NCBI GenBank assembly: GCA_902515355.1
Contig: CABXUA010000006.1
Coordinates: 1 to 51,673 of the forward strand
DNA length: 51,673 bases
From: an uncultured Pelagibacteraceae bacterium
Lineage (GTDB): Bacteria > Pseudomonadota > Alphaproteobacteria > Pelagibacterales > Pelagibacteraceae
Reading direction: 5' to 3'
The notes below the pieces were generated by a model. That model had not been told where the DNA came from, searched no databases, and worked only from the letters and a program-made list of their open reading frames with translations. How positions within the stretch are numbered: position 1 is the stretch's first letter; each line of letters opens with the position of its first letter. Position numbers and translations under genes: made by a program. This document shows, piece after piece, positions 1 through 51,673 of this stretch.

Positions 1-170
1 GAAGGCTTATTCGGTATTAGCTCAGGTTTCCCCGAGTTATTCCAAACCAAAAGGCAGATACCCACATTATACTCACCCGTCTGCCACTCAGTATTGCTAC
101 TGCGTTCGACTTGCATGTATTAGGCGTGCCGCCAGCGTACGTTCTGAGCCATGATCAAACTCTCAAGTTT
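1..170 (-). rRNA. 16S ribosomal RNA, 5' end (partial)
   Basis: The reverse strand reads the conserved 5' start of bacterial 16S rRNA (AGAGTTTGATCATGGCTCAG, about 146-165), then the conserved GCTGGCGGCACGCCTAATAC and ACATGCAAGTCGAACG stretches. The V1 region is short. The gene runs off the left edge, so only about 170 bases of helix 1 to V1/V2 are present. The 5' boundary near 170 is estimated from the position of the conserved AGAGTTTGAT and is good to a few bases. It is transcribed away from the protein-coding part of the window. Confidence 0.97.
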
Positions 171-180
171 AATAACGGCG

Positions 181-234
181 CACACTAGCTTTAATAACAT
201 TTGTATTAACAAATGTTACTTTCGTTAAAGTGTG
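181..234 (-). other. Long leader hairpin just upstream of 16S rRNA
   Basis: Positions 181-203 and 210-234 are near-perfect inverted repeats around a 6-base loop (204-209). The core pairing is CAAATGTTA with TAACATTTG, and outer arms pair CACACTTTAA with TTAAAGCTAGTGTG, allowing a small bulge. It lies about 10 bases before the mature 16S 5' end. A stem here would fit the pre-rRNA processing region or a local leader structure. The 5' arm also holds CACTTTAACGA, which loosely resembles the boxA antitermination element; that part is only a suggestion. Confidence 0.6.
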
Positions 235-367
235 TACGACAAATTTCTTTATTAACCTAACCGTCCACACTTCTCTTCTTAAAAATTTACAATTTAAAAA
301 AGCTAAGATTTTCGTTGGAAAACCTAAAAACACCCCTAGCAATGTTTAGAATTTTTTACTTTGAGGT

Positions 368-403
368 GAGCGCTCGTTATATTACAAAAGAAAGATAAAT
401 CAA
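368..403 (-). promoter_or_regulatory. Probable rRNA operon promoter
   Basis: On the minus strand TTGATT (398-403) and TATAAC (376-381) are separated by 16 bases, matching sigma70-type -35 and -10 boxes, with predicted transcription start near 368-370. This is about 200 bases upstream of the 16S 5' end, a normal leader length. The 171-492 stretch without genes is therefore explained as rRNA promoter plus leader. No tRNA or ORF was seen in it. The promoter is inferred from sequence only. Confidence 0.5.
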
Positions 404-492
404 GGCGTATATTGGCCTAAAAACCATGTAAAATAAGCACTTATTTAGCCCTAATCGTTGCAAACTTAAGATATTTTTTATAAAAAACAACC

Positions 493-1809
493 ATGGCGTT
501 TAAAGACATTAATAGCTCAATATTTTCTACCTTTGGCAAATATTTAAGTTTAAAAAAATATTTACTAGTATTAATCACAATTTTATTTTTATTTTTTTTA
601 TACAGTTTTCTTAATGATAAGTTTCTTCAAAATGAAAGTTTTAAGAGTGAAAATACAAATAGATCTATAGCTACAGCTTATTTTTCAAATTTGAAATCAT
701 ATTTTTTAGAGAAATACCAAAGTCCTTATCAGCAGTATAATTACATTATCCAAAATAATGACAGCATTGAAAAAATACTTCTAAAATATGATATTAAATA
801 CAGTGAAATTAAATCAATAGTTCAAGATCTAAAAGAAAAAAAATTATCTAATATATATGCTGGAAGAGAAATGGAGATAGTAACTAAAAAAAATATAGAT
901 GAGAAAAGTAGTCTTATAAATATTTTCTACCCTGTCTCAAATACTCTTTTTGTTCAAATCAGAAAAGCTCCAGAAGGGTTTGAGGTAAAAAAAAATATAA
1001 TCAAATTGACAAAAAAAGAGGTAATTCTTAAAAATACTATTCAGAATAATCTTTATAGTTCCGCAATAAGAGCAGGGATCGAACCAAATATCATAATTGA
1101 GTTTGCAAGAATATTTGGTTTTGAAGTTGATTTTCAAAGAGATATTAGAAAGGAGGATTGGTTTGAAATTTATTATGAAAGATTTATAGATGATAAAGGA
1201 GAAATAAAAGATACTGGCAAAATAATTTACGCTTCAATGTTTGTGAACAATGAAGAGATAAGTTTATATAACTTTAAGCATAAAGATGAAAGTGGATATT
1301 ATGATGTCAGTGGAAAAAGTATTGTAAAGGCATTGATGAAAACTCCTATAAATGGTGCGAGACTTTCATCTTCATTTGGAAAAAGAAAACATCCTATATT
1401 AGGTTTTAATAAACAACATAACGGAACTGATTTCGCTGCACCAAAGGGAACTCCTATCATGGCATCAGGTAATGGAAAAGTTATTAGAGCTCGTTGGTGT
1501 GGTGGTGGAGGTAATTGTGTAAAGATAAGACATAACTCGTCTTACTCAACAGTGTACGCACACCTCTCAAAATTTGCTACGAGGGAAGGGAGAAGAGTAA
1601 AACAAGGAGAGATTATTGGATTTGTTGGATCTACTGGGATGTCTACTGGACCCCATCTTCATTATGAAGTTCATTACAATGGAAAGCCAATTAATTCTCA
1701 AAAGTTAAAGTTGCCGTCTGGAAAAATTTTAAAAGGAAGTGAGAGGAAAGAGTTTGAGATAGAAAGAATTAAAATTGATTTGAAATTATCTGAACTTAGA
1801 AATAATTAA
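493..1809 (+). CDS. M23 family murein endopeptidase, membrane-anchored
   Basis: This 438-residue protein has one N-terminal membrane segment (about residues 23-42), a central region resembling the LysM/OapA-like part of gamma- and epsilon-proteobacterial M23 enzymes (about 80-260), and a C-terminal LytM/M23 zinc peptidase domain (about 290-400). The zinc ligands are visible: H309xxxD313 in QHNGTD and the HLH motif at 388-390. The family cuts peptide cross-links of peptidoglycan, here presumably from the periplasmic face of the inner membrane during cell growth or division. It diverges from the rRNA operon. No clear ribosome-binding site precedes the ATG, which is common in this window. Its stop codon overlaps that of the convergent DUF4167 gene. 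Family assignment is firm; the exact bond cleaved is not determinable. Confidence 0.9.
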   Translation: MAFKDINSSIFSTFGKYLSLKKYLLVLITILFLFFLYSFLNDKFLQNESFKSENTNRSIATAYFSNLKSYFLEKYQSPYQQYNYIIQNNDSIEKILLKYDIKYSEIKSIVQDLKEKKLSNIYAGREMEIVTKKNIDEKSSLINIFYPVSNTLFVQIRKAPEGFEVKKNIIKLTKKEVILKNTIQNNLYSSAIRAGIEPNIIIEFARIFGFEVDFQRDIRKEDWFEIYYERFIDDKGEIKDTGKIIYASMFVNNEEISLYNFKHKDESGYYDVSGKSIVKALMKTPINGARLSSSFGKRKHPILGFNKQHNGTDFAAPKGTPIMASGNGKVIRARWCGGGGNCVKIRHNSSYSTVYAHLSKFATREGRRVKQGEIIGFVGSTGMSTGPHLHYEVHYNGKPINSQKLKLPSGKILKGSERKEFEIERIKIDLKLSELRNN

Positions 1810-2159
1810 TTTTGTGTTTCGTTATTTTTAACTTCTTTTATGTCTTCTTTAACTGAAACAACCTCTTTAGCTTTATCATTCAGTTCATTTAATCTTCTGC
1901 TGAAATGGTCAGCATGTTGATAATAGTTTTCAGATAAAATGGGATCTCCTGAGCTCAAAGCGTCTTTAGCTAGTTGTGTATATTTTTGTATTGCCTTTTC
2001 TAAATTATAAGGATTTTTGGCAGAACCATTTCTGTGAAAATGATTACTCCCACTGCTTCCTTGAAAAAAACTATTGTTAGTTGAAGAATTGTTGTTATTT
2101 CTTCTTCTAAAATTATTTTTTTGTTGTCTAGGTCTAAATCTTCTTCTTTGATTGTTCAT
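1806..2159 (-). CDS. DUF4167 domain protein
   Basis: A 117-residue protein with a very basic, Arg/Asn-rich N-terminus (MNNQRRRFRPRQQ, then Asn repeats) and a conserved central segment around NPYNLEKAIQKYTQLAKDAL...GDPILSENY. That pattern is the DUF4167 family, widespread in alphaproteobacteria and found beside prmC and prfA. The basic low-complexity N-terminus suggests nucleic-acid or ribosome contact, but this is inference and no activity is established. It lies 10 bases downstream of prmC in the same direction and probably shares its transcript. Confidence 0.85.
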   Translation of the reverse strand: MNNQRRRFRPRQQKNNFRRRNNNNSSTNNSFFQGSSGSNHFHRNGSAKNPYNLEKAIQKYTQLAKDALSSGDPILSENYYQHADHFSRRLNELNDKAKEVVSVKEDIKEVKNNETQN

Positions 2160-2169
2160 ATTCTAAAGC

Positions 2170-3015
2170 TTAATTCTCTAATACGCTTATTATACATCTA
2201 ACATTGTCTTGATAATCTTTTACTAATAAAACTTTCCTAAAATTATTGGACTTTAAAAATTTTAAAACTTTTATATATTGCCTATTGCCAATTTCTAAGG
2301 CAAGCATACCTTTTTTTTTTAAGATAGATTTAGATTTGTAGATAACTTTTTTAATCACGTCAAGCCCATCATTTCCCCCTTTAAGAGCTATTCCGGGTTC
2401 ATATGCTTTTATATCCTGTGGTAAGTTTTTTATTTGACTGTTTGTTAAGTATGGAGGGTTAGAAACTATTAAATCAAATTTATTAACTAAAGTTTCATCT
2501 ATAGATCTCTTATAAAATTTTGACCTTGAAGAAAGTCCTAATTTATTTGCATTATCTTTTGCAACTTTAATAGCTTTATTTGATATATCAATACCAACTC
2601 CTCTACTGTTTTGGTTTTCTTTTAAAAGTGAAAGTAAAATACATCCAGATCCTGTTCCTACATCTAGGATAAATGGTTTTTTACCATAAAAATATTTAGA
2701 CGTTTTTTCAATCATTAGTTCTGTTTCAGGCCTAGGGATTAATGTATCATTATTTACAAAAAATTTTTTACTCCAGAATTCCTTTTCTCTGAAAATATAA
2801 GCGATTGGTTCCTTTCTTGCTCTTCTTAGAAGAAGTTTAAAGAAACTCTCAACTATTTCTTCAGATAGATCTTTGTTTAACCCGGTCAAGATTTGTTCTC
2901 TAGGCTTATTCAAAACATTAGATAAAATAAGTTCAGTATCTAATTGATAAGTTGAAACTGAATTTTGTTTCAAAATTTTATATCCTGTCTTTATTAATTC
3001 ATTAACATGGGTCAT
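2170..3015 (-). CDS. prmC: PrmC, release factor glutamine N5-methyltransferase
   Basis: PrmC (HemK) uses S-adenosylmethionine to methylate the glutamine of the GGQ motif in release factors. The 281-residue protein has the small N-terminal helical domain and a class I methyltransferase fold with the SAM loop [14 protein letters not shown] and the catalytic NPPY motif (SNPPYL). Length is typical. The start ATG overlaps the prfA stop by four bases (3012-3015), so enzyme and substrate (RF1) are made from coupled genes. This gene pairing is common in bacteria. Confidence 0.95.
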
Positions 3016-4085
3016 TCTAAATTTTTCAGTTTTAAATCTTGCTCTCTTAACCTTAAACTCTCATTCATTTCTTCATGAACTTCTCCACTAAGAAACTCTT
3101 CAAGTTTATGAAGTGTCAAATTTATTCGATGGTCGGTTACTCTTCCTTGTGGAAAATTATAAGTTCTTATCCTCTCAGATCTATCGCCAGTGCCAATTTG
3201 ACTTTTTCTATTGCTTGATCTTTCTTTATCCCTTTTGTTTTTTTCTGCCTCATAAACTCTTGCTCTTAATATTTTAAGAGCTTTAGCTTTATTTTTGTGT
3301 TGAGATTTTTCATCCTGTTGACTTACAACTACACCTGAAGGTATATGTGTAATTCTAACTGCACTGTCTGTTGTGTTTACAGATTGTCCGCCAGGTCCTC
3401 CAGATCTAAAAACATCTATTCTAAGATCAGACTCTTTAATTTGAATATCTACTTCCTCTGCTTCAGGTAACACAGCTACGGTCGCGGCAGATGTATGAAC
3501 TCTACCTTGTGTTTCAGTGGATGGGACTCTTTGTACCCTATGAACTCCAGACTCATATTTAAGATAGGAGTATATATTATTACCATTAACTAAAAAAATA
3601 ACTTCTTTAAAACCCCCTGCTTCGCTTTTAGAAATACTTATAATTTCTATTTTCCATTTTTTTTTAGAGCAAACCTTCTCGTACATTTTAAACAAATCAG
3701 AGCAAAAAAGTGTTGCCTCTAACCCTCCAGTACCAGCTCTAATTTCTACTATCGCATTTTTTTGGTCATCATCATCTTTGGGCAAAAGAAAAATTTTAAG
3801 TTTGTTTTCATAATTTTCTTTAAGTTGTTTTAGTTCAATCAGTTCTTTTTTTGCTAAAGTAATCATCTCTTTATCACTTTTATTATCATTGATAATTTGA
3901 TCTAATTCTTTTTTATTTTTTTCAAAATTTAAATATTCTCGAGCTAATGTAATGATGTTTCCTAAGTCAGAGTATTCTTTTGACTTTTTTGCATAATTTT
4001 TGGAATCCACTTTCCCGCTTGAAAGCTCTTTTTCTAATGAATTATGCCTGTCGATAATCGCCTCAACTTTTTTAATAGGTATCAT
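3012..4085 (-). CDS. prfA: Peptide chain release factor 1
   Basis: RF1 (357 residues) recognises UAA and UAG in the ribosomal A site and triggers peptide release. The catalytic GGQ motif is at about 232-234 within [16 protein letters not shown]. The stop-codon recognition tripeptide aligned with E. coli PAT reads PST (188-190) in [18 protein letters not shown], so P and T are kept and the middle residue varies. The C-terminal stretch with [21 protein letters not shown] is diagnostic for class I release factors. It overlaps prmC and sits two bases downstream of ispG, suggesting one transcript ispG-prfA-prmC-DUF4167. Confidence 0.96.
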
Positions 4086-4087
4086 TT

Positions 4088-5179
4088 TTAATTGGAGTGT
4101 TTTACTTTTTCTTCAACTAATTGGATTACTTTATTTATGATATCTTTGCTTGGTACTTTAGTGTGAGGTATTCCTGATAAATACAATAAATTATTATCTT
4201 GACCACCGCCCGTAAGACCAACTTCTGTTTGCGCTGCTTCTCCCGGTCCATTTACTACGCAACCTATAATCGATAGAGTTATAGGTTTTTTGATGTGTGA
4301 TAATTTTTCCTCCAATATTTTTACTGTATCAATTACAGGAAATGCCTGCCTAGCACAAGAAGGGCATGAAATAATTTGCACCCCTCTGGATCTGATATTT
4401 AAAGATTTTAAAATTTCATAACCCGCTTTTATTTCTTCAATTGGATCAGCTGATAAAGAAACTCTTATTGTGTCACCGATACCTTTCATCAAAAGTTGTC
4501 CTATGCCTATTGATGATTTAATGCTTCCCGTTAATAAACTTCCTGCTTCTGTAATACCTAAATGCAAAGGGTAATCACAAGTTTCTGATAATTTTTCGTA
4601 AGATTTAATTGCTAAAAAAACATCTGAGGATTTAACGCTAATTTTAAAATTGTAAAAATCATTATCTTCAAACAATTTTACATTATACATAGCACTCTCA
4701 ACTAAAGCTTCTGGACATGGTTCTTTGTATTTTTCTAATAATGTTTTGTCCAAAGACCCTGCGTTAACTCCAATTCTTATTGAACAGTTGTGGTCTTTAG
4801 CAGCTTTGACTACTTCCAAAACTCTTTCTGCTGAACCTATGTTGCCTGGATTAATTCTTAAACATTTTGCTCCGTTTTTAGCTGCTTCAATAGCTCTTTT
4901 ATAATGGAAGTGAATATCAGCAACTAGCGGTACGGAAACTTCTTTTGAAATCTGCTTTAAGCTTAAAGTTGATTTTTCATCAGGGCAAGAGACTCTTACT
5001 ATATCTGCTCCAGCATCTTCCAATTGATTAATTTGATTTATTGTTGCTTTAATATCAGTGGTAAGAGTATTAGTCATAGATTGCACAGAAATAACAGAGT
5101 CGCCACCGATGCTTACTTTTCCGACACTAATCTTTTTTGTCTTTTTTCTTTTAATTGCGCGATGAGGTCTAATTTCCAT
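4088..5179 (-). CDS. ispG: 4-hydroxy-3-methylbut-2-enyl diphosphate synthase (flavodoxin/ferredoxin)
   Basis: IspG (GcpE) performs the penultimate step of the MEP isoprenoid pathway, reductively opening the cyclic diphosphate MEcPP to HMBPP using a [4Fe-4S] cluster. The 363-residue sequence has the TIM-barrel N-terminal part ([30 protein letters not shown]) and the C-terminal cluster-binding part with cysteines in ISCPSCAR and [11 protein letters not shown]. Length is typical of the short bacterial form. The product feeds isoprenoids including carotenoids, and its partner ispH is at 41128. It lies one base after the lysC stop, same strand. Confidence 0.96.
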
Positions 5180-5180
5180 T

Positions 5181-6392
5181 TTAATCTAAATCAAAAATTG
5201 TATGCAGTTTTTTAACAGCTTTCAAAGTATTTTTTTCTTCGATAATTGCAGATATTTTTATTTCGGAAGTAGAAATTGCTAAAATATTAATATTTTCATC
5301 AGCTAATGCTCTAAACATTTTAAATGTCACTCCTGGTGTGCTTACCATTCCTGCTCCAACAACTGAAATCTTTGAAACTTTATCATTATGACTAAGATTT
5401 TTAAATTTGATTTTTTTATTAGATTTCAGTGTGATAAGGGTTTTTTCTAAATCATCCCTTTTAATTGTGAATGTTAAATCTGTAGTTTTTCCATCTGAAG
5501 AAATATTTTGTATAACCATATCAACATTTATTTGATTTAATCCTAGAGGTTCAAATATATCTGCTGCAACTCCAGGTTTGTCTTCAACAGCAATTAATGT
5601 AATTTTTGCATCATCTTTAGAGTAAGCCACTCCAGTTACAATTTTTGTATAATCGATGCTCTCTTGGGTAAATATTTCAGTACCTTTCCTGTCAGTAAAA
5701 GTTGATCTAACTTGCAGGGGAATATCATACATCATTGCAGTTTGAACAGCTGAGGGCTGCATAACTTTTGCACCCAAAGATGAAAGCTCCAACATTTCCT
5801 CATATGAAATTTTTTCAATTTTTTTTGCTAATGGAATTTTGTTTGGATCTGTGGAATGCACTCCATCTACATCTGTATATATTTCGCAACTATCTGTTCC
5901 AAAAAGTTTTGCTAATGCTACTGCAGACGCATCTGAGCCTCCTCTACCAATGGTAGTAGTATCTCCATTTTTAGATATGCCTTGAAAACCTGGAACTACT
6001 GCAACTCCTCCTTCAGATAAGTAAGTATTAATCTTTTCAACATTTAAGTTTTCTATTCTGGAATTAGTATATTCTCCAGTTGTTAAAATAGGAATCTGCC
6101 AACTCATCCAAGATTTTGATTTTATACCAAGTTCAATTAACGCACCAGACATTAGAGCGCTTGTAACTTGTTCACCAGAGGATAAAAGGACATCCAGCTC
6201 TCTTTTGTTAAATTTTTTAGATATAGAAATAGATTGGCTTATTAACTCGTTTGTCTTCCCTGACATAGCAGAAACGACAACTATTATCTGATTTCCTTTA
6301 GAATATTCATTCTTTACGATATTTGCTGCATGAATTATTCTATCTATTGAACCCAAAGAGGTTCCGCCAAATTTTAATACTTTTTTTGCCAT
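5181..6392 (-). CDS. lysC: Aspartate kinase
   Basis: Aspartokinase phosphorylates aspartate, the entry to lysine, threonine and methionine synthesis. The 403-residue protein starts with the kinase signature KFGGTSLGS, contains GRGGSDASA (substrate/ATP site) and a C-terminal regulatory region with two ACT domains (about 265-400) that in homologues bind lysine and/or threonine for feedback inhibition. The family's internal beta-subunit start was not assessed. It heads the minus-strand block and diverges from ubiG across a 55-base gap. Other enzymes of the same amino acid family in the window are dapD, dapE, thrB and thrC. Confidence 0.95.
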
Positions 6393-6412
6393 ACTAAGAT
6401 TTTAATATATAA

Positions 6413-6441
6413 TTAATTAAGTTAAAAATAAGTTAATTAAG
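6413..6441. repeat. Direct repeat of TTAATTAAG between lysC and ubiG
   Basis: TTAATTAAG occurs at 6413-6421 and 6433-6441, exactly 20 bases apart, in the 55-base divergent region between lysC and ubiG. Each copy contains the palindrome TTAATTAA. The two-turn spacing would suit a DNA-binding protein contacting one face, but the region is almost pure A/T so chance is a serious alternative. Confidence 0.3.
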
Positions 6442-6447
6442 AAATTA

Positions 6448-7167
6448 ATGACTACAATAAATAAGGAAGAAATTCAAAAGTTTTCATTACTAGCTGATGA
6501 ATGGTGGGATGTTGAAGGTAAATTCAAACCTCTTCATATGTTTAACCCGGCTAGAATTAAATACATTGTTGATATTTGCTCTAAACATTTCAAAGTTGAT
6601 AAGAAAACACCATTAAAAAATTTAAAAATTTTAGATATTGGTTGCGGTGGAGGTCTTATAAGCGAACCGATGTATAGGCTTGGAGCCGAAGTAACAGGTA
6701 TAGATGCCTCTTTAAAAAATATCAAAGTAGCCGAAATTCACGCTAAGAAAAATAAATTTGATATAAGGTATTTAAACAAATCACCAGAGCAAATGGATAG
6801 TGATGAAAAATTCGATATTATTTTAAATCTTGAAGTAGTAGAGCATGTTGATAATTTAGATTTATATTTGAATTCATGTTTTAAACTTTTAAAAAAAGGT
6901 GGAATAATGTTTACAGCAACACTTAATAGAACTTTCATTTCATATATAAAAGCAATTATTGGTGCAGAATATGTTCTAAGATGGCTTCCTATTGGAACAC
7001 ATGATTGGAATAAATTTTTAAAACCCGAGGAATTAGAGAAAATGCTAAGTGAAATAGGATTTTTTACAAAAGATCTCAGTGGTTTGAGTTTTAATCCATT
7101 TTTGAAAAAATGGAAAAAAACTAAAGACGTTTCAGTTAATTATATAATGACTGTCTCAAAAAACTAG
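6448..7167 (+). CDS. ubiG: UbiG, 3-demethylubiquinol/polyprenyl-dihydroxybenzoate O-methyltransferase
   Basis: UbiG carries out both O-methylation steps in ubiquinone synthesis with SAM as donor. The 239-residue protein begins with the family signature FSLLADEWWDVEGKFKPLH, followed by the SAM-binding loop LDIGCGGGLISEPMYRLGAEVTGID (shown here for its GxGxG core) and the EVVEHV acidic motif. Length matches the family. ATG at 6448 is in-frame with the conserved N-terminus. It is the only plus-strand gene here, and it ends in a CTAG shared with the stop of the convergent DUF1178 gene. Confidence 0.93.
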   Translation: MTTINKEEIQKFSLLADEWWDVEGKFKPLHMFNPARIKYIVDICSKHFKVDKKTPLKNLKILDIGCGGGLISEPMYRLGAEVTGIDASLKNIKVAEIHAKKNKFDIRYLNKSPEQMDSDEKFDIILNLEVVEHVDNLDLYLNSCFKLLKKGGIMFTATLNRTFISYIKAIIGAEYVLRWLPIGTHDWNKFLKPEELEKMLSEIGFFTKDLSGLSFNPFLKKWKKTKDVSVNYIMTVSKN

Positions 7168-7589
7168 TTTTCTTTATCTTTAATCCATGGAACAGAGGTT
7201 AATTCTATGCCTTCATCCTTTAATTCTTCTCTTTCTTTGTTTGAAGCAGTTCCATAAATATTATTATTTTTTCTTTTGTCATAATATACATTTCTTACCT
7301 CTTGAGGAAATCTTTCTCCGACGTACTCGAAATTTTTTTCAACAAATTTCCTAATTTTTATAAGATCTTTTTTAACTTTAATAAATTCTTTATTTGATGA
7401 CAAATTTTCTAGTTCTTTTTTTGAAGACCCTACTATTTTTGGTGACATGATCGATTTTTCAATATTTTGAGATTTGCAATAAATGCATTTTATAAGTTTT
7501 TTCTTTTTTAATTTTTCAAACTCAATTGAATTTAAAAACCAACTTTCAAACTCATGTTTATTTTTACATTTAAGAATATATTTTATCAT
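7164..7589 (-). CDS. DUF1178 family protein
   Basis: This 141-residue protein matches the alphaproteobacterial DUF1178 family: an N-terminus MIKYILKCKNKHEFESWF, a Cys pair CIYC (with an upstream Cys at residue 8 giving a possible metal site), the SIMSPKI segment, and a C-terminus rich in charged residues with YGTASNKEREEL and a final PWIKDKEN. No function is established for the family. The Cys residues suggest zinc binding (inference). Start chosen at the ATG giving the conserved MIKY beginning. Confidence 0.85.
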   Translation of the reverse strand: MIKYILKCKNKHEFESWFLNSIEFEKLKKKKLIKCIYCKSQNIEKSIMSPKIVGSSKKELENLSSNKEFIKVKKDLIKIRKFVEKNFEYVGERFPQEVRNVYYDKRKNNNIYGTASNKEREELKDEGIELTSVPWIKDKEN

Positions 7590-7627
7590 AAGGTAAAAGA
7601 TAATTATTTAATTCAATTTTTCAATAG

Positions 7628-8932
7628 TCAATTTCTATAATCGGTATTAATATCAATATAATCTTTGGTAAAATCACAAGTATAACACTCAAAAGTTTCG
7701 TTGCCTTGGTTGAGATCAATTTCGATAACTATGGAGTCCCACTGCATATACTCTTTTAGTTTTTTTTCATCATGAGTTTCAGATATTTTACCGTTCTCTG
7801 CCACTACCATGCCACCGATTTTGATTATTAATTTTTCACTATCAATTTTTTCTCCTGACTTACCAACGCCCATTACAATTCTTCCCCAGTTTGGATCTTC
7901 TCCGGCAACTGCTGTTTTTACTAATGGTGAATTAGCTACTGAAAAACCAATTTTTTTAGCACTGGTAATTGACTTTGCATTTATGATTTTAATTGTTATA
8001 AATTTTTTAGCTCCCTCGCCATCTACTACTATTTGTTTTGCTAAATTCATTGTAAGTTTTTTTAAAGCTGCTTCAAATTTTTGAATAATAGGATCAGTTA
8101 TATTTCTATTTTGTCCAATTTTAACTTTCTTTGTAGAAAAAATAGCTATCATATCATTGGTAGATTGATCGTTGTCAACTGTAATGGCATTAAAAGAGTT
8201 TTGAGATACTCTTTTAAGTAATATCTTTAATATATTAGAAGGTATCTCAACATCAGTAAAAATAAACGAAAGCATGGTAGCTAAATTAGGAGCAATCATA
8301 CCAGAACCCTTGGCTAAGCCAGCTATTCTGATCATTTTGTTTCCAACGGTAAATTCTTCGTAAGCTAGTTTAGGTTTTGTGTCTGTCGTCATAATAGCTG
8401 ATGCGGTTTTTAACCAAATAAGTTTATTTTGATCTGGTCTTAATTTTTCTACAAGTTCTTGAACGCTCTGATTTATTTTATCAGTTGGAAATTTTTCACC
8501 AATAACACCTGTTGAAGCAAATAATATGTCTTTTATTTTTACGGCTTCATTTACGCCCTCTTTAGTTTGAGATTCTCTTAAAGTAAGAGTCTTTGATAAA
8601 TTTTTTGCTATTTCATCCAAACTTTCTAAACCTTGGTTGCCTGTAAATGTATTTGCATTTTTTGTATTAACAATTAATGCTTTGATTGATTTTTTGTTTG
8701 ATTTTTGATTCCAAACTAATGACTCTGAAATTATGCTATTTGTGGTTTGAAGAGATGCATAATTTGCTCCCTCCTTAAAATAAAATAAAGACAAATCATC
8801 TCTGCCATTTGAATATAAGTCAGCCGATACTGAGGATATCTCAAGGCCATCTATAGTTTTAAGTTCTTGAAACTCCCCCATTTTTGACATTTTTCTTTTG
8901 TCATTGAGGAAATTTTTTAAATTTATTGTCAT
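7628..8932 (-). CDS. argJ: ArgJ, glutamate N-acetyltransferase / N-acetylglutamate synthase
   Basis: ArgJ moves the acetyl group from N-acetylornithine to glutamate, making arginine synthesis cyclic. It self-cleaves before a threonine that becomes the nucleophile. In this 434-residue protein the cleavage region KGSGMIAPNLATML spans about 208-221 with Thr219 as the expected nucleophile; the usual PNMATML is PNLATML here. TGVIGEKFP (oxyanion-hole region) and AVAGEDPNWGRI near the C-terminus also fit. ArgB lies elsewhere in the window (20336). It diverges from secA across 69 bases. Confidence 0.94.
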   Translation of the reverse strand: MTINLKNFLNDKRKMSKMGEFQELKTIDGLEISSVSADLYSNGRDDLSLFYFKEGANYASLQTTNSIISESLVWNQKSNKKSIKALIVNTKNANTFTGNQGLESLDEIAKNLSKTLTLRESQTKEGVNEAVKIKDILFASTGVIGEKFPTDKINQSVQELVEKLRPDQNKLIWLKTASAIMTTDTKPKLAYEEFTVGNKMIRIAGLAKGSGMIAPNLATMLSFIFTDVEIPSNILKILLKRVSQNSFNAITVDNDQSTNDMIAIFSTKKVKIGQNRNITDPIIQKFEAALKKLTMNLAKQIVVDGEGAKKFITIKIINAKSITSAKKIGFSVANSPLVKTAVAGEDPNWGRIVMGVGKSGEKIDSEKLIIKIGGMVVAENGKISETHDEKKLKEYMQWDSIVIEIDLNQGNETFECYTCDFTKDYIDINTDYRN

Positions 8933-9001
8933 AAATGCTATTTTATTTGAAATATAAATACATATATAGAAGTATTAAAACTAAGTTATAAATCTATTAA
9001 T

Positions 9002-11563
9002 ATGAATTTACTAACAAAAACTCTTAATAAGATATTTAAAAGTGGCAATCAACAACAATTAGATAAAATAAAACCTCTAATCGTTCAGATCAATAATCAA
9101 GAATCTCACATTAGTTCCCTAAAAGACAATGAATTTAAAGAAAAAACATATCTTTTAAAAAAAAATATTAAAGAAGGTAGAGATCTTAATTCCGTAATTC
9201 CCGAGAGCTTTGCTCTAGTAAGAGAGGCTGCAAAGAGGGTTTTAGGAGAAAGACATTATGACGTTCAGTTAGCCGGTGGAATAATTTTACATAACGGAAA
9301 AATAGCTGAGATGAAAACAGGTGAAGGAAAAACTCTCGTCTCTACTTTACCTGCCTATCTGAATTCATTAACTGGAAAAGGTGTTCATATAGTTACTGTG
9401 AATGATTATCTGGCAAAAAGAGACTCTGAATGGATGGGAAAAATATATTCTTTTTTAGGATTAAAAACAGGATGTATAGTTAATGCTTTGGAAGATAACG
9501 AAAGAAAAATAAATTATGCTAACGATATTACTTATGCAACAAACAATGAATTAGGTTTTGACTATTTAAGAGATAATATGAAATATGATATATCTGAAAT
9601 GGTACAAGGCGATTATAATTATTGTATTGTTGATGAGGTAGACAGTATATTAATTGACGAGTCTAGAACTCCTTTAATCATTTCTGGAAGAGTTGAGGAC
9701 AAAAGTAATCAATATATTTCTTCAAACAATTTTATAAAAAAATTACAAAAATCTGACTTTGAAATTGACGAAAAAAATAAAAATGCAATATTAACTGATA
9801 GTGGTATAGACAAAATTGAAAAATTGTCGGTGCAAGCAGGAATTTTAAAAAATAACAATTTTTATGATCCACAAAATTTAGATTTGGTTCATCATATTAA
9901 CCAAGCTTTAAAAGCAAATTTACTTTTCAAAAAAGATACAGATTATATTATTAAAGAGGGCAAAGTTCAGATTATTGACGAATTTACAGGTAGAATTCTT
10001 GATGGAAGAAGATTTTCTGATGGTTTGCATCAAGCCATAGAAGCAAAAGAAAATGTGGAAATTCAGGAGGAGAATCAAACTCTCGCCTCCATTACATACC
10101 AAAATTATTTTAGACTCTACAAAAAATTATCTGGAATGACTGGAACTGCTTTAACAGAAGCAGAGGAATTCTTTGATATATATAAATTAAATGTTGTATC
10201 AGTTCCTACAAATAAAAAAATGATAAGAAAAGATCTGAATGATCAAATTTTTAGAACAGAAAAAGAAAAATACTCAGCTATTACAAATAAAATTATTGAA
10301 TGTAGTAATAAGGGTCAACCCGTATTAGTTGGAACTACTAGCATTGAAAAATCAGAAAAAATATCAAAACTTTTGTATGAGAAAAAAATAAAACATAATG
10401 TTTTAAATGCTAAGCAACATGATAAAGAAGCAAAAATTGTAGCTGAGGCTGGTAAAATTGGGGCAATCACAATTGCTACCAATATGGCTGGACGAGGAAC
10501 AGATATTCAGCTAGGTGGAAATAAGAATATTTTAGATAGGAGCACAGAGTCTAAAACTGAAAAAACAGCTGACAAAGAAAAAGTAAAGTCATTAGGAGGT
10601 TTGTTTATAATAGGGACTGAAAGACATGAGAGCAGGAGAATTGATAATCAGCTGAGAGGAAGATCTGGAAGACAAGGAGATCCTGGGACTTCAATATTTT
10701 ATATAAGTTTAAAAGACGAACTAATGCGAATATTCGGCGCTGAATCAATCGACGGAATGCTAAAAAAACTTGGATTAAAAGAAAATGAGTCTATTGATCA
10801 TCCTTGGATAAACAAAGCCATTGAAAGAGCTCAAGAAAAAGTAGAGGGGAGAAACTTTGATATTAGAAAAAATTTAATAAAATTTGATGACGTTATGAAC
10901 GATCAAAGACAAGTCATTTTTAGTCAAAGACTTAATATTTTAAAAGATAAGGACATCTCTACTATGTTGAATTCTTTTCTGGAAGAGTCGACAAATAATC
11001 TTGAGCAAATAAAAGAAGATTATAAAAAAAGTAACGATAAAAAAACTTATTTAGCTGCAATTAAAGGTGTTACTGGTAACGCTATAAATGATGATCAATT
11101 AATCAATATAACCTCCTATAATAAAGAGGAATTTTCGAAAAAAATCAAAAGCACCTACGAAACAAAAAAAACAGAAAGAATTAAGCTTATAGGACCAGAT
11201 CAAAACAATGATATTGAAAAAAAAATATTCTTACAAATAATTGACTTTTCTTGGAGATCTCATTTACAGTACCTTGAACAACTTAGACAAGTTATTGGAT
11301 TAAGAAGCTATGGTCAAAAAGATCCCCTATCGGAATTTAAAAAAGAAGCTTTTACTCTTTTTGAAATTTTACTAGATAGGATAAAAACCGATGTAATTAA
11401 ATTCTTGCTCAATATAAACGTAGTAGTTTCCTCAAATAAAGAAAAACAAAAATCAGATACAAAAAATATTCAAAATGATTTAAAAAAACGAAAAATTCAA
11501 AGAAATGAAAAATGTCCCTGTGGATCAGGAAAAAAATATAAACATTGTTGCGGATCTATTTAA
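9002..11563 (+). CDS. secA: Protein translocase subunit SecA
   Basis: SecA is the ATPase motor that pushes unfolded preproteins through SecYEG. The 853-residue protein has Walker A MKTGEGKT, the DEVDSILIDEARTP-like box (DEVDSILIDESRTP), the preprotein cross-linking domain, the second RecA domain with ATNMAGRGTDI and RRIDNQLRGRSGRQGD, and a C-terminal zinc-binding tail CPCGSGKKYKHCC that contacts SecB and ribosomes in homologues. Slightly shorter than the E. coli protein (901). Single gene on the plus strand. Its TAA overlaps the photolyase stop. Confidence 0.97.
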   Translation: MNLLTKTLNKIFKSGNQQQLDKIKPLIVQINNQESHISSLKDNEFKEKTYLLKKNIKEGRDLNSVIPESFALVREAAKRVLGERHYDVQLAGGIILHNGKIAEMKTGEGKTLVSTLPAYLNSLTGKGVHIVTVNDYLAKRDSEWMGKIYSFLGLKTGCIVNALEDNERKINYANDITYATNNELGFDYLRDNMKYDISEMVQGDYNYCIVDEVDSILIDESRTPLIISGRVEDKSNQYISSNNFIKKLQKSDFEIDEKNKNAILTDSGIDKIEKLSVQAGILKNNNFYDPQNLDLVHHINQALKANLLFKKDTDYIIKEGKVQIIDEFTGRILDGRRFSDGLHQAIEAKENVEIQEENQTLASITYQNYFRLYKKLSGMTGTALTEAEEFFDIYKLNVVSVPTNKKMIRKDLNDQIFRTEKEKYSAITNKIIECSNKGQPVLVGTTSIEKSEKISKLLYEKKIKHNVLNAKQHDKEAKIVAEAGKIGAITIATNMAGRGTDIQLGGNKNILDRSTESKTEKTADKEKVKSLGGLFIIGTERHESRRIDNQLRGRSGRQGDPGTSIFYISLKDELMRIFGAESIDGMLKKLGLKENESIDHPWINKAIERAQEKVEGRNFDIRKNLIKFDDVMNDQRQVIFSQRLNILKDKDISTMLNSFLEESTNNLEQIKEDYKKSNDKKTYLAAIKGVTGNAINDDQLINITSYNKEEFSKKIKSTYETKKTERIKLIGPDQNNDIEKKIFLQIIDFSWRSHLQYLEQLRQVIGLRSYGQKDPLSEFKKEAFTLFEILLDRIKTDVIKFLLNINVVVSSNKEKQKSDTKNIQNDLKKRKIQRNEKCPCGSGKKYKHCCGSI

Positions 11564-12975
11564 TTTTTCTTAATTTGTTGAAAGGCTTTTAAAGCAGACT
11601 GTCTGGCCAACTGATGATCTACAATTGGAAAAGGATAATTTTTTCCCAATTCGAAGTTTTGTATTTTATTTTTCATCTCCCATGGCTTATGAATAAATTC
11701 TTCAGGAATTTCTTTTAATTCTTTAACCCACTTTTTTACATAGCTTCCTTTTTTGTCAAATTTCTCTCCTTGAAGTATAGGATTAAATATCCGAAAATAT
11801 GGAGCAGCATCTGCACCACAACCTGAAACCCATTGCCATCCTGCTGTATTGTTAGCCGAGTTAAAATCTACCAAGCAATTTTGAAAATGTTTTTCCCCCT
11901 CTTTCCAATGTATTCTTAAATGTTTCACTAAAAAAGAAGCTGTTATCATTCTTACTCTATTGTGCATCCATCCTGTTTCATACAACTCTCTCATACCAGC
12001 ATCTACAATAGGATAACCTGTTAAACCTTTTTTCCAAGCGCTAAGAAATTTTTTATTTTCTGTCCAAGGAAAATTATCAAACTCTTTCCTTAAATTTTGT
12101 TTTAACATTTCTGGAAAATAATTTATCAGACTATAGCTAAACTCTCTCCATCCCAATTCATTAATAAATTTTCTATAACCTCTTTTCTTAACTTTTAATT
12201 TTTCGCACTCTTCCCAAACTGTTTCTACATGAATTTGACCAGAAGCCAGATAAGGTGAAAGTCTCGAGGTGCCTTTAACACTAGGTATATCCCTTTGATC
12301 TCCATAATTAATTATGTTCTCACTTAAAAATTTTTTTAAGATCTTAGAAGCCTCTTTTTCCGATGGATCCCAATATTCTGAAAATTTATCTTGCCAATTA
12401 GCTGGTTTAAAAACATCTTCTTTTTTTGAATATTCCTTTAAAAATTTACTTTTAGAGGTTCTTTTCTTTGGCAATGAATCTCTCGAAAACCCTTTATCTA
12501 AATAAATTTTTTCTGCATTTTTCCAAAATGGAGAAAATACTTTGAATGGAGTGTTGTCATTTTTTTTAACTTCATTAAATTCATTTAATACGTTCCCTTT
12601 GAAAATCTTATAGGGAATATTTTTTTTACCAAGTTTTAGTACTATTTTTTCATCAAATTTTAAGAAATCAGGTTCATAAATTTTATTCCAATAAATAGAA
12701 AAATTTTTGTATTGTAATATTTTGTCGAAAGTACTCTCATAAGAATCTGAAAGAATTACTTCTAAATTTATATTTAAATTATCAAGATCCTTTTCAAAAT
12801 TTAAAAGAGATTTATATATCCACCATTGTTTTGCTTCTCTTTTTTTTTCGAATTCTTGTTTTTTAAAAATGTAAACCACTGACACATTTTCATGATTTAA
12901 AGTAGCGTAAGTTAAGGCGTCGTTTCTTTTGACTCTAAAGTCTTCTCTTAACCAAAAGACCGCATTTTTCGTCAT
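11560..12975 (-). CDS. phrB: Class I deoxyribodipyrimidine photolyase
   Basis: A 471-residue FAD-containing photolyase/cryptochrome family member, expected to split UV-induced pyrimidine dimers with blue light. The N-terminal alpha/beta domain starts FWLREDFRVKRNDAL; the FAD/DNA-binding helical domain includes GTSRLSPYLASGQIH, ELGWREFSYSLINYFPE, and the conserved stretch NNTAGWQWVSGCGADAAPYF followed by RIFNP and GEKFD. This pattern is that of alphaproteobacterial CPD photolyases rather than DASH cryptochromes, though substrate cannot be proven from sequence. A light-repair enzyme is consistent with a sunlit surface-water habitat. It overlaps the upstream DoxX stop by 4 bases (ATGA). Confidence 0.92.
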   Translation of the reverse strand: MTKNAVFWLREDFRVKRNDALTYATLNHENVSVVYIFKKQEFEKKREAKQWWIYKSLLNFEKDLDNLNINLEVILSDSYESTFDKILQYKNFSIYWNKIYEPDFLKFDEKIVLKLGKKNIPYKIFKGNVLNEFNEVKKNDNTPFKVFSPFWKNAEKIYLDKGFSRDSLPKKRTSKSKFLKEYSKKEDVFKPANWQDKFSEYWDPSEKEASKILKKFLSENIINYGDQRDIPSVKGTSRLSPYLASGQIHVETVWEECEKLKVKKRGYRKFINELGWREFSYSLINYFPEMLKQNLRKEFDNFPWTENKKFLSAWKKGLTGYPIVDAGMRELYETGWMHNRVRMITASFLVKHLRIHWKEGEKHFQNCLVDFNSANNTAGWQWVSGCGADAAPYFRIFNPILQGEKFDKKGSYVKKWVKELKEIPEEFIHKPWEMKNKIQNFELGKNYPFPIVDHQLARQSALKAFQQIKKN

Positions 12976-13364
12976 ATTGATTTCTTATTTTCTAAATAAT
13001 AATCAAAACTGCAAATTTGAGGCTTGTTTGCGATGATTATTAATAAGCCGCCCATAATTGAAATATTTTTTAAAATGATTGTAAGTTGGGATCCATCTTC
13101 GAGAAAGTGGTAGCCATGGAAAATAACAGTTACAGTAAATACAAACAAAGCTAATAATGAAGCTACAATTTTAGTTTTATATCCTGCAATAAGTAACAAA
13201 GGAATTATTAATTCAAATGCTATAGATGGGTAAAATAAAATTTCTGGGACCCCATGGTCTGACATGTACATCATGCTCATATCTGGATTAAAAAATTTTT
13301 TTACCGCTTCAACAATAAAAAGCATTGATATAAAAATTCTTCCTAAAACTTCTACTATATGCAT
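12972..13364 (-). CDS. DoxX family membrane protein
   Basis: A 130-residue protein with four predicted membrane segments and the DoxX pattern: an N-terminal GRIFISMLFIVEAVKKFF, a Pro after a short loop, and an AFELIIPLLLIAGYKTKIVA segment in the second/third helix. DoxX-like proteins are small inner-membrane proteins, in some systems linked to quinone or thiosulfate chemistry or redox stress; no such role can be assigned here. It is one base after the TPR gene and overlaps phrB, so the three genes (TPR, DoxX, photolyase) probably share a transcript. Confidence 0.8.
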   Translation of the reverse strand: MHIVEVLGRIFISMLFIVEAVKKFFNPDMSMMYMSDHGVPEILFYPSIAFELIIPLLLIAGYKTKIVASLLALFVFTVTVIFHGYHFLEDGSQLTIILKNISIMGGLLIIIANKPQICSFDYYLENKKSI

Positions 13365-13850
13365 TTATTTTTTTTCAATTACTTCTTTGAGTTCACTATA
13401 TTCTTCACAATTGCAATCCTTCAAAACTGCTAATCGCTCTTCGGCTAAATCTAAGCGTCCAGTATTTACGTAAAGCTCTCCTAAATACTCGTTGATTCCG
13501 TTATGTTTAGGATTAATTTTTAGACCTGCTAAATAGTATTTTTCTGCATCTTCGAATTTACCTGTTTTTCGTAAAGTGAAACCTAGATAGTTTAAAATAT
13601 CTGGATTATTTCTATCTGTTTTATAGGCAGCTTGAATTTTTTCTAGAGCCACAGAGTATAATTTATTTGCTCTTTCTTTTTTATCTTTTTCCTCTAGCTT
13701 TTTAGCTCTTTTAATTAATTTTTCTGCATCCTTATAAAAATCCATATAGTTTTCACTGCTACCACTATCACTACCTGCTCCGTAAGAAGGGTTCACGTAT
13801 TGCGCAAATATAAATAAAGCTACCAATATGATTAATATGTTTTTAAACAT
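13365..13850 (-). CDS. Secreted TPR-repeat protein
   Basis: A 161-residue protein with an N-terminal signal peptide (MFKNILIILVALFIFAQYV, cleavage probably near SYG-A) and about three tetratricopeptide repeats (about 70-155), seen in NPDILNYLGFTLRKTGKFEDAEKYY and GINEYLGELYVNTGRLDLAEERL patterns. A CNCEE pair near the C-terminus could be a disulfide or metal site. TPRs mediate protein contacts, so a periplasmic scaffold role is likely; the partner is unknown. It follows tRNA-Phe by about 60 bases on the same strand. Confidence 0.8.
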   Translation of the reverse strand: MFKNILIILVALFIFAQYVNPSYGAGSDSGSSENYMDFYKDAEKLIKRAKKLEEKDKKERANKLYSVALEKIQAAYKTDRNNPDILNYLGFTLRKTGKFEDAEKYYLAGLKINPKHNGINEYLGELYVNTGRLDLAEERLAVLKDCNCEEYSELKEVIEKK

Positions 13851-13909
13851 TTTATTATTTTAGTTAAATCGTCAAAATAATCCAATGTATCAAAGGTCAC
13901 AGGTTTAGG

Positions 13910-13984
13910 TGGTGGCCTTGGTTTGAATCGCACAAACGACACATACCTTTTCAGGGTACTGCTCTACTACTGAGCTACAAGGCC
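13910..13984 (-). tRNA. tRNA-Phe (GAA), with encoded CCA and atypical D- and T-loops
   Basis: The minus strand folds into a full cloverleaf of 75 bases. The acceptor stem GGCCTTG/CAAGGCC pairs perfectly, the D-arm is GCTC-AGTAGTA-GAGC, the anticodon arm GTACC-CTGAAAA-GGTAT gives anticodon GAA, the variable loop is GTGTC, the T-arm GTTTG-TGCGATT-CAAAC, discriminator A73, and CCA is encoded. Phe identity bases G34 A35 A36, A73, G44 T45 and T59 T60 are present. Oddities: the D-loop has 7 bases with a single central G instead of GG, and T-loop position 55 is G rather than T. It lies between infA and the TPR gene. Confidence 0.88.
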
Positions 13985-13992
13985 GAGGTAAA

Positions 13993-14208
13993 TCAAAATC
14001 TAAAAGTTATCCTGCCTTTAGTCAAATCATAAGGCGTCATTTCTACCATGACTTGATCGCCAGCAAGAACTCTTATTCTGTTCTTTCTTAATTTTCCAGC
14101 AGTATGAGCCAGAATTTCATGGTTATTTTCTAACTTAACTCTAAACATAGCATTAGGAAGTAACTCTGTTACTTTGCCTTTAAATTCTAATGTTTCTTGT
14201 TTAGCCAA
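13993..14208 (-). CDS. infA: Translation initiation factor IF-1
   Basis: IF-1 (71 residues) binds the A site of the 30S subunit during initiation. The protein is the single OB-fold of the family: [24 protein letters not shown], then the conserved [20 protein letters not shown] and [14 protein letters not shown]. Full length and highly conserved. It lies 8 bases upstream of tRNA-Phe on the same strand, so both may be co-transcribed. Confidence 0.97.
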
Positions 14209-14255
14209 TTTTTTTTCCCTCGTAATTTTAATCTTGTATTAAGTAAAATGCAACA

Positions 14256-14699
14256 TTACAAAAACTTATGTTTTGGTTTAGTTTTACTTTCCCAGGGAAC
14301 ACCCTGATCATCAAGAGTAATATCTATAACCTCAGAATTTACCTTAATAATTGAGTCTCCAGAAAATATTACCTTAATTTCAAAAGTTTTATTAGATAAA
14401 AGATTACTTTCCATTGCTAGAAAATCCAAAAATCTTGATTTATTTTTTTGATTGATTCCTTTTGATAAAACATTAATAACATTTTCAAATTTTAAAATAG
14501 TTCTAATTCTTTTATTTTTTCTAAAAACACCTTTTTCAACATCTTCCCACATAAATCTATTTAGTTGCATCAGAAAAATTCTATTTTTTTTTAAGTTTGC
14601 TATATCCGGCGTGTGAACAATCGCATCTTGTAAGTGAGCAGATATTACTCTTAGATCTTCGTCAGTATGTGCTACAAGTTTTAAATTTTTTATATCCAT
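14256..14699 (-). CDS. DUF2948 family protein
   Basis: A 147-residue protein matching the alphaproteobacterial DUF2948 family: the N-terminal LVAHTDEDLRVISAHLQDA and RFMWED segments, and the C-terminal motif LDDQGVPWES before a Lys-rich tail. The function is unknown. It sits one base downstream of murA, where this family is commonly found in alphaproteobacteria, so the two are probably co-transcribed. No membrane segment or catalytic motif is recognisable. Confidence 0.83.
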   Translation of the reverse strand: MDIKNLKLVAHTDEDLRVISAHLQDAIVHTPDIANLKKNRIFLMQLNRFMWEDVEKGVFRKNKRIRTILKFENVINVLSKGINQKNKSRFLDFLAMESNLLSNKTFEIKVIFSGDSIIKVNSEVIDITLDDQGVPWESKTKPKHKFL

Positions 14700-14700
14700 T

Positions 14701-15960
14701 TTAAATTCTAGTTATTTTTGCACCACAGGTTTTTAATTTTTTTTCTAAATTTTCATATCCTCTGTCTAAATGGTAAATTCTATTAATTACAGTTCTATTG
14801 TCAGCGATTAGACCAGCTAACACCAAGCAAACCGAGGCTCTAAGATCTGTTGCCATAACCTCGGCACCAGATAACTTGGTAGGCCCAAGAATTTGAGCTA
14901 TATTATTTTTTGTAGATATTTTTGCACCCATTCTTTTAAGTTCAGGCACATGCATAAATCTGTTCTCAAAAATGTTCTCTTCTATTGATGAATAGCCTTT
15001 AGCTTTTGACATAAGAACCATTATTTGAGCCTGAAGATCAGTTGGAAAACCAGGATAAGGCTTTGTTTTAATTTTTGCTGATTTGATATCTAGAGATTTG
15101 TATACAATAATTTTTTTATTTTGTGATTTAATTTTTACTCCCATACTTTTTAAAACTTTAATTTCAGTATTAATTATTTTTGGAATTACATTGCTGAAAC
15201 TGATTTTTTTACCCATCAATGCAGCAGCAATTAAATAAGTTCCAAGCTCAATTCTATCAAACATAATCTTCTGTGAGACTTGACTAGTTTTAAAGGTTCC
15301 ATTAATAATAATTTTTCTTCCTTTTTTTATAGAAATTTTACAACCCATTTTTTTTAAAAACACTATTAGATTTTCTATCTCTGGTTCTAAAGCACAATTA
15401 TATAATATTGTTTTTCCTTTCGCTTGAGATGCGGCTATAATTGCATTTTCTGTTGCGCCTACAGAAATAGATGGAAACTTAATTTTACAACCAACTAGTC
15501 CATCTTTTGCGCTAGCATAAATATATCCTTCTTTTATTAAAATTTTTGCTCCAAGTTTTTTAAGAGCAAAAAGATGTAAATCAACTGGTCTGGTTCCAAT
15601 CGCACACCCTCCTGGTAATGAAACTTTTGCTTTTTTATATTTTGCAATCAATGGTCCTAATACTAAGACACCAGCTCTCATTGTTTTTACAATCCGGTAA
15701 GGAGCAACTGTAATAATTTTTTTATTTTTTTTGCTAATTTCTAAAATATTCTTGCCTTTATGTAGCTTGGTCTTTAAGCCGATAAAACTTAGTAGCTCTA
15801 TCATGGTAAAAACATCTTTTACTAATGGAATGTTTTTTAGAGTAGTTTTTTTATCATTTAAAATTGAGGCAGCCAAAATAGGTAGAGTGGCATTTTTTGA
15901 TCCTGATATTGAAATAGTGCCTGATAAAACTTTTTTTCCTTTTATAAGCAATTTCTGCAT
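14701..15960 (-). CDS. murA: UDP-N-acetylglucosamine 1-carboxyvinyltransferase
   Basis: MurA joins phosphoenolpyruvate to UDP-GlcNAc, the first committed step of peptidoglycan synthesis. The 419-residue protein shows the EPSP-synthase-like fold: GTISISGSKNATLPILAA at the N-terminus with the catalytic Lys, the active-site Cys in LPGGCAIGTRPVDLHL (the residue alkylated by fosfomycin), and FPTDLQAQ and DLRASVCLVLAGL near the C-terminus. Length is typical. The Cys is retained. Lies 11 bases downstream of dcd on the same strand. Confidence 0.96.
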   Translation of the reverse strand: MQKLLIKGKKVLSGTISISGSKNATLPILAASILNDKKTTLKNIPLVKDVFTMIELLSFIGLKTKLHKGKNILEISKKNKKIITVAPYRIVKTMRAGVLVLGPLIAKYKKAKVSLPGGCAIGTRPVDLHLFALKKLGAKILIKEGYIYASAKDGLVGCKIKFPSISVGATENAIIAASQAKGKTILYNCALEPEIENLIVFLKKMGCKISIKKGRKIIINGTFKTSQVSQKIMFDRIELGTYLIAAALMGKKISFSNVIPKIINTEIKVLKSMGVKIKSQNKKIIVYKSLDIKSAKIKTKPYPGFPTDLQAQIMVLMSKAKGYSSIEENIFENRFMHVPELKRMGAKISTKNNIAQILGPTKLSGAEVMATDLRASVCLVLAGLIADNRTVINRIYHLDRGYENLEKKLKTCGAKITRI

Positions 15961-15971
15961 TTAGAATTAAT

Positions 15972-16526
15972 TTAAACTTTAGGAAGTGTTACACCTTTTT
16001 GCTTCATGTATTTACCTTTTCTTTTTGAATAGGTTACCTCAGGTGTTTGGTTGCCTTTGATAAAAACAAATTGTGCTACACCCTCATTAGCATAAATTTT
16101 AGCTGGAAGCGGTGTAGTGTTTGAAAACTCTAAGGTAACATATCCTTCCCATCCTGGCTCAAGGGGTGTCACATTCACTATTATACCACACCTAGCATAA
16201 GTTGATTTGCCCAAACATATTACTAAAACATTTTCTGGAATTTTAAAATATTCTATGGTTCTTGCTAACGCGAAAGAATTAGGTGGAATAATACATTCTT
16301 TACCAATCTTGGTAACAAAGCTTTCTTTTTTAAATTTTTTTGGATCAACAACGCCAGAATTGACATTTGTAAAGATCTTAAACTCATTTGATACTCTGGC
16401 ATCGTACCCATAAGAAGATAATCCAAAAGAAATTTTTCCTTTTCTGGTCTGCTTAGATACAAAAGGCTTTATAATTTCATGAGTTTTGACCATTTTTTTT
16501 ATCCATTTGTCTGAAAGAACGGTCAT
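15972..16526 (-). CDS. dcd: dCTP deaminase
   Basis: Dcd deaminates dCTP to dUTP on the way to dTTP. The 184-residue trimeric dUTPase-fold protein shows the catalytic motifs [21 protein letters not shown], with Ser and Arg, and VTLEFSN, with the catalytic Glu. It also has the SYGYDARV segment. Length matches the family. Its ATG overlaps the TGA of the 37-residue ORF upstream (ATGA at 16523-16526), so translation is probably coupled. Confidence 0.95.
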
Positions 16527-16636
16527 GATTTATTTTTTTTAATTTTTTCCTTTAGTTTTTTTCTTTTTTTTAAATTAATTCTTAAAGCTATTCCACGCTT
16601 TAATAAGCGAGAGTCTTTTTTGGTAAAAGATCTCAT
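16523..16636 (-). CDS. Small basic protein upstream of dcd (37 aa)
   Basis: Short reading frame on the minus strand starting at ATG 16636-16634 and ending at TGA 16525-16523. The predicted peptide begins [17 protein letters not shown], continues with a run rich in Lys/Arg (15 or more basic residues of 37), and its stop overlaps the dcd start. Spacing to the upstream 64-residue gene is 7 bases. The tight spacing and lack of any other purpose for the stretch favour a real gene, but with such lysine-rich composition chance cannot be excluded. I do not recognise the family. Confidence 0.5.
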
Positions 16637-16643
16637 TATAGTT

Positions 16644-16838
16644 CTATTCTTTATTTGGATTAGTCAAGTCTTCAAGAGTAATGGGTTTGTCAATATCATG
16701 CATTTTATTTTTTGGCTCTTCATTTTTACTTTGACTCATTTTTCTAGCTCGTCTCTCTTCAATTCGAGCTTTTCTCTTAGCCTCTTTTTTCATAGCCTTT
16801 TCGCCTCTGGTCGATTTATAATCGTAATGAATACCCAT
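16644..16838 (-). CDS. Small charged protein, 64 aa
   Basis: A 64-residue hydrophilic protein starting MGIHYDYKSTRGEKAMKK, with a helical Lys/Arg/Glu-rich middle (about 15-40) and an acidic tail KPITLEDLTNPNKE. A good Shine-Dalgarno (AGGAG, 5 bases before ATG) precedes it, which in this window marks real starts. Similar small charged proteins occur in alphaproteobacteria, but no function is known to me. It is followed immediately by the 37-residue ORF and dcd in one direction. The basic helix suggests nucleic-acid or ribosome contact (inference only). Confidence 0.65.
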   Translation of the reverse strand: MGIHYDYKSTRGEKAMKKEAKRKARIEERRARKMSQSKNEEPKNKMHDIDKPITLEDLTNPNKE

Positions 16839-16943
16839 TTTTGCTCCTGCATCTAATTACTAGTTTTACTTTGTTGATTGAATTTTTGCAAGTCTCTTGT
16901 ATATAAATTTTCAAATTCTATTGTTACGTGAAGCCAAGCGTTA

Positions 16944-17111
16944 TTAACTGTCCAATTTTTCAAAAAAAATAAAAATTAAAGAAATTACTACTGCTACAAT
17001 TACATCCTGAAAGGGAGTAGCTTCAGGATAAATATAATTCCACAATATTATAAGTGTCAACCAAAGAAACCACTTCATAATTTTTTTATTATTTAAATAA
17101 ATTTTTTTCAT
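16944..17111 (-). CDS. Small membrane protein, 55 aa
   Basis: A short minus-strand frame, ATG at 17111 to TAA at 16944-16946, encoding 55 residues. It starts MKKIYLNNKKIMKWFLWLTL, with a first hydrophobic segment (about 12-28), a short polar loop YPEATPFQD, and a second hydrophobic segment (about 37-50) before EKLDS. That makes a plausible two-helix hairpin protein. It starts 8 bases after the stop of the TVP38-like membrane gene on the same strand, consistent with co-transcription. An in-frame second ATG at residue 12 is an alternative start. Family not recognised. Confidence 0.6.
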   Translation of the reverse strand: MKKIYLNNKKIMKWFLWLTLIILWNYIYPEATPFQDVIVAVVISLIFIFFEKLDS

Positions 17112-17119
17112 TTATTAAA

Positions 17120-17842
17120 TTACTTTTTAAAAAATTTTTTTCTGGTAAAAAAAGATATAATTAAAATAATCAAAAATCCAAATATTGGCAAATAAATGTC
17201 AGGATTAAAAATTATATTTGAGAAACTTAAACTATCATTTTCTTCTATTAATTTTTCTAATCCGGAACCTAAAGAATTAATTATAAAAACACTTGGAAAT
17301 AAACCAAATAATGTAGCATAAAAATAATTTTTTACATTCATATCAAAAACAACTGGTAAAATATTTTGAATACCAAAAGGTAAACCGCCGCCACCTGCAA
17401 ACCTAAAAATCATAAAATAAATTAGCTCATTTTTTTTAAACAAACTTTTATACTTCTCAATTTTTTTTTCTAAATAATCTATAATAAGATTTCTAAAATA
17501 ATAATTTGCGAATAGATAAAGCAATGTACTCCCTAAAGCAAAAGATAACACTGAAATTATTGTACCAAGCCACTTTCCAAAAATAAAACCAGACATAATA
17601 GCTACTGGACCAGCAAAACCTAAAAGAAAAATCCACAAAATTGAAAAAATAAAAAAAATAAATATGATTAAAATCAAGTTGTTATTTTTTAAACTTATTA
17701 ATTCTTCGCTATTTTTCTTTATGAAACTATAATCGCTCAAATCTTTAAAATCTAAATTTCCAAAAAGAAAAACAAGCAAAACCCCAAGACAAACTATGTA
17801 AATTAAGCCTAATATTAGTTTTAAATTAATATTCATTATCAA
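17120..17842 (-). CDS. TVP38/TMEM64 (DedA-like, VTT domain) membrane protein
   Basis: A 240-residue protein with about five to six membrane segments. The VTT/SNARE-associated domain signature lies in the middle: GFAGPVAIMSGFIFGKWLGT in the first part and RFAGGGGLPFGIQNILP with the downstream SVFIINSLGSGLEKL in the second. Proteins of this superfamily include lipid scramblases and membrane-homeostasis factors; the substrate here is unknown. It diverges from rpmH over 50 bases and is followed by the 55-residue membrane protein. Confidence 0.82.
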   Translation of the reverse strand: MIMNINLKLILGLIYIVCLGVLLVFLFGNLDFKDLSDYSFIKKNSEELISLKNNNLILIIFIFFIFSILWIFLLGFAGPVAIMSGFIFGKWLGTIISVLSFALGSTLLYLFANYYFRNLIIDYLEKKIEKYKSLFKKNELIYFMIFRFAGGGGLPFGIQNILPVVFDMNVKNYFYATLFGLFPSVFIINSLGSGLEKLIEENDSLSFSNIIFNPDIYLPIFGFLIILIISFFTRKKFFKK

Positions 17843-17892
17843 ATTTTAACTGTACATGAGTAGTTTAATTAAATATATAACTTTAATTATTT

Positions 17893-18027
17893 ATGAAAAG
17901 AACTTATCAACCAAGTAAAATAGTAAGAAAAAGAAGACATGGATTCAGGTCGAGAATGTCAACAAAGGGTGGTCGTAAGCTTATAGCGAGAAGGCGAGCT
18001 AAGGGTCGTAGAAAAGTTTCAACATAG
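17893..18027 (+). CDS. rpmH: 50S ribosomal protein L34
   Basis: A 44-residue, strongly basic protein beginning [19 protein letters not shown] and ending in a run of Arg/Lys ([11 protein letters not shown]). This is the invariant L34 pattern at the standard length. It opens the classical rpmH-rnpA-yidD-yidC cluster; rnpA starts 6 bases after its stop. The 50 bases upstream are A/T-only and hold the cluster's likely promoter, without a box clear enough to place. Confidence 0.97.
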
Positions 18028-18033
18028 TTTTTC

Positions 18034-18381
18034 ATGTTCAAGGTTGAGAGTCTTAAAAAAAATAACCATTTTAAAATAGTGTTAAGAGATAAAAAATTCC
18101 ATTCGGATTTTTTTTCAATTTATGCAACTAAAAATTTTATAAAAAAAAACAGTAAAAAAATTCTTAACATCAGCTTCGTAATGAAAAAAAAAATAGGTAA
18201 CGCTGTAAAAAGAAATAGAATTAGACGTAAATTGAAAGCTATAGTAATAAAACTATCAAAAATAAAAGGTGCAATTAACTCTGATTACACATATATAGTT
18301 TTTGGTAAAGCAAAAGCATATAATGTAAAACAAGATGTTCTTTTGTTAGAAATGAACAAAACATTTAAAAAAATTAAATAA
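18034..18381 (+). CDS. rnpA: Ribonuclease P protein component
   Basis: The protein subunit of RNase P (115 residues) helps the catalytic RNA trim the 5' ends of tRNA precursors. The RNR motif is seen in IGNAVKRNRIRRKLKAIV (about 58-75). The gene order rpmH-rnpA-yidD is diagnostic. Sequence is Lys-rich, in line with the local composition. The RNase P RNA itself is not in this window. Confidence 0.93.
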   Translation: MFKVESLKKNNHFKIVLRDKKFHSDFFSIYATKNFIKKNSKKILNISFVMKKKIGNAVKRNRIRRKLKAIVIKLSKIKGAINSDYTYIVFGKAKAYNVKQDVLLLEMNKTFKKIK

Positions 18382-18384
18382 ACA

Positions 18385-18648
18385 ATGTCAAAAGTTGCAA
18401 TTTTTTTCATTATTAACCTAATCAAATTTTATAAATATTTATTTTCTCCAATTTTGGGAAATAGATGCAGATATTTACCAACTTGCTCAGAATATTTTAT
18501 AGATGCCCTAAAAATTCACGGATTATTAAAAGGTTGTTGGATGGGTATGAAAAGGATTTTTTCTTGTCATCCAATTAAACTTTTGGGCGGTGGATCAGGT
18601 CTTGATTTTGTGACAAAAAAAGACACTAGGAAAAATACAAATGGATAG
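18385..18648 (+). CDS. yidD: YidD, membrane protein insertion efficiency factor
   Basis: An 87-residue protein carrying the conserved YidD core: FYKYLFSPILGNRCRYLPTC, then SEYFIDALKIHGLLKGCWMG and RIFSCHP. The three conserved cysteines are present. An N-terminal amphipathic or weak membrane segment precedes the core. In homologues it assists YidC in insertion of membrane proteins. Its end overlaps the yidC start by 8 bases (18641-18648), supporting translational coupling. Confidence 0.93.
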   Translation: MSKVAIFFIINLIKFYKYLFSPILGNRCRYLPTCSEYFIDALKIHGLLKGCWMGMKRIFSCHPIKLLGGGSGLDFVTKKDTRKNTNG

Positions 18649-20335
18649 CAGAAACGTATTTGTTGCAATAGCTTTGTCCTTAGCAGTGCTTCTTTTTTGG
18701 AGTGCATTTTTTGAAACTCCTAAGCCTATTAAAACAGAAGGAATAGTAGAAGAACAAAAAAAATTAAATAGTAAGGTAGAAAATAATGAAATTACACCTA
18801 ATATAAATCAAAAAGCGCCAGAGGTATTTGTATCAAGAGAAGACTCTATCAATGAAAATGAAAGAATAGCCTTAGAGAATGAAAAAGTAAAAGGATCTAT
18901 ATCTTTAAAAGGTGGAGTCTTTGATGATCTTTCATTTAAAACACATAAAAAAGAAATAGGAAAAGAAGATAACGTTGTTTTTTTAAATCCAAAAGGCTCA
19001 CAAGATGGATATTATGTTGAAACTGGATGGACAAGTGTTGGAAATAAAATAAAAGTTCCCACAATTAATTCCCAGTGGTCAGTGGTGGGCAATAAAACGT
19101 TAGGAGTTAACAAGCCTTTAATTTTAGAGTGGAATAATAATGAGGGTCTAGTTTTTAGGAAACAGATAGAGCTTGATGAAAAATATTTATTCAAAGTAAA
19201 TCAAGAAGTTAAAAATAATATGGGCAAACCAATTGAGTTATATCCTTATGCTCAAATTACTAGAGATAAAAAACCTGAGGGATTAACTGATTTTTTTATT
19301 TTACATGAGGGTTTTATAGGAGTTTTTGATAAAGAATTAAAAGAAGATGGATATGATGATATTGAGGACAAAAGCCAGGTAAGAGAGGCTAACAATGGTT
19401 GGCTAGGAATTACTGACAAATATTGGATGACGGCTATTGTTCCACCAAAAAATGAAAATTTCAAATCTACCTTTTTATACAAAAATGGATTTAAAGCTAA
19501 TTATATTCTTAATAATCCTGTAATTATAAAGCCAGCTTCTAGTGAAAAAAATCAAATTAGATTATTTGTCGCTGCAAAAGAGGTAGAGACTATTGATTCC
19601 TATGCAAAAACACAAAACATAGAAAAATTTGATTTAGTAATTGACTGGGGTTGGTTTTATTTTTTCACTAAGCCTCTTTTCTTTATTATAGATTATTTAT
19701 TTAAAATTACAGGCAATTTTGGAATAGCAATTATACTAATCACTGCAGGAATTAGATTAATATTTTTCCCTCTTGCAAATTACTCTTTTAGATCTATGGC
19801 AAAAATGAAAGCTTTGCAGCCTGAAATGACAAGACTTAAGGATGTACACAAGGACGATAAGGTAAAATTACAACAAGAGATAATGGCTTTATATAAAAAA
19901 GAAAAGGTAAATCCTGCATCAGGATGTTTGCCAATTTTAATTCAGATACCTTTTTTCTTTGCTATTTACAAAATGTTGTTTATTTCCCTGGAAATGAGAC
20001 ACCAACCTTTTTTTGGTTGGATTAAAGACTTATCTGCTCAAGATCCAACATCTATATTTAACCTCTTTGGATTGATACCTTGGGACCCTCCAAGTTTCTT
20101 AATTATAGGAATTTGGCCTATACTAATGGGACTAACAATGTTTCTACAACAAAAACTAAATCCAGCACCAACTGATCCTATTCAAGCAAAAATATTTATG
20201 TTCTTTCCTCTTTTTCTAACAATTATTTTAGCACCTTTCCCGTCTGGACTTGTTGTTTATTGGACAATAAATAACGTTTTAACTATCGCTCAGCAATATG
20301 TAATAATGAGGAAGACAAAAGTTAAAACTGTTTAA
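18641..20335 (+). CDS. yidC: Membrane protein insertase YidC
   Basis: YidC (564 residues) inserts and folds inner-membrane proteins such as the F0 c subunit encoded at 35540. It has the N-terminal membrane segment (about 7-25), the large periplasmic beta domain typical of gram-negative YidC (about 55-330) and the conserved five-helix core at 340-560. The core includes GNFGIAIILITAGIRLIFFPL with the substrate-groove Arg, the cytoplasmic hairpin KALQPEMTRLKD and CLPILIQIPFFFAIYKML. The argB ATG follows the TAA with no spacer. The engB gene often found at this point in alphaproteobacteria is not here. Confidence 0.96.
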   Translation: MDSRNVFVAIALSLAVLLFWSAFFETPKPIKTEGIVEEQKKLNSKVENNEITPNINQKAPEVFVSREDSINENERIALENEKVKGSISLKGGVFDDLSFKTHKKEIGKEDNVVFLNPKGSQDGYYVETGWTSVGNKIKVPTINSQWSVVGNKTLGVNKPLILEWNNNEGLVFRKQIELDEKYLFKVNQEVKNNMGKPIELYPYAQITRDKKPEGLTDFFILHEGFIGVFDKELKEDGYDDIEDKSQVREANNGWLGITDKYWMTAIVPPKNENFKSTFLYKNGFKANYILNNPVIIKPASSEKNQIRLFVAAKEVETIDSYAKTQNIEKFDLVIDWGWFYFFTKPLFFIIDYLFKITGNFGIAIILITAGIRLIFFPLANYSFRSMAKMKALQPEMTRLKDVHKDDKVKLQQEIMALYKKEKVNPASGCLPILIQIPFFFAIYKMLFISLEMRHQPFFGWIKDLSAQDPTSIFNLFGLIPWDPPSFLIIGIWPILMGLTMFLQQKLNPAPTDPIQAKIFMFFPLFLTIILAPFPSGLVVYWTINNVLTIAQQYVIMRKTKVKTV

Positions 20336-21205
20336 ATGTCCGAAGAAAATTATCTTAAAAATATTGAAAAGTTTTGGCCGAAGAAAATGCCAAAAATAAC
20401 AAATATAGAAAAGTATATCTTAAAATACAAAAAAGAAATAATAGTTATTAAATATGGTGGCAATGTACTAATAGATAGAAACATTTTTAATAATTTTATA
20501 GAAGATATAAGTGTGCTTAATAAACTAGGACTTTCTATTGTAGTTGTTCATGGAGGAGGCCCAAGAATAGAGAGAGAGTTAAAAAAAGAAAATATAGAGT
20601 CAAAATTTGTCAAGGGATTAAGAGTTACCGATAAAAAAGTAATTGGGATAGTTGAAAAAGTATTAATTGATTTTAATAAAGATATTGTAAATTCTTTAAT
20701 TAGCAAGGGTTCAAAAGCAATTCCTATAAATACGGATAGTAATAATATAATAAATGTTACCCCAGATAAGGAAGAACTTGGCTTTGTCGGTATACCAAAT
20801 AAAATTAACACTGATATTATTAATGAGGCAATAAATCAAAATCAAATACCAGTGGTGGCACCTTTAGGTTTGGATATGAATAATCAGACTTTCAATATTA
20901 ACGGGGATACTGCAGCGAGCGCTATAGCCAAAAAACTTAGATCAAGAAGACTTTTATTAATGACAAATGTTGAAGGTGTATATGATGATAAAAAAAATTT
21001 AATATCAGAAATTAAACCTTTTGATTTAGAAAATTTAGTAAAATTTAAAATTGTACAAGGTGGCATGATACCGAAAATAGAAAATTGCATCGATGCAGTT
21101 GAAAATGGGGTGAGAGGTGTAGTTATACTTGATGGTAGGAAGCCTCATTCAATACTTGAAGAGATATTTTCTGATAAAGGTGCAGGAACTTTGATAAGAA
21201 AATGA
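20336..21205 (+). CDS. argB: Acetylglutamate kinase
   Basis: ArgB phosphorylates N-acetylglutamate, the second step of arginine synthesis. The 289-residue protein shows the amino-acid-kinase fold: IVIKYGGNVL (phosphate-binding Lys/Gly), VVHGGGPRIE, NINGDTAASAIAKKL, LLMTNVEGVYDD and GGMIPKIENCIDAV. An extra N-terminal helix (residues 1-30) is present, as in arginine-sensitive hexameric forms, so feedback by arginine is possible (inference). It starts directly after yidC and overlaps the HAD gene by four bases. ArgJ is at 7628. Confidence 0.95.
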   Translation: MSEENYLKNIEKFWPKKMPKITNIEKYILKYKKEIIVIKYGGNVLIDRNIFNNFIEDISVLNKLGLSIVVVHGGGPRIERELKKENIESKFVKGLRVTDKKVIGIVEKVLIDFNKDIVNSLISKGSKAIPINTDSNNIINVTPDKEELGFVGIPNKINTDIINEAINQNQIPVVAPLGLDMNNQTFNINGDTAASAIAKKLRSRRLLLMTNVEGVYDDKKNLISEIKPFDLENLVKFKIVQGGMIPKIENCIDAVENGVRGVVILDGRKPHSILEEIFSDKGAGTLIRK

Positions 21206-21867
21206 AAGAATTGACAAAAATTAAATACTGGTTATTTGATTTGGATAATACTCTTTATTCTGGTCAAACCAAAGTGTTCGACCAAGTAGATAAAAAAATG
21301 TCCTCTTTTATATCTAAAAAATTAAATATACCTGTAGAGGAAGCAAAAAAAATTCAGAAAGAATATTTCCATAAATACAGTACTACTCTATCTGGAATGA
21401 TGAAGCATCATAATATAGATGCTAATGAATTTTTGGAATTCGTTCATGATGTGAATTTGGACTTCTTAAAAGAAGATAAAGACCTAGAAATTGAAATTTC
21501 AAGGATAAAAGGAAAAAAAATTATTTTTACTAATGGTTCTAAAGCTCATGCAAAAAATGTAACCAAAAAGATTGGAATAGATAAGCTTTTTGATGGAGTT
21601 TTTGATATTGTAGAGTCTAATTTTATTCCTAAACCTTCATTGGAAGCTTATAAAATGTTAATACAAAAATACAAAATTGAGCCACAATATTGTATATTAG
21701 TAGAGGATATCGCTAGAAATCTAAAGCCTGCTCATGAACTTGGAATGAAAACAGTTTGGATAAAAAATGATGAGCCTTGGGCAGCAGAATTTTCTAACGA
21801 AAAATTTATTAATTATAGAACAGAAAATTTAACAAGTTTTTTAAAGGAGATAAATGAACTTAAATAA
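21202..21867 (+). CDS. HAD-superfamily hydrolase, pyrimidine 5'-nucleotidase-like
   Basis: A 221-residue HAD hydrolase with motif [11 protein letters not shown] (the two catalytic Asp), motif [12 protein letters not shown], and motifs III/IV with conserved Lys (IPKPS) and [17 protein letters not shown]. The FDLDNTLY form with a helical cap between motifs I and II fits the SDT1/pyrimidine 5'-nucleotidase subgroup seen near argB in other alphaproteobacteria. The true substrate cannot be told. It overlaps argB by 4 bases and dapD by 14 bases. Confidence 0.85.
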
Positions 21868-22678
21868 TATTGAAAAATCTATAAATGAAGCTTTTGCTAA
21901 CAAAGATAAAATAGATAGTTCAGATAAAACCTTGAATGATTTAGTGCGTGAAACGATAGATTTATTAGATACTGGTAAAATAAGAGTAGCTGAAAAAAAA
22001 GGAGACAAATGGGAAGTTAATCAATGGATTAAAAAAGCGATACTTTTAAGTTTTAAGGTAAATAAAATGAAAGCCTCTAAAGGTCCTTATTCAACTTGGT
22101 ATGATAAAATAGAAGGGAAAACTCAAGGCTGGGATGAAAAAAAAATTAGAGAAGCAGGATTTAGATATGTTCCAAATGGTGTTATTAGAAAAGGTTCTTT
22201 TATTGCAAAGAATGTTGTTTTAATGCCTTCATTTATTAACGTAGGAGCTTATGTAGACGAAGGAACAATGATTGATACTTGGGCATCCGTTGGTTCTTGC
22301 GCTCAAGTAGGAAAAAATTGTCATATCTCTGGTGGGGCTGGTATTGGAGGTGTTTTAGAACCCATGCAAGCCAATCCAACTATAGTAGAAGATAATTGTT
22401 TTGTTGGAGCAAGGTCAGAAATTGCTGAAGGAGTTATCGTAGAAAGAGGATCAGTATTATCAATGGGAGTTTACATCGGAGGTTCAACAAGAATTGTTGA
22501 CAGAGCTACAGGTGAAATCCATTATGGAAAAGTTCCAGCATATTCAGTTGTTGTTCCAGGCTCTATGCCGAGTAAAAAAAATCCTGAAGGACCATCACTG
22601 TATTGTGTTGTTATTGTTAAAAAAGTAGATGAAAAAACAAGAAGCAAAACTTCAATAAACGATTTGTTGAGAGACTAA
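21854..22678 (+). CDS. dapD: 2,3,4,5-tetrahydropyridine-2,6-dicarboxylate N-succinyltransferase
   Basis: DapD succinylates tetrahydrodipicolinate using succinyl-CoA in the lysine/meso-diaminopimelate route. The 274-residue protein has the N-terminal helical domain and a left-handed beta-helix built from hexapeptide repeats, in [20 protein letters not shown] and the following [15 protein letters not shown]. The latter is the DapD signature. Length is normal. It is followed by dapE, the next-but-one pathway enzyme, supporting the succinylase branch. Confidence 0.96.
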
Positions 22679-22685
22679 TTATTTG

Positions 22686-23825
22686 ATGACTTTAAGTGAA
22701 TTAAAATTAGCTAAAGAATTGATTCGAAAACCAAGCATTACACCAAAAGATGCTGGAGCAATAAATCTTTTAGCAAAAAATTTACGGTCCCTTGGCTTTA
22801 ATTGTAAAATTATAAAATTTAAGAATATAAAAAATTTATACGCTAAACTTGGGAAGTCTTCACCAAATTTTTGTTACGCTGGGCACACAGATGTTGTTCC
22901 ACCCGGAAAAATAAGTAGCTGGAGAATTAATCCATTTAAACCAAAAGTAATAAATAACAAATTAATTGGACGTGGAGCTAGTGATATGAAGGCTTCTATT
23001 GCTTGTTTTGTAGCTGCAGTCAGTAAGTTTAAATCTAAAAATAAAAAATTTAAAGGTTCTATAAGCTTATTAATTACTGGTGATGAGGAAGGAATAGCAA
23101 TTAATGGAACTAAAAGAGTTATAAAATATTTGAAAAGAAAAAGAGAAAAAATTAACTTCTGTTTAGTAGGTGAGCCTACAAATCCAAATAACCTTGGAGA
23201 AATGATAAAAATTGGAAGAAGAGGAAGTATGACTGGAAGGCTTACCATATTTGGCGTTCAAGGCCATGTAGCTTATCCACATGCTGCTAAGAATCCATCA
23301 AATATAATAATTAAAATCCTAAAAAAAATTAAAGATTTAAAATTAGATAAAGGAACTAAAAATTTTCAACCTTCAAATCTAGAAATAACAAAAATTAATA
23401 TAGATAACCACGCAGATAATGTAATTCCTGGTTTAGCGACTGCAGTATTTAACATAAGATTTAATGACAGGCATTCAGCTAGTTCCTTAAAGAGAAAACT
23501 CAACAAAATTTTTAAATCTATAACTAAAAGTAACAAGTGTAGGTTTAAGATAAAATATGAGGTGTCAGGTGAAGCTTTTTTAACTAAACCTAACAAAACT
23601 ACCTATATGATACAAAATATTATAAAAAAAATTACTGGTATAAAACCTAAATTATCTACTTCTGGGGGAACCTCTGATGCGAGATTTATAAGAAATATTG
23701 CACCTTGTTTAGAATTTGGACTTGTTGGACAATCTATGCATAAAATAGATGAAAGTGTATCAGTAACAGACTTGAAAAAATTAACTAAAATATATGAGAA
23801 TATTTTGGTAAGTTATTTTAAGTGA
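22686..23825 (+). CDS. dapE: Succinyl-diaminopimelate desuccinylase
   Basis: DapE removes the succinyl group from N-succinyl-L,L-diaminopimelate. This M20 metallopeptidase-fold protein (379 residues from the ATG at 22686; a TTG three bases earlier is less likely) has the metal ligands in AGHTDVVPPG, RGASDMKAS and GDEEGIAINGT, the conserved LVGEPT, the GRRGSMTG dimerisation-domain entry, SGGTSDARFI and the C-terminal His in GQSMHKIDE. Directly after dapD with a 7-base gap. Complete active site. Confidence 0.94.
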   Translation: MTLSELKLAKELIRKPSITPKDAGAINLLAKNLRSLGFNCKIIKFKNIKNLYAKLGKSSPNFCYAGHTDVVPPGKISSWRINPFKPKVINNKLIGRGASDMKASIACFVAAVSKFKSKNKKFKGSISLLITGDEEGIAINGTKRVIKYLKRKREKINFCLVGEPTNPNNLGEMIKIGRRGSMTGRLTIFGVQGHVAYPHAAKNPSNIIIKILKKIKDLKLDKGTKNFQPSNLEITKINIDNHADNVIPGLATAVFNIRFNDRHSASSLKRKLNKIFKSITKSNKCRFKIKYEVSGEAFLTKPNKTTYMIQNIIKKITGIKPKLSTSGGTSDARFIRNIAPCLEFGLVGQSMHKIDESVSVTDLKKLTKIYENILVSYFK

Positions 23826-24742
23826 AAACTGGAATTATTACCACAGACTCTTATCTAGATCATGAAACTGGCCAAGGACATCCTGAAAGGGCAGACAGAG
23901 TTTCTATCATAATTAGTAATCTTAAAAAAAATAAAAAGTTGGCTTGGAAAAAGCCTGCTAATTTCGACCCTAAATATTTAAAAATAGCTCATAACCCGAA
24001 ATATATTAATCAAGTAGAAAAGTCTTTTCCTAAAAAAGGTTTGTTTTTCTTAGATGGTGACACTATCATTTCCCCTGGAAGCAAGAGAGCAGCTTCGGAT
24101 GCAGTTGGATCAATCATTACCGCGATTGATAGCGTTTTTAAAAAAGAATTTAAAAATGTTTTTTGTCCTGTTAGACCGCCTGGCCACCATGCTGAAAAAA
24201 ATAAAGCAATGGGCTTTTGTGTTTATAATAATGTTGCAGTTGGTGCACATTATCTTCTTGAAAAATATAAATTAAGTAAAGTTGCAATCATTGATTTTGA
24301 TGTTCACCACGGTAACGGAACTCAAAATATTTTTTATGAAAATGAGAAAGTTTTATATATATCTACACATCAGTACCCCTTCTATCCAGGAACCGGTTCA
24401 GACAATGAGAAGGGCAAATATAACAATATTTTTAATATACCTTTGCCAGCTGGAACAAATTCTGAAGAATATTTAAATGCCTACGAACATGTTCTAAAAA
24501 AAATAAAAAAATTCAAACCTGAGTTTGTTTTATTTTCGGCTGGTTTTGATGCTCATGAGGATGATCCCCTTGCACAATTTAAATTAAAATCTAAAGATTT
24601 TTACGATATTACAAAAAGAACTTTGGAAGTTTCAAATAAAAGCAGTGACTATAAAGTAGTTTCAATTTTGGAAGGTGGCTACAATTTAAATGCACTAAAA
24701 GAAAGTTCTGAAATGCATTTAAATGCTTTGATAGAGAATTAA
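23822..24742 (+). CDS. Histone deacetylase-like amidohydrolase
   Basis: A 306-residue zinc amidohydrolase of the arginase/deacetylase fold (HDAC/AcuC/acetylpolyamine family). Signature motifs: an N-terminal TDSYLDHETGQGHPERADR, RPPGHHAEKNKAMGFC (proton-relay histidines), DFDVHHGNGTQ (Zn-binding Asp and His) and SAGFDAHEDDPLAQ (second Zn-binding Asp). It begins with GTG and overlaps dapE by 4 bases. Substrate may be an acetylated polyamine or other small acyl compound; its place behind dapE is typical of alphaproteobacteria and does not by itself prove a lysine-pathway role. Confidence 0.9.
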   Translation: MKTGIITTDSYLDHETGQGHPERADRVSIIISNLKKNKKLAWKKPANFDPKYLKIAHNPKYINQVEKSFPKKGLFFLDGDTIISPGSKRAASDAVGSIITAIDSVFKKEFKNVFCPVRPPGHHAEKNKAMGFCVYNNVAVGAHYLLEKYKLSKVAIIDFDVHHGNGTQNIFYENEKVLYISTHQYPFYPGTGSDNEKGKYNNIFNIPLPAGTNSEEYLNAYEHVLKKIKKFKPEFVLFSAGFDAHEDDPLAQFKLKSKDFYDITKRTLEVSNKSSDYKVVSILEGGYNLNALKESSEMHLNALIEN

Positions 24743-26437
24743 TTATAAACCAAATACAGTTTTATTCTTTGCGATTTTTTTAAGTTTTTCTTCAGTTTTT
24801 TCTAAATTTAAAACATAATGCCAGTAGTATCTTGCTTTTATCTTCTCATTATTCATCCACAAAACGTCTCCATAATGATCGTTTACTATAGGATCAGACG
24901 GCATAAGAGTTACCGCTAGACGTAAATATTTTTCTGCTTCTTGATATCTTTCTAATTTGAACAAAGCCCATCCTAAAGAGTCAACTATGTAACCGTCATT
25001 TTTTTTTAATTCGTTCGCTTCTTTTAGCATTTTTAAAGACTTCTCAATATTTATACCTTTTTCTATCCAAGAATAAGCTAAATAATTAATTACATAAGCT
25101 TGTTTTGGAGACACACTTAATGAATTTAATAAATCTTTCTCAGCTTTCTCCCATTCACCTATTCTTTCATGTGATACTCCTCTACCCTCTGTTGCTTTAG
25201 GGTATAAGTAATGTTTTTTATCTATCGAGTCTAAAACTTTTGTGTAATATGTTATTGCCTCATCAAATTTTTCATTATTTTTTAAAAATCTTGCATAGTC
25301 AAAGATTTGATTTACATCTGGGTATTTAATCTTGTTAAAACTATTTTTTAGAAGGTTTAATGACTCTTTAGTTTTATCTTGCTCATTTAAAATTTTTGCT
25401 ATTTCTTTTGAAGCATGCCAATTATAAATAGATCCTTCGTTAATAAAAGATTTATAAATATCTTTTGACAAATTTAATTTTTCCATCATGTAAAAGTTCT
25501 CAGCGTAGAGAGAGTCAAAAGACTTAAAATTTTGATTTAGGTATTTAGATAGATTTAAATAAAAATTTGAGAGAGTATAAGAAGACTGTGAAGATAAAGC
25601 ATTAGCTAAAATATATAAAATTTCAGCAGTGACATGTGCTAAACTTGCGCAATCAAACTCATTAAAAAAAAGATTTGAATTATTTTTAATATCTTCTTTT
25701 AATTGAAGTAGAATTAAATTTCTTGGAACTGTTTTTAAAGATAAATCAATAACTTCTACCGCTTTGTTTATCTGACTATTTTTGTTTAAAAAATTAGCAT
25801 AAAAAAAACTATATCTAGAAAAATCGGTATTTTCATCAGAAATAAGACTCGTAAAACTCAAGTTGGTTTCTTTGGAGTCAAAATAACATTTAGCTAATGT
25901 AGTTTGAATTTTTTTTATATTACTAAATCTTTTTGGAAGTTTTTCGATTAGCGCATAAGACTCTTCTTCTTTAATATTTGGAAATTGAATCCAATTTTTT
26001 AGCGAAGTAGAAACGAGATTTTGAATCGCGTTTTGACTATTTTTATTATTTTCTAGTTTTTTAAAATATTTATATGCCTCATTAAATCTATTATTTTTTA
26101 GATGATAAATTCCAATTATCAAATTTCCCTGATAACTTTCTAATTTTTTATTTTCAAGTTTTTTTGAATATTTATAAGCTTCATATATTTTTCCAGAGTT
26201 TATCAATGCAAATTGGTAAAGAGTGGGATATGATGGATGCTTATCTTCCAGTCCTTCTAATTCTTTTAAGAATTTGTATGAACTCGCGTATTCGTTGTCA
26301 TACAATGACAATAAACCTGAAAAATAATTCGAGATTTTATCTGATTTATAATATTTGTCTAAATTTCTAGAATGAACTAAATTGGACTCGCAGAAAAATA
26401 AAAAAACAATTAATATAAATTTAACAATATTTTTCAT
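24743..26437 (-). CDS. Exported TPR-repeat protein, 564 aa
   Basis: A 564-residue protein with a signal peptide (MKNIVKFILIVFLFFCESNL) and many tetratricopeptide-like repeats throughout. The clearest are in the C-terminal third: NEKFDEAITYYTKVLD, GEWEKAEKDLLNSLSVSPKQ, DGYIVDSLGWALFKLERYQEAEKYLRLAVTLMPSDP. The last matches the strongly conserved C-terminal repeat of alphaproteobacterial TPR proteins. A Cys at 16 lies in the hydrophobic core and not in a clear lipobox. It is presumably periplasmic or outer-membrane associated; role unknown. Its stop directly abuts that of the HDAC-like gene, and its start lies 7 bases from the divergent UDG start. Confidence 0.82.
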   Translation of the reverse strand: MKNIVKFILIVFLFFCESNLVHSRNLDKYYKSDKISNYFSGLLSLYDNEYASSYKFLKELEGLEDKHPSYPTLYQFALINSGKIYEAYKYSKKLENKKLESYQGNLIIGIYHLKNNRFNEAYKYFKKLENNKNSQNAIQNLVSTSLKNWIQFPNIKEEESYALIEKLPKRFSNIKKIQTTLAKCYFDSKETNLSFTSLISDENTDFSRYSFFYANFLNKNSQINKAVEVIDLSLKTVPRNLILLQLKEDIKNNSNLFFNEFDCASLAHVTAEILYILANALSSQSSYTLSNFYLNLSKYLNQNFKSFDSLYAENFYMMEKLNLSKDIYKSFINEGSIYNWHASKEIAKILNEQDKTKESLNLLKNSFNKIKYPDVNQIFDYARFLKNNEKFDEAITYYTKVLDSIDKKHYLYPKATEGRGVSHERIGEWEKAEKDLLNSLSVSPKQAYVINYLAYSWIEKGINIEKSLKMLKEANELKKNDGYIVDSLGWALFKLERYQEAEKYLRLAVTLMPSDPIVNDHYGDVLWMNNEKIKARYYWHYVLNLEKTEEKLKKIAKNKTVFGL

Positions 26438-26444
26438 AATTTAA

Positions 26445-27158
26445 ATGACTAAAAAAGTTAATACCAAATTTAAAAAGCTTATCAAATACTATAATTTAAT
26501 AAATCATGATCTAATATATGGAAATAACTCAATAAATAGGTATAAGAATAAAAGTAAAAATCTTGATAAAAATAAAGCTGAGTTACTTGTCAAATTAAAA
26601 AATTCTTTAAAAAATATAAAAAATTGCAACTTGAAAAAAAGTGCGACAAATTTAGTTTTTTCAGACGGAAATGCTTACTCAAAAATAATGATAATCGGTG
26701 AAGGGCCAGGTGCAAATGAAGATAAAGAAGGATTGCCTTTTGTTGGAAGAGCAGGAAAATTATTAGACAAAATGTTGGCATCTATAAAATTAGATAGGAA
26801 AAATGTCTATATTACTAATGTAGTAAATTATAGACCTCCGGAAAATAGGAAGCCCACGGAAGAGGAAATTTTTAGATATTTTCCCTATTTAATAAAGCAT
26901 ATTGAAATAATTAATCCTAAAATACTAATACTCCTAGGTTCTACAGCTTTAAATACAATTTTAGATAATCAACAAGTCATTTCAAAGGCTAGAGGAAAGT
27001 GGAATGAAAAGAAAATTGGTAATTGCACAACTTTTGTTATTGCATCTTTCCATCCTGCATTTCTCATGAGACAACCAGATCAAAAAAAAATGGCTTGGAT
27101 TGATTTAAAAATGGTGAGACAAAAAATTAAGGATCTAAAAATTAAAATTGAAAAATAA
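26445..27158 (+). CDS. Family-4-type uracil-DNA glycosylase
   Basis: A 237-residue UDG-superfamily protein. Motif A is GEGPGANEDKEGLPFVGRAG (about 85-104), the middle motif is NVVNYRPPENRKPT and motif B is SFHPAFLMRQP (His203). It removes uracil from DNA for base excision repair. Family-4 enzymes usually bind a [4Fe-4S] cluster with four Cys. Here only Cys61 (NCNLKKSATNLVF) sits at a cluster position. The counterparts in the middle motif and following helix are Tyr129 and a Tyr-rich RYFPY, and the first Cys of CxxC is replaced. The long basic N-terminal tail (1-50) is Lys/Asn-rich. It overlaps rnhB by 11 bases. Confidence 0.85.
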   Translation: MTKKVNTKFKKLIKYYNLINHDLIYGNNSINRYKNKSKNLDKNKAELLVKLKNSLKNIKNCNLKKSATNLVFSDGNAYSKIMIIGEGPGANEDKEGLPFVGRAGKLLDKMLASIKLDRKNVYITNVVNYRPPENRKPTEEEIFRYFPYLIKHIEIINPKILILLGSTALNTILDNQQVISKARGKWNEKKIGNCTTFVIASFHPAFLMRQPDQKKMAWIDLKMVRQKIKDLKIKIEK

Positions 27159-27720
27159 TAAATTGATTGCAGGAGTAGATGAAGTTGGACGAGGATGTCT
27201 CGCTGGTCCAGTTGTTTCGGCAGCTGTTATATTAAAAAAAGGAATAAATTTTAAAAAATTAAAAGACTCTAAAAAAATTACTTTCAAAAATAGGTTTAAA
27301 ATAGCAGAATATATAAAAAGAAATTCCTATTTCAGTGTTGGTGTTGCTTCTGTTGAAGAAATTTTTAAACTAAATATTTTACAAGCATCTTTACTTTCGA
27401 TGAAAAGAGCTATTAAAAATCTATGCAAACAACCTGACGCTATTTTGATTGATGGAATTTTTGCACCTAAAGGAATTAAAAATTACAGAACTATTATTAA
27501 CGGTGATGAAAAAATTAAATGTATTAGCGCGGCCTCAATAATAGCCAAAACTTACCGTGATCTTCTTATGATAAAATTATCTAAAAAATTTAATCATTAT
27601 TCATGGGAAAAAAATTTTGGTTACGGGACTAAAGCCCATTTAGAAGGATTAAAAAAATTTGGAATAACTTCTCATCATAGAAAAGCCTTTAAACCAGTAC
27701 ACAAGATATTGTCGAGTTAG
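27148..27720 (+). CDS. rnhB: Ribonuclease HII
   Basis: RNase HII cuts RNA in RNA-DNA hybrids and at single ribonucleotides in DNA. The 190-residue protein has the DEDD-type active site with IAGVDEVGRGCLAGPV, LKDSKK, LIDGIFAPKG and ISAASIIAKTYRD. Translation appears to start at TTG (27148), just before the conserved GVDEVGRG; no ATG is available nearer. The upstream UDG gene runs into it by 11 bases. An RNase HI (rnhA) is also present at 43042. Confidence 0.93.
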   Translation: MKNNKLIAGVDEVGRGCLAGPVVSAAVILKKGINFKKLKDSKKITFKNRFKIAEYIKRNSYFSVGVASVEEIFKLNILQASLLSMKRAIKNLCKQPDAILIDGIFAPKGIKNYRTIINGDEKIKCISAASIIAKTYRDLLMIKLSKKFNHYSWEKNFGYGTKAHLEGLKKFGITSHHRKAFKPVHKILSS

Positions 27721-27751
27721 GAATCTCAAACACAAGAGACTCATTTTTTTT
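27721..27751 (+). terminator. Probable rho-independent terminator after rnhB
   Basis: Arms GAATCTC (27721-27727) and GAGACTC (27736-27742) pair with a single A-C mismatch around an 8-base loop and are followed by a run of eight T (27744-27751). It starts in the base after the rnhB stop. The stem is short, so it may be weak. Both arms contain a GANTC site. Confidence 0.5.
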
Positions 27752-27767
27752 CTAAAATAGTTTGACC

Positions 27768-27794
27768 CTAGATTCAATTTAGAGTTGAATCTAG
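27768..27794 (+). promoter_or_regulatory. Perfect inverted repeat with two GANTC sites at the ccrM start
   Basis: CTAGATTCAA (27768-27777) and TTGAATCTAG (27785-27794) are a perfect 10-base inverted repeat around TTTAGAG, ending 3 bases before the ccrM ATG. Each arm holds one GANTC (27771-27775, 27787-27791), the target of the encoded enzyme. As RNA it could hide the translation start; as DNA it could be a repressor site whose binding depends on methylation. Which is true cannot be told. Confidence 0.6.
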
Positions 27795-27797
27795 AAA

Positions 27798-28871
27798 ATG
27801 TTAAAGTTCTCTAACAAAATTATTAATGGCGATAGCTTGAAGGAATTAAAAAAAATTCCAGATAAAACTTTTGATTTAGTTTTTGCTGATCCTCCATACA
27901 ACATGCAGATTGGTGAAAAATTAACTCGTCCAGATTCTAGTAAAGTTAATGGAGTTAATGATAAATGGGATCAGTTTTATAGTTTCAAACATTACGATAA
28001 TTTCTGTAAATCTTGGTTAACGGAATGTAAAAGAATTTTAAAAGATAACGGATCTATATGGCTAATAGGCTCCTATCACAATATTTTCCGATTAGGTTAT
28101 CATTTGCAAAATTTGGATTACTGGCTACTTAACGATATTATTTGGAGAAAAAATAATCCAATGCCTAATTTTAGAGGAACAAGATTTACTAACGCACACG
28201 AAACCTTAATCTGGGCTTCAAAAAGTAAAAAGTCTAAATACACATTTAATTATCAATCACTAAAATGTTTTAACGATGATTTGCAAATGAGGTCTGATTG
28301 GACTTTGCCGATTTGCAATGGAAAGGAACGATTAAAAAAAAATGGTAAAAAAGTTCATTCTACTCAAAAACCTGAGGCACTTCTTCATAGAATAATCTTA
28401 GCTACAACAAATAAAGACGATGCAATCTGTGATCCATTTTTAGGAACAGGTACAACTGCTGTGGTCGCAAAAAAATTAGGAAGAAACTACTTTGGCATAG
28501 AAAAAGATAAAAATTACTTCAAAGCAGCCAAGAAAAGAATAGATAAAACTATAGAAATTGAAGACGATTACTTAGACACATTGGAAAATAATAAATTAAA
28601 ACCAAGAGTACCATTTGGATCTCTTGTAGAGCTTGGAATATTAAAACCAGGAACAACTTTATTTGATAATAAGAAAAAGATTAACGCAAAAGTTATGGTT
28701 GACGGAAGTATAAAATATAAAGAAGCAGAAGGGTCAATACATAAAATAGCGGCTCAAATTATAGGTAAAGAAAGTTGCAATGGATGGACTTATTGGCATT
28801 GTAATATAAATGGAGCAGCAGTAGTTATAGATATCCTAAGACAAAAATTTATCACGGGAAAACAATTTTAA
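27798..28871 (+). CDS. ccrM: CcrM-type adenine-N6 DNA methyltransferase (GANTC)
   Basis: CcrM methylates the adenine of GANTC and in alphaproteobacteria couples gene expression to replication. The 357-residue beta-class enzyme has the catalytic DPPYNMQ motif (31-37), FxGxG as DPFLGTGTT (212-220) and HSTQKPEALL, with the family's C-terminal extension (about 265-357: RVPFGSLVELGIL, GSIHKIAAQI, CNGWTYWH) that contributes to sequence recognition. No restriction endonuclease gene is adjacent, as expected for a solitary cell-cycle methylase. The leader has four GANTC sites in 71 bases. The stop shares TTAA with the convergent monooxygenase. Confidence 0.94.
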   Translation: MLKFSNKIINGDSLKELKKIPDKTFDLVFADPPYNMQIGEKLTRPDSSKVNGVNDKWDQFYSFKHYDNFCKSWLTECKRILKDNGSIWLIGSYHNIFRLGYHLQNLDYWLLNDIIWRKNNPMPNFRGTRFTNAHETLIWASKSKKSKYTFNYQSLKCFNDDLQMRSDWTLPICNGKERLKKNGKKVHSTQKPEALLHRIILATTNKDDAICDPFLGTGTTAVVAKKLGRNYFGIEKDKNYFKAAKKRIDKTIEIEDDYLDTLENNKLKPRVPFGSLVELGILKPGTTLFDNKKKINAKVMVDGSIKYKEAEGSIHKIAAQIIGKESCNGWTYWHCNINGAAVVIDILRQKFITGKQF

Positions 28872-30001
28872 TTTTTATATACTTTTCCAAGGTAAGAATT
28901 AATAAAACTTTTTCTCTTAACTAAAAATTTCATAAAAAAATTTCTAAAACTTTGCATAATTGAACTTGAAAAATGAAAAACAAAAAAATTAAAATTAGAT
29001 CTTTTTTTAATAATATTTGCTCGTTTATATCTCTCATTAAAATAAGTGCTTTGCACATCTGATTTTTCCTCTTTTAATAAATTAAATAATTCATAAGCAC
29101 TCTCTATAGATTGGCTTGCACCTTGAGCCAGGGTTGGTAAAAATCCACTGAAAGCGTCTCCAATGTAAAATACTTTGTTGTTTGAAGATGGAACTATACT
29201 TGTAGTAGAATATAGTGGCCAAGTTTTTAATTCGCCATCAAATAATTTTTTTAAATTTATATTTTGATTTAAAACTTTTTGCTTAATTAAAGATTTTATA
29301 TTGTCTGGATCATATATTTTATTTCTAATAATGCACACAAGATTAAAATCATTATTTTTATTTATTGGGTAAATAGCTAAATGACAATTTTTACCCATAA
29401 TCAAACTTATATTTTTCTCATTTATATCTAAATCTAATTTAGATTTTAAAATTCCTCTTACAGCAATTGCTTTTCTAAATTTTGGGTTAATTTTTCTCTT
29501 TTCAAAGAAAGATTTTGTTGAAGAAAAAATCCCGTCTGCCCCAATAACAAAATCAACTAGATCATTTGAGTTATCCTCAAATTTTATTAGAATCTTCTCT
29601 TTTATTTCTGAAACTTCTTTTATTTTTTTTCCGAACCTTAAATGTTGAGTATAGATTTCATCTTTTAAAAATTCAAATAATGTTGATCTTAGTAAAGTGG
29701 TGTATTTAGACTCATTAGTATTAAACCTATTTATGTCTAAATTACATATTTTTTCATTTTTAATATTGTAAAAATCAACTCCATTAGGGTGATAAATTTT
29801 TTTGTTATCTATTTTTTTAAAATTAATCTGATTTAAAATTTGAATGCTGTTTGTTGATAATTGAATTCCGTATCCTTGATCAAGAGATAAACTGTCTTCT
29901 TTTTCGTATAAAATAAATTCGTGTTTAGAATATTTTTTTAATAAATTTGCAAGAGTAAGTCCTGCTATACCTGCGCCTATGATTGCTAATTTTTTTTTCA
30001 T
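28868..30001 (-). CDS. FAD-dependent monooxygenase (UbiH/PHBH-like)
   Basis: A 377-residue flavoprotein hydroxylase with the N-terminal Rossmann dinucleotide motif IIGAGIAGLTLANLLKK (about 7-22), the middle GADGIFSSTKS (the DG motif) and the GDAFSGFLPTLAQGASQSIE motif near 283-302 that binds FAD ribityl and pyrophosphate. These are characteristic of class A aromatic monooxygenases. Candidate substrates include a ubiquinone precursor, but salicylate- and kynurenine-type hydroxylases share the motifs. Its ATG overlaps the mutY stop (TAATG), so it is probably co-transcribed with mutY. Confidence 0.85.
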   Translation of the reverse strand: MKKKLAIIGAGIAGLTLANLLKKYSKHEFILYEKEDSLSLDQGYGIQLSTNSIQILNQINFKKIDNKKIYHPNGVDFYNIKNEKICNLDINRFNTNESKYTTLLRSTLFEFLKDEIYTQHLRFGKKIKEVSEIKEKILIKFEDNSNDLVDFVIGADGIFSSTKSFFEKRKINPKFRKAIAVRGILKSKLDLDINEKNISLIMGKNCHLAIYPINKNNDFNLVCIIRNKIYDPDNIKSLIKQKVLNQNINLKKLFDGELKTWPLYSTTSIVPSSNNKVFYIGDAFSGFLPTLAQGASQSIESAYELFNLLKEEKSDVQSTYFNERYKRANIIKKRSNFNFFVFHFSSSIMQSFRNFFMKFLVKRKSFINSYLGKVYKN

Positions 30002-31002
30002 TAAAATAAAGTTAAAACCTGTCTAAATATTTTTTTTGTAAAACTTGGAATAAATTCTTTGTTATTTTTAAGAGAATACCAATTATAATTTTGCGGCAAT
30101 TTATTTGAGAACTTGTAATATAAATTAATATTTAATTTTAAATTAGATATAGAATTCTTATATTGATTCAAAAGATTCCAATTTTTATTTTCTGAAAAAT
30201 TATTTGTTTCTTTAATTTTTGGAAGATTGTAATTTTTTAAAAAACTTATTCTGTTTCTTTTGGTAAGAGCTATCTCTTTATTTTTATTTATATAACAAAA
30301 AATATCGTAGTTTTTTTTCTTTATCATTCTTTTCTTTATAGTTTGAATTTTATTTGAAGATTTAAAATACTTGCAAGATTTATTCAAACAACAAATAAAA
30401 CATTTTGGATTCTTTGGTTTACATATTAAAGCACCAAACTCCATTAATGCCTCAACAAAATCCCCATTATTGTTAATGTTAAATAGTTTTTTGCTATTTA
30501 AACTAACAAGTTTATTAAAATTTATTTTTTTTTCTTCTTTATTTAAATTTCTTGCTAATACTCTTTTTACATTTCCATCAATTGCTAGTGTGGGCTGATT
30601 GTAAACCAAACCTAAGAGAGCGTTACCCGTGTATTCACCGATTCCAGGGAGTTTTTTAATTTCTTCTAGCGTTTTAGGTAGTTTCGAATTGTGCTCTTTC
30701 ACCAACTTTTTAGAACAAGCTAAAAGATTTTTTGCTCTCCTATAATAACCAAGTCCTTCCCATGACTTTAAAATTTCTTTTTCGCTACTTTTCGACAAAG
30801 ATCTCAAAGTCCTATATTTTTTTGTAAATTTATTGAAGTAAGGAATAACCGTTTTTACCTGAGTTTGTTGCAACATAAATTCGCTTAAAAGTCTATAATA
30901 CTGCTTTTTTTTAGAATTTTTACCAACACGCCATGGTAGAGACCTTTTATTATTATCGTACCAAGCAAGAATTTTTTTTGATAAATTAGGATTAATATGC
31001 AT
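30001..31002 (-). CDS. mutY: A/G-specific adenine glycosylase
   Basis: MutY removes adenine mispaired with 8-oxoguanine. From ATG at 31002 the protein is 333 residues (upstream codons to 31044 are hydrophobic and not family-like). It has the N-terminal NNKRSLPWR segment, the HhH-GPD region LPGIGEYTGNALLGLVYNQPTLAIDGNVKRVLAR-type (GIGEYTG and catalytic Asp in IDGNV) and a full [4Fe-4S] ligand set CX6CX2CX5C in CKPKNPKCFICCLNKSC. A C-terminal NUDIX-like recognition domain follows (about 225-333). The start codon abuts the divergent DUF721 start: together ATGCAT. Confidence 0.94.
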   Translation of the reverse strand: MHINPNLSKKILAWYDNNKRSLPWRVGKNSKKKQYYRLLSEFMLQQTQVKTVIPYFNKFTKKYRTLRSLSKSSEKEILKSWEGLGYYRRAKNLLACSKKLVKEHNSKLPKTLEEIKKLPGIGEYTGNALLGLVYNQPTLAIDGNVKRVLARNLNKEEKKINFNKLVSLNSKKLFNINNNGDFVEALMEFGALICKPKNPKCFICCLNKSCKYFKSSNKIQTIKKRMIKKKNYDIFCYINKNKEIALTKRNRISFLKNYNLPKIKETNNFSENKNWNLLNQYKNSISNLKLNINLYYKFSNKLPQNYNWYSLKNNKEFIPSFTKKIFRQVLTLF

Positions 31003-31479
31003 AACAAAAAAAAGAATACTAATAAAAGTAACAATTTCATACAAGGTCTAAGACCGCTATCTAGCTCTTTGCCACATGGTTTAAAAAAGATCTTGAAAAA
31101 AGGTGGGTATAACTTCTCTAATATAGTTGATAATTGGACAAAGATGGTTGGAAAGAATATCTCTGAACATTGTTATCCAGATACAATTAAAATGAATAAA
31201 AATATGAATAACGGAGTACTCATTTTAAATGTATTGCATGGAAATGAAATAAACATTGAATATAAAAAACAAGACATCATTGATAAAATAAATAGTTTTT
31301 TTGGCTATAATTGCATAAGTCAAATAAAATTAAAAATTGTCCAAACTGAAAAAAATCCAAAAAAAATAAAAAAATGTATTCATAAAAATTCCTCTGAATT
31401 AAGTAAAAAATTGGATAATATTAAAAATCAAGATCTCAAAAAATCATTAAGTAAACTTATTAAAGCCTACGGTGAATAA
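30997..31479 (+). CDS. DUF721 / DciA-like protein
   Basis: A 160-residue DUF721 family protein. The N-terminal conserved pattern is LKKILKKGGYNFSNIVDNWTKMVGKNISEHCYPDTIKM (domain about 20-90), after a Lys/Asn-rich start. The family includes DciA, which recruits the replicative helicase in bacteria lacking DnaC/DnaI; extension of that role to this protein is inference. It diverges from mutY with overlapping 5' ends and its stop overlaps the next ATG by one base. The order mutY-DUF721-DsbA-smc is recurrent in alphaproteobacteria. Confidence 0.83.
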   Translation: MHNKKKNTNKSNNFIQGLRPLSSSLPHGLKKILKKGGYNFSNIVDNWTKMVGKNISEHCYPDTIKMNKNMNNGVLILNVLHGNEINIEYKKQDIIDKINSFFGYNCISQIKLKIVQTEKNPKKIKKCIHKNSSELSKKLDNIKNQDLKKSLSKLIKAYGE

Positions 31480-32084
31480 TGATAAAAATTTTAAAAAAAA
31501 TAATCCAGTTTAAAACCCTAATTTTCCTATCCTCATTTTTAATATTTACAAGTTGTGACAAAAAAGCTGAAGACAATAAAAAAAATATCAATGGTAAAGT
31601 TGTTGTAAAAGTATTCTCCTCTTTAACTTGTCCTCACTGCGCAAATTTTCATAAAGAAGTAGTAGTAAAACTAAAAGAGCAATATATCGATAAAAAAATC
31701 GTCGAATTTAAACACCATGGCTTTCCATTAGATATGGCTGCTTTAAACGCTGAAAAAATTTTATATTGTTTTAAAGATGAAGAAAAACAGTTCAATTTTT
31801 TGACCAATATTTACGCAAAACAGAAAAATTGGGCTGTGGGACCTGATATAAATGCTATTAATGATTCTATAAAGATAATTGGAAAAGAGCTTGGTCTTGA
31901 TGATAATATGATGGATAAATGTTTAGTTGACAAAAAAATCGAGGAACAAATTTTGGATGAAAGAATTAACGCACAAAAAAATTACAAGATAAGCTCTACG
32001 CCAACTATTTATATTAATAATAAACAATATAAAGGTGATTATGATTTTAAAAAATTTAAAAAGGAATTAGATAAACAACTTTAA
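31479..32084 (+). CDS. DsbA-like thioredoxin-fold protein, probable lipoprotein
   Basis: A 201-residue protein with an N-terminal signal (about 10-25) ending in LIFTSC, a plausible lipobox with Cys26. The catalytic thiol pair is CPHC (51-54, in SSLTCPHCANFH) and the cis-proline loop is SSTPTIYIN. DsbA-type proteins oxidise or reshuffle disulfides in exported proteins. Related proteins encoded just upstream of smc are common in alphaproteobacteria (DsbA/ComA2-like group, reminiscent of BdbD-type). Redox partner not visible here. TAATG coupling with DUF721; smc begins 2 bases after its stop. Confidence 0.87.
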   Translation: MIKILKKIIQFKTLIFLSSFLIFTSCDKKAEDNKKNINGKVVVKVFSSLTCPHCANFHKEVVVKLKEQYIDKKIVEFKHHGFPLDMAALNAEKILYCFKDEEKQFNFLTNIYAKQKNWAVGPDINAINDSIKIIGKELGLDDNMMDKCLVDKKIEEQILDERINAQKNYKISSTPTIYINNKQYKGDYDFKKFKKELDKQL

Positions 32085-32086
32085 TT

Positions 32087-34489
32087 ATGAAATTCAAAAA
32101 ATTAGAAATATCAGGATTTAAGTCTTTCTTCGATAAAACTACTTTTTTAATTGAGGATGGTTTGACAGGAATAGTTGGACCAAATGGTTGCGGAAAGTCA
32201 AATATTGTTGAAGCCTTGAGATGGTGCATGGGTGAGACTTCGGCAAAAAGCATGAGAGGTTCTGGAATGGAAGATGTCATTTTTTCTGGAACTTCCAGCA
32301 GACCAGCAAAAAATATATCTGAAGTCTCAATTTTACTTGAAAATTTAGACAAGGATAGCTCCGCACAATCACAATATAGCGATTTAGATGAAATTTTAGT
32401 TTCTAGGAGAATTGAAAAAGACAAAGGATCAAAATACTTTATTAATAACAAAGAAATAAGAGCCAGGGACGCTCAAACTTTTTTTGCTGACTTGTCTACA
32501 GGTGCCCACTCTCCTTCTATGATTAGCCAGGGAAAAATTGGTACGCTTGTAACATCTAAACCAATTGAGAGAAGATCTATATTAGAAGAAGCTGCTGGAA
32601 TTTCTGGTATTCACGCAAGAAGACAAGAGGCTGAGTTAAGATTAAGCGCAGCAGAAAATAACTTAAAAAGAGCAGATGAGCTAAAAAAACAGCAAGAGAA
32701 ACAATTGGTAAATCTTCAAAAACAAGCTGAGGAAGCTACAAAGTATAAATCAATTTCTGAAGAAATAAAAAAAATTGAAGCTGGATTATACTATTTACGA
32801 TTGAAAGATATAGATAATGAAATTAAGATCGAAAAAGAAATTAATTCTAAAGCAGACAATGAAGTTGTTAAATTTAATGAAAAATTGCAGGAGCTTGAAA
32901 AACAAATAAAAGGTGAAACAGAAAAAATTGAACCTTATAGATTAAAAAATATTGAAAATGTTTCTAGAATACAAAGGTTAAATTTAGAGCTCAAAGGTCT
33001 TGATGAAGAATCTGGTAGAATTCAAATTGAGATTACAAGTATTAAAAATTCATTAAAAACTTTAGACGAAGATATAGATAGAGAAAAAAGCATAGTAATA
33101 GACGCAAAATCAAATGAAAAAAGGATTAAAGAGGAAAGAAATGAATTAATTGAAATAGACTCCAAGTATTTTGAAACTGAAAAACAGTCTAGTGAAGATT
33201 TGGAAATTACAAGAAAAAGTTTAAAAGCGGAAATAGAAAAAGCCAAAGAACTAATAAATAGTAACAAAAAAAACGATGCTATAGATGTTCTTAATAATAG
33301 CATGGCGATTATTGATAAATATGCTGATAGCTATAGTAAAAATCAAAGTATTAAAAAAGAGTCCGTTAAAAGGAACGAGAGAATTCAAGTTATAGAAAAA
33401 GAAATAGAAAGCTGGAAGAATCTTTTAGTAAATTCAGAAAAAATGATTAAAGAACTAAATGGAAGAAAAGAAAAACTTAATCTAAAATTAGATGAGCTTG
33501 AAAAACAACCCCAAACGCAAGCAGAAAAAAAAGGTCAAATCGCTGAAAATTTAAGAATATCAGAAAAAGAAAAAAATGATAATGAGATATTGATAGAAGA
33601 AATGGATAAAAAAACTGTAAATTTAAGAAACGACTTTAACATAATGAGAGAGAACTCTATTGAGACAAGAGAAAGAAAAGCAAGCTCTGGAGCAACAATA
33701 GAGGGATTAAATAAAAGAAGAAAAGATTTGTTAAGTCGAGTTCAAGAAGATCTAAGTCTAAATGAAAATACCTTACTTAGTTTTTCAAATTTAGATAAAG
33801 AGAAAGAATTTCCGGACTCGGTTACTCAAGAGGAGCTTTTAGATTCTAAAAAAAGGGTTAGGGAAAAATTAGGTTCTGTAAATCTAAGAGCGGACGAAGA
33901 AACAAAAAAATATCAAGATGAAATTAAGAAAATGGAGGATGATAGATCAGATCTTTATTCCGCAATCATTAAATTAAAATCGAGCATAGAGGAGCTTAAC
34001 CAAAAAGGAAGAGAGAAACTATTAGATGCATTCTCAAGAGTGAATAGAAAATTTAATGAAGTTTACACAAAGCTTTTTAGTGGTGGAAATGCAAAGCTAG
34101 AATTAGTTGACTCGGAAGATCCACTGGAAGCAGGATTGGAAATGTTAGTTTCACCGCCTGGAAAAAGATTGCAATCAATAACTTTACTCTCTGGAGGTGA
34201 GCAAGCTTTAACAGCATTATCTTTAATATTTGCTGTTTTTCTGGTTAATCCATCTCCGATTTGTGTATTAGACGAAGTTGATGCCCCGCTAGATGACTCA
34301 AATGTTACAAGATTTTGTGCATTATTAGATGAGTTAGTTAAAACTACTAAAACAAAATTTATAATTATTTCTCATCATGCTCTAACTATGTCTAGAATGC
34401 ACAGACTTTACGGAGTAACAATGCCAGAGAAAGGTATAAGTCAACTAGTAGCCGTAAACTTAGAAAAGGCTGAGGAATTAGTAGCTTGA
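32087..34489 (+). CDS. smc: SMC chromosome segregation ATPase, short form lacking an evident hinge
   Basis: SMC organises and segregates the chromosome with ScpAB. The head motifs are complete: Walker A GPNGCGKS (31-38), the QGKIG Q-loop (148-152), the signature LSGGEQ (701-706) and Walker B CVLDEVDAPLDD (726-737), then ISHHALTM. Between heads lies a Glu/Lys-rich coiled coil (about 170-640). Usual bacterial SMC is about 1100-1200 residues with a globular hinge of about 150 residues in the middle. Here total length is 800 and no Gly/hydrophobic hinge segment is visible. The exact midpoint (about 390-420, NSNKKNDAIDVLNNSMAIID) looks like a small helical turn. The frame is continuous, with no sign of a break. 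Its stop is 7 bases before atpI. Confidence 0.9.
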   Translation: MKFKKLEISGFKSFFDKTTFLIEDGLTGIVGPNGCGKSNIVEALRWCMGETSAKSMRGSGMEDVIFSGTSSRPAKNISEVSILLENLDKDSSAQSQYSDLDEILVSRRIEKDKGSKYFINNKEIRARDAQTFFADLSTGAHSPSMISQGKIGTLVTSKPIERRSILEEAAGISGIHARRQEAELRLSAAENNLKRADELKKQQEKQLVNLQKQAEEATKYKSISEEIKKIEAGLYYLRLKDIDNEIKIEKEINSKADNEVVKFNEKLQELEKQIKGETEKIEPYRLKNIENVSRIQRLNLELKGLDEESGRIQIEITSIKNSLKTLDEDIDREKSIVIDAKSNEKRIKEERNELIEIDSKYFETEKQSSEDLEITRKSLKAEIEKAKELINSNKKNDAIDVLNNSMAIIDKYADSYSKNQSIKKESVKRNERIQVIEKEIESWKNLLVNSEKMIKELNGRKEKLNLKLDELEKQPQTQAEKKGQIAENLRISEKEKNDNEILIEEMDKKTVNLRNDFNIMRENSIETRERKASSGATIEGLNKRRKDLLSRVQEDLSLNENTLLSFSNLDKEKEFPDSVTQEELLDSKKRVREKLGSVNLRADEETKKYQDEIKKMEDDRSDLYSAIIKLKSSIEELNQKGREKLLDAFSRVNRKFNEVYTKLFSGGNAKLELVDSEDPLEAGLEMLVSPPGKRLQSITLLSGGEQALTALSLIFAVFLVNPSPICVLDEVDAPLDDSNVTRFCALLDELVKTTKTKFIIISHHALTMSRMHRLYGVTMPEKGISQLVAVNLEKAEELVA

Positions 34490-34496
34490 TCATCCA

Positions 34497-34778
34497 ATGG
34501 TAGACTTTAAAGATTTTAAGACTCGCCTAAAAATTGCAAGGTCTAAACAAAAAATGTTGGAAGGTGATGCCGATAAAAAAGGTTCTTTTATGGGTAATGC
34601 TTTTAAACTTAGCACTGAACTTGTCGCAGCTGTTGCGGTTGGGACATTAATTGGGTTTATTTTAGATGGATGGTTTGATACTAAACCTTGGTTAATAATA
34701 ATTTTCTTTTTTTTAGGTTCAGCTGCCGGTATGTTAAATGTTATAAAAGCAGCAAAAAGAATGCAAAAAAAAGATTAG
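34497..34778 (+). CDS. atpI: ATP synthase protein I
   Basis: A 93-residue AtpI family protein with two membrane segments (about 40-58, ELVAAVAVGTLIGFILDGW, and 65-83, WLIIIFFFLGSAAGMLNV). AtpI is a small chaperone-like factor for c-ring assembly or ion uptake in homologues and is not essential in many. It heads the F0 operon and starts 7 bases after smc. Length and position match the alphaproteobacterial arrangement. Confidence 0.88.
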   Translation: MVDFKDFKTRLKIARSKQKMLEGDADKKGSFMGNAFKLSTELVAAVAVGTLIGFILDGWFDTKPWLIIIFFFLGSAAGMLNVIKAAKRMQKKD

Positions 34779-34791
34779 AAAGGACTTTCTT

Positions 34792-35526
34792 ATGGCAACA
34801 AATCCCATGCACCAGTTTAATGTTCATAGAATTGGACCAGAAATAAAAATTGCTGGGGTTGACATTTCTTTTACTAATGCAAGTTTGTTCATGATAATTA
34901 GCGCAATATCTATTTGTCTCCTTTTGTTTTTAGGTACAAAAAAAAGAAAAATTGTTCCAGATAAAATACAATTGGTTACTGAAATGTTTTATAATTTTAT
35001 CGCTAAAATGATTAGTGATACTGCTGGATCTAAAGCAAAACCTTACTTCCCATTTATATTTAGCCTATTCATGTTTGTTCTTTTCTGCAATATGGTTGGA
35101 ATGCTTCCTTACTCTTTTACTGTCACAAGCCATATTATAGTGACTTTAATACTAGCTATTTTTATTTTTATTGCTGTTACAATAATTGGATTTATAAAAC
35201 ATGGTTTTGGTTATCTAAAACTTTTTGTGCCAAGTGGAGTGCCGATAGTGTTGTTGCCCCTTATAACAGTTATTGAGGTTATTTCTTATTTAAGTAGACC
35301 AGTCAGCCTCTCTGTTCGTCTATTTGCTAATATGATGGCTGGACACACAATGTTAAAAGTTTTTGGAGGTTTTGTAATTAGTTTAGGATTATTAGGTGGA
35401 TGGTTACCACTTAGTTTTTCAGTAGCATTAACCGGCTTAGAGATTCTTGTAGCGTTTCTCCAAGCTTATGTTTTTGCAATACTAACCTGCATCTATTTAA
35501 ACGATGCATTAAATTTACACCATTAA
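34792..35526 (+). CDS. atpB: ATP synthase F0 subunit a
   Basis: Subunit a forms the two half-channels for protons. The 244-residue protein has about five to six membrane segments and the essential Arg in the SVRLFANMMAGH motif (about 178-189), followed by the last two helices. The N-terminal MATNPMHQFNVHRIGPEIKI is typical of alphaproteobacteria. Complete. It follows atpI by 13 bases. Confidence 0.95.
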   Translation: MATNPMHQFNVHRIGPEIKIAGVDISFTNASLFMIISAISICLLLFLGTKKRKIVPDKIQLVTEMFYNFIAKMISDTAGSKAKPYFPFIFSLFMFVLFCNMVGMLPYSFTVTSHIIVTLILAIFIFIAVTIIGFIKHGFGYLKLFVPSGVPIVLLPLITVIEVISYLSRPVSLSVRLFANMMAGHTMLKVFGGFVISLGLLGGWLPLSFSVALTGLEILVAFLQAYVFAILTCIYLNDALNLHH

Positions 35527-35530
35527 AAAA

Positions 35531-35539
35531 GGAGGAAAG
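35531..35539 (+). promoter_or_regulatory. Strong Shine-Dalgarno for atpE
   Basis: GGAGG at 35531-35535 with a 4-base spacer before the ATG at 35540 is close to the ideal anti-16S sequence and stands out in this AT-rich window, where most genes lack one. It fits the need for a high c-subunit copy number. Confidence 0.75.
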
Positions 35540-35767
35540 ATGGAGTTAGAAGCGGCGAAAATGATTGGAGCAGGTCTTGCTGCAATCGCATTAGCAGGCG
35601 CAGGAGTAGGTATCGGAATAATTTTCGGTAATTATTTATCCGGCGCTATGAGGAATCCCTCAGCTGCACAAAAGCAATTTCCTAATTTACTATTAGGATT
35701 CGCTTTAGCTGAAGCCACAGGTCTTTTTGGACTTGTAGTTGCACTAATAATTTTATTTGCATTTTAA
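35540..35767 (+). CDS. atpE: ATP synthase F0 subunit c
   Basis: The 75-residue proteolipid has two membrane helices joined by the polar loop (MRNPSA). The first has the Gly-rich face AGAGVGIGIIFGN. The second carries the ion-carrying Glu in FALAEATGLFGLVVALIILFAF. The residue after Glu is Ala, not Ser/Thr, and the accompanying Gln of Na+ types is absent, so a proton ring is expected (inference from ligand pattern). Complete. Preceded by the strongest SD seen in the window. Confidence 0.96.
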   Translation: MELEAAKMIGAGLAAIALAGAGVGIGIIFGNYLSGAMRNPSAAQKQFPNLLLGFALAEATGLFGLVVALIILFAF

Positions 35768-35778
35768 ATAAAATAGGC

Positions 35779-36354
35779 ATGAGGATATTTTTTTTATTAC
35801 TAGTAGCTACTTTAGCTACGAGAATTGATTTGTTTGCAGCTGAGGCTGGCATGCCTCAGCTGGATCCAAAGTACTGGGCTTCTCAAGCGTTTTGGCTAAT
35901 TTTAGTCTTCACGCTATTGTACCTATCCATATCCAAATTTTTTATCCCTAAAATTAAAGACACGATGGAGGATAGGAATAATAAAATTAAAGATGATATA
36001 GATGAGGCAAATAATTTAAAAAATATCTCAGAAAAAAAACTTAATGAATATAACTTGCTTATTGAAAAGGCAAAAAAAGAAGTTCAAAAGATTTTAAATG
36101 AAAATAAAAACAAATTAAATACTGAAATTCAAAACAAAAAAAAGATTATTGATAAAGAAATTGAGGAAGAAATTTCAAAAGCTCAAAATGAAATTAAAAA
36201 CTTAAAAAAAGAAGCAGTGGGAAGTATTGGAAAAATTTCTGAAGAAATAGCAATGAAGATAATAGAAGAAATATCTGGCGATAAACTAAATGAGAATAGT
36301 GTAAAAGCAGCTGTTGCGGAATCATCCAAAAAAAATATAAATAAATATTTATGA
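35779..36354 (+). CDS. atpF': ATP synthase F0 subunit b'
   Basis: A 191-residue subunit b' (AtpF2). An N-terminal hydrophobic segment with AEAGMPQLDPKYW is followed by a membrane helix (about 33-52, ASQAFWLILVFTLLYLSISKF) and a long charged helical arm. The MPQLDPKYWASQ pattern is the b' signature. Residues 1-20 could be a cleaved signal. b and b' form the peripheral stalk heterodimer. The stop overlaps the atpF start by four bases (ATGA). Confidence 0.9.
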   Translation: MRIFFLLLVATLATRIDLFAAEAGMPQLDPKYWASQAFWLILVFTLLYLSISKFFIPKIKDTMEDRNNKIKDDIDEANNLKNISEKKLNEYNLLIEKAKKEVQKILNENKNKLNTEIQNKKKIIDKEIEEEISKAQNEIKNLKKEAVGSIGKISEEIAMKIIEEISGDKLNENSVKAAVAESSKKNINKYL

Positions 36355-36848
36355 ACATAGATGCTACATTTTGGGTCGCGATATCTTTTATTATTTTTGT
36401 TGGTTTATTACTTTACTTTAAAATTCCAGAAAAAATTAAAACTTTTCTAGACGCAAGTATTAATAATATTAAAAATCAAATCGATGGTGCGGAAAAATTA
36501 AAAGAAGAAGCCAAGAATATCTTAAGTGAACATGAAAAAAAAATAAGCAATTCAAAAAAAGAAATAAAAAATATGATTGATAAAGCTAACGATGAAGCAG
36601 AAAAAAATATTTTAAAAACAAATAAAGAATTTCACGAATTGATGGAGTCCAGAAAAAGAAATGCCGAAGAAAGAGTTAGACAAATGAAAGAGCAAGCAAT
36701 TAAAGATATCAAAAATACCTCAGTAAAAATAGCAGTTCAATCTGTAGGCCAATTGTTTAAAAATTCAATAGATAAGAGCAAATTAGACAAGCTCTTTGCT
36801 GAGAGTATTGAAGAAACAAAGATAGCCTTAAAAAAAAAATCTAGCTAG
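36351..36848 (+). CDS. atpF: ATP synthase F0 subunit b
   Basis: Subunit b, 165 residues: an N-terminal membrane helix (about 7-23, FWVAISFIIFVGLLLYF), then a fully helical Lys/Glu-rich stalk. It is the last F0 gene; the F1 genes are not in the window, in keeping with the split F0/F1 operons of alphaproteobacteria. Only 31 bases separate it from crtI on the same strand, so read-through into the carotenoid genes is possible. Confidence 0.92.
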   Translation: MNIDATFWVAISFIIFVGLLLYFKIPEKIKTFLDASINNIKNQIDGAEKLKEEAKNILSEHEKKISNSKKEIKNMIDKANDEAEKNILKTNKEFHELMESRKRNAEERVRQMKEQAIKDIKNTSVKIAVQSVGQLFKNSIDKSKLDKLFAESIEETKIALKKKSS

Positions 36849-36879
36849 AATAAGAAGTTTTATAAATAGCATAATCTCT

Positions 36880-38346
36880 ATGTCTAAAAAAGTTATCGTT
36901 ATAGGTTCTGGTTTTGGTGGCTTGGCTGCCGCATTAAGACTGCGAGCAAAAAAATATGAAGTCACTTTATTAGAAAAACATCCTGATCTTGGAGGAAGAG
37001 CTCGTGTTTTTCAAAAAGACAGATTTATTTATGATGGAGGACCTACAGTTATAACTGCACCATATTTGCTTGAGGAATTGTTCTCGTTGTTTGACAAAAA
37101 AATTTCAGATTATACTAAAATTGTTCCTTTAAAACTTTGGTATAAATTTGTTTTTGAGGATGGTTCCTCTTTTAATTATTCAGGTAACGAGGAAGATATG
37201 AAAAAACAAATTGAAAAATTTTGCAGAGAAGATTTATCTGGATATAAAAAACTTTTAAATTTTACTGAAAAGATTTTCAATAAAGGTTTTACAGAGTTAT
37301 CAACTAAACCGTTCAACAAGGTAGGTTTTATGGTAAAGCAAATACCAGCCCTGTTGAAATTAAAAAGCTATCAATCAGTTTATAAACTCGTTTCAAGCTT
37401 TATATCTGATGAAAAACTTAGAAGGGTGTTTAGCATGCACCCTCTTTTAGTAGGTGGGAATCCTTTTACTACTACCTCAATATACACTTTGATTTTATTT
37501 TTGGAAAAAAAGTGGGGTATTCATTATGCAATGGGAGGAACAGGAAGCGTAGTAAAAGCATTAGAAAAGTTGATGGCAGAAGAAAATATAAAAGTTTTAA
37601 AAAATTCTGAAGTAACAGAAATAATAAACCATAATAACAAAATTAAAGAAGTTAAAATTAATAACAATTTAAAGCTTGAGTGTGATTATTTAGTCTGTAA
37701 TTCAGATCCACCTAATGTTTATAAAAATTTAATTAAATCGAAAAAAAATTACGGCTTTTTGTTTAATCAAAAAATTCAAAGAATGAACTATTCTATGGGA
37801 TTGTTTGTTTATTATTTTGGTTCAAAGAAACCATACAAAAATGTAGCTCATCACACTATTTGTTTTGGTGACTCCTACAAAAAACATTTACAAAAAATAT
37901 TTGATGAAAAAATATTATCTGAAGATATAAGTTATTACTTACATAGACCATCAGCTACTGACCCAAATATGGCACCTGAAGGACAAGATGCTTTCTATGT
38001 TTTAGTTCCAGTACCAAATAATTTATCAGGTATAAATTGGAAAAATGAGGGAGAAAAATTTAAGAAATTGGTTTTAAATAAAATGGAAACCACTGTTCTA
38101 CCCGGAATTAAAGAAAATGTAGTGAGTGACTTTTATCTTACTCCAGATTATTTTGCTAAAGACTTATCTACACTTCATGGCTCAGGATTTTCAATTCAAC
38201 CCCAATTCACTCAATCTGCTTATTTCAGATTTCATAATAAATCTGAAATATTTGAAAATCTTTTTTTTGTTGGTGCTGGAACTCATCCAGGCGCAGGAAT
38301 GCCTGGAGTACTTTCATCCGCAAAAGTTCTTGATGAATTATTATGA
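36880..38346 (+). CDS. crtI: Phytoene desaturase
   Basis: CrtI converts phytoene to lycopene with FAD. The 488-residue protein starts with the dinucleotide fold VIGSGFGGLAAALRLRAKKY, then LLEKHPDLGGRARVF and DGGPTVITAPYLLEELF, and ends with the bacterial-type carotenoid dehydrogenase signature FFVGAGTHPGAGMPGV and LSSAKVLDEL. First gene of a crtI-crtB-crtY-blh operon with overlaps throughout (crtB overlaps by 4 bases). Together these genes make beta-carotene and retinal from GGPP; crtE is absent here. Confidence 0.95.
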   Translation: MSKKVIVIGSGFGGLAAALRLRAKKYEVTLLEKHPDLGGRARVFQKDRFIYDGGPTVITAPYLLEELFSLFDKKISDYTKIVPLKLWYKFVFEDGSSFNYSGNEEDMKKQIEKFCREDLSGYKKLLNFTEKIFNKGFTELSTKPFNKVGFMVKQIPALLKLKSYQSVYKLVSSFISDEKLRRVFSMHPLLVGGNPFTTTSIYTLILFLEKKWGIHYAMGGTGSVVKALEKLMAEENIKVLKNSEVTEIINHNNKIKEVKINNNLKLECDYLVCNSDPPNVYKNLIKSKKNYGFLFNQKIQRMNYSMGLFVYYFGSKKPYKNVAHHTICFGDSYKKHLQKIFDEKILSEDISYYLHRPSATDPNMAPEGQDAFYVLVPVPNNLSGINWKNEGEKFKKLVLNKMETTVLPGIKENVVSDFYLTPDYFAKDLSTLHGSGFSIQPQFTQSAYFRFHNKSEIFENLFFVGAGTHPGAGMPGVLSSAKVLDELL

Positions 38347-39194
38347 TAAAAGATAACCTTCTTTCTAAACATGCAAAATCCTTTAACTGGGCAGGTTTTT
38401 TTTTATCAAAAAAAGTTTATGAAAAATGTTCATTCTTGTATGACTTCTGTAGAACATTAGATGATATCGCTGATGAAAAAGCAAGTTTAGAAACTAAAAA
38501 AAATAATTTCAGAAAATTTAAATCTAATTTTCAAAATAAAAACTACTCAAATATTATTGTTAAAAATATTTATATACTCATAGATCAAGAAAATATTTCA
38601 AAAAAAATAGTGCTAGATTTATTTGATGGTGTAGAAAGCGATCTTAAAGACGAAGTTAAAATAAATACTAAAAAAGAATTAATTATTTATTCTTACAGAG
38701 TTGCAGGAACAGTAGGATTAATGATGTCAAAGATATTACAGGTAAAAGATAAGAAGTCTTTACAAGGTGCGATAGATTTAGGAATAGCTATGCAGTTAAC
38801 TAATATTGCAAGAGATGTAATTGAGGATAAAAAAAGAAATAGATCTTATATTGCTCATAATTTTGATTCTATAAGAGAAACTATTAAGATAGCTGATACA
38901 TTCTACGAAAGCTCTTTTCCTGCAATTAAATATGTTCCGATAGGTTCTCGTTTTTCTATAATGGTTGCTAGAAGAGTATATAGAAAAATCGGAGATAATA
39001 TATTGAAACAAAAAAACTTAGAAAATTATAATAATGCTGGAAAAATCTATGTTTCTAACATTGGCAAGATTATCCAGACTATTTTATCCTTATATGATCT
39101 TATAAAAGTATATTTTGTAAATCATAAAGAGAACTTAAAAAAAAACGAACATTTAATGATTAACGAGGAAATTGATCTAAATGAGAGAATTTGA
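38343..39194 (+). CDS. crtB: Phytoene synthase
   Basis: CrtB condenses two GGPP molecules to phytoene. The 283-residue protein has the squalene/phytoene synthase motifs: the first Asp-rich motif FCRTLDDIADE, the conserved GTVGLMM stretch in the middle and the second Asp motif LTNIARDVIEDKKRNRSYI. Complete. The start overlaps the end of crtI, and the stop is 14 bases into crtY. Confidence 0.95.
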   Translation: MIKDNLLSKHAKSFNWAGFFLSKKVYEKCSFLYDFCRTLDDIADEKASLETKKNNFRKFKSNFQNKNYSNIIVKNIYILIDQENISKKIVLDLFDGVESDLKDEVKINTKKELIIYSYRVAGTVGLMMSKILQVKDKKSLQGAIDLGIAMQLTNIARDVIEDKKRNRSYIAHNFDSIRETIKIADTFYESSFPAIKYVPIGSRFSIMVARRVYRKIGDNILKQKNLENYNNAGKIYVSNIGKIIQTILSLYDLIKVYFVNHKENLKKNEHLMINEEIDLNERI

Positions 39195-40242
39195 CTATAT
39201 CATATTGGGTGGTGGTTGCGCGGGTTTATCTCTTGCATACGAGTTAGATATCAATCAAAAATTAAATGAAAAAACCCTTGCTATTGTTGAACCCAGACAA
39301 GAATATAAAAGAGATAAAACTTGGTCCTTTTGGAAAGTTGTCCCTCATAGTTTTGAGGACTGCGTTAAAAAAAGCTGGAATAAATTTTCAATAAAAATAC
39401 CATCAGACTCTAAAATCATAAGATGTGATAATTTCCCTTATCAAAGTATTGATAGCGGTGCTTTCTATGAGAAGATAAATGAAAAATTATCAAAAAATAA
39501 GAATATTCATTTTTTTAAAAATATTGCTGAGTTAAATACAAAGAACTCTTTTATCTTTAACAGCGTACCCACATTATCTGAGAACAAATCTAACCTTTGG
39601 CAACATTTTTATGGAATAGAGATTGAAACTAATAAAGATTTTTTTGACGATAGTATAGTGGATTTGATGGATTTTAATTGTGATCAAAGAAACAATGTTC
39701 ATTTCTTTTATATTTTACCTTTTAGTAAAAAAAAGGCTATCATTGAATCTACTTGGCTTTCAAAAGAGGATGGGTCTCTAAAAGATTACGAGTCACAAAT
39801 GAAAAGTTATATTGCTGGTTTAGGTCTAAAAGAATATAAAATAAATTTTAAAGAGGAAGGGGCTATTCCTCTTTTCCAACAAGTAAATAATAAAGAAAAT
39901 AATAAAATTAATATTGGAACTGCTGGTGGTATGACAAGATTAAGTACTGGATACACGTTTCTTAACATTCAAGAACATAGTAAGTATATAAGAATGAATA
40001 TTGAGGATATTAAAAACACAAAAAAATTTGAAATTAAAAAAAAATATCAATTTTTAGACAAAATATTTTTAAGGGTTTTAAAAAAATATCCAGAAAAAAT
40101 GCCAAACATTTTTTTTGATATGTTTAATGTGCCCTCAGAAACAGTCATAAAATTTTTATCCAATAAAAGCAGTATTTTAGAGGATGCGACATTAATAAAT
40201 AAAATGCCTAAATGGATATTTATAAAAGAAATAATTAACTAA
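39181..40242 (+). CDS. crtY: Lycopene beta-cyclase, CrtY type
   Basis: CrtY closes beta rings at both ends of lycopene, giving beta-carotene. The 353-residue flavoprotein-like enzyme has the dinucleotide-binding LGGGCAGLSLAYELD at its start, and the cyclase motifs DKTWSFWK and GTAGGMTRLSTGYTF. It overlaps crtB and ends in TAATG with blh. No hydroxylase or ketolase gene accompanies it, consistent with beta-carotene being passed on to Blh. Confidence 0.92.
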   Translation: MREFDYIILGGGCAGLSLAYELDINQKLNEKTLAIVEPRQEYKRDKTWSFWKVVPHSFEDCVKKSWNKFSIKIPSDSKIIRCDNFPYQSIDSGAFYEKINEKLSKNKNIHFFKNIAELNTKNSFIFNSVPTLSENKSNLWQHFYGIEIETNKDFFDDSIVDLMDFNCDQRNNVHFFYILPFSKKKAIIESTWLSKEDGSLKDYESQMKSYIAGLGLKEYKINFKEEGAIPLFQQVNNKENNKINIGTAGGMTRLSTGYTFLNIQEHSKYIRMNIEDIKNTKKFEIKKKYQFLDKIFLRVLKKYPEKMPNIFFDMFNVPSETVIKFLSNKSSILEDATLINKMPKWIFIKEIIN

Positions 40243-41144
40243 TGAAAATAATAAACTTAAAACATTCAATAATATTTTTCAATTTATCTATTTTAGTAAG
40301 TCCCCTAAATAAAATTCTAGATCTAAATTTAATAATTTGTTTATTTTTAATATTGATTATTGGAATATCGCATGGATCTCTAGATAATCTTAAAGGAAGA
40401 AAACTTTTGAAAATTTTTGGATTTAAATCAGATTATATTTTTTACATAAGCTATTTAGCAATATCTTCTTTAATAATCTTGCTATGGATAATATTTCCAA
40501 ATACAGTTTTATTACTATTCCTAATTGTTGCATGCTATCATTTTGGTAAAGAGGATACTGTTTTTTTAGTTGAAAAAAAAATATTTTTAAATGAACTTCT
40601 GTATTTTTTAAAAGGATCCTCAGTAATTATTGCTCCATTGTTATTCCACAGGGACGAAACGATTGAGATTTTTAGAACTTTAAATTTTAACGTTTTTGAG
40701 AATTCGCTCTTTAACAATCAATTTCTAATAGTAATTTTATTTTTAAGTTTTATATCTTCATTTTTTTTATCATATAAAAAAAATATAAATCATAAGATAC
40801 TTATGATAACGGATTTTTTATCTATAATAATTATTAATTTTTTTCTAAGTCCTATTTTGGCATTTACTCTTTATTTCTGCTTCCTTCACTCTATTAGACA
40901 TTCTATAACTCTTATTTTTGAATTGGATAAGTCTGTAAAAAATGGGTTTAAAAAATTTATTAGAAAGGCAATACCCTTAACACTAATAACTGGGTTTGCT
41001 TTTATATTTGCCATTTATCTCTTAAACAATTTTTATGAACTTAATGAGGCTATATATAAGGTTATTTTTATTGGTTTGGCGTCACTAACATTTCCACATA
41101 TATTGCTTGAATACTTATTAGAAAAAAATGAAAAACGAAGTTAA
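40242..41144 (+). CDS. blh: Blh, beta-carotene 15,15'-dioxygenase (Brp/Blh family)
   Basis: Blh cleaves beta-carotene into two retinals, the chromophore of proteorhodopsin. The 300-residue protein has about eight membrane segments and the family's conserved His positions: GISHGSLDN (about residues 43-51), ACYHFGKED and CFLHSIRHS. These His residues are the expected iron ligands. Its last 17 bases overlap the start of ispH. No opsin gene is found in the window, so the retinal user must lie elsewhere. Confidence 0.9.
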   Translation: MKIINLKHSIIFFNLSILVSPLNKILDLNLIICLFLILIIGISHGSLDNLKGRKLLKIFGFKSDYIFYISYLAISSLIILLWIIFPNTVLLLFLIVACYHFGKEDTVFLVEKKIFLNELLYFLKGSSVIIAPLLFHRDETIEIFRTLNFNVFENSLFNNQFLIVILFLSFISSFFLSYKKNINHKILMITDFLSIIIINFFLSPILAFTLYFCFLHSIRHSITLIFELDKSVKNGFKKFIRKAIPLTLITGFAFIFAIYLLNNFYELNEAIYKVIFIGLASLTFPHILLEYLLEKNEKRS

Positions 41145-42072
41145 AATCTTTTTAGCATCTCCTAGGGGATTCTGTGCTGGTGTAGAACGAGCAATAGACA
41201 TAGTAGAAAAAACAATAGTAAAGTTTGGAACACCTGTATATGTTAGACATGAAATAGTTCATAATAAACAAGTTGTTGAGAACTTGAAAAAAAAAGGAAC
41301 TATATTTGTTGAAGAACTTTCTGAGGTTAAGGATCTATCTAGGCCAGTAATATTCTCTGCACACGGTGTGCCTAAAAAAGTCCCGGAAGAAGCTAAAATT
41401 AAAAATTTATTTTATATCGATGCGACTTGCCCATTAGTTTCAAAAGTACATAGAGAGTCTGAGCAATTACATAAGCAAGGATACGACATAATTTTAATTG
41501 GCCATAAAAATCATCCAGAAGTTATTGGAACTATGGGTCAATTGCCTCCAGGATCGATTAAACTCATAGAGACAGTTAATGAAGTTCAAGATTTAAATTT
41601 AACTTCATTTAAAAAGCCCTTGGCTTATATTACTCAAACTACTTTGTCAGTGGATGATACTGCTGAGATTATTTCAAAACTTAAAGATAAATTCCCTAAA
41701 ATTAGAGAACCGATTAAAGAGGATATATGTTATGCAACAACTAATAGACAAAAAGCTGTAAAAAAAATTGCACCTAACTGTGATCTATTTTTTGTAATTG
41801 GAAGTAGAAATTCCTCAAATTCATTGCGGTTAGTTGAGGTTGCAAAAAGAGCTGGTTGTAACAATTCTGAATTAATTCATTTTGGTAAAGATTTACCTAT
41901 AGAAAAATTAAAAAATTCCAAAATTATAGGTATTTCCTCTGGAGCATCAGCGCCTGAACAATTGGTTCAAAATCTTATTTCCGAAATAAAAAAATATTGT
42001 AAAGTTTCTTTAGAGGAAGTTATTGTTGCAGAGGAAAAGGTTAAATTTAAACTACCTAAAAATTTAAATTAA
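41128..42072 (+). CDS. ispH: 4-hydroxy-3-methylbut-2-enyl diphosphate reductase
   Basis: IspH makes IPP and DMAPP from HMBPP, ending the MEP pathway, with an Fe-S cluster held by three cysteines. All are present: PRGFCAGVERAID, DATCPLVSKVHRE and DICYATTNRQKAV. His in EIVHNK and SAHGVP, and the TQTTLS motif, complete the active site. 314 residues, normal length. It overlaps blh, tying isoprenoid supply to the carotenoid cassette. ispG is at 4088. Confidence 0.96.
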   Translation: MKNEVKIFLASPRGFCAGVERAIDIVEKTIVKFGTPVYVRHEIVHNKQVVENLKKKGTIFVEELSEVKDLSRPVIFSAHGVPKKVPEEAKIKNLFYIDATCPLVSKVHRESEQLHKQGYDIILIGHKNHPEVIGTMGQLPPGSIKLIETVNEVQDLNLTSFKKPLAYITQTTLSVDDTAEIISKLKDKFPKIREPIKEDICYATTNRQKAVKKIAPNCDLFFVIGSRNSSNSLRLVEVAKRAGCNNSELIHFGKDLPIEKLKNSKIIGISSGASAPEQLVQNLISEIKKYCKVSLEEVIVAEEKVKFKLPKNLN

Positions 42073-42073
42073 A

Positions 42074-43042
42074 ATGGCAGTCTACACGAAATTAAGTAAA
42101 GATAATATAAATGAAATTTTATCAAATTATTCCTTGGGTCAGTTAGAAAAGTTTCAAGGTATCGAGGAAGGAATTGAAAATTCTAATTTTCTTTTATGGA
42201 TAAACCAAAAAAAATATATTCTGACTATTTATGAGAAAAGAGTAAGAGAAGAAGATCTTCCATTTTTCTCTAAACTTATGACTTCTTTAAATAACTCAAA
42301 TTTTAAATGTCCAAAACCAATATTAAATAAAAATAATAACTCAATTTCAAATTTTAAAAATAAAAAATTGATGATTGTTTCTTTTGTTGAAGGAAAACCT
42401 AAAAACAATTTAAATCCCGGTAATTGCCAATCAATAGGTACCGAAGTTGCAAAACTCCATCAACTTACTAAGAATTTAGATATAAGTAGAGCAAATGATT
42501 TGTCGATTATTTCTTGGAGAAAAATTTTTGATCAAGTTAGAGACAAATGTGTTGCTATTCATAAGGATTTACCGAAACTCATTGAAGATAATCTTAATGA
42601 TGTAGAAAAAAATTGGCCTAAAGATTTACCCAAAGGCATTATTCACGCTGATTTATTTTATGATAATATTTTTTTTAATAAGAATAATTTCAGTGGTATT
42701 ATTGACTTCTATTTTTCTTGTTATGATTTTTATGCTTTTGAAATAGCAATATGTTTTAACGCTTTGTGTTTTGATGGACCAAAAAATAATTTAAGCTTTA
42801 ATGTAACTAAAGCAAAATCTTTTATAGAAGGATATAATCAAATAAGAACCATCAGTGATATAGAAAAAGAAAATATCAAAGTTTTATCTCAAGGGGCTGC
42901 ATTAAGATTTCTACTAACTAGAGTATTTGATGCATTAAATACTGTTGAGGGAGCTATAGTAAAAGTAAAAGATCCTATGGAATATCTTAAGAGATTAGAG
43001 TTTCATAAAAATGCTAAAACACATGAAGATTATTTTTTTTAA
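42074..43042 (+). CDS. thrB: Homoserine kinase (ThrB, APH-fold type)
   Basis: ThrB phosphorylates homoserine in threonine synthesis. The 322-residue protein is the aminoglycoside-phosphotransferase-fold type common in alphaproteobacteria, not the GHMP type: MAVYTKLSKDNINEIL at the start, GIENSNFLL, the catalytic loop GIIHADLFYDNIFF and metal-binding GIIDFYF. Two bases after ispH; its stop overlaps the rnhA ATG. thrC lies close by at 43967 on the other strand. Confidence 0.93.
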   Translation: MAVYTKLSKDNINEILSNYSLGQLEKFQGIEEGIENSNFLLWINQKKYILTIYEKRVREEDLPFFSKLMTSLNNSNFKCPKPILNKNNNSISNFKNKKLMIVSFVEGKPKNNLNPGNCQSIGTEVAKLHQLTKNLDISRANDLSIISWRKIFDQVRDKCVAIHKDLPKLIEDNLNDVEKNWPKDLPKGIIHADLFYDNIFFNKNNFSGIIDFYFSCYDFYAFEIAICFNALCFDGPKNNLSFNVTKAKSFIEGYNQIRTISDIEKENIKVLSQGAALRFLLTRVFDALNTVEGAIVKVKDPMEYLKRLEFHKNAKTHEDYFF

Positions 43043-43470
43043 TGAAGTATAGGATTTATACTGATGGAGCATGCTCAGGAAATCCGGGTAGAGGCGGATG
43101 GGCAGCGATTATTTTAGACGATAAATCCAACCAATCTAATATTTCTGGTGGTGAAAATAATACTACAAATAATAGAATGGAACTTGTAGCTCCGATTATG
43201 GCATTAAATAAAATTAAAAAGAAGTCCGAGGTAACTATCTTCACAGACTCAAAATATGTCAAAGAAGGAATTACTGATTGGATCAAGAAGTGGAAGATTA
43301 ATAATTGGAAAAGTTCAAATAAAAAACCTGTAAAAAACAAAGATCTTTGGATTAAATTAGATAATTCTTGCCAAAAACACAAAGTAAGTTGGAGATGGGT
43401 TAAAGCTCACGCAGGAAATAGACTTAATAATTTAGCTGATGAATTAGCTGTTTTACAAACAAAAAGATAA
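43042..43470 (+). CDS. rnhA: Ribonuclease HI
   Basis: RNase HI removes RNA from RNA-DNA hybrids. The 142-residue protein contains all active-site residues: Asp in YTDGACSGNPGRGGW, Glu in NRMELVAPI, Asp in FTDSKYV, and His/Asp in VKAHAGNRLNNLADELA. Complete. It ends an ispH-thrB-rnhA run and converges on the peroxiredoxin gene with an 8-base gap and no visible terminator. Confidence 0.95.
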   Translation: MKYRIYTDGACSGNPGRGGWAAIILDDKSNQSNISGGENNTTNNRMELVAPIMALNKIKKKSEVTIFTDSKYVKEGITDWIKKWKINNWKSSNKKPVKNKDLWIKLDNSCQKHKVSWRWVKAHAGNRLNNLADELAVLQTKR

Positions 43471-43478
43471 ATATTATT

Positions 43479-43967
43479 TTATATAGATTTTAAAAAGTTT
43501 TCCGCAGAGGATAGTTCACAAGCTGCTGTATCCTTCTCTTCTTCTATTTTTTTTACTTCCCCGTTTTCTATTAGCATTGTATATCGATTTGACCTCACCC
43601 CCAATCCTTTTGCTGATTTATCAACTTCAGCACCAATGGCCTTTGTAAATTTTAGAAAGGGATCTCCAGCCATAAAAATTTTTTCTCCAATGTTCTGATT
43701 TTTTCCCCAAGCTTTCATAACATTTGGATCATTTACAGCTACACATATTATTTTCGTTATTCCTTTTTTTAAAGCTAAATCATAATTTTTTACATATCCT
43801 GGCAAATGAATTGCTGAACATGTTTTAGTAAATGCTCCAGGCATACCTAATATGATAGTCTTGTTATTTTTACAGAAGTCAAAAATATCAATTTTTTTAG
43901 GTACATTGTCTTCATCTAAATAAAATAGTTCTGAATTTGGTAACTTGTCCCCGGCTTTTATTTTCAT
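43479..43967 (-). CDS. Peroxiredoxin, Prx5 type
   Basis: A 162-residue thiol peroxidase of the Prx5 subfamily. The peroxidatic Cys is in PGAFTKTCSAIHLPGY (Cys50 region), with the Pro-Gly and Thr of the active site, and a likely resolving Cys is in DTAACELSSAE near the C-terminus. It reduces hydrogen peroxide and organic peroxides using glutathione or thioredoxin. Its start overlaps the thrC stop by one base. Downstream of the cytochrome oxidase run. Confidence 0.9.
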   Translation of the reverse strand: MKIKAGDKLPNSELFYLDEDNVPKKIDIFDFCKNNKTIILGMPGAFTKTCSAIHLPGYVKNYDLALKKGITKIICVAVNDPNVMKAWGKNQNIGEKIFMAGDPFLKFTKAIGAEVDKSAKGLGVRSNRYTMLIENGEVKKIEEEKDTAACELSSAENFLKSI

Positions 43968-45337
43968 TACATTTTTTCTAAAATATAGTTTTTAACTTTT
44001 TGTAAATTATTATCTAGTATATCAAACTTTTCTTTTTTTTCTGGCAATGCTGCTATTTGTTCAGGAGCAGAAATATTTCTATTAATTGCTATTTTAACAG
44101 TATCTGCAAACTTATAGGGATGTGCTGTGCCAAGAACAACTGTTGGTAATTTATTTTTAACTTTGTATGAAGCTCCTACTGCAGTAGCAGTGTGTGGATC
44201 TAGTATGAAACCAAAGTTATTAAAAAAATCTCTAATTATTCTAATTGTCTCGTCATCATCTATGGCCTCAGCATCAAAAATATCTTTAATTACATTTATT
44301 TCTTTTGTCTCTAAAGAAAAAGAACCTTTGTTGTTTAAATTATTCATTAAAGTTATTACTCTTTTTTCACTTTGCTCAGAAACATCGAACAGAAGTCTTT
44401 CGAAATTACTTGAAATTTGAATGTCCATACTAGGAGTTAAAGTTGCTTTAACTTCATTTGGTTTATATTCACCAGAATTAATTGCTCTTGCCAAAATATC
44501 ATTTTTATTAGTGGCAACAATTAATTTGCCCATAGGTAATCCCATTTTTTTTGCCATGTATCCAGCGTAAATATCTCCAAAGTTACCAGTAGGAACTGCA
44601 AAATTAGTTTTTTTTGATAGTCTAAAATAAGTATAAAAATAATAAACGATTTGACAGATAATTCTTGCCCAGTTAATTGAATTAACACCAGACATATTAA
44701 TTTTTTCTCTAAAATTATTATCAGAGAACATTTCTTTTACAATTTTTTGGCAATCATCAAAATTTCCTCTAATAGCAATATTATAAATATTTATAGATCC
44801 GATTGTTGTCATAATCTTTCTTTGAGTTCGTGAGATTTTATCGTGAGGGTGTAAAACAAAAACATTTATATTTTTTTTATCGTTTAAAGCAGAAATAGCG
44901 GCTGACCCTGTGTCTCCAGAAGTCGCTACCACTATGTTAACTTTTTTTTTATCAGCTATATTTAACTCATCGTATAAATTGCCAATAACCTGCATTGCTA
45001 TATCTTTAAAAGCAAGTGTCGGACCATGATAAAGCTCCAATAAATGAATGTCTCCAACCTTCTTTATTTCTACAACTTCCTTTGTATTAAAGTTACCATA
45101 AGCCTTGGATAATAAAGCCCTTAATTTTTCTTTTTTAAGATCACTGGAACAAAAGTTTGATATAATCTCTGTTGCAAGATCTACATAAGATAAGTTTTTA
45201 AGATTTTTAAGTTCGTTATTTGTATACTTCTTAAGATCTGAAGGGATAAATAATCCGCCATCAGGTGCTAATCCTCTTGAAAAAATTTCGGTGAAACTGA
45301 AATCCAGTTTTTTATCTCTAGTGCTAAAGTATCTCAT
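43967..45337 (-). CDS. thrC: Threonine synthase
   Basis: ThrC converts O-phosphohomoserine to threonine with PLP. The 456-residue protein has the PLP-lysine motif LAFKDIAMQ within HGPTLAFKD, the phosphate-binding ATSGDTGSAA and AVPTGNFGDIYAG. This is the longer bacterial/fungal type. The start overlaps the stop of ctaB (45337), so it belongs to the end of the oxidase transcript. thrB lies just across the strand boundary at 42074. Confidence 0.95.
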   Translation of the reverse strand: MRYFSTRDKKLDFSFTEIFSRGLAPDGGLFIPSDLKKYTNNELKNLKNLSYVDLATEIISNFCSSDLKKEKLRALLSKAYGNFNTKEVVEIKKVGDIHLLELYHGPTLAFKDIAMQVIGNLYDELNIADKKKVNIVVATSGDTGSAAISALNDKKNINVFVLHPHDKISRTQRKIMTTIGSINIYNIAIRGNFDDCQKIVKEMFSDNNFREKINMSGVNSINWARIICQIVYYFYTYFRLSKKTNFAVPTGNFGDIYAGYMAKKMGLPMGKLIVATNKNDILARAINSGEYKPNEVKATLTPSMDIQISSNFERLLFDVSEQSEKRVITLMNNLNNKGSFSLETKEINVIKDIFDAEAIDDDETIRIIRDFFNNFGFILDPHTATAVGASYKVKNKLPTVVLGTAHPYKFADTVKIAINRNISAPEQIAALPEKKEKFDILDNNLQKVKNYILEKM

Positions 45338-46248
45338 TAAATAATTTTATCTATTAAGAACAATACAAAAATTAAAAACAAATATGAAATTGAATAGCCA
45401 AAAATCTTTTTTGCTTTTTTCAAAATAAATTTGTTTTTATCATAATTGTACAGATCAAAACATATAAAATTATAATAAAATGTGAGCATCAACGAAGGTA
45501 TTAAATAAATTAGACCAGAAAATTCGATTAGATAAGGAAAAATTACAACGGGTATCATTAAAATTGAATAAATAAATATATATAATTTAGTTTTTTCAAT
45601 TCCTTCAGTAACTGGCAGCATTGGAATTTCTGCTTTTTTATAATCATCCGCCTTATAAAGACTTAATGCCCAAAAGTGAGAAGGGGTCCAAAAGAAAATA
45701 ATCAAAAATAAAGATATTGGTTCTAAAGATATTGTATTAGTTGCTATTGTCCAGCCTATGACTGGAGGCAGGGCACCTGCGGCACCTCCAATAACAATAT
45801 TCTGTGGAGTTTTTCTTTTTAACCAAATTGTATAAACAAATAAATAAAATAAAATTGTAACCATAAGTAACCCAGCAGATAAAAGATTTGCAAAGAAATA
45901 AAGCCCAACAACTGAAAGAACTGAGAGTAAAATACCGAAAATTAATGCTTGGTTTTTATTAATTTTTCCAGTTGGAATTGGTCTTAAACAAGTTCTAGTC
46001 ATCAACGCATCAAGATCTGCCTCATACCACATATTTAGACATCCAGCTGCTCCAGCTCCGATAGCTACTAGGATTATACTTAATGTTGCATCTATTAAAC
46101 TAATTTCATGTCCGGAAGTTAAAAAACCAACTGCGCACGTAAATATTACAAGAGACATTACTCTTGGCTTCATTAGCAACAGAAAAGCTTTTAGATAGGC
46201 GCTAATATCTATTGTGGAAGATTTATTTTTGAATGTATTACTGGGCAA
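45337..46248 (-). CDS. ctaB: Protoheme IX farnesyltransferase (heme O synthase)
   Basis: CtaB adds a farnesyl tail to heme B, giving heme O for the aa3 oxidase. The 303-residue UbiA-superfamily protein has about nine membrane segments and the two Asp-rich prenyl-binding motifs: NMWYEADLDALMTRT (with the following RPIPTG) and YKADDYKKAEIPMLP. The gene lies in the cox cluster, where heme A biogenesis is needed. Complete. Confidence 0.94.
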   Translation of the reverse strand: MPSNTFKNKSSTIDISAYLKAFLLLMKPRVMSLVIFTCAVGFLTSGHEISLIDATLSIILVAIGAGAAGCLNMWYEADLDALMTRTCLRPIPTGKINKNQALIFGILLSVLSVVGLYFFANLLSAGLLMVTILFYLFVYTIWLKRKTPQNIVIGGAAGALPPVIGWTIATNTISLEPISLFLIIFFWTPSHFWALSLYKADDYKKAEIPMLPVTEGIEKTKLYIFIYSILMIPVVIFPYLIEFSGLIYLIPSLMLTFYYNFICFDLYNYDKNKFILKKAKKIFGYSISYLFLIFVLFLIDKII

Positions 46249-46250
46249 AT

Positions 46251-46514
46251 CTATTCCACGTTTAAGGTAATGAATATAGCTATCAAAATAGTACCCACAA
46301 TTAAAAAATGGTTTCCTAAATCGAAAATACCAACTCTCTTATTTTTTTTATCGATTAATTTTCTTTGCAAAGGTTGTTGATCGTAAGGATTAATTTTAAT
46401 GTTATCCCCTTTTTCTTTATCGCTATCTATTTTTAAAGAAACTCCAAACCAAACAAAATAAATAAAAATAAAAAAGAAAATTAGAAAACCAGCAACTATG
46501 TTATAACCACCCAT
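46251..46514 (-). CDS. Small membrane protein in the cox cluster, 87 aa
   Basis: An 87-residue protein with two membrane segments (about 6-27 and 68-84) and a charged loop of about 40 residues (KIDSDKEKGDNIKINPYDQQPLQR, shown in part). The position between subunit IV and ctaB, 2-4 bases apart on each side, implies a role in oxidase assembly or as a small subunit, but I do not recognise the family. It could be the local equivalent of the short CtaF/CoxF-type proteins (inference). Confidence 0.7.
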   Translation of the reverse strand: MGGYNIVAGFLIFFFIFIYFVWFGVSLKIDSDKEKGDNIKINPYDQQPLQRKLIDKKNKRVGIFDLGNHFLIVGTILIAIFITLNVE

Positions 46515-46518
46515 AAAA

Positions 46519-46854
46519 TTAACCTCCTACAAAAAAATAAAACAATCTTGAAAAGACTGTATATTTCCCCTCAGCAACCATTAAGCCTACAAAACATGCT
46601 ATAGCCGTCATAGGCCATAAAAGGACATTAACCAAAGCGTATCTTTCCCAAAATAAATGCATAAAGAAAGCCATTATTAGTCCTGCTTTTAAGAACATAA
46701 AAAATAAAATTAACGACCATCTCAATAAACCTTGAAAATTATACCAGTCTACCATGTAAGAAAAAAAACTCAGAACAAATAATAGTCCCCATATCCAAAG
46801 ATATATTCCTATTTTATGTGTTGATGTTTCTTCTTTTTTTTTTGTATCAGTCAT
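46519..46854 (-). CDS. Cytochrome c oxidase subunit IV family protein
   Basis: From ATG 46854 (111 residues, AAGG ribosome site 2 bases ahead; a longer frame from 46899 overlaps coxC and is less likely) the protein has three membrane segments, with the COX4_pro pattern: YLWIWGLLFVLSFFSYMVDW, a second helix including LILFFMFLKAGLIMAFFMHL and a third around LLWPMTAIACFVGLM. The FLKAGLIMAFFMH motif is characteristic of the bacterial subunit IV of heme-copper oxidases. Confidence 0.8.
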   Translation of the reverse strand: MTDTKKKEETSTHKIGIYLWIWGLLFVLSFFSYMVDWYNFQGLLRWSLILFFMFLKAGLIMAFFMHLFWERYALVNVLLWPMTAIACFVGLMVAEGKYTVFSRLFYFFVGG

Positions 46855-46862
46855 AGCCTTAC

Positions 46863-47570
46863 TTACCATAAATAAAAGAATGCGAAAATAAATACCCAAA
46901 CTAAATCAACAAAGTGCCAATAAAGACCTAGTATCTCTATAGCAACATAATCTGATTTCATCGTGGTAAAATAACCTCTTCTCCCTGTATCAAAATCTCC
47001 CCTATAAACTTTTCTTGCAAAAATAAACAAAAAGATAACGCCAATGGAAACATGGGTGCCATGAAAGCCAGTTATCATAAAGAAAAATGCACCAAATTGT
47101 TCTGCTCCAAAAGGGTTGCCCCAAGGTCTCACACCATCATGAAAAATTAATTTTGACCATTCAAATGCTTGCATACCAACAAATGTTAATCCACCAATTG
47201 CTGTTAGTAACACAAATAATCCACACATTTTTCTATTTTTTTCGTATCCATATTTTACTGCTAAAGCCATTGTTCCACTGCTAGTTATTAAAACGAAAGT
47301 CATAATAGCAATTAAAAGAAGAGGAACTGGCACACCAAATACCTCCAATCCAAATACTTCGCTTGGATATGGCCAAGGTTCAGTAACTGATGCCCTGACT
47401 TTCATATATGCAACTAAAAAACAACTGAATACAAATGTATCGCTAAGCAAAAAAATCCACATCATTGCCTTGCCCCAATTAACCCCTTTGAAAGTAGTTT
47501 GATCTGAGCCAATATCTTCTGACATGCCTTTAAAACCACCTGGCAATTTATCTAAAGTAGGATCTGACAT
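46863..47570 (-). CDS. coxC: Heme-copper oxidase subunit III
   Basis: A 235-residue subunit III with five membrane segments. It shows the typical ITGFHGTHVSIGVIFL segment, the QAFEWSKL Glu motif (the lipid-pocket Glu) and the terminal YWHFVDLVWVFIF. The five-helix form is shorter than the mitochondrial seven-helix subunit. It follows coxA by 6 bases on the same strand. A second subunit-III relative is at 50555. Confidence 0.9.
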   Translation of the reverse strand: MSDPTLDKLPGGFKGMSEDIGSDQTTFKGVNWGKAMMWIFLLSDTFVFSCFLVAYMKVRASVTEPWPYPSEVFGLEVFGVPVPLLLIAIMTFVLITSSGTMALAVKYGYEKNRKMCGLFVLLTAIGGLTFVGMQAFEWSKLIFHDGVRPWGNPFGAEQFGAFFFMITGFHGTHVSIGVIFLFIFARKVYRGDFDTGRRGYFTTMKSDYVAIEILGLYWHFVDLVWVFIFAFFYLW

Positions 47571-47576
47571 TATAAT

Positions 47577-49406
47577 TTAGGTTTTTTCCACTTCCGCTTC
47601 TATAACTTCACTTGGTGGAGTTGTTTGAGTAATATAATCTTTTTTAGCTCCAGGGACATTGAAATCATAAGCCCATCTATGTACCACTGGAAGTTTTTCA
47701 CCCCAGTTTCCATGTTCAGGTGGAACTTGTGGAGTTAACCACTCCAAAGAGTTTGCCTTCCAAGGATTTTTTCCTGCAGGCTTACCTAATCTGATGCTTT
47801 TAACAAGATTATAAAAGAAAATGAATTGCGCTGCTCCAACAATAAATGCTGCAACACTAATAAACTCATTCATACCAACAGCTGATGTCATATAGGGACT
47901 ATCGTACATTTCAAAGTAACGTCTAGGAACTCCAATGAAACCTAAATAGTGCATAGGGAAATAAATTGAATAAGCGCCCAAAAATGTTACCCAAAAATGC
48001 CATTTGCCCAAAGTTTCGTCCAAAAATCTTCCTGTAATTAAAGGGAACCAGTGATAGATTGCTCCAAAAATAACCATCAGAGGCGCTATTCCCATAACCA
48101 TATGAAAGTGTGCAATTACAAAATAAGTATCAGATAACGGAACATCAACAATAACGTTTCCTAAGAAAATTCCTGTAATTCCTCCGTTAACAAAAGTAAC
48201 TATAAATCCTAAACAAAAGAGCATCACAGTAGTCAATCTGATATTTCCTCTCCATAAGGTTAATATCCAATTATATACTTTTAGAGCTGTGGGGACTGCG
48301 ATTATTAAAGTTGTGGATGCAAAGAAAAAACCAAACCATGGGTTCATACCGCTAACATACATATGGTGAGCCCAAACAAAAAAGCTTAAAGCTCCAATTC
48401 CAACAATTGCCCAAACCATCATTCTATAGCCAAAAATATTTTTTCTAGCGTGAACAGAGAGTAAGTCAGAAACTATTCCGAAAGCAGGGAGAGCAACTAT
48501 ATAAACTTCGGGATGTCCAAAAAACCAGAATAAATGTTGGAAAAGTATTGGGCTTCCTCCATCGTAAGAAAGCATTTCGCCTGCTTTAATAATCGTTGGC
48601 ATAAAAAAACTAGTTCCAAGGACTTTATCTAAAGTCATCATGATGGAACTAACAAGTAAAGCTGGAAATGCTAATAAGGCTAGTACTGTTGCAGTAAATA
48701 TTCCCCAAATTGTTAAAGGCATTCTCATTAAAGTCATCCCTCTAGTTCTGGCTTGTAAAATTGTAATTACATAATTTAGCCCTCCCATTGTAAAACCTAT
48801 TACAAATAAAGATAAAGATATAAGCATTAGTAGTATTCCATAGCCTGAGCCTGGGGTTCCTTCTAATATTGCTTGAGGAGGATAAAGTGTCCAGCCTGAT
48901 CCTGTTGGTCCGCCTGGGACAAAGAAGCTAGCCATAAGAACTACAACTGCAACAAAAAACATCCAAAAACTAATCATGTTAACGTAAGGAAATACCATAT
49001 CTCTGGCTCCAACCATCAATGGGATTAAATAATTTCCAAATCCACCCAGAAACAACGCAGTCAATAAATAAACAACCATTATCATTCCGTGCATAGTTAC
49101 CATCTGATAATAAGATTCAGCTGTTAGGAAAGGAAACAGTTCTGGAAAACCTAGCTGCATACGCATCATCCAGGAAAGAATTAAACCGACAACTCCAGTA
49201 AAGACTGCTGTAAGGGTGTATTGTATCCCAATTACTTTTGCATCCTGACAGAAAATCCATTTAGTAATAAAACTATGGCCATGATAAAGATCTTGTTCCG
49301 GTAATTCTGCAGGTCTAACATAATCTATATCGGTTCCTCCCCCCGAAACACTTGAGGACTTAGTTTTTATACTTGAAGTTTTTTTTATATTTAAATCATC
49401 TGACAT
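47577..49406 (-). CDS. coxA: Cytochrome c oxidase subunit I
   Basis: The catalytic subunit of an aa3-type oxidase, reducing oxygen and pumping protons. It has 12 membrane helices and the heme/CuB ligands: the low-spin heme His in TMHGMIMV, the WFFGHPEVYI motif (CuB His cross-linked to Tyr), the adjacent WAHHMY pair and the IAHFHMVMG pair. The HPEVY Glu region and the FGNYLIPLMVGARDM D-channel element indicate an A-type pump. 609 residues from ATG 49406; a slightly longer start at 49415 overlaps coxB further. Confidence 0.96.
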   Translation of the reverse strand: MSDDLNIKKTSSIKTKSSSVSGGGTDIDYVRPAELPEQDLYHGHSFITKWIFCQDAKVIGIQYTLTAVFTGVVGLILSWMMRMQLGFPELFPFLTAESYYQMVTMHGMIMVVYLLTALFLGGFGNYLIPLMVGARDMVFPYVNMISFWMFFVAVVVLMASFFVPGGPTGSGWTLYPPQAILEGTPGSGYGILLMLISLSLFVIGFTMGGLNYVITILQARTRGMTLMRMPLTIWGIFTATVLALLAFPALLVSSIMMTLDKVLGTSFFMPTIIKAGEMLSYDGGSPILFQHLFWFFGHPEVYIVALPAFGIVSDLLSVHARKNIFGYRMMVWAIVGIGALSFFVWAHHMYVSGMNPWFGFFFASTTLIIAVPTALKVYNWILTLWRGNIRLTTVMLFCLGFIVTFVNGGITGIFLGNVIVDVPLSDTYFVIAHFHMVMGIAPLMVIFGAIYHWFPLITGRFLDETLGKWHFWVTFLGAYSIYFPMHYLGFIGVPRRYFEMYDSPYMTSAVGMNEFISVAAFIVGAAQFIFFYNLVKSIRLGKPAGKNPWKANSLEWLTPQVPPEHGNWGEKLPVVHRWAYDFNVPGAKKDYITQTTPPSEVIEAEVEKT

Positions 49407-50283
49407 TTTTTTCACTTTTTATACTTTTTTTAGTATTTAATATATTGTTAATTTTAACCACTTTTTCATTAATTAAACCTTCTTTTTTTCTTTTTGCAAT
49501 AAAACTTGAAAATGTTTCGTGTTTTGCCAACCATTTATTATAATCTTCTTGATTATCCACTACCACTAATCCTCTCATAGCGTAATGCCCTACCCCACAA
49601 TACTCTGCACATAGCACTTCATACTCACCTATTTTGTTTGGTTCAAACCAATAATAAGTTATCATACCTGGAACCGCATCCATTTTAGCCCTAAATTGCG
49701 GAACATAAAAATTGTGCAGTACATCAATTGATCTTAATAAAATTTTTACCGGTCTATTGTTTGCTATGTGTAACTCTTCACTATCTATTAAAATATCATC
49801 TTTACCATTCGGATCATCTTCATTTATCCCGAAAGGATTATCATCATTAATTTTTTTATTGCTAGAAGTTCCAAGAACTCCATCTTCTCCTGGTAATCTA
49901 TATTTCCAACCCCATTGCCATGCCATTACTTCTACATGTATAGAGTTTTCTGGAACTTTTATGTATTGATTCCATACAAGTAACCCAGGAGCTAAAAGAG
50001 CTGCAACTCCAAGAGCAGTTGCCCAAGTTAGTCTTACTTCTAATTTTTTATCTTCTGGCTTATATTCAACTTTACGTCCTTCTTTATAATTAAATTTAAA
50101 AATACAGTAGACCATGAACAAACAAACTAAAATGAATACTCCTCCACCTATCCAGAAAGTTAAGATGATAGTATCGTCCATTGCTCCCCAGTTAGAGGCT
50201 ATGTCAGTCCACCACCAAGGTGTCCAAACATGAAACGCTATGGATCCTATTATTACTGCTAAGAATACAAGTCCTGTCCACAT
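49396..50283 (-). CDS. coxB: Cytochrome c oxidase subunit II
   Basis: Subunit II accepts electrons from cytochrome c at its CuA centre. The 295-residue protein has two or three N-terminal membrane segments and a periplasmic cupredoxin domain with CuA ligands His190 (DVLHNFYVP), Cys225 and Cys229 (CAEYCGVGH), His233 and Met236. The Trp-rich AWQWGWKY that takes in electrons is at about 121-128. An acidic loop insertion (about 135-165) is present. No C-terminal heme c. First gene of the oxidase run. Confidence 0.95.
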   Translation of the reverse strand: MWTGLVFLAVIIGSIAFHVWTPWWWTDIASNWGAMDDTIILTFWIGGGVFILVCLFMVYCIFKFNYKEGRKVEYKPEDKKLEVRLTWATALGVAALLAPGLLVWNQYIKVPENSIHVEVMAWQWGWKYRLPGEDGVLGTSSNKKINDDNPFGINEDDPNGKDDILIDSEELHIANNRPVKILLRSIDVLHNFYVPQFRAKMDAVPGMITYYWFEPNKIGEYEVLCAEYCGVGHYAMRGLVVVDNQEDYNKWLAKHETFSSFIAKRKKEGLINEKVVKINNILNTKKSIKSEKNVR

Positions 50284-50302
50284 AATCTAAGTTTATAAAA
50301 TA

Positions 50303-50340
50303 AAAGGCTATTATAACCTAGGGACAAAATGTCTTATAAA
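50303..50340 (-). promoter_or_regulatory. Probable promoter of the coxB operon
   Basis: The minus strand carries a perfect TATAAT at 50310-50315, about 26 bases before the coxB ATG (50283). A TTATAA box lies 18 bases farther upstream (50334-50339). The -10 box is convincing and the -35 is weak. It sits in the 76-base gap between coxB and the divergent small protein gene. Confidence 0.45.
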
Positions 50341-50359
50341 CGATATAAAAAGGCAAAAA

Positions 50360-50551
50360 ATGATTGGAAAACTTGGAATTTTAATATCAATACTTCTATT
50401 AGTATTTCTTTTCTTCCTAGTTATATCTTTTGGAGCTGGAGTATTCTCAAAAGGTGAAAAAAAACCAGAAATAAAAAAATATCTTAAATCAGTATATTTC
50501 TTATTAGCGGTAATCGCTGTCTTAGGATGTATCTTAGTATTATTTCTTTAG
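50360..50551 (+). CDS. Small twin-membrane-segment protein, 63 aa
   Basis: A 63-residue protein: first hydrophobic segment (about 5-28), a short Lys/Glu-rich loop (SKGEKKPEIKKY) and a second segment (about 44-62). The two-helix topology and position beside oxidase genes recall DUF2909-type twin-transmembrane proteins encoded near cox genes in other proteobacteria, but the similarity is loose. It stands alone on the plus strand between two minus-strand oxidase genes; the 3-base gap to the convergent neighbour leaves no room for a terminator. Confidence 0.6.
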   Translation: MIGKLGILISILLLVFLFFLVISFGAGVFSKGEKKPEIKKYLKSVYFLLAVIAVLGCILVLFL

Positions 50552-50554
50552 TTC

Positions 50555-51238
50555 TTAAGAGATAAGAGATTTACACCATGCGATAACTGCATCATTGAAG
50601 ACATAAATAATTAAAAAAAATATAATCCAAACAACTAATAAAAAAGTCCAATAAAGAGATAAAGCTTCAATGTTTTTTTTCTGACTTAAAATTTTATCAT
50701 TTTCTAATTTAAGAGTTGATGAACATACCTTTCCCCAAAATAATAGTCCTCCTAAAAGATGAAGTCCATGAAGAGCAGTAAAAAAATAAAAGGAGGTGAA
50801 GTATGAATTAGTAGCAACAAACTTCCCGCTGTCCATTAAATGAAACCAAAAAAATATTTGACCAAATAAAAATAAATAACTTAGAGCTCCCACTTGAACC
50901 AAATTTTTTTTTAATTTTAAAATTTTATTATTTTTTAGGTCTTTAGTTATTTTTCTAAAAACATATGCTACAAAAAAAAGTACAAAAGTATTAATCCAAA
51001 GTAATTTTGTTTTTAAAAGAAACATTGTATCTTGGTCACTTGGAACACTATAAAGATAACCTGTAAGAATAAGGCTAAAAAGCACAGTGCTTACTCCAAA
51101 CATTACTATCACTGCTGACATCTGAGGAGACAGAGTGCTAAATGTTTGGCCGCTATGAAAATTGTCTACTTTTACCTGGCTTTCTTCCCAAGGTTTTTGA
51201 ATTAGTGCGCCAAATAATTTCTTTATAAATCCTGACAT
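50555..51238 (-). CDS. Second heme-copper oxidase subunit III-like protein
   Basis: A 227-residue protein with five membrane segments and subunit III features: LGQ/LFGQIFFWFHL in the middle and FFTALHGLHLLGGLLFW (the conserved His-rich helix), ending with LYWTFLLVVWIIFFLIIYV. It is divergent in sequence from the coxC at 46863. It could serve as a second or alternative subunit III, or belong to a different oxidase assembly. It stands alone, with Sco1 diverging 20 bases away. The N-terminal 30 residues are polar. Confidence 0.82.
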   Translation of the reverse strand: MSGFIKKLFGALIQKPWEESQVKVDNFHSGQTFSTLSPQMSAVIVMFGVSTVLFSLILTGYLYSVPSDQDTMFLLKTKLLWINTFVLFFVAYVFRKITKDLKNNKILKLKKNLVQVGALSYLFLFGQIFFWFHLMDSGKFVATNSYFTSFYFFTALHGLHLLGGLLFWGKVCSSTLKLENDKILSQKKNIEALSLYWTFLLVVWIIFFLIIYVFNDAVIAWCKSLIS

Positions 51239-51258
51239 AACAATTAATTATATCATTA

Positions 51259-51673
51259 ATGAAATTAAAAACATCTATAACTATTATAGCAGGATGCTTT
51301 GTAATCTTTTTATTTATAATGTTGCCAATATTTTTATCGATTCAAGATCAAAAAGATGAATATGTCGCATCAATTAAAGGATCACCTTTTGAGTTAAAAG
51401 ATATTAATAGAAATTTAATAACTGAAAAATCTTTTGAAGGCCCGGCAACCGCACTTTTTTTTGGTTTTACAAATTGCCCAGATGTTTGTCCTTTAACGCT
51501 AAATAAAATAAATCTTATTTTGGAAGAACTAAAAAAGGAGAAAAAAACATTAAAAGTTTTTTTTATTAGTATTGATCCAGACAGGGATACTCCGGAAGTA
51601 ATGAAGGACTATTTGAGCTCATATGAAAATAAAATTATTGGTATTACTGGGGAGCCTGAAAAGATATTTGTTC
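51259..51673 (+). CDS. Sco1/SenC family copper chaperone (partial)
   Basis: The reading frame from ATG 51259 runs off the right edge after about 138 residues. It starts with a membrane anchor (about 8-28), then the thioredoxin-like Sco domain with the copper-binding Cys pair in FGFTNCPDVCP and the SIDPDRDTPE motif. The second His ligand lies beyond the window. Sco proteins deliver copper to the CuA site of subunit II (coxB here). Location next to oxidase genes matches that role. Confidence 0.9.
   Translation, partial: MKLKTSITIIAGCFVIFLFIMLPIFLSIQDQKDEYVASIKGSPFELKDINRNLITEKSFEGPATALFFGFTNCPDVCPLTLNKINLILEELKKEKKTLKVFFISIDPDRDTPEVMKDYLSSYENKIIGITGEPEKIFV

Follow-up and report, generated by a model that had tools for sequence, protein, structure and literature searches.

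The window analysed here, a stretch of 51,673 nucleotides, carries on its forward strand (32087..34489, +) a hinge-less smc gene encoding a protein of 800 aa (P0001), which scores 663.1 bits against TIGR02168, over the cut-off of 567.35. The gene is a single ATG frame, unbroken as the first-pass annotation had stated, and the two head halves described there are indeed intact, with Walker A, LSGGEQ and DEVDAPLDD all present. The N-terminal ATPase head half (residues ~1-170, the border being an estimate; 32087..32596, +) contains the Walker A motif GPNGCGKS from residue 31. The C-terminal half (33950..34486, +), delimited by motifs, AlphaFold2 and a structural match, contains LSGGEQ at residue 701 and VLDEVDAPLDD at residue 727. 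Walker A, signature and Walker B are split across both ends of the protein, as is typical of an ABC-type head. Between the halves, AlphaFold2 places an N-terminal arm formed by a single predicted helix (residues 175-391; 32609..33259, +), an apex consisting of a predicted three-residue turn (residues 392-394; 33260..33268, +), the position occupied in hinged relatives by a domain of ~118 residues, and a C-terminal arm (residues 395 to ~621; 33269..33949, +), of which the arm/head border was estimated as LSGGEQ minus 80.

Directly upstream of smc lies a DsbA/thioredoxin-fold gene (31479..32084, +; PF13462, PF01323), preceded by a DciA (DUF721) gene (30997..31479, +; PF05258) and a divergent HhH-GPD glycosylase gene (30001..31044, -; PF00730), which we take to be MutY-like; ATPase_gene1 and ATP synthase a lie downstream. 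Counted over loci with at least 1.5 kb of upstream sequence, a DsbA-like gene is found upstream of smc in 17/17 SAR11 loci, 2/2 HIMB59-like loci, 5/5 MarineAlpha6-type loci (one locus counted twice) and 42 of 60 other loci; among these 60 hinged loci, DciA is upstream in 19 and a MutY-like gene in 33. Because its upstream genes are common to hinged alphaproteobacterial smc loci, the window locus looks like an ordinary chromosomal smc locus.

The family assignment of P0001 agrees with this setting. The Pfam scan returned SMC_N with 156.5 bits, and in the NCBIfam scan the protein passed the SMC_prok_B equivalog TIGR02168, its best family, with a match in two stretches. SMC heads ranked first in a sequence search of solved structures (5xg3, E 6.5e-94), and the top VIA-align match of the predicted structure was 5xg3_A, an SMC head bound to ScpA (Z 34.5, rmsd 2.4, 368 aligned residues); Foldseek and VIA-align lend support to the SMC-type heads only. 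The gene at 32087-34489 is the orthologous chromosomal smc of a SAR11 bacterium, a member of a group that is among the most abundant marine bacteria, and P0001 is an SMC by descent, not by textbook architecture.

The hinge domain is usually held to join the two SMC molecules, and the first-pass annotation had described the midpoint of P0001 as hinge-less. The stretch named there, NSNKKNDAIDVLNNS, is the site of the AlphaFold2 turn. In this monomer model (17 sequences as input, mean pLDDT 78.4, pTM 0.48) the returning helix runs from residue 395 to 555 and is followed by a broken stretch (~556-601) and a helix (602-664) that continues into the head. The blocks around the tip have pLDDT values of 79-86, and the monomer model contains no globular hinge; the two SMC arms are predicted to terminate in a plain helical hairpin. 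The model of an f2 protein (863 aa) has a helix at 173-416, a loop and helices running back, with a tip of low confidence (pLDDT ~47-51); for this reason it was used solely to note that no hinge was seen.

Sequence profiles gave the same result. PF06470 did not match P0001 even at E<=10 in Pfam, and within alignment A2 it matched 0/17 members at E<=0.1, with SMC_N present in 17/17. As a hinge test we rejected this model as too insensitive, with a match in 58 of 190 alphaproteobacterial genomes, over the cut-off in 56, and a silent Caulobacter control. Since PF06470 provides weak evidence, a local hinge HMM was built from 51 canonical alphaproteobacterial hinges. It scored 64.8-184.7 bits in 40/40 held-out hinged SMCs (36 of 87 canonical sequences failing the motif regex, plus four short hinged ones), which are kin of the training rows and not an independent sample, and <=3.1 bits in 92 of 96 short sequences, a redundant set of which the other four are the hinged positives. 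The HMM divides hinged from hinge-less SMCs without overlap. In profile-profile comparisons with hhalign, the apex profiles of five hinge-less groups matched the hinge profile with a probability of <=0.32%, and the HIMB59-like positive control (two rows) reached 99.3% (E 3.2e-20). None of the SAR11 genomes tested encodes an SMC protein with a hinge domain.

When whole genomes were searched with a hinge alignment of 14 rows as the query, a hinge was recovered in 13/13 hinged control genomes and in 0/40 hinge-less genomes (36 SAR11, four MarineAlpha6-type), from which we conclude that the hinge has not moved elsewhere in the genome; it is absent from the rest of the genome in all 36 SAR11 genomes. 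A stretch conserved at residues ~415-440 in L146 and other f2 loci (EVEGYDDPxNWTxIF) was considered as a hinge remnant and rejected. By eye it resembles the start of a canonical hinge, but hhalign gave a probability of 0.04% and paired it with the later part of the hinge, not its start; it is an apex element of f2's own.

The first-pass annotation had presented P0001 as an unusual SMC. The architecture is real, but it is not peculiar to the genome of the window, being the state of the order as sampled. Within the same genus, 33 of 41 genomes gave a match, with unbroken full-length frames of 804-819 codons, and no second full-length SMC was seen in the 41 genomes searched. The smc of one relative that is 94% complete (L016, G021:C2:149616-152057) has one in-frame TAG, which is either a sequencing error or a sign of a broken gene. 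Across the order, SMC_prok_B matched in 110/117 genomes at E<=0.001, and 74/117 exceeded the TIGR02168 cut-off in a six-frame search; because G270 (E 1.1e-4) and G322 (E 3.0e-5) match weakly, we count 108 genomes with a clear SMC. Among the matches listed, complete SMC frames of the order measure 799-891 aa, five shorter frames (348-746 aa) are pieces, and there is no full-length hinged SMC. No clear SMC was found in the SAR11 drafts G270 (97% complete), G322 (94%) and G034 (91%), probably owing to assembly gaps.

In the class, 111/190 genomes exceeded the cut-off, and most full-length frames among the matches listed measure ~1150-1200 aa. In a larger draw of the class (272/385 genomes with a match), short, single-piece SMCs were found among the matches listed in SAR11, f25 (four genomes), f142, f119, f51 and f32, and among the members with short SMCs that were tested, the hinge is missing only in SAR11 and f25 (MarineAlpha6). 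A wider survey of the phylum (277/398 genomes with a match) yielded single-piece SMCs in only two SAR11 genomes among the matches listed. In the head tree SAR11 forms one clade (100/100) amid hinged alphaproteobacteria. The best head trees place MarineAlpha6, a long branch of odd composition, apart from SAR11, and their starred branches force two changes; the one-change topology occurs in 1% of bootstrap trees, and a single hinge-less clade is not rejected (AU p 0.238). On the basis of these trees, hinge loss is derived and took place once or twice.

Arm lengths were estimated as half of the distance from Walker A to LSGGEQ minus 220, and minus a further 118 if hinged, with constants of our own choosing. 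For P0001 this gives 225 residues, within the 200-230 per arm of the first-pass annotation. Among hinged SMCs, 73 of 88 distinct sequences have arms of 340-349 residues, in agreement with the printed mode of 341, the lower printed mode being 238 (PMC5344682). The 72 distinct hinge-less sequences fall at 224-232 (35 sequences), 253-256 (34) and 265 (three) residues; Bacillus subtilis Smc arms are functional again at 253-267 residues (PMC5344682). Lengths within groups are almost constant, with 798 aa in seven and 857 aa in 12 distinct sequences, and the main difference between these two classes is a pair of ~30-residue segments flanking the motif ~VKELI...A..LD.C. Arm shortening also occurs separately from hinge loss. 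The hinged short SMCs L068 (G070), L151, L222 (G201) and L223 (G407), of 863-935 aa, have arms estimated at 198-233 residues. The HIMB59-like (863-864 aa), f142 (880 aa) and f51 (935 aa) proteins have arms that roughly equal those of SAR11 in length or fall below them, and come from genomes of 1.4-1.6 Mb, but unlike the SAR11 proteins they are hinged (76.7-142 bits with the local HMM).

The tip sequence varies between SAR11 genera and families. When conservation was scored in 25-residue blocks, the tip ranked last in the Pelagibacter-like group (0.48; 20 sequences) and last but one in g1 (0.47, with 576-600 lowest at 0.43; 20 sequences); in f2 (15 sequences) the tip block 426-450 scored 0.57, above 351-375 at 0.52. 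In 16 canonical SMCs two hinge blocks (0.58, 0.65) exceed the adjacent arms. Median dN/dS in two groups was 0.015-0.053 for the heads, 0.037-0.099 for the arms and 0.122 and 0.177 for the apex, based on 28 and 66 pairs with synonymous sites near saturation (pS 0.53-0.70). Every part of the SMC is under purifying selection, with the apex under the loosest. Just below the apex, residues Y412, A413, K428, R429, R432, E439 and W443 are invariant in 14 family f1 sequences; this sub-apical element (residues 412-443; 33320-33415, +) is a possible contact or DNA site.

The arms of the window gene appear to differ in ancestry from its heads. Residues 1 to ~205 and ~605 to 800 of P0001 are nearest to its own genus, and the heads share 87% identity with L002. 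P0001, three g1 rows and the L104/L148 line are united by a 96/89 branch in the careful head tree; in the quick head tree the placement of P0001 has no starred support. According to trees and identity windows, the segment from residue ~221 to ~600 (32747..33886, +), which comprises the whole arms and tip, is nearest to another SAR11 genus, g172. The arm tree places P0001 within g172 (SH-aLRT 100, nested set 96), using a quick method that issued a long-branch warning on other rows. Exact DNA runs common to both genera near the joints do not exceed 27 bases, so that an assembly chimera is not obvious, on the evidence of one draft genome. The window smc is either a chimera or the product of a natural swap of the arm cassette; if the mosaic is real, a whole arm-plus-tip cassette has been naturally exchanged under foreign heads.

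ScpA and ScpB, which the first-pass annotation had proposed to look for, were each found in 41/47 genomes, side by side: both are present in 32/36 SAR11, 1/2 MarineAlpha6-type and 8/9 hinged genomes, including 10/10 single-contig SAR11 genomes (G138, G230-G236, G238 and G241). Neither was found in the SAR11 drafts G000, G306, G302 and G032, of which G000 is the window's own assembly (28 contigs, 75% complete). A ParB-family protein was detected in 25/25 genomes (21 of them SAR11), G000 included; because TIGR00180 is broad and also matches the Escherichia coli control, this count refers to a ParB-family protein and not to a proven chromosomal loader. Since the system has the heads, kleisin, kite and ParB-family protein of a condensin, SAR11 bacteria very probably possess a functional ParB-SMC-ScpAB complex. 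The SAR11 protein shares with the canonical SMC of SMC-ScpAB (TIGR02168) the heads, LSGGEQ, Walker motifs and antiparallel arms, as well as the ScpA/ScpB/ParB context and the upstream dsbA-like/dciA/mutY-like genes. It differs from it in lacking the hinge, in its arms (~225-265 versus ~341 residues) and in its total length (~800-880 versus ~1150 aa).

As to how such a complex may work, we incline, with moderate confidence, to a ParB-loaded SMC-ScpAB condensin in which the apex is joined by hairpin packing instead of a hinge. The suggestion of the first-pass annotation that dimerisation would use a minimal helical turn or take place elsewhere, as another way to build a loop extruder, is a reasonable one. 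ATPase heads, kleisin and kite would act as in other condensins, and weak helical packing of hairpin against hairpin would join the SMC arms at the apex, with help from the kleisin bridge, ATP-driven engagement of the heads and rod-like contacts between the arms. The hinge would have been lost after, or along with, the shortening of the arms from ~341 to ~225-265 residues. There is experimental precedent for exchanging the hinge: in B. subtilis the unrelated Rad50 zinc hook replaces the Smc hinge with normal growth in rich medium (PMC5344682), which indicates that the fold itself can be dispensed with as long as some dimerising module is still there, and in fission yeast the hinge of MukB or of B. 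subtilis Smc can substitute for the Rad50 hook (PMC6969161). The zinc-hook Smc works, like the SAR11 SMC, without the hinge fold, but it is engineered and retains a dimerisation module (PMC5344682). Low conservation of the tip in two of three groups counts against a hairpin dimer, because one would expect stronger conservation in a specific dimer interface, and the dN/dS of the apex is the highest of the parts compared. The variation of the tip between genera and families and the low confidence of the predicted f2 tip count against it too.

The same data would suit a complex that has no stable apex dimer and no closed SMC ring, in which nothing but ScpA, ScpB and a transient, ATP-dependent engagement of the heads links the rods, and the heads fold DNA in a cycle of clamping or pulling. 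To this tentative reading we give a lesser but appreciable chance. In its favour are the highest dN/dS at the apex, its low conservation in two of three groups and the different tips of sister groups, and P0001 has neither a zinc hook nor a globular domain, with ScpAB retained. Nevertheless, the near-invariant lengths within groups suggest a geometric role for arms and tip, at least one block is less conserved than the tip in f2, and both printed hinge swaps retained a dimerising module. That the SAR11 ParB-SMC-ScpAB motor lacks both hinge and closed ring and that, in addition, its arm-plus-tip cassette is exchangeable between genera seems to us a shade more doubtful still.

Bridging of the tips by another protein, replacing the hinge in trans, is improbable in our view: the invariant sub-apical residues of the 14 f1 sequences could form its binding site, but the search of the 40 hinge-less genomes did not recover the ancestral hinge at any other place. 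We regard it as highly improbable that the protein has given up its condensin role and acts as a Rad50/RecN-like repair ATPase. Its hinge-less outline does resemble a Rad50 without its hook, as Rad50/SbcC likewise combines a head and coiled coil without an SMC hinge, and Rad50 heads are also among the VIA-align matches of P0001. Rad50 models, however, score far lower (<=39.9 bits against 663 for TIGR02168, among the matches listed, best 25 of 40 families), ScpA/ScpB are retained, no second full-length SMC was seen in the same-genus genomes searched, and the upstream genes match canonical smc loci. Moreover, Rad50 has a CXXC zinc hook (PMC12153180), whereas a check of cysteine positions found no cysteine, and so no CXXC, in the arms of P0001, of which all four cysteines (C35, C47, C726 and C744) lie in the heads. 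A frameshift, assembly deletion or pseudogene, for which the in-frame TAG of G021 and the fragmentary draft of the window might speak, has a negligible chance and is already refuted for the order, as the frame is intact and under purifying selection, and as separate assemblies of relatives, single-contig genomes included, share the architecture among the complete SMC frames listed, which rules out an assembly error at the window locus.

A hinge-less SMC cluster is already in print. Sussfeld et al. (2025) described an oceanic 'hinge-less' cluster, assigned to Actinomycetes and placed near the base of the actinobacterial SMCs (PMC12153180). Compared by description, it resembles the SAR11 SMC in its SMC heads, coiled coil, missing hinge, lack of CXXC and marine origin, and differs from it in assigned taxonomy. 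The main text of that paper mentions neither SAR11 nor Pelagibacter nor ScpA. Its retrieval required 80% length coverage (PMC12153180), which by our reading would exclude a protein of 800-865 aa against a seed of 1150 aa. The term 'hinge-less SMC' occurs twice in a paper on Smc5/6 (PMC8327961), and the terms SMC, chromosome segregation, hinge and condensin are all absent from a paper on Actinomarinales (PMC7771536). Among the matches listed from open-licence PMC, none dealt with a SAR11 SMC that lacks the hinge.

The loss of the hinge may provide SAR11 with a clean character. The membership of HIMB59 in SAR11 is disputed (PMC3815206), and HIMB59, which we infer to be G070, would retain the hinge. 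Roles attributed to the hinge are dimerisation and DNA binding (PMC12153180) and, more recently, the gating of obstacles (PMC12647877). If the SAR11 motor is an open ring, it would show that SMC-kleisin complexes can function without apex closure, hinge gating or a DNA channel in the hinge. Because the hinge has been lost while the SMC machine and its partners have been kept, SAR11 constitutes a natural test of the need for a hinge: with a large natural clade that lacks it but has kleisin, kite and a ParB-family protein, the question of what the hinge is for can be answered with natural proteins.
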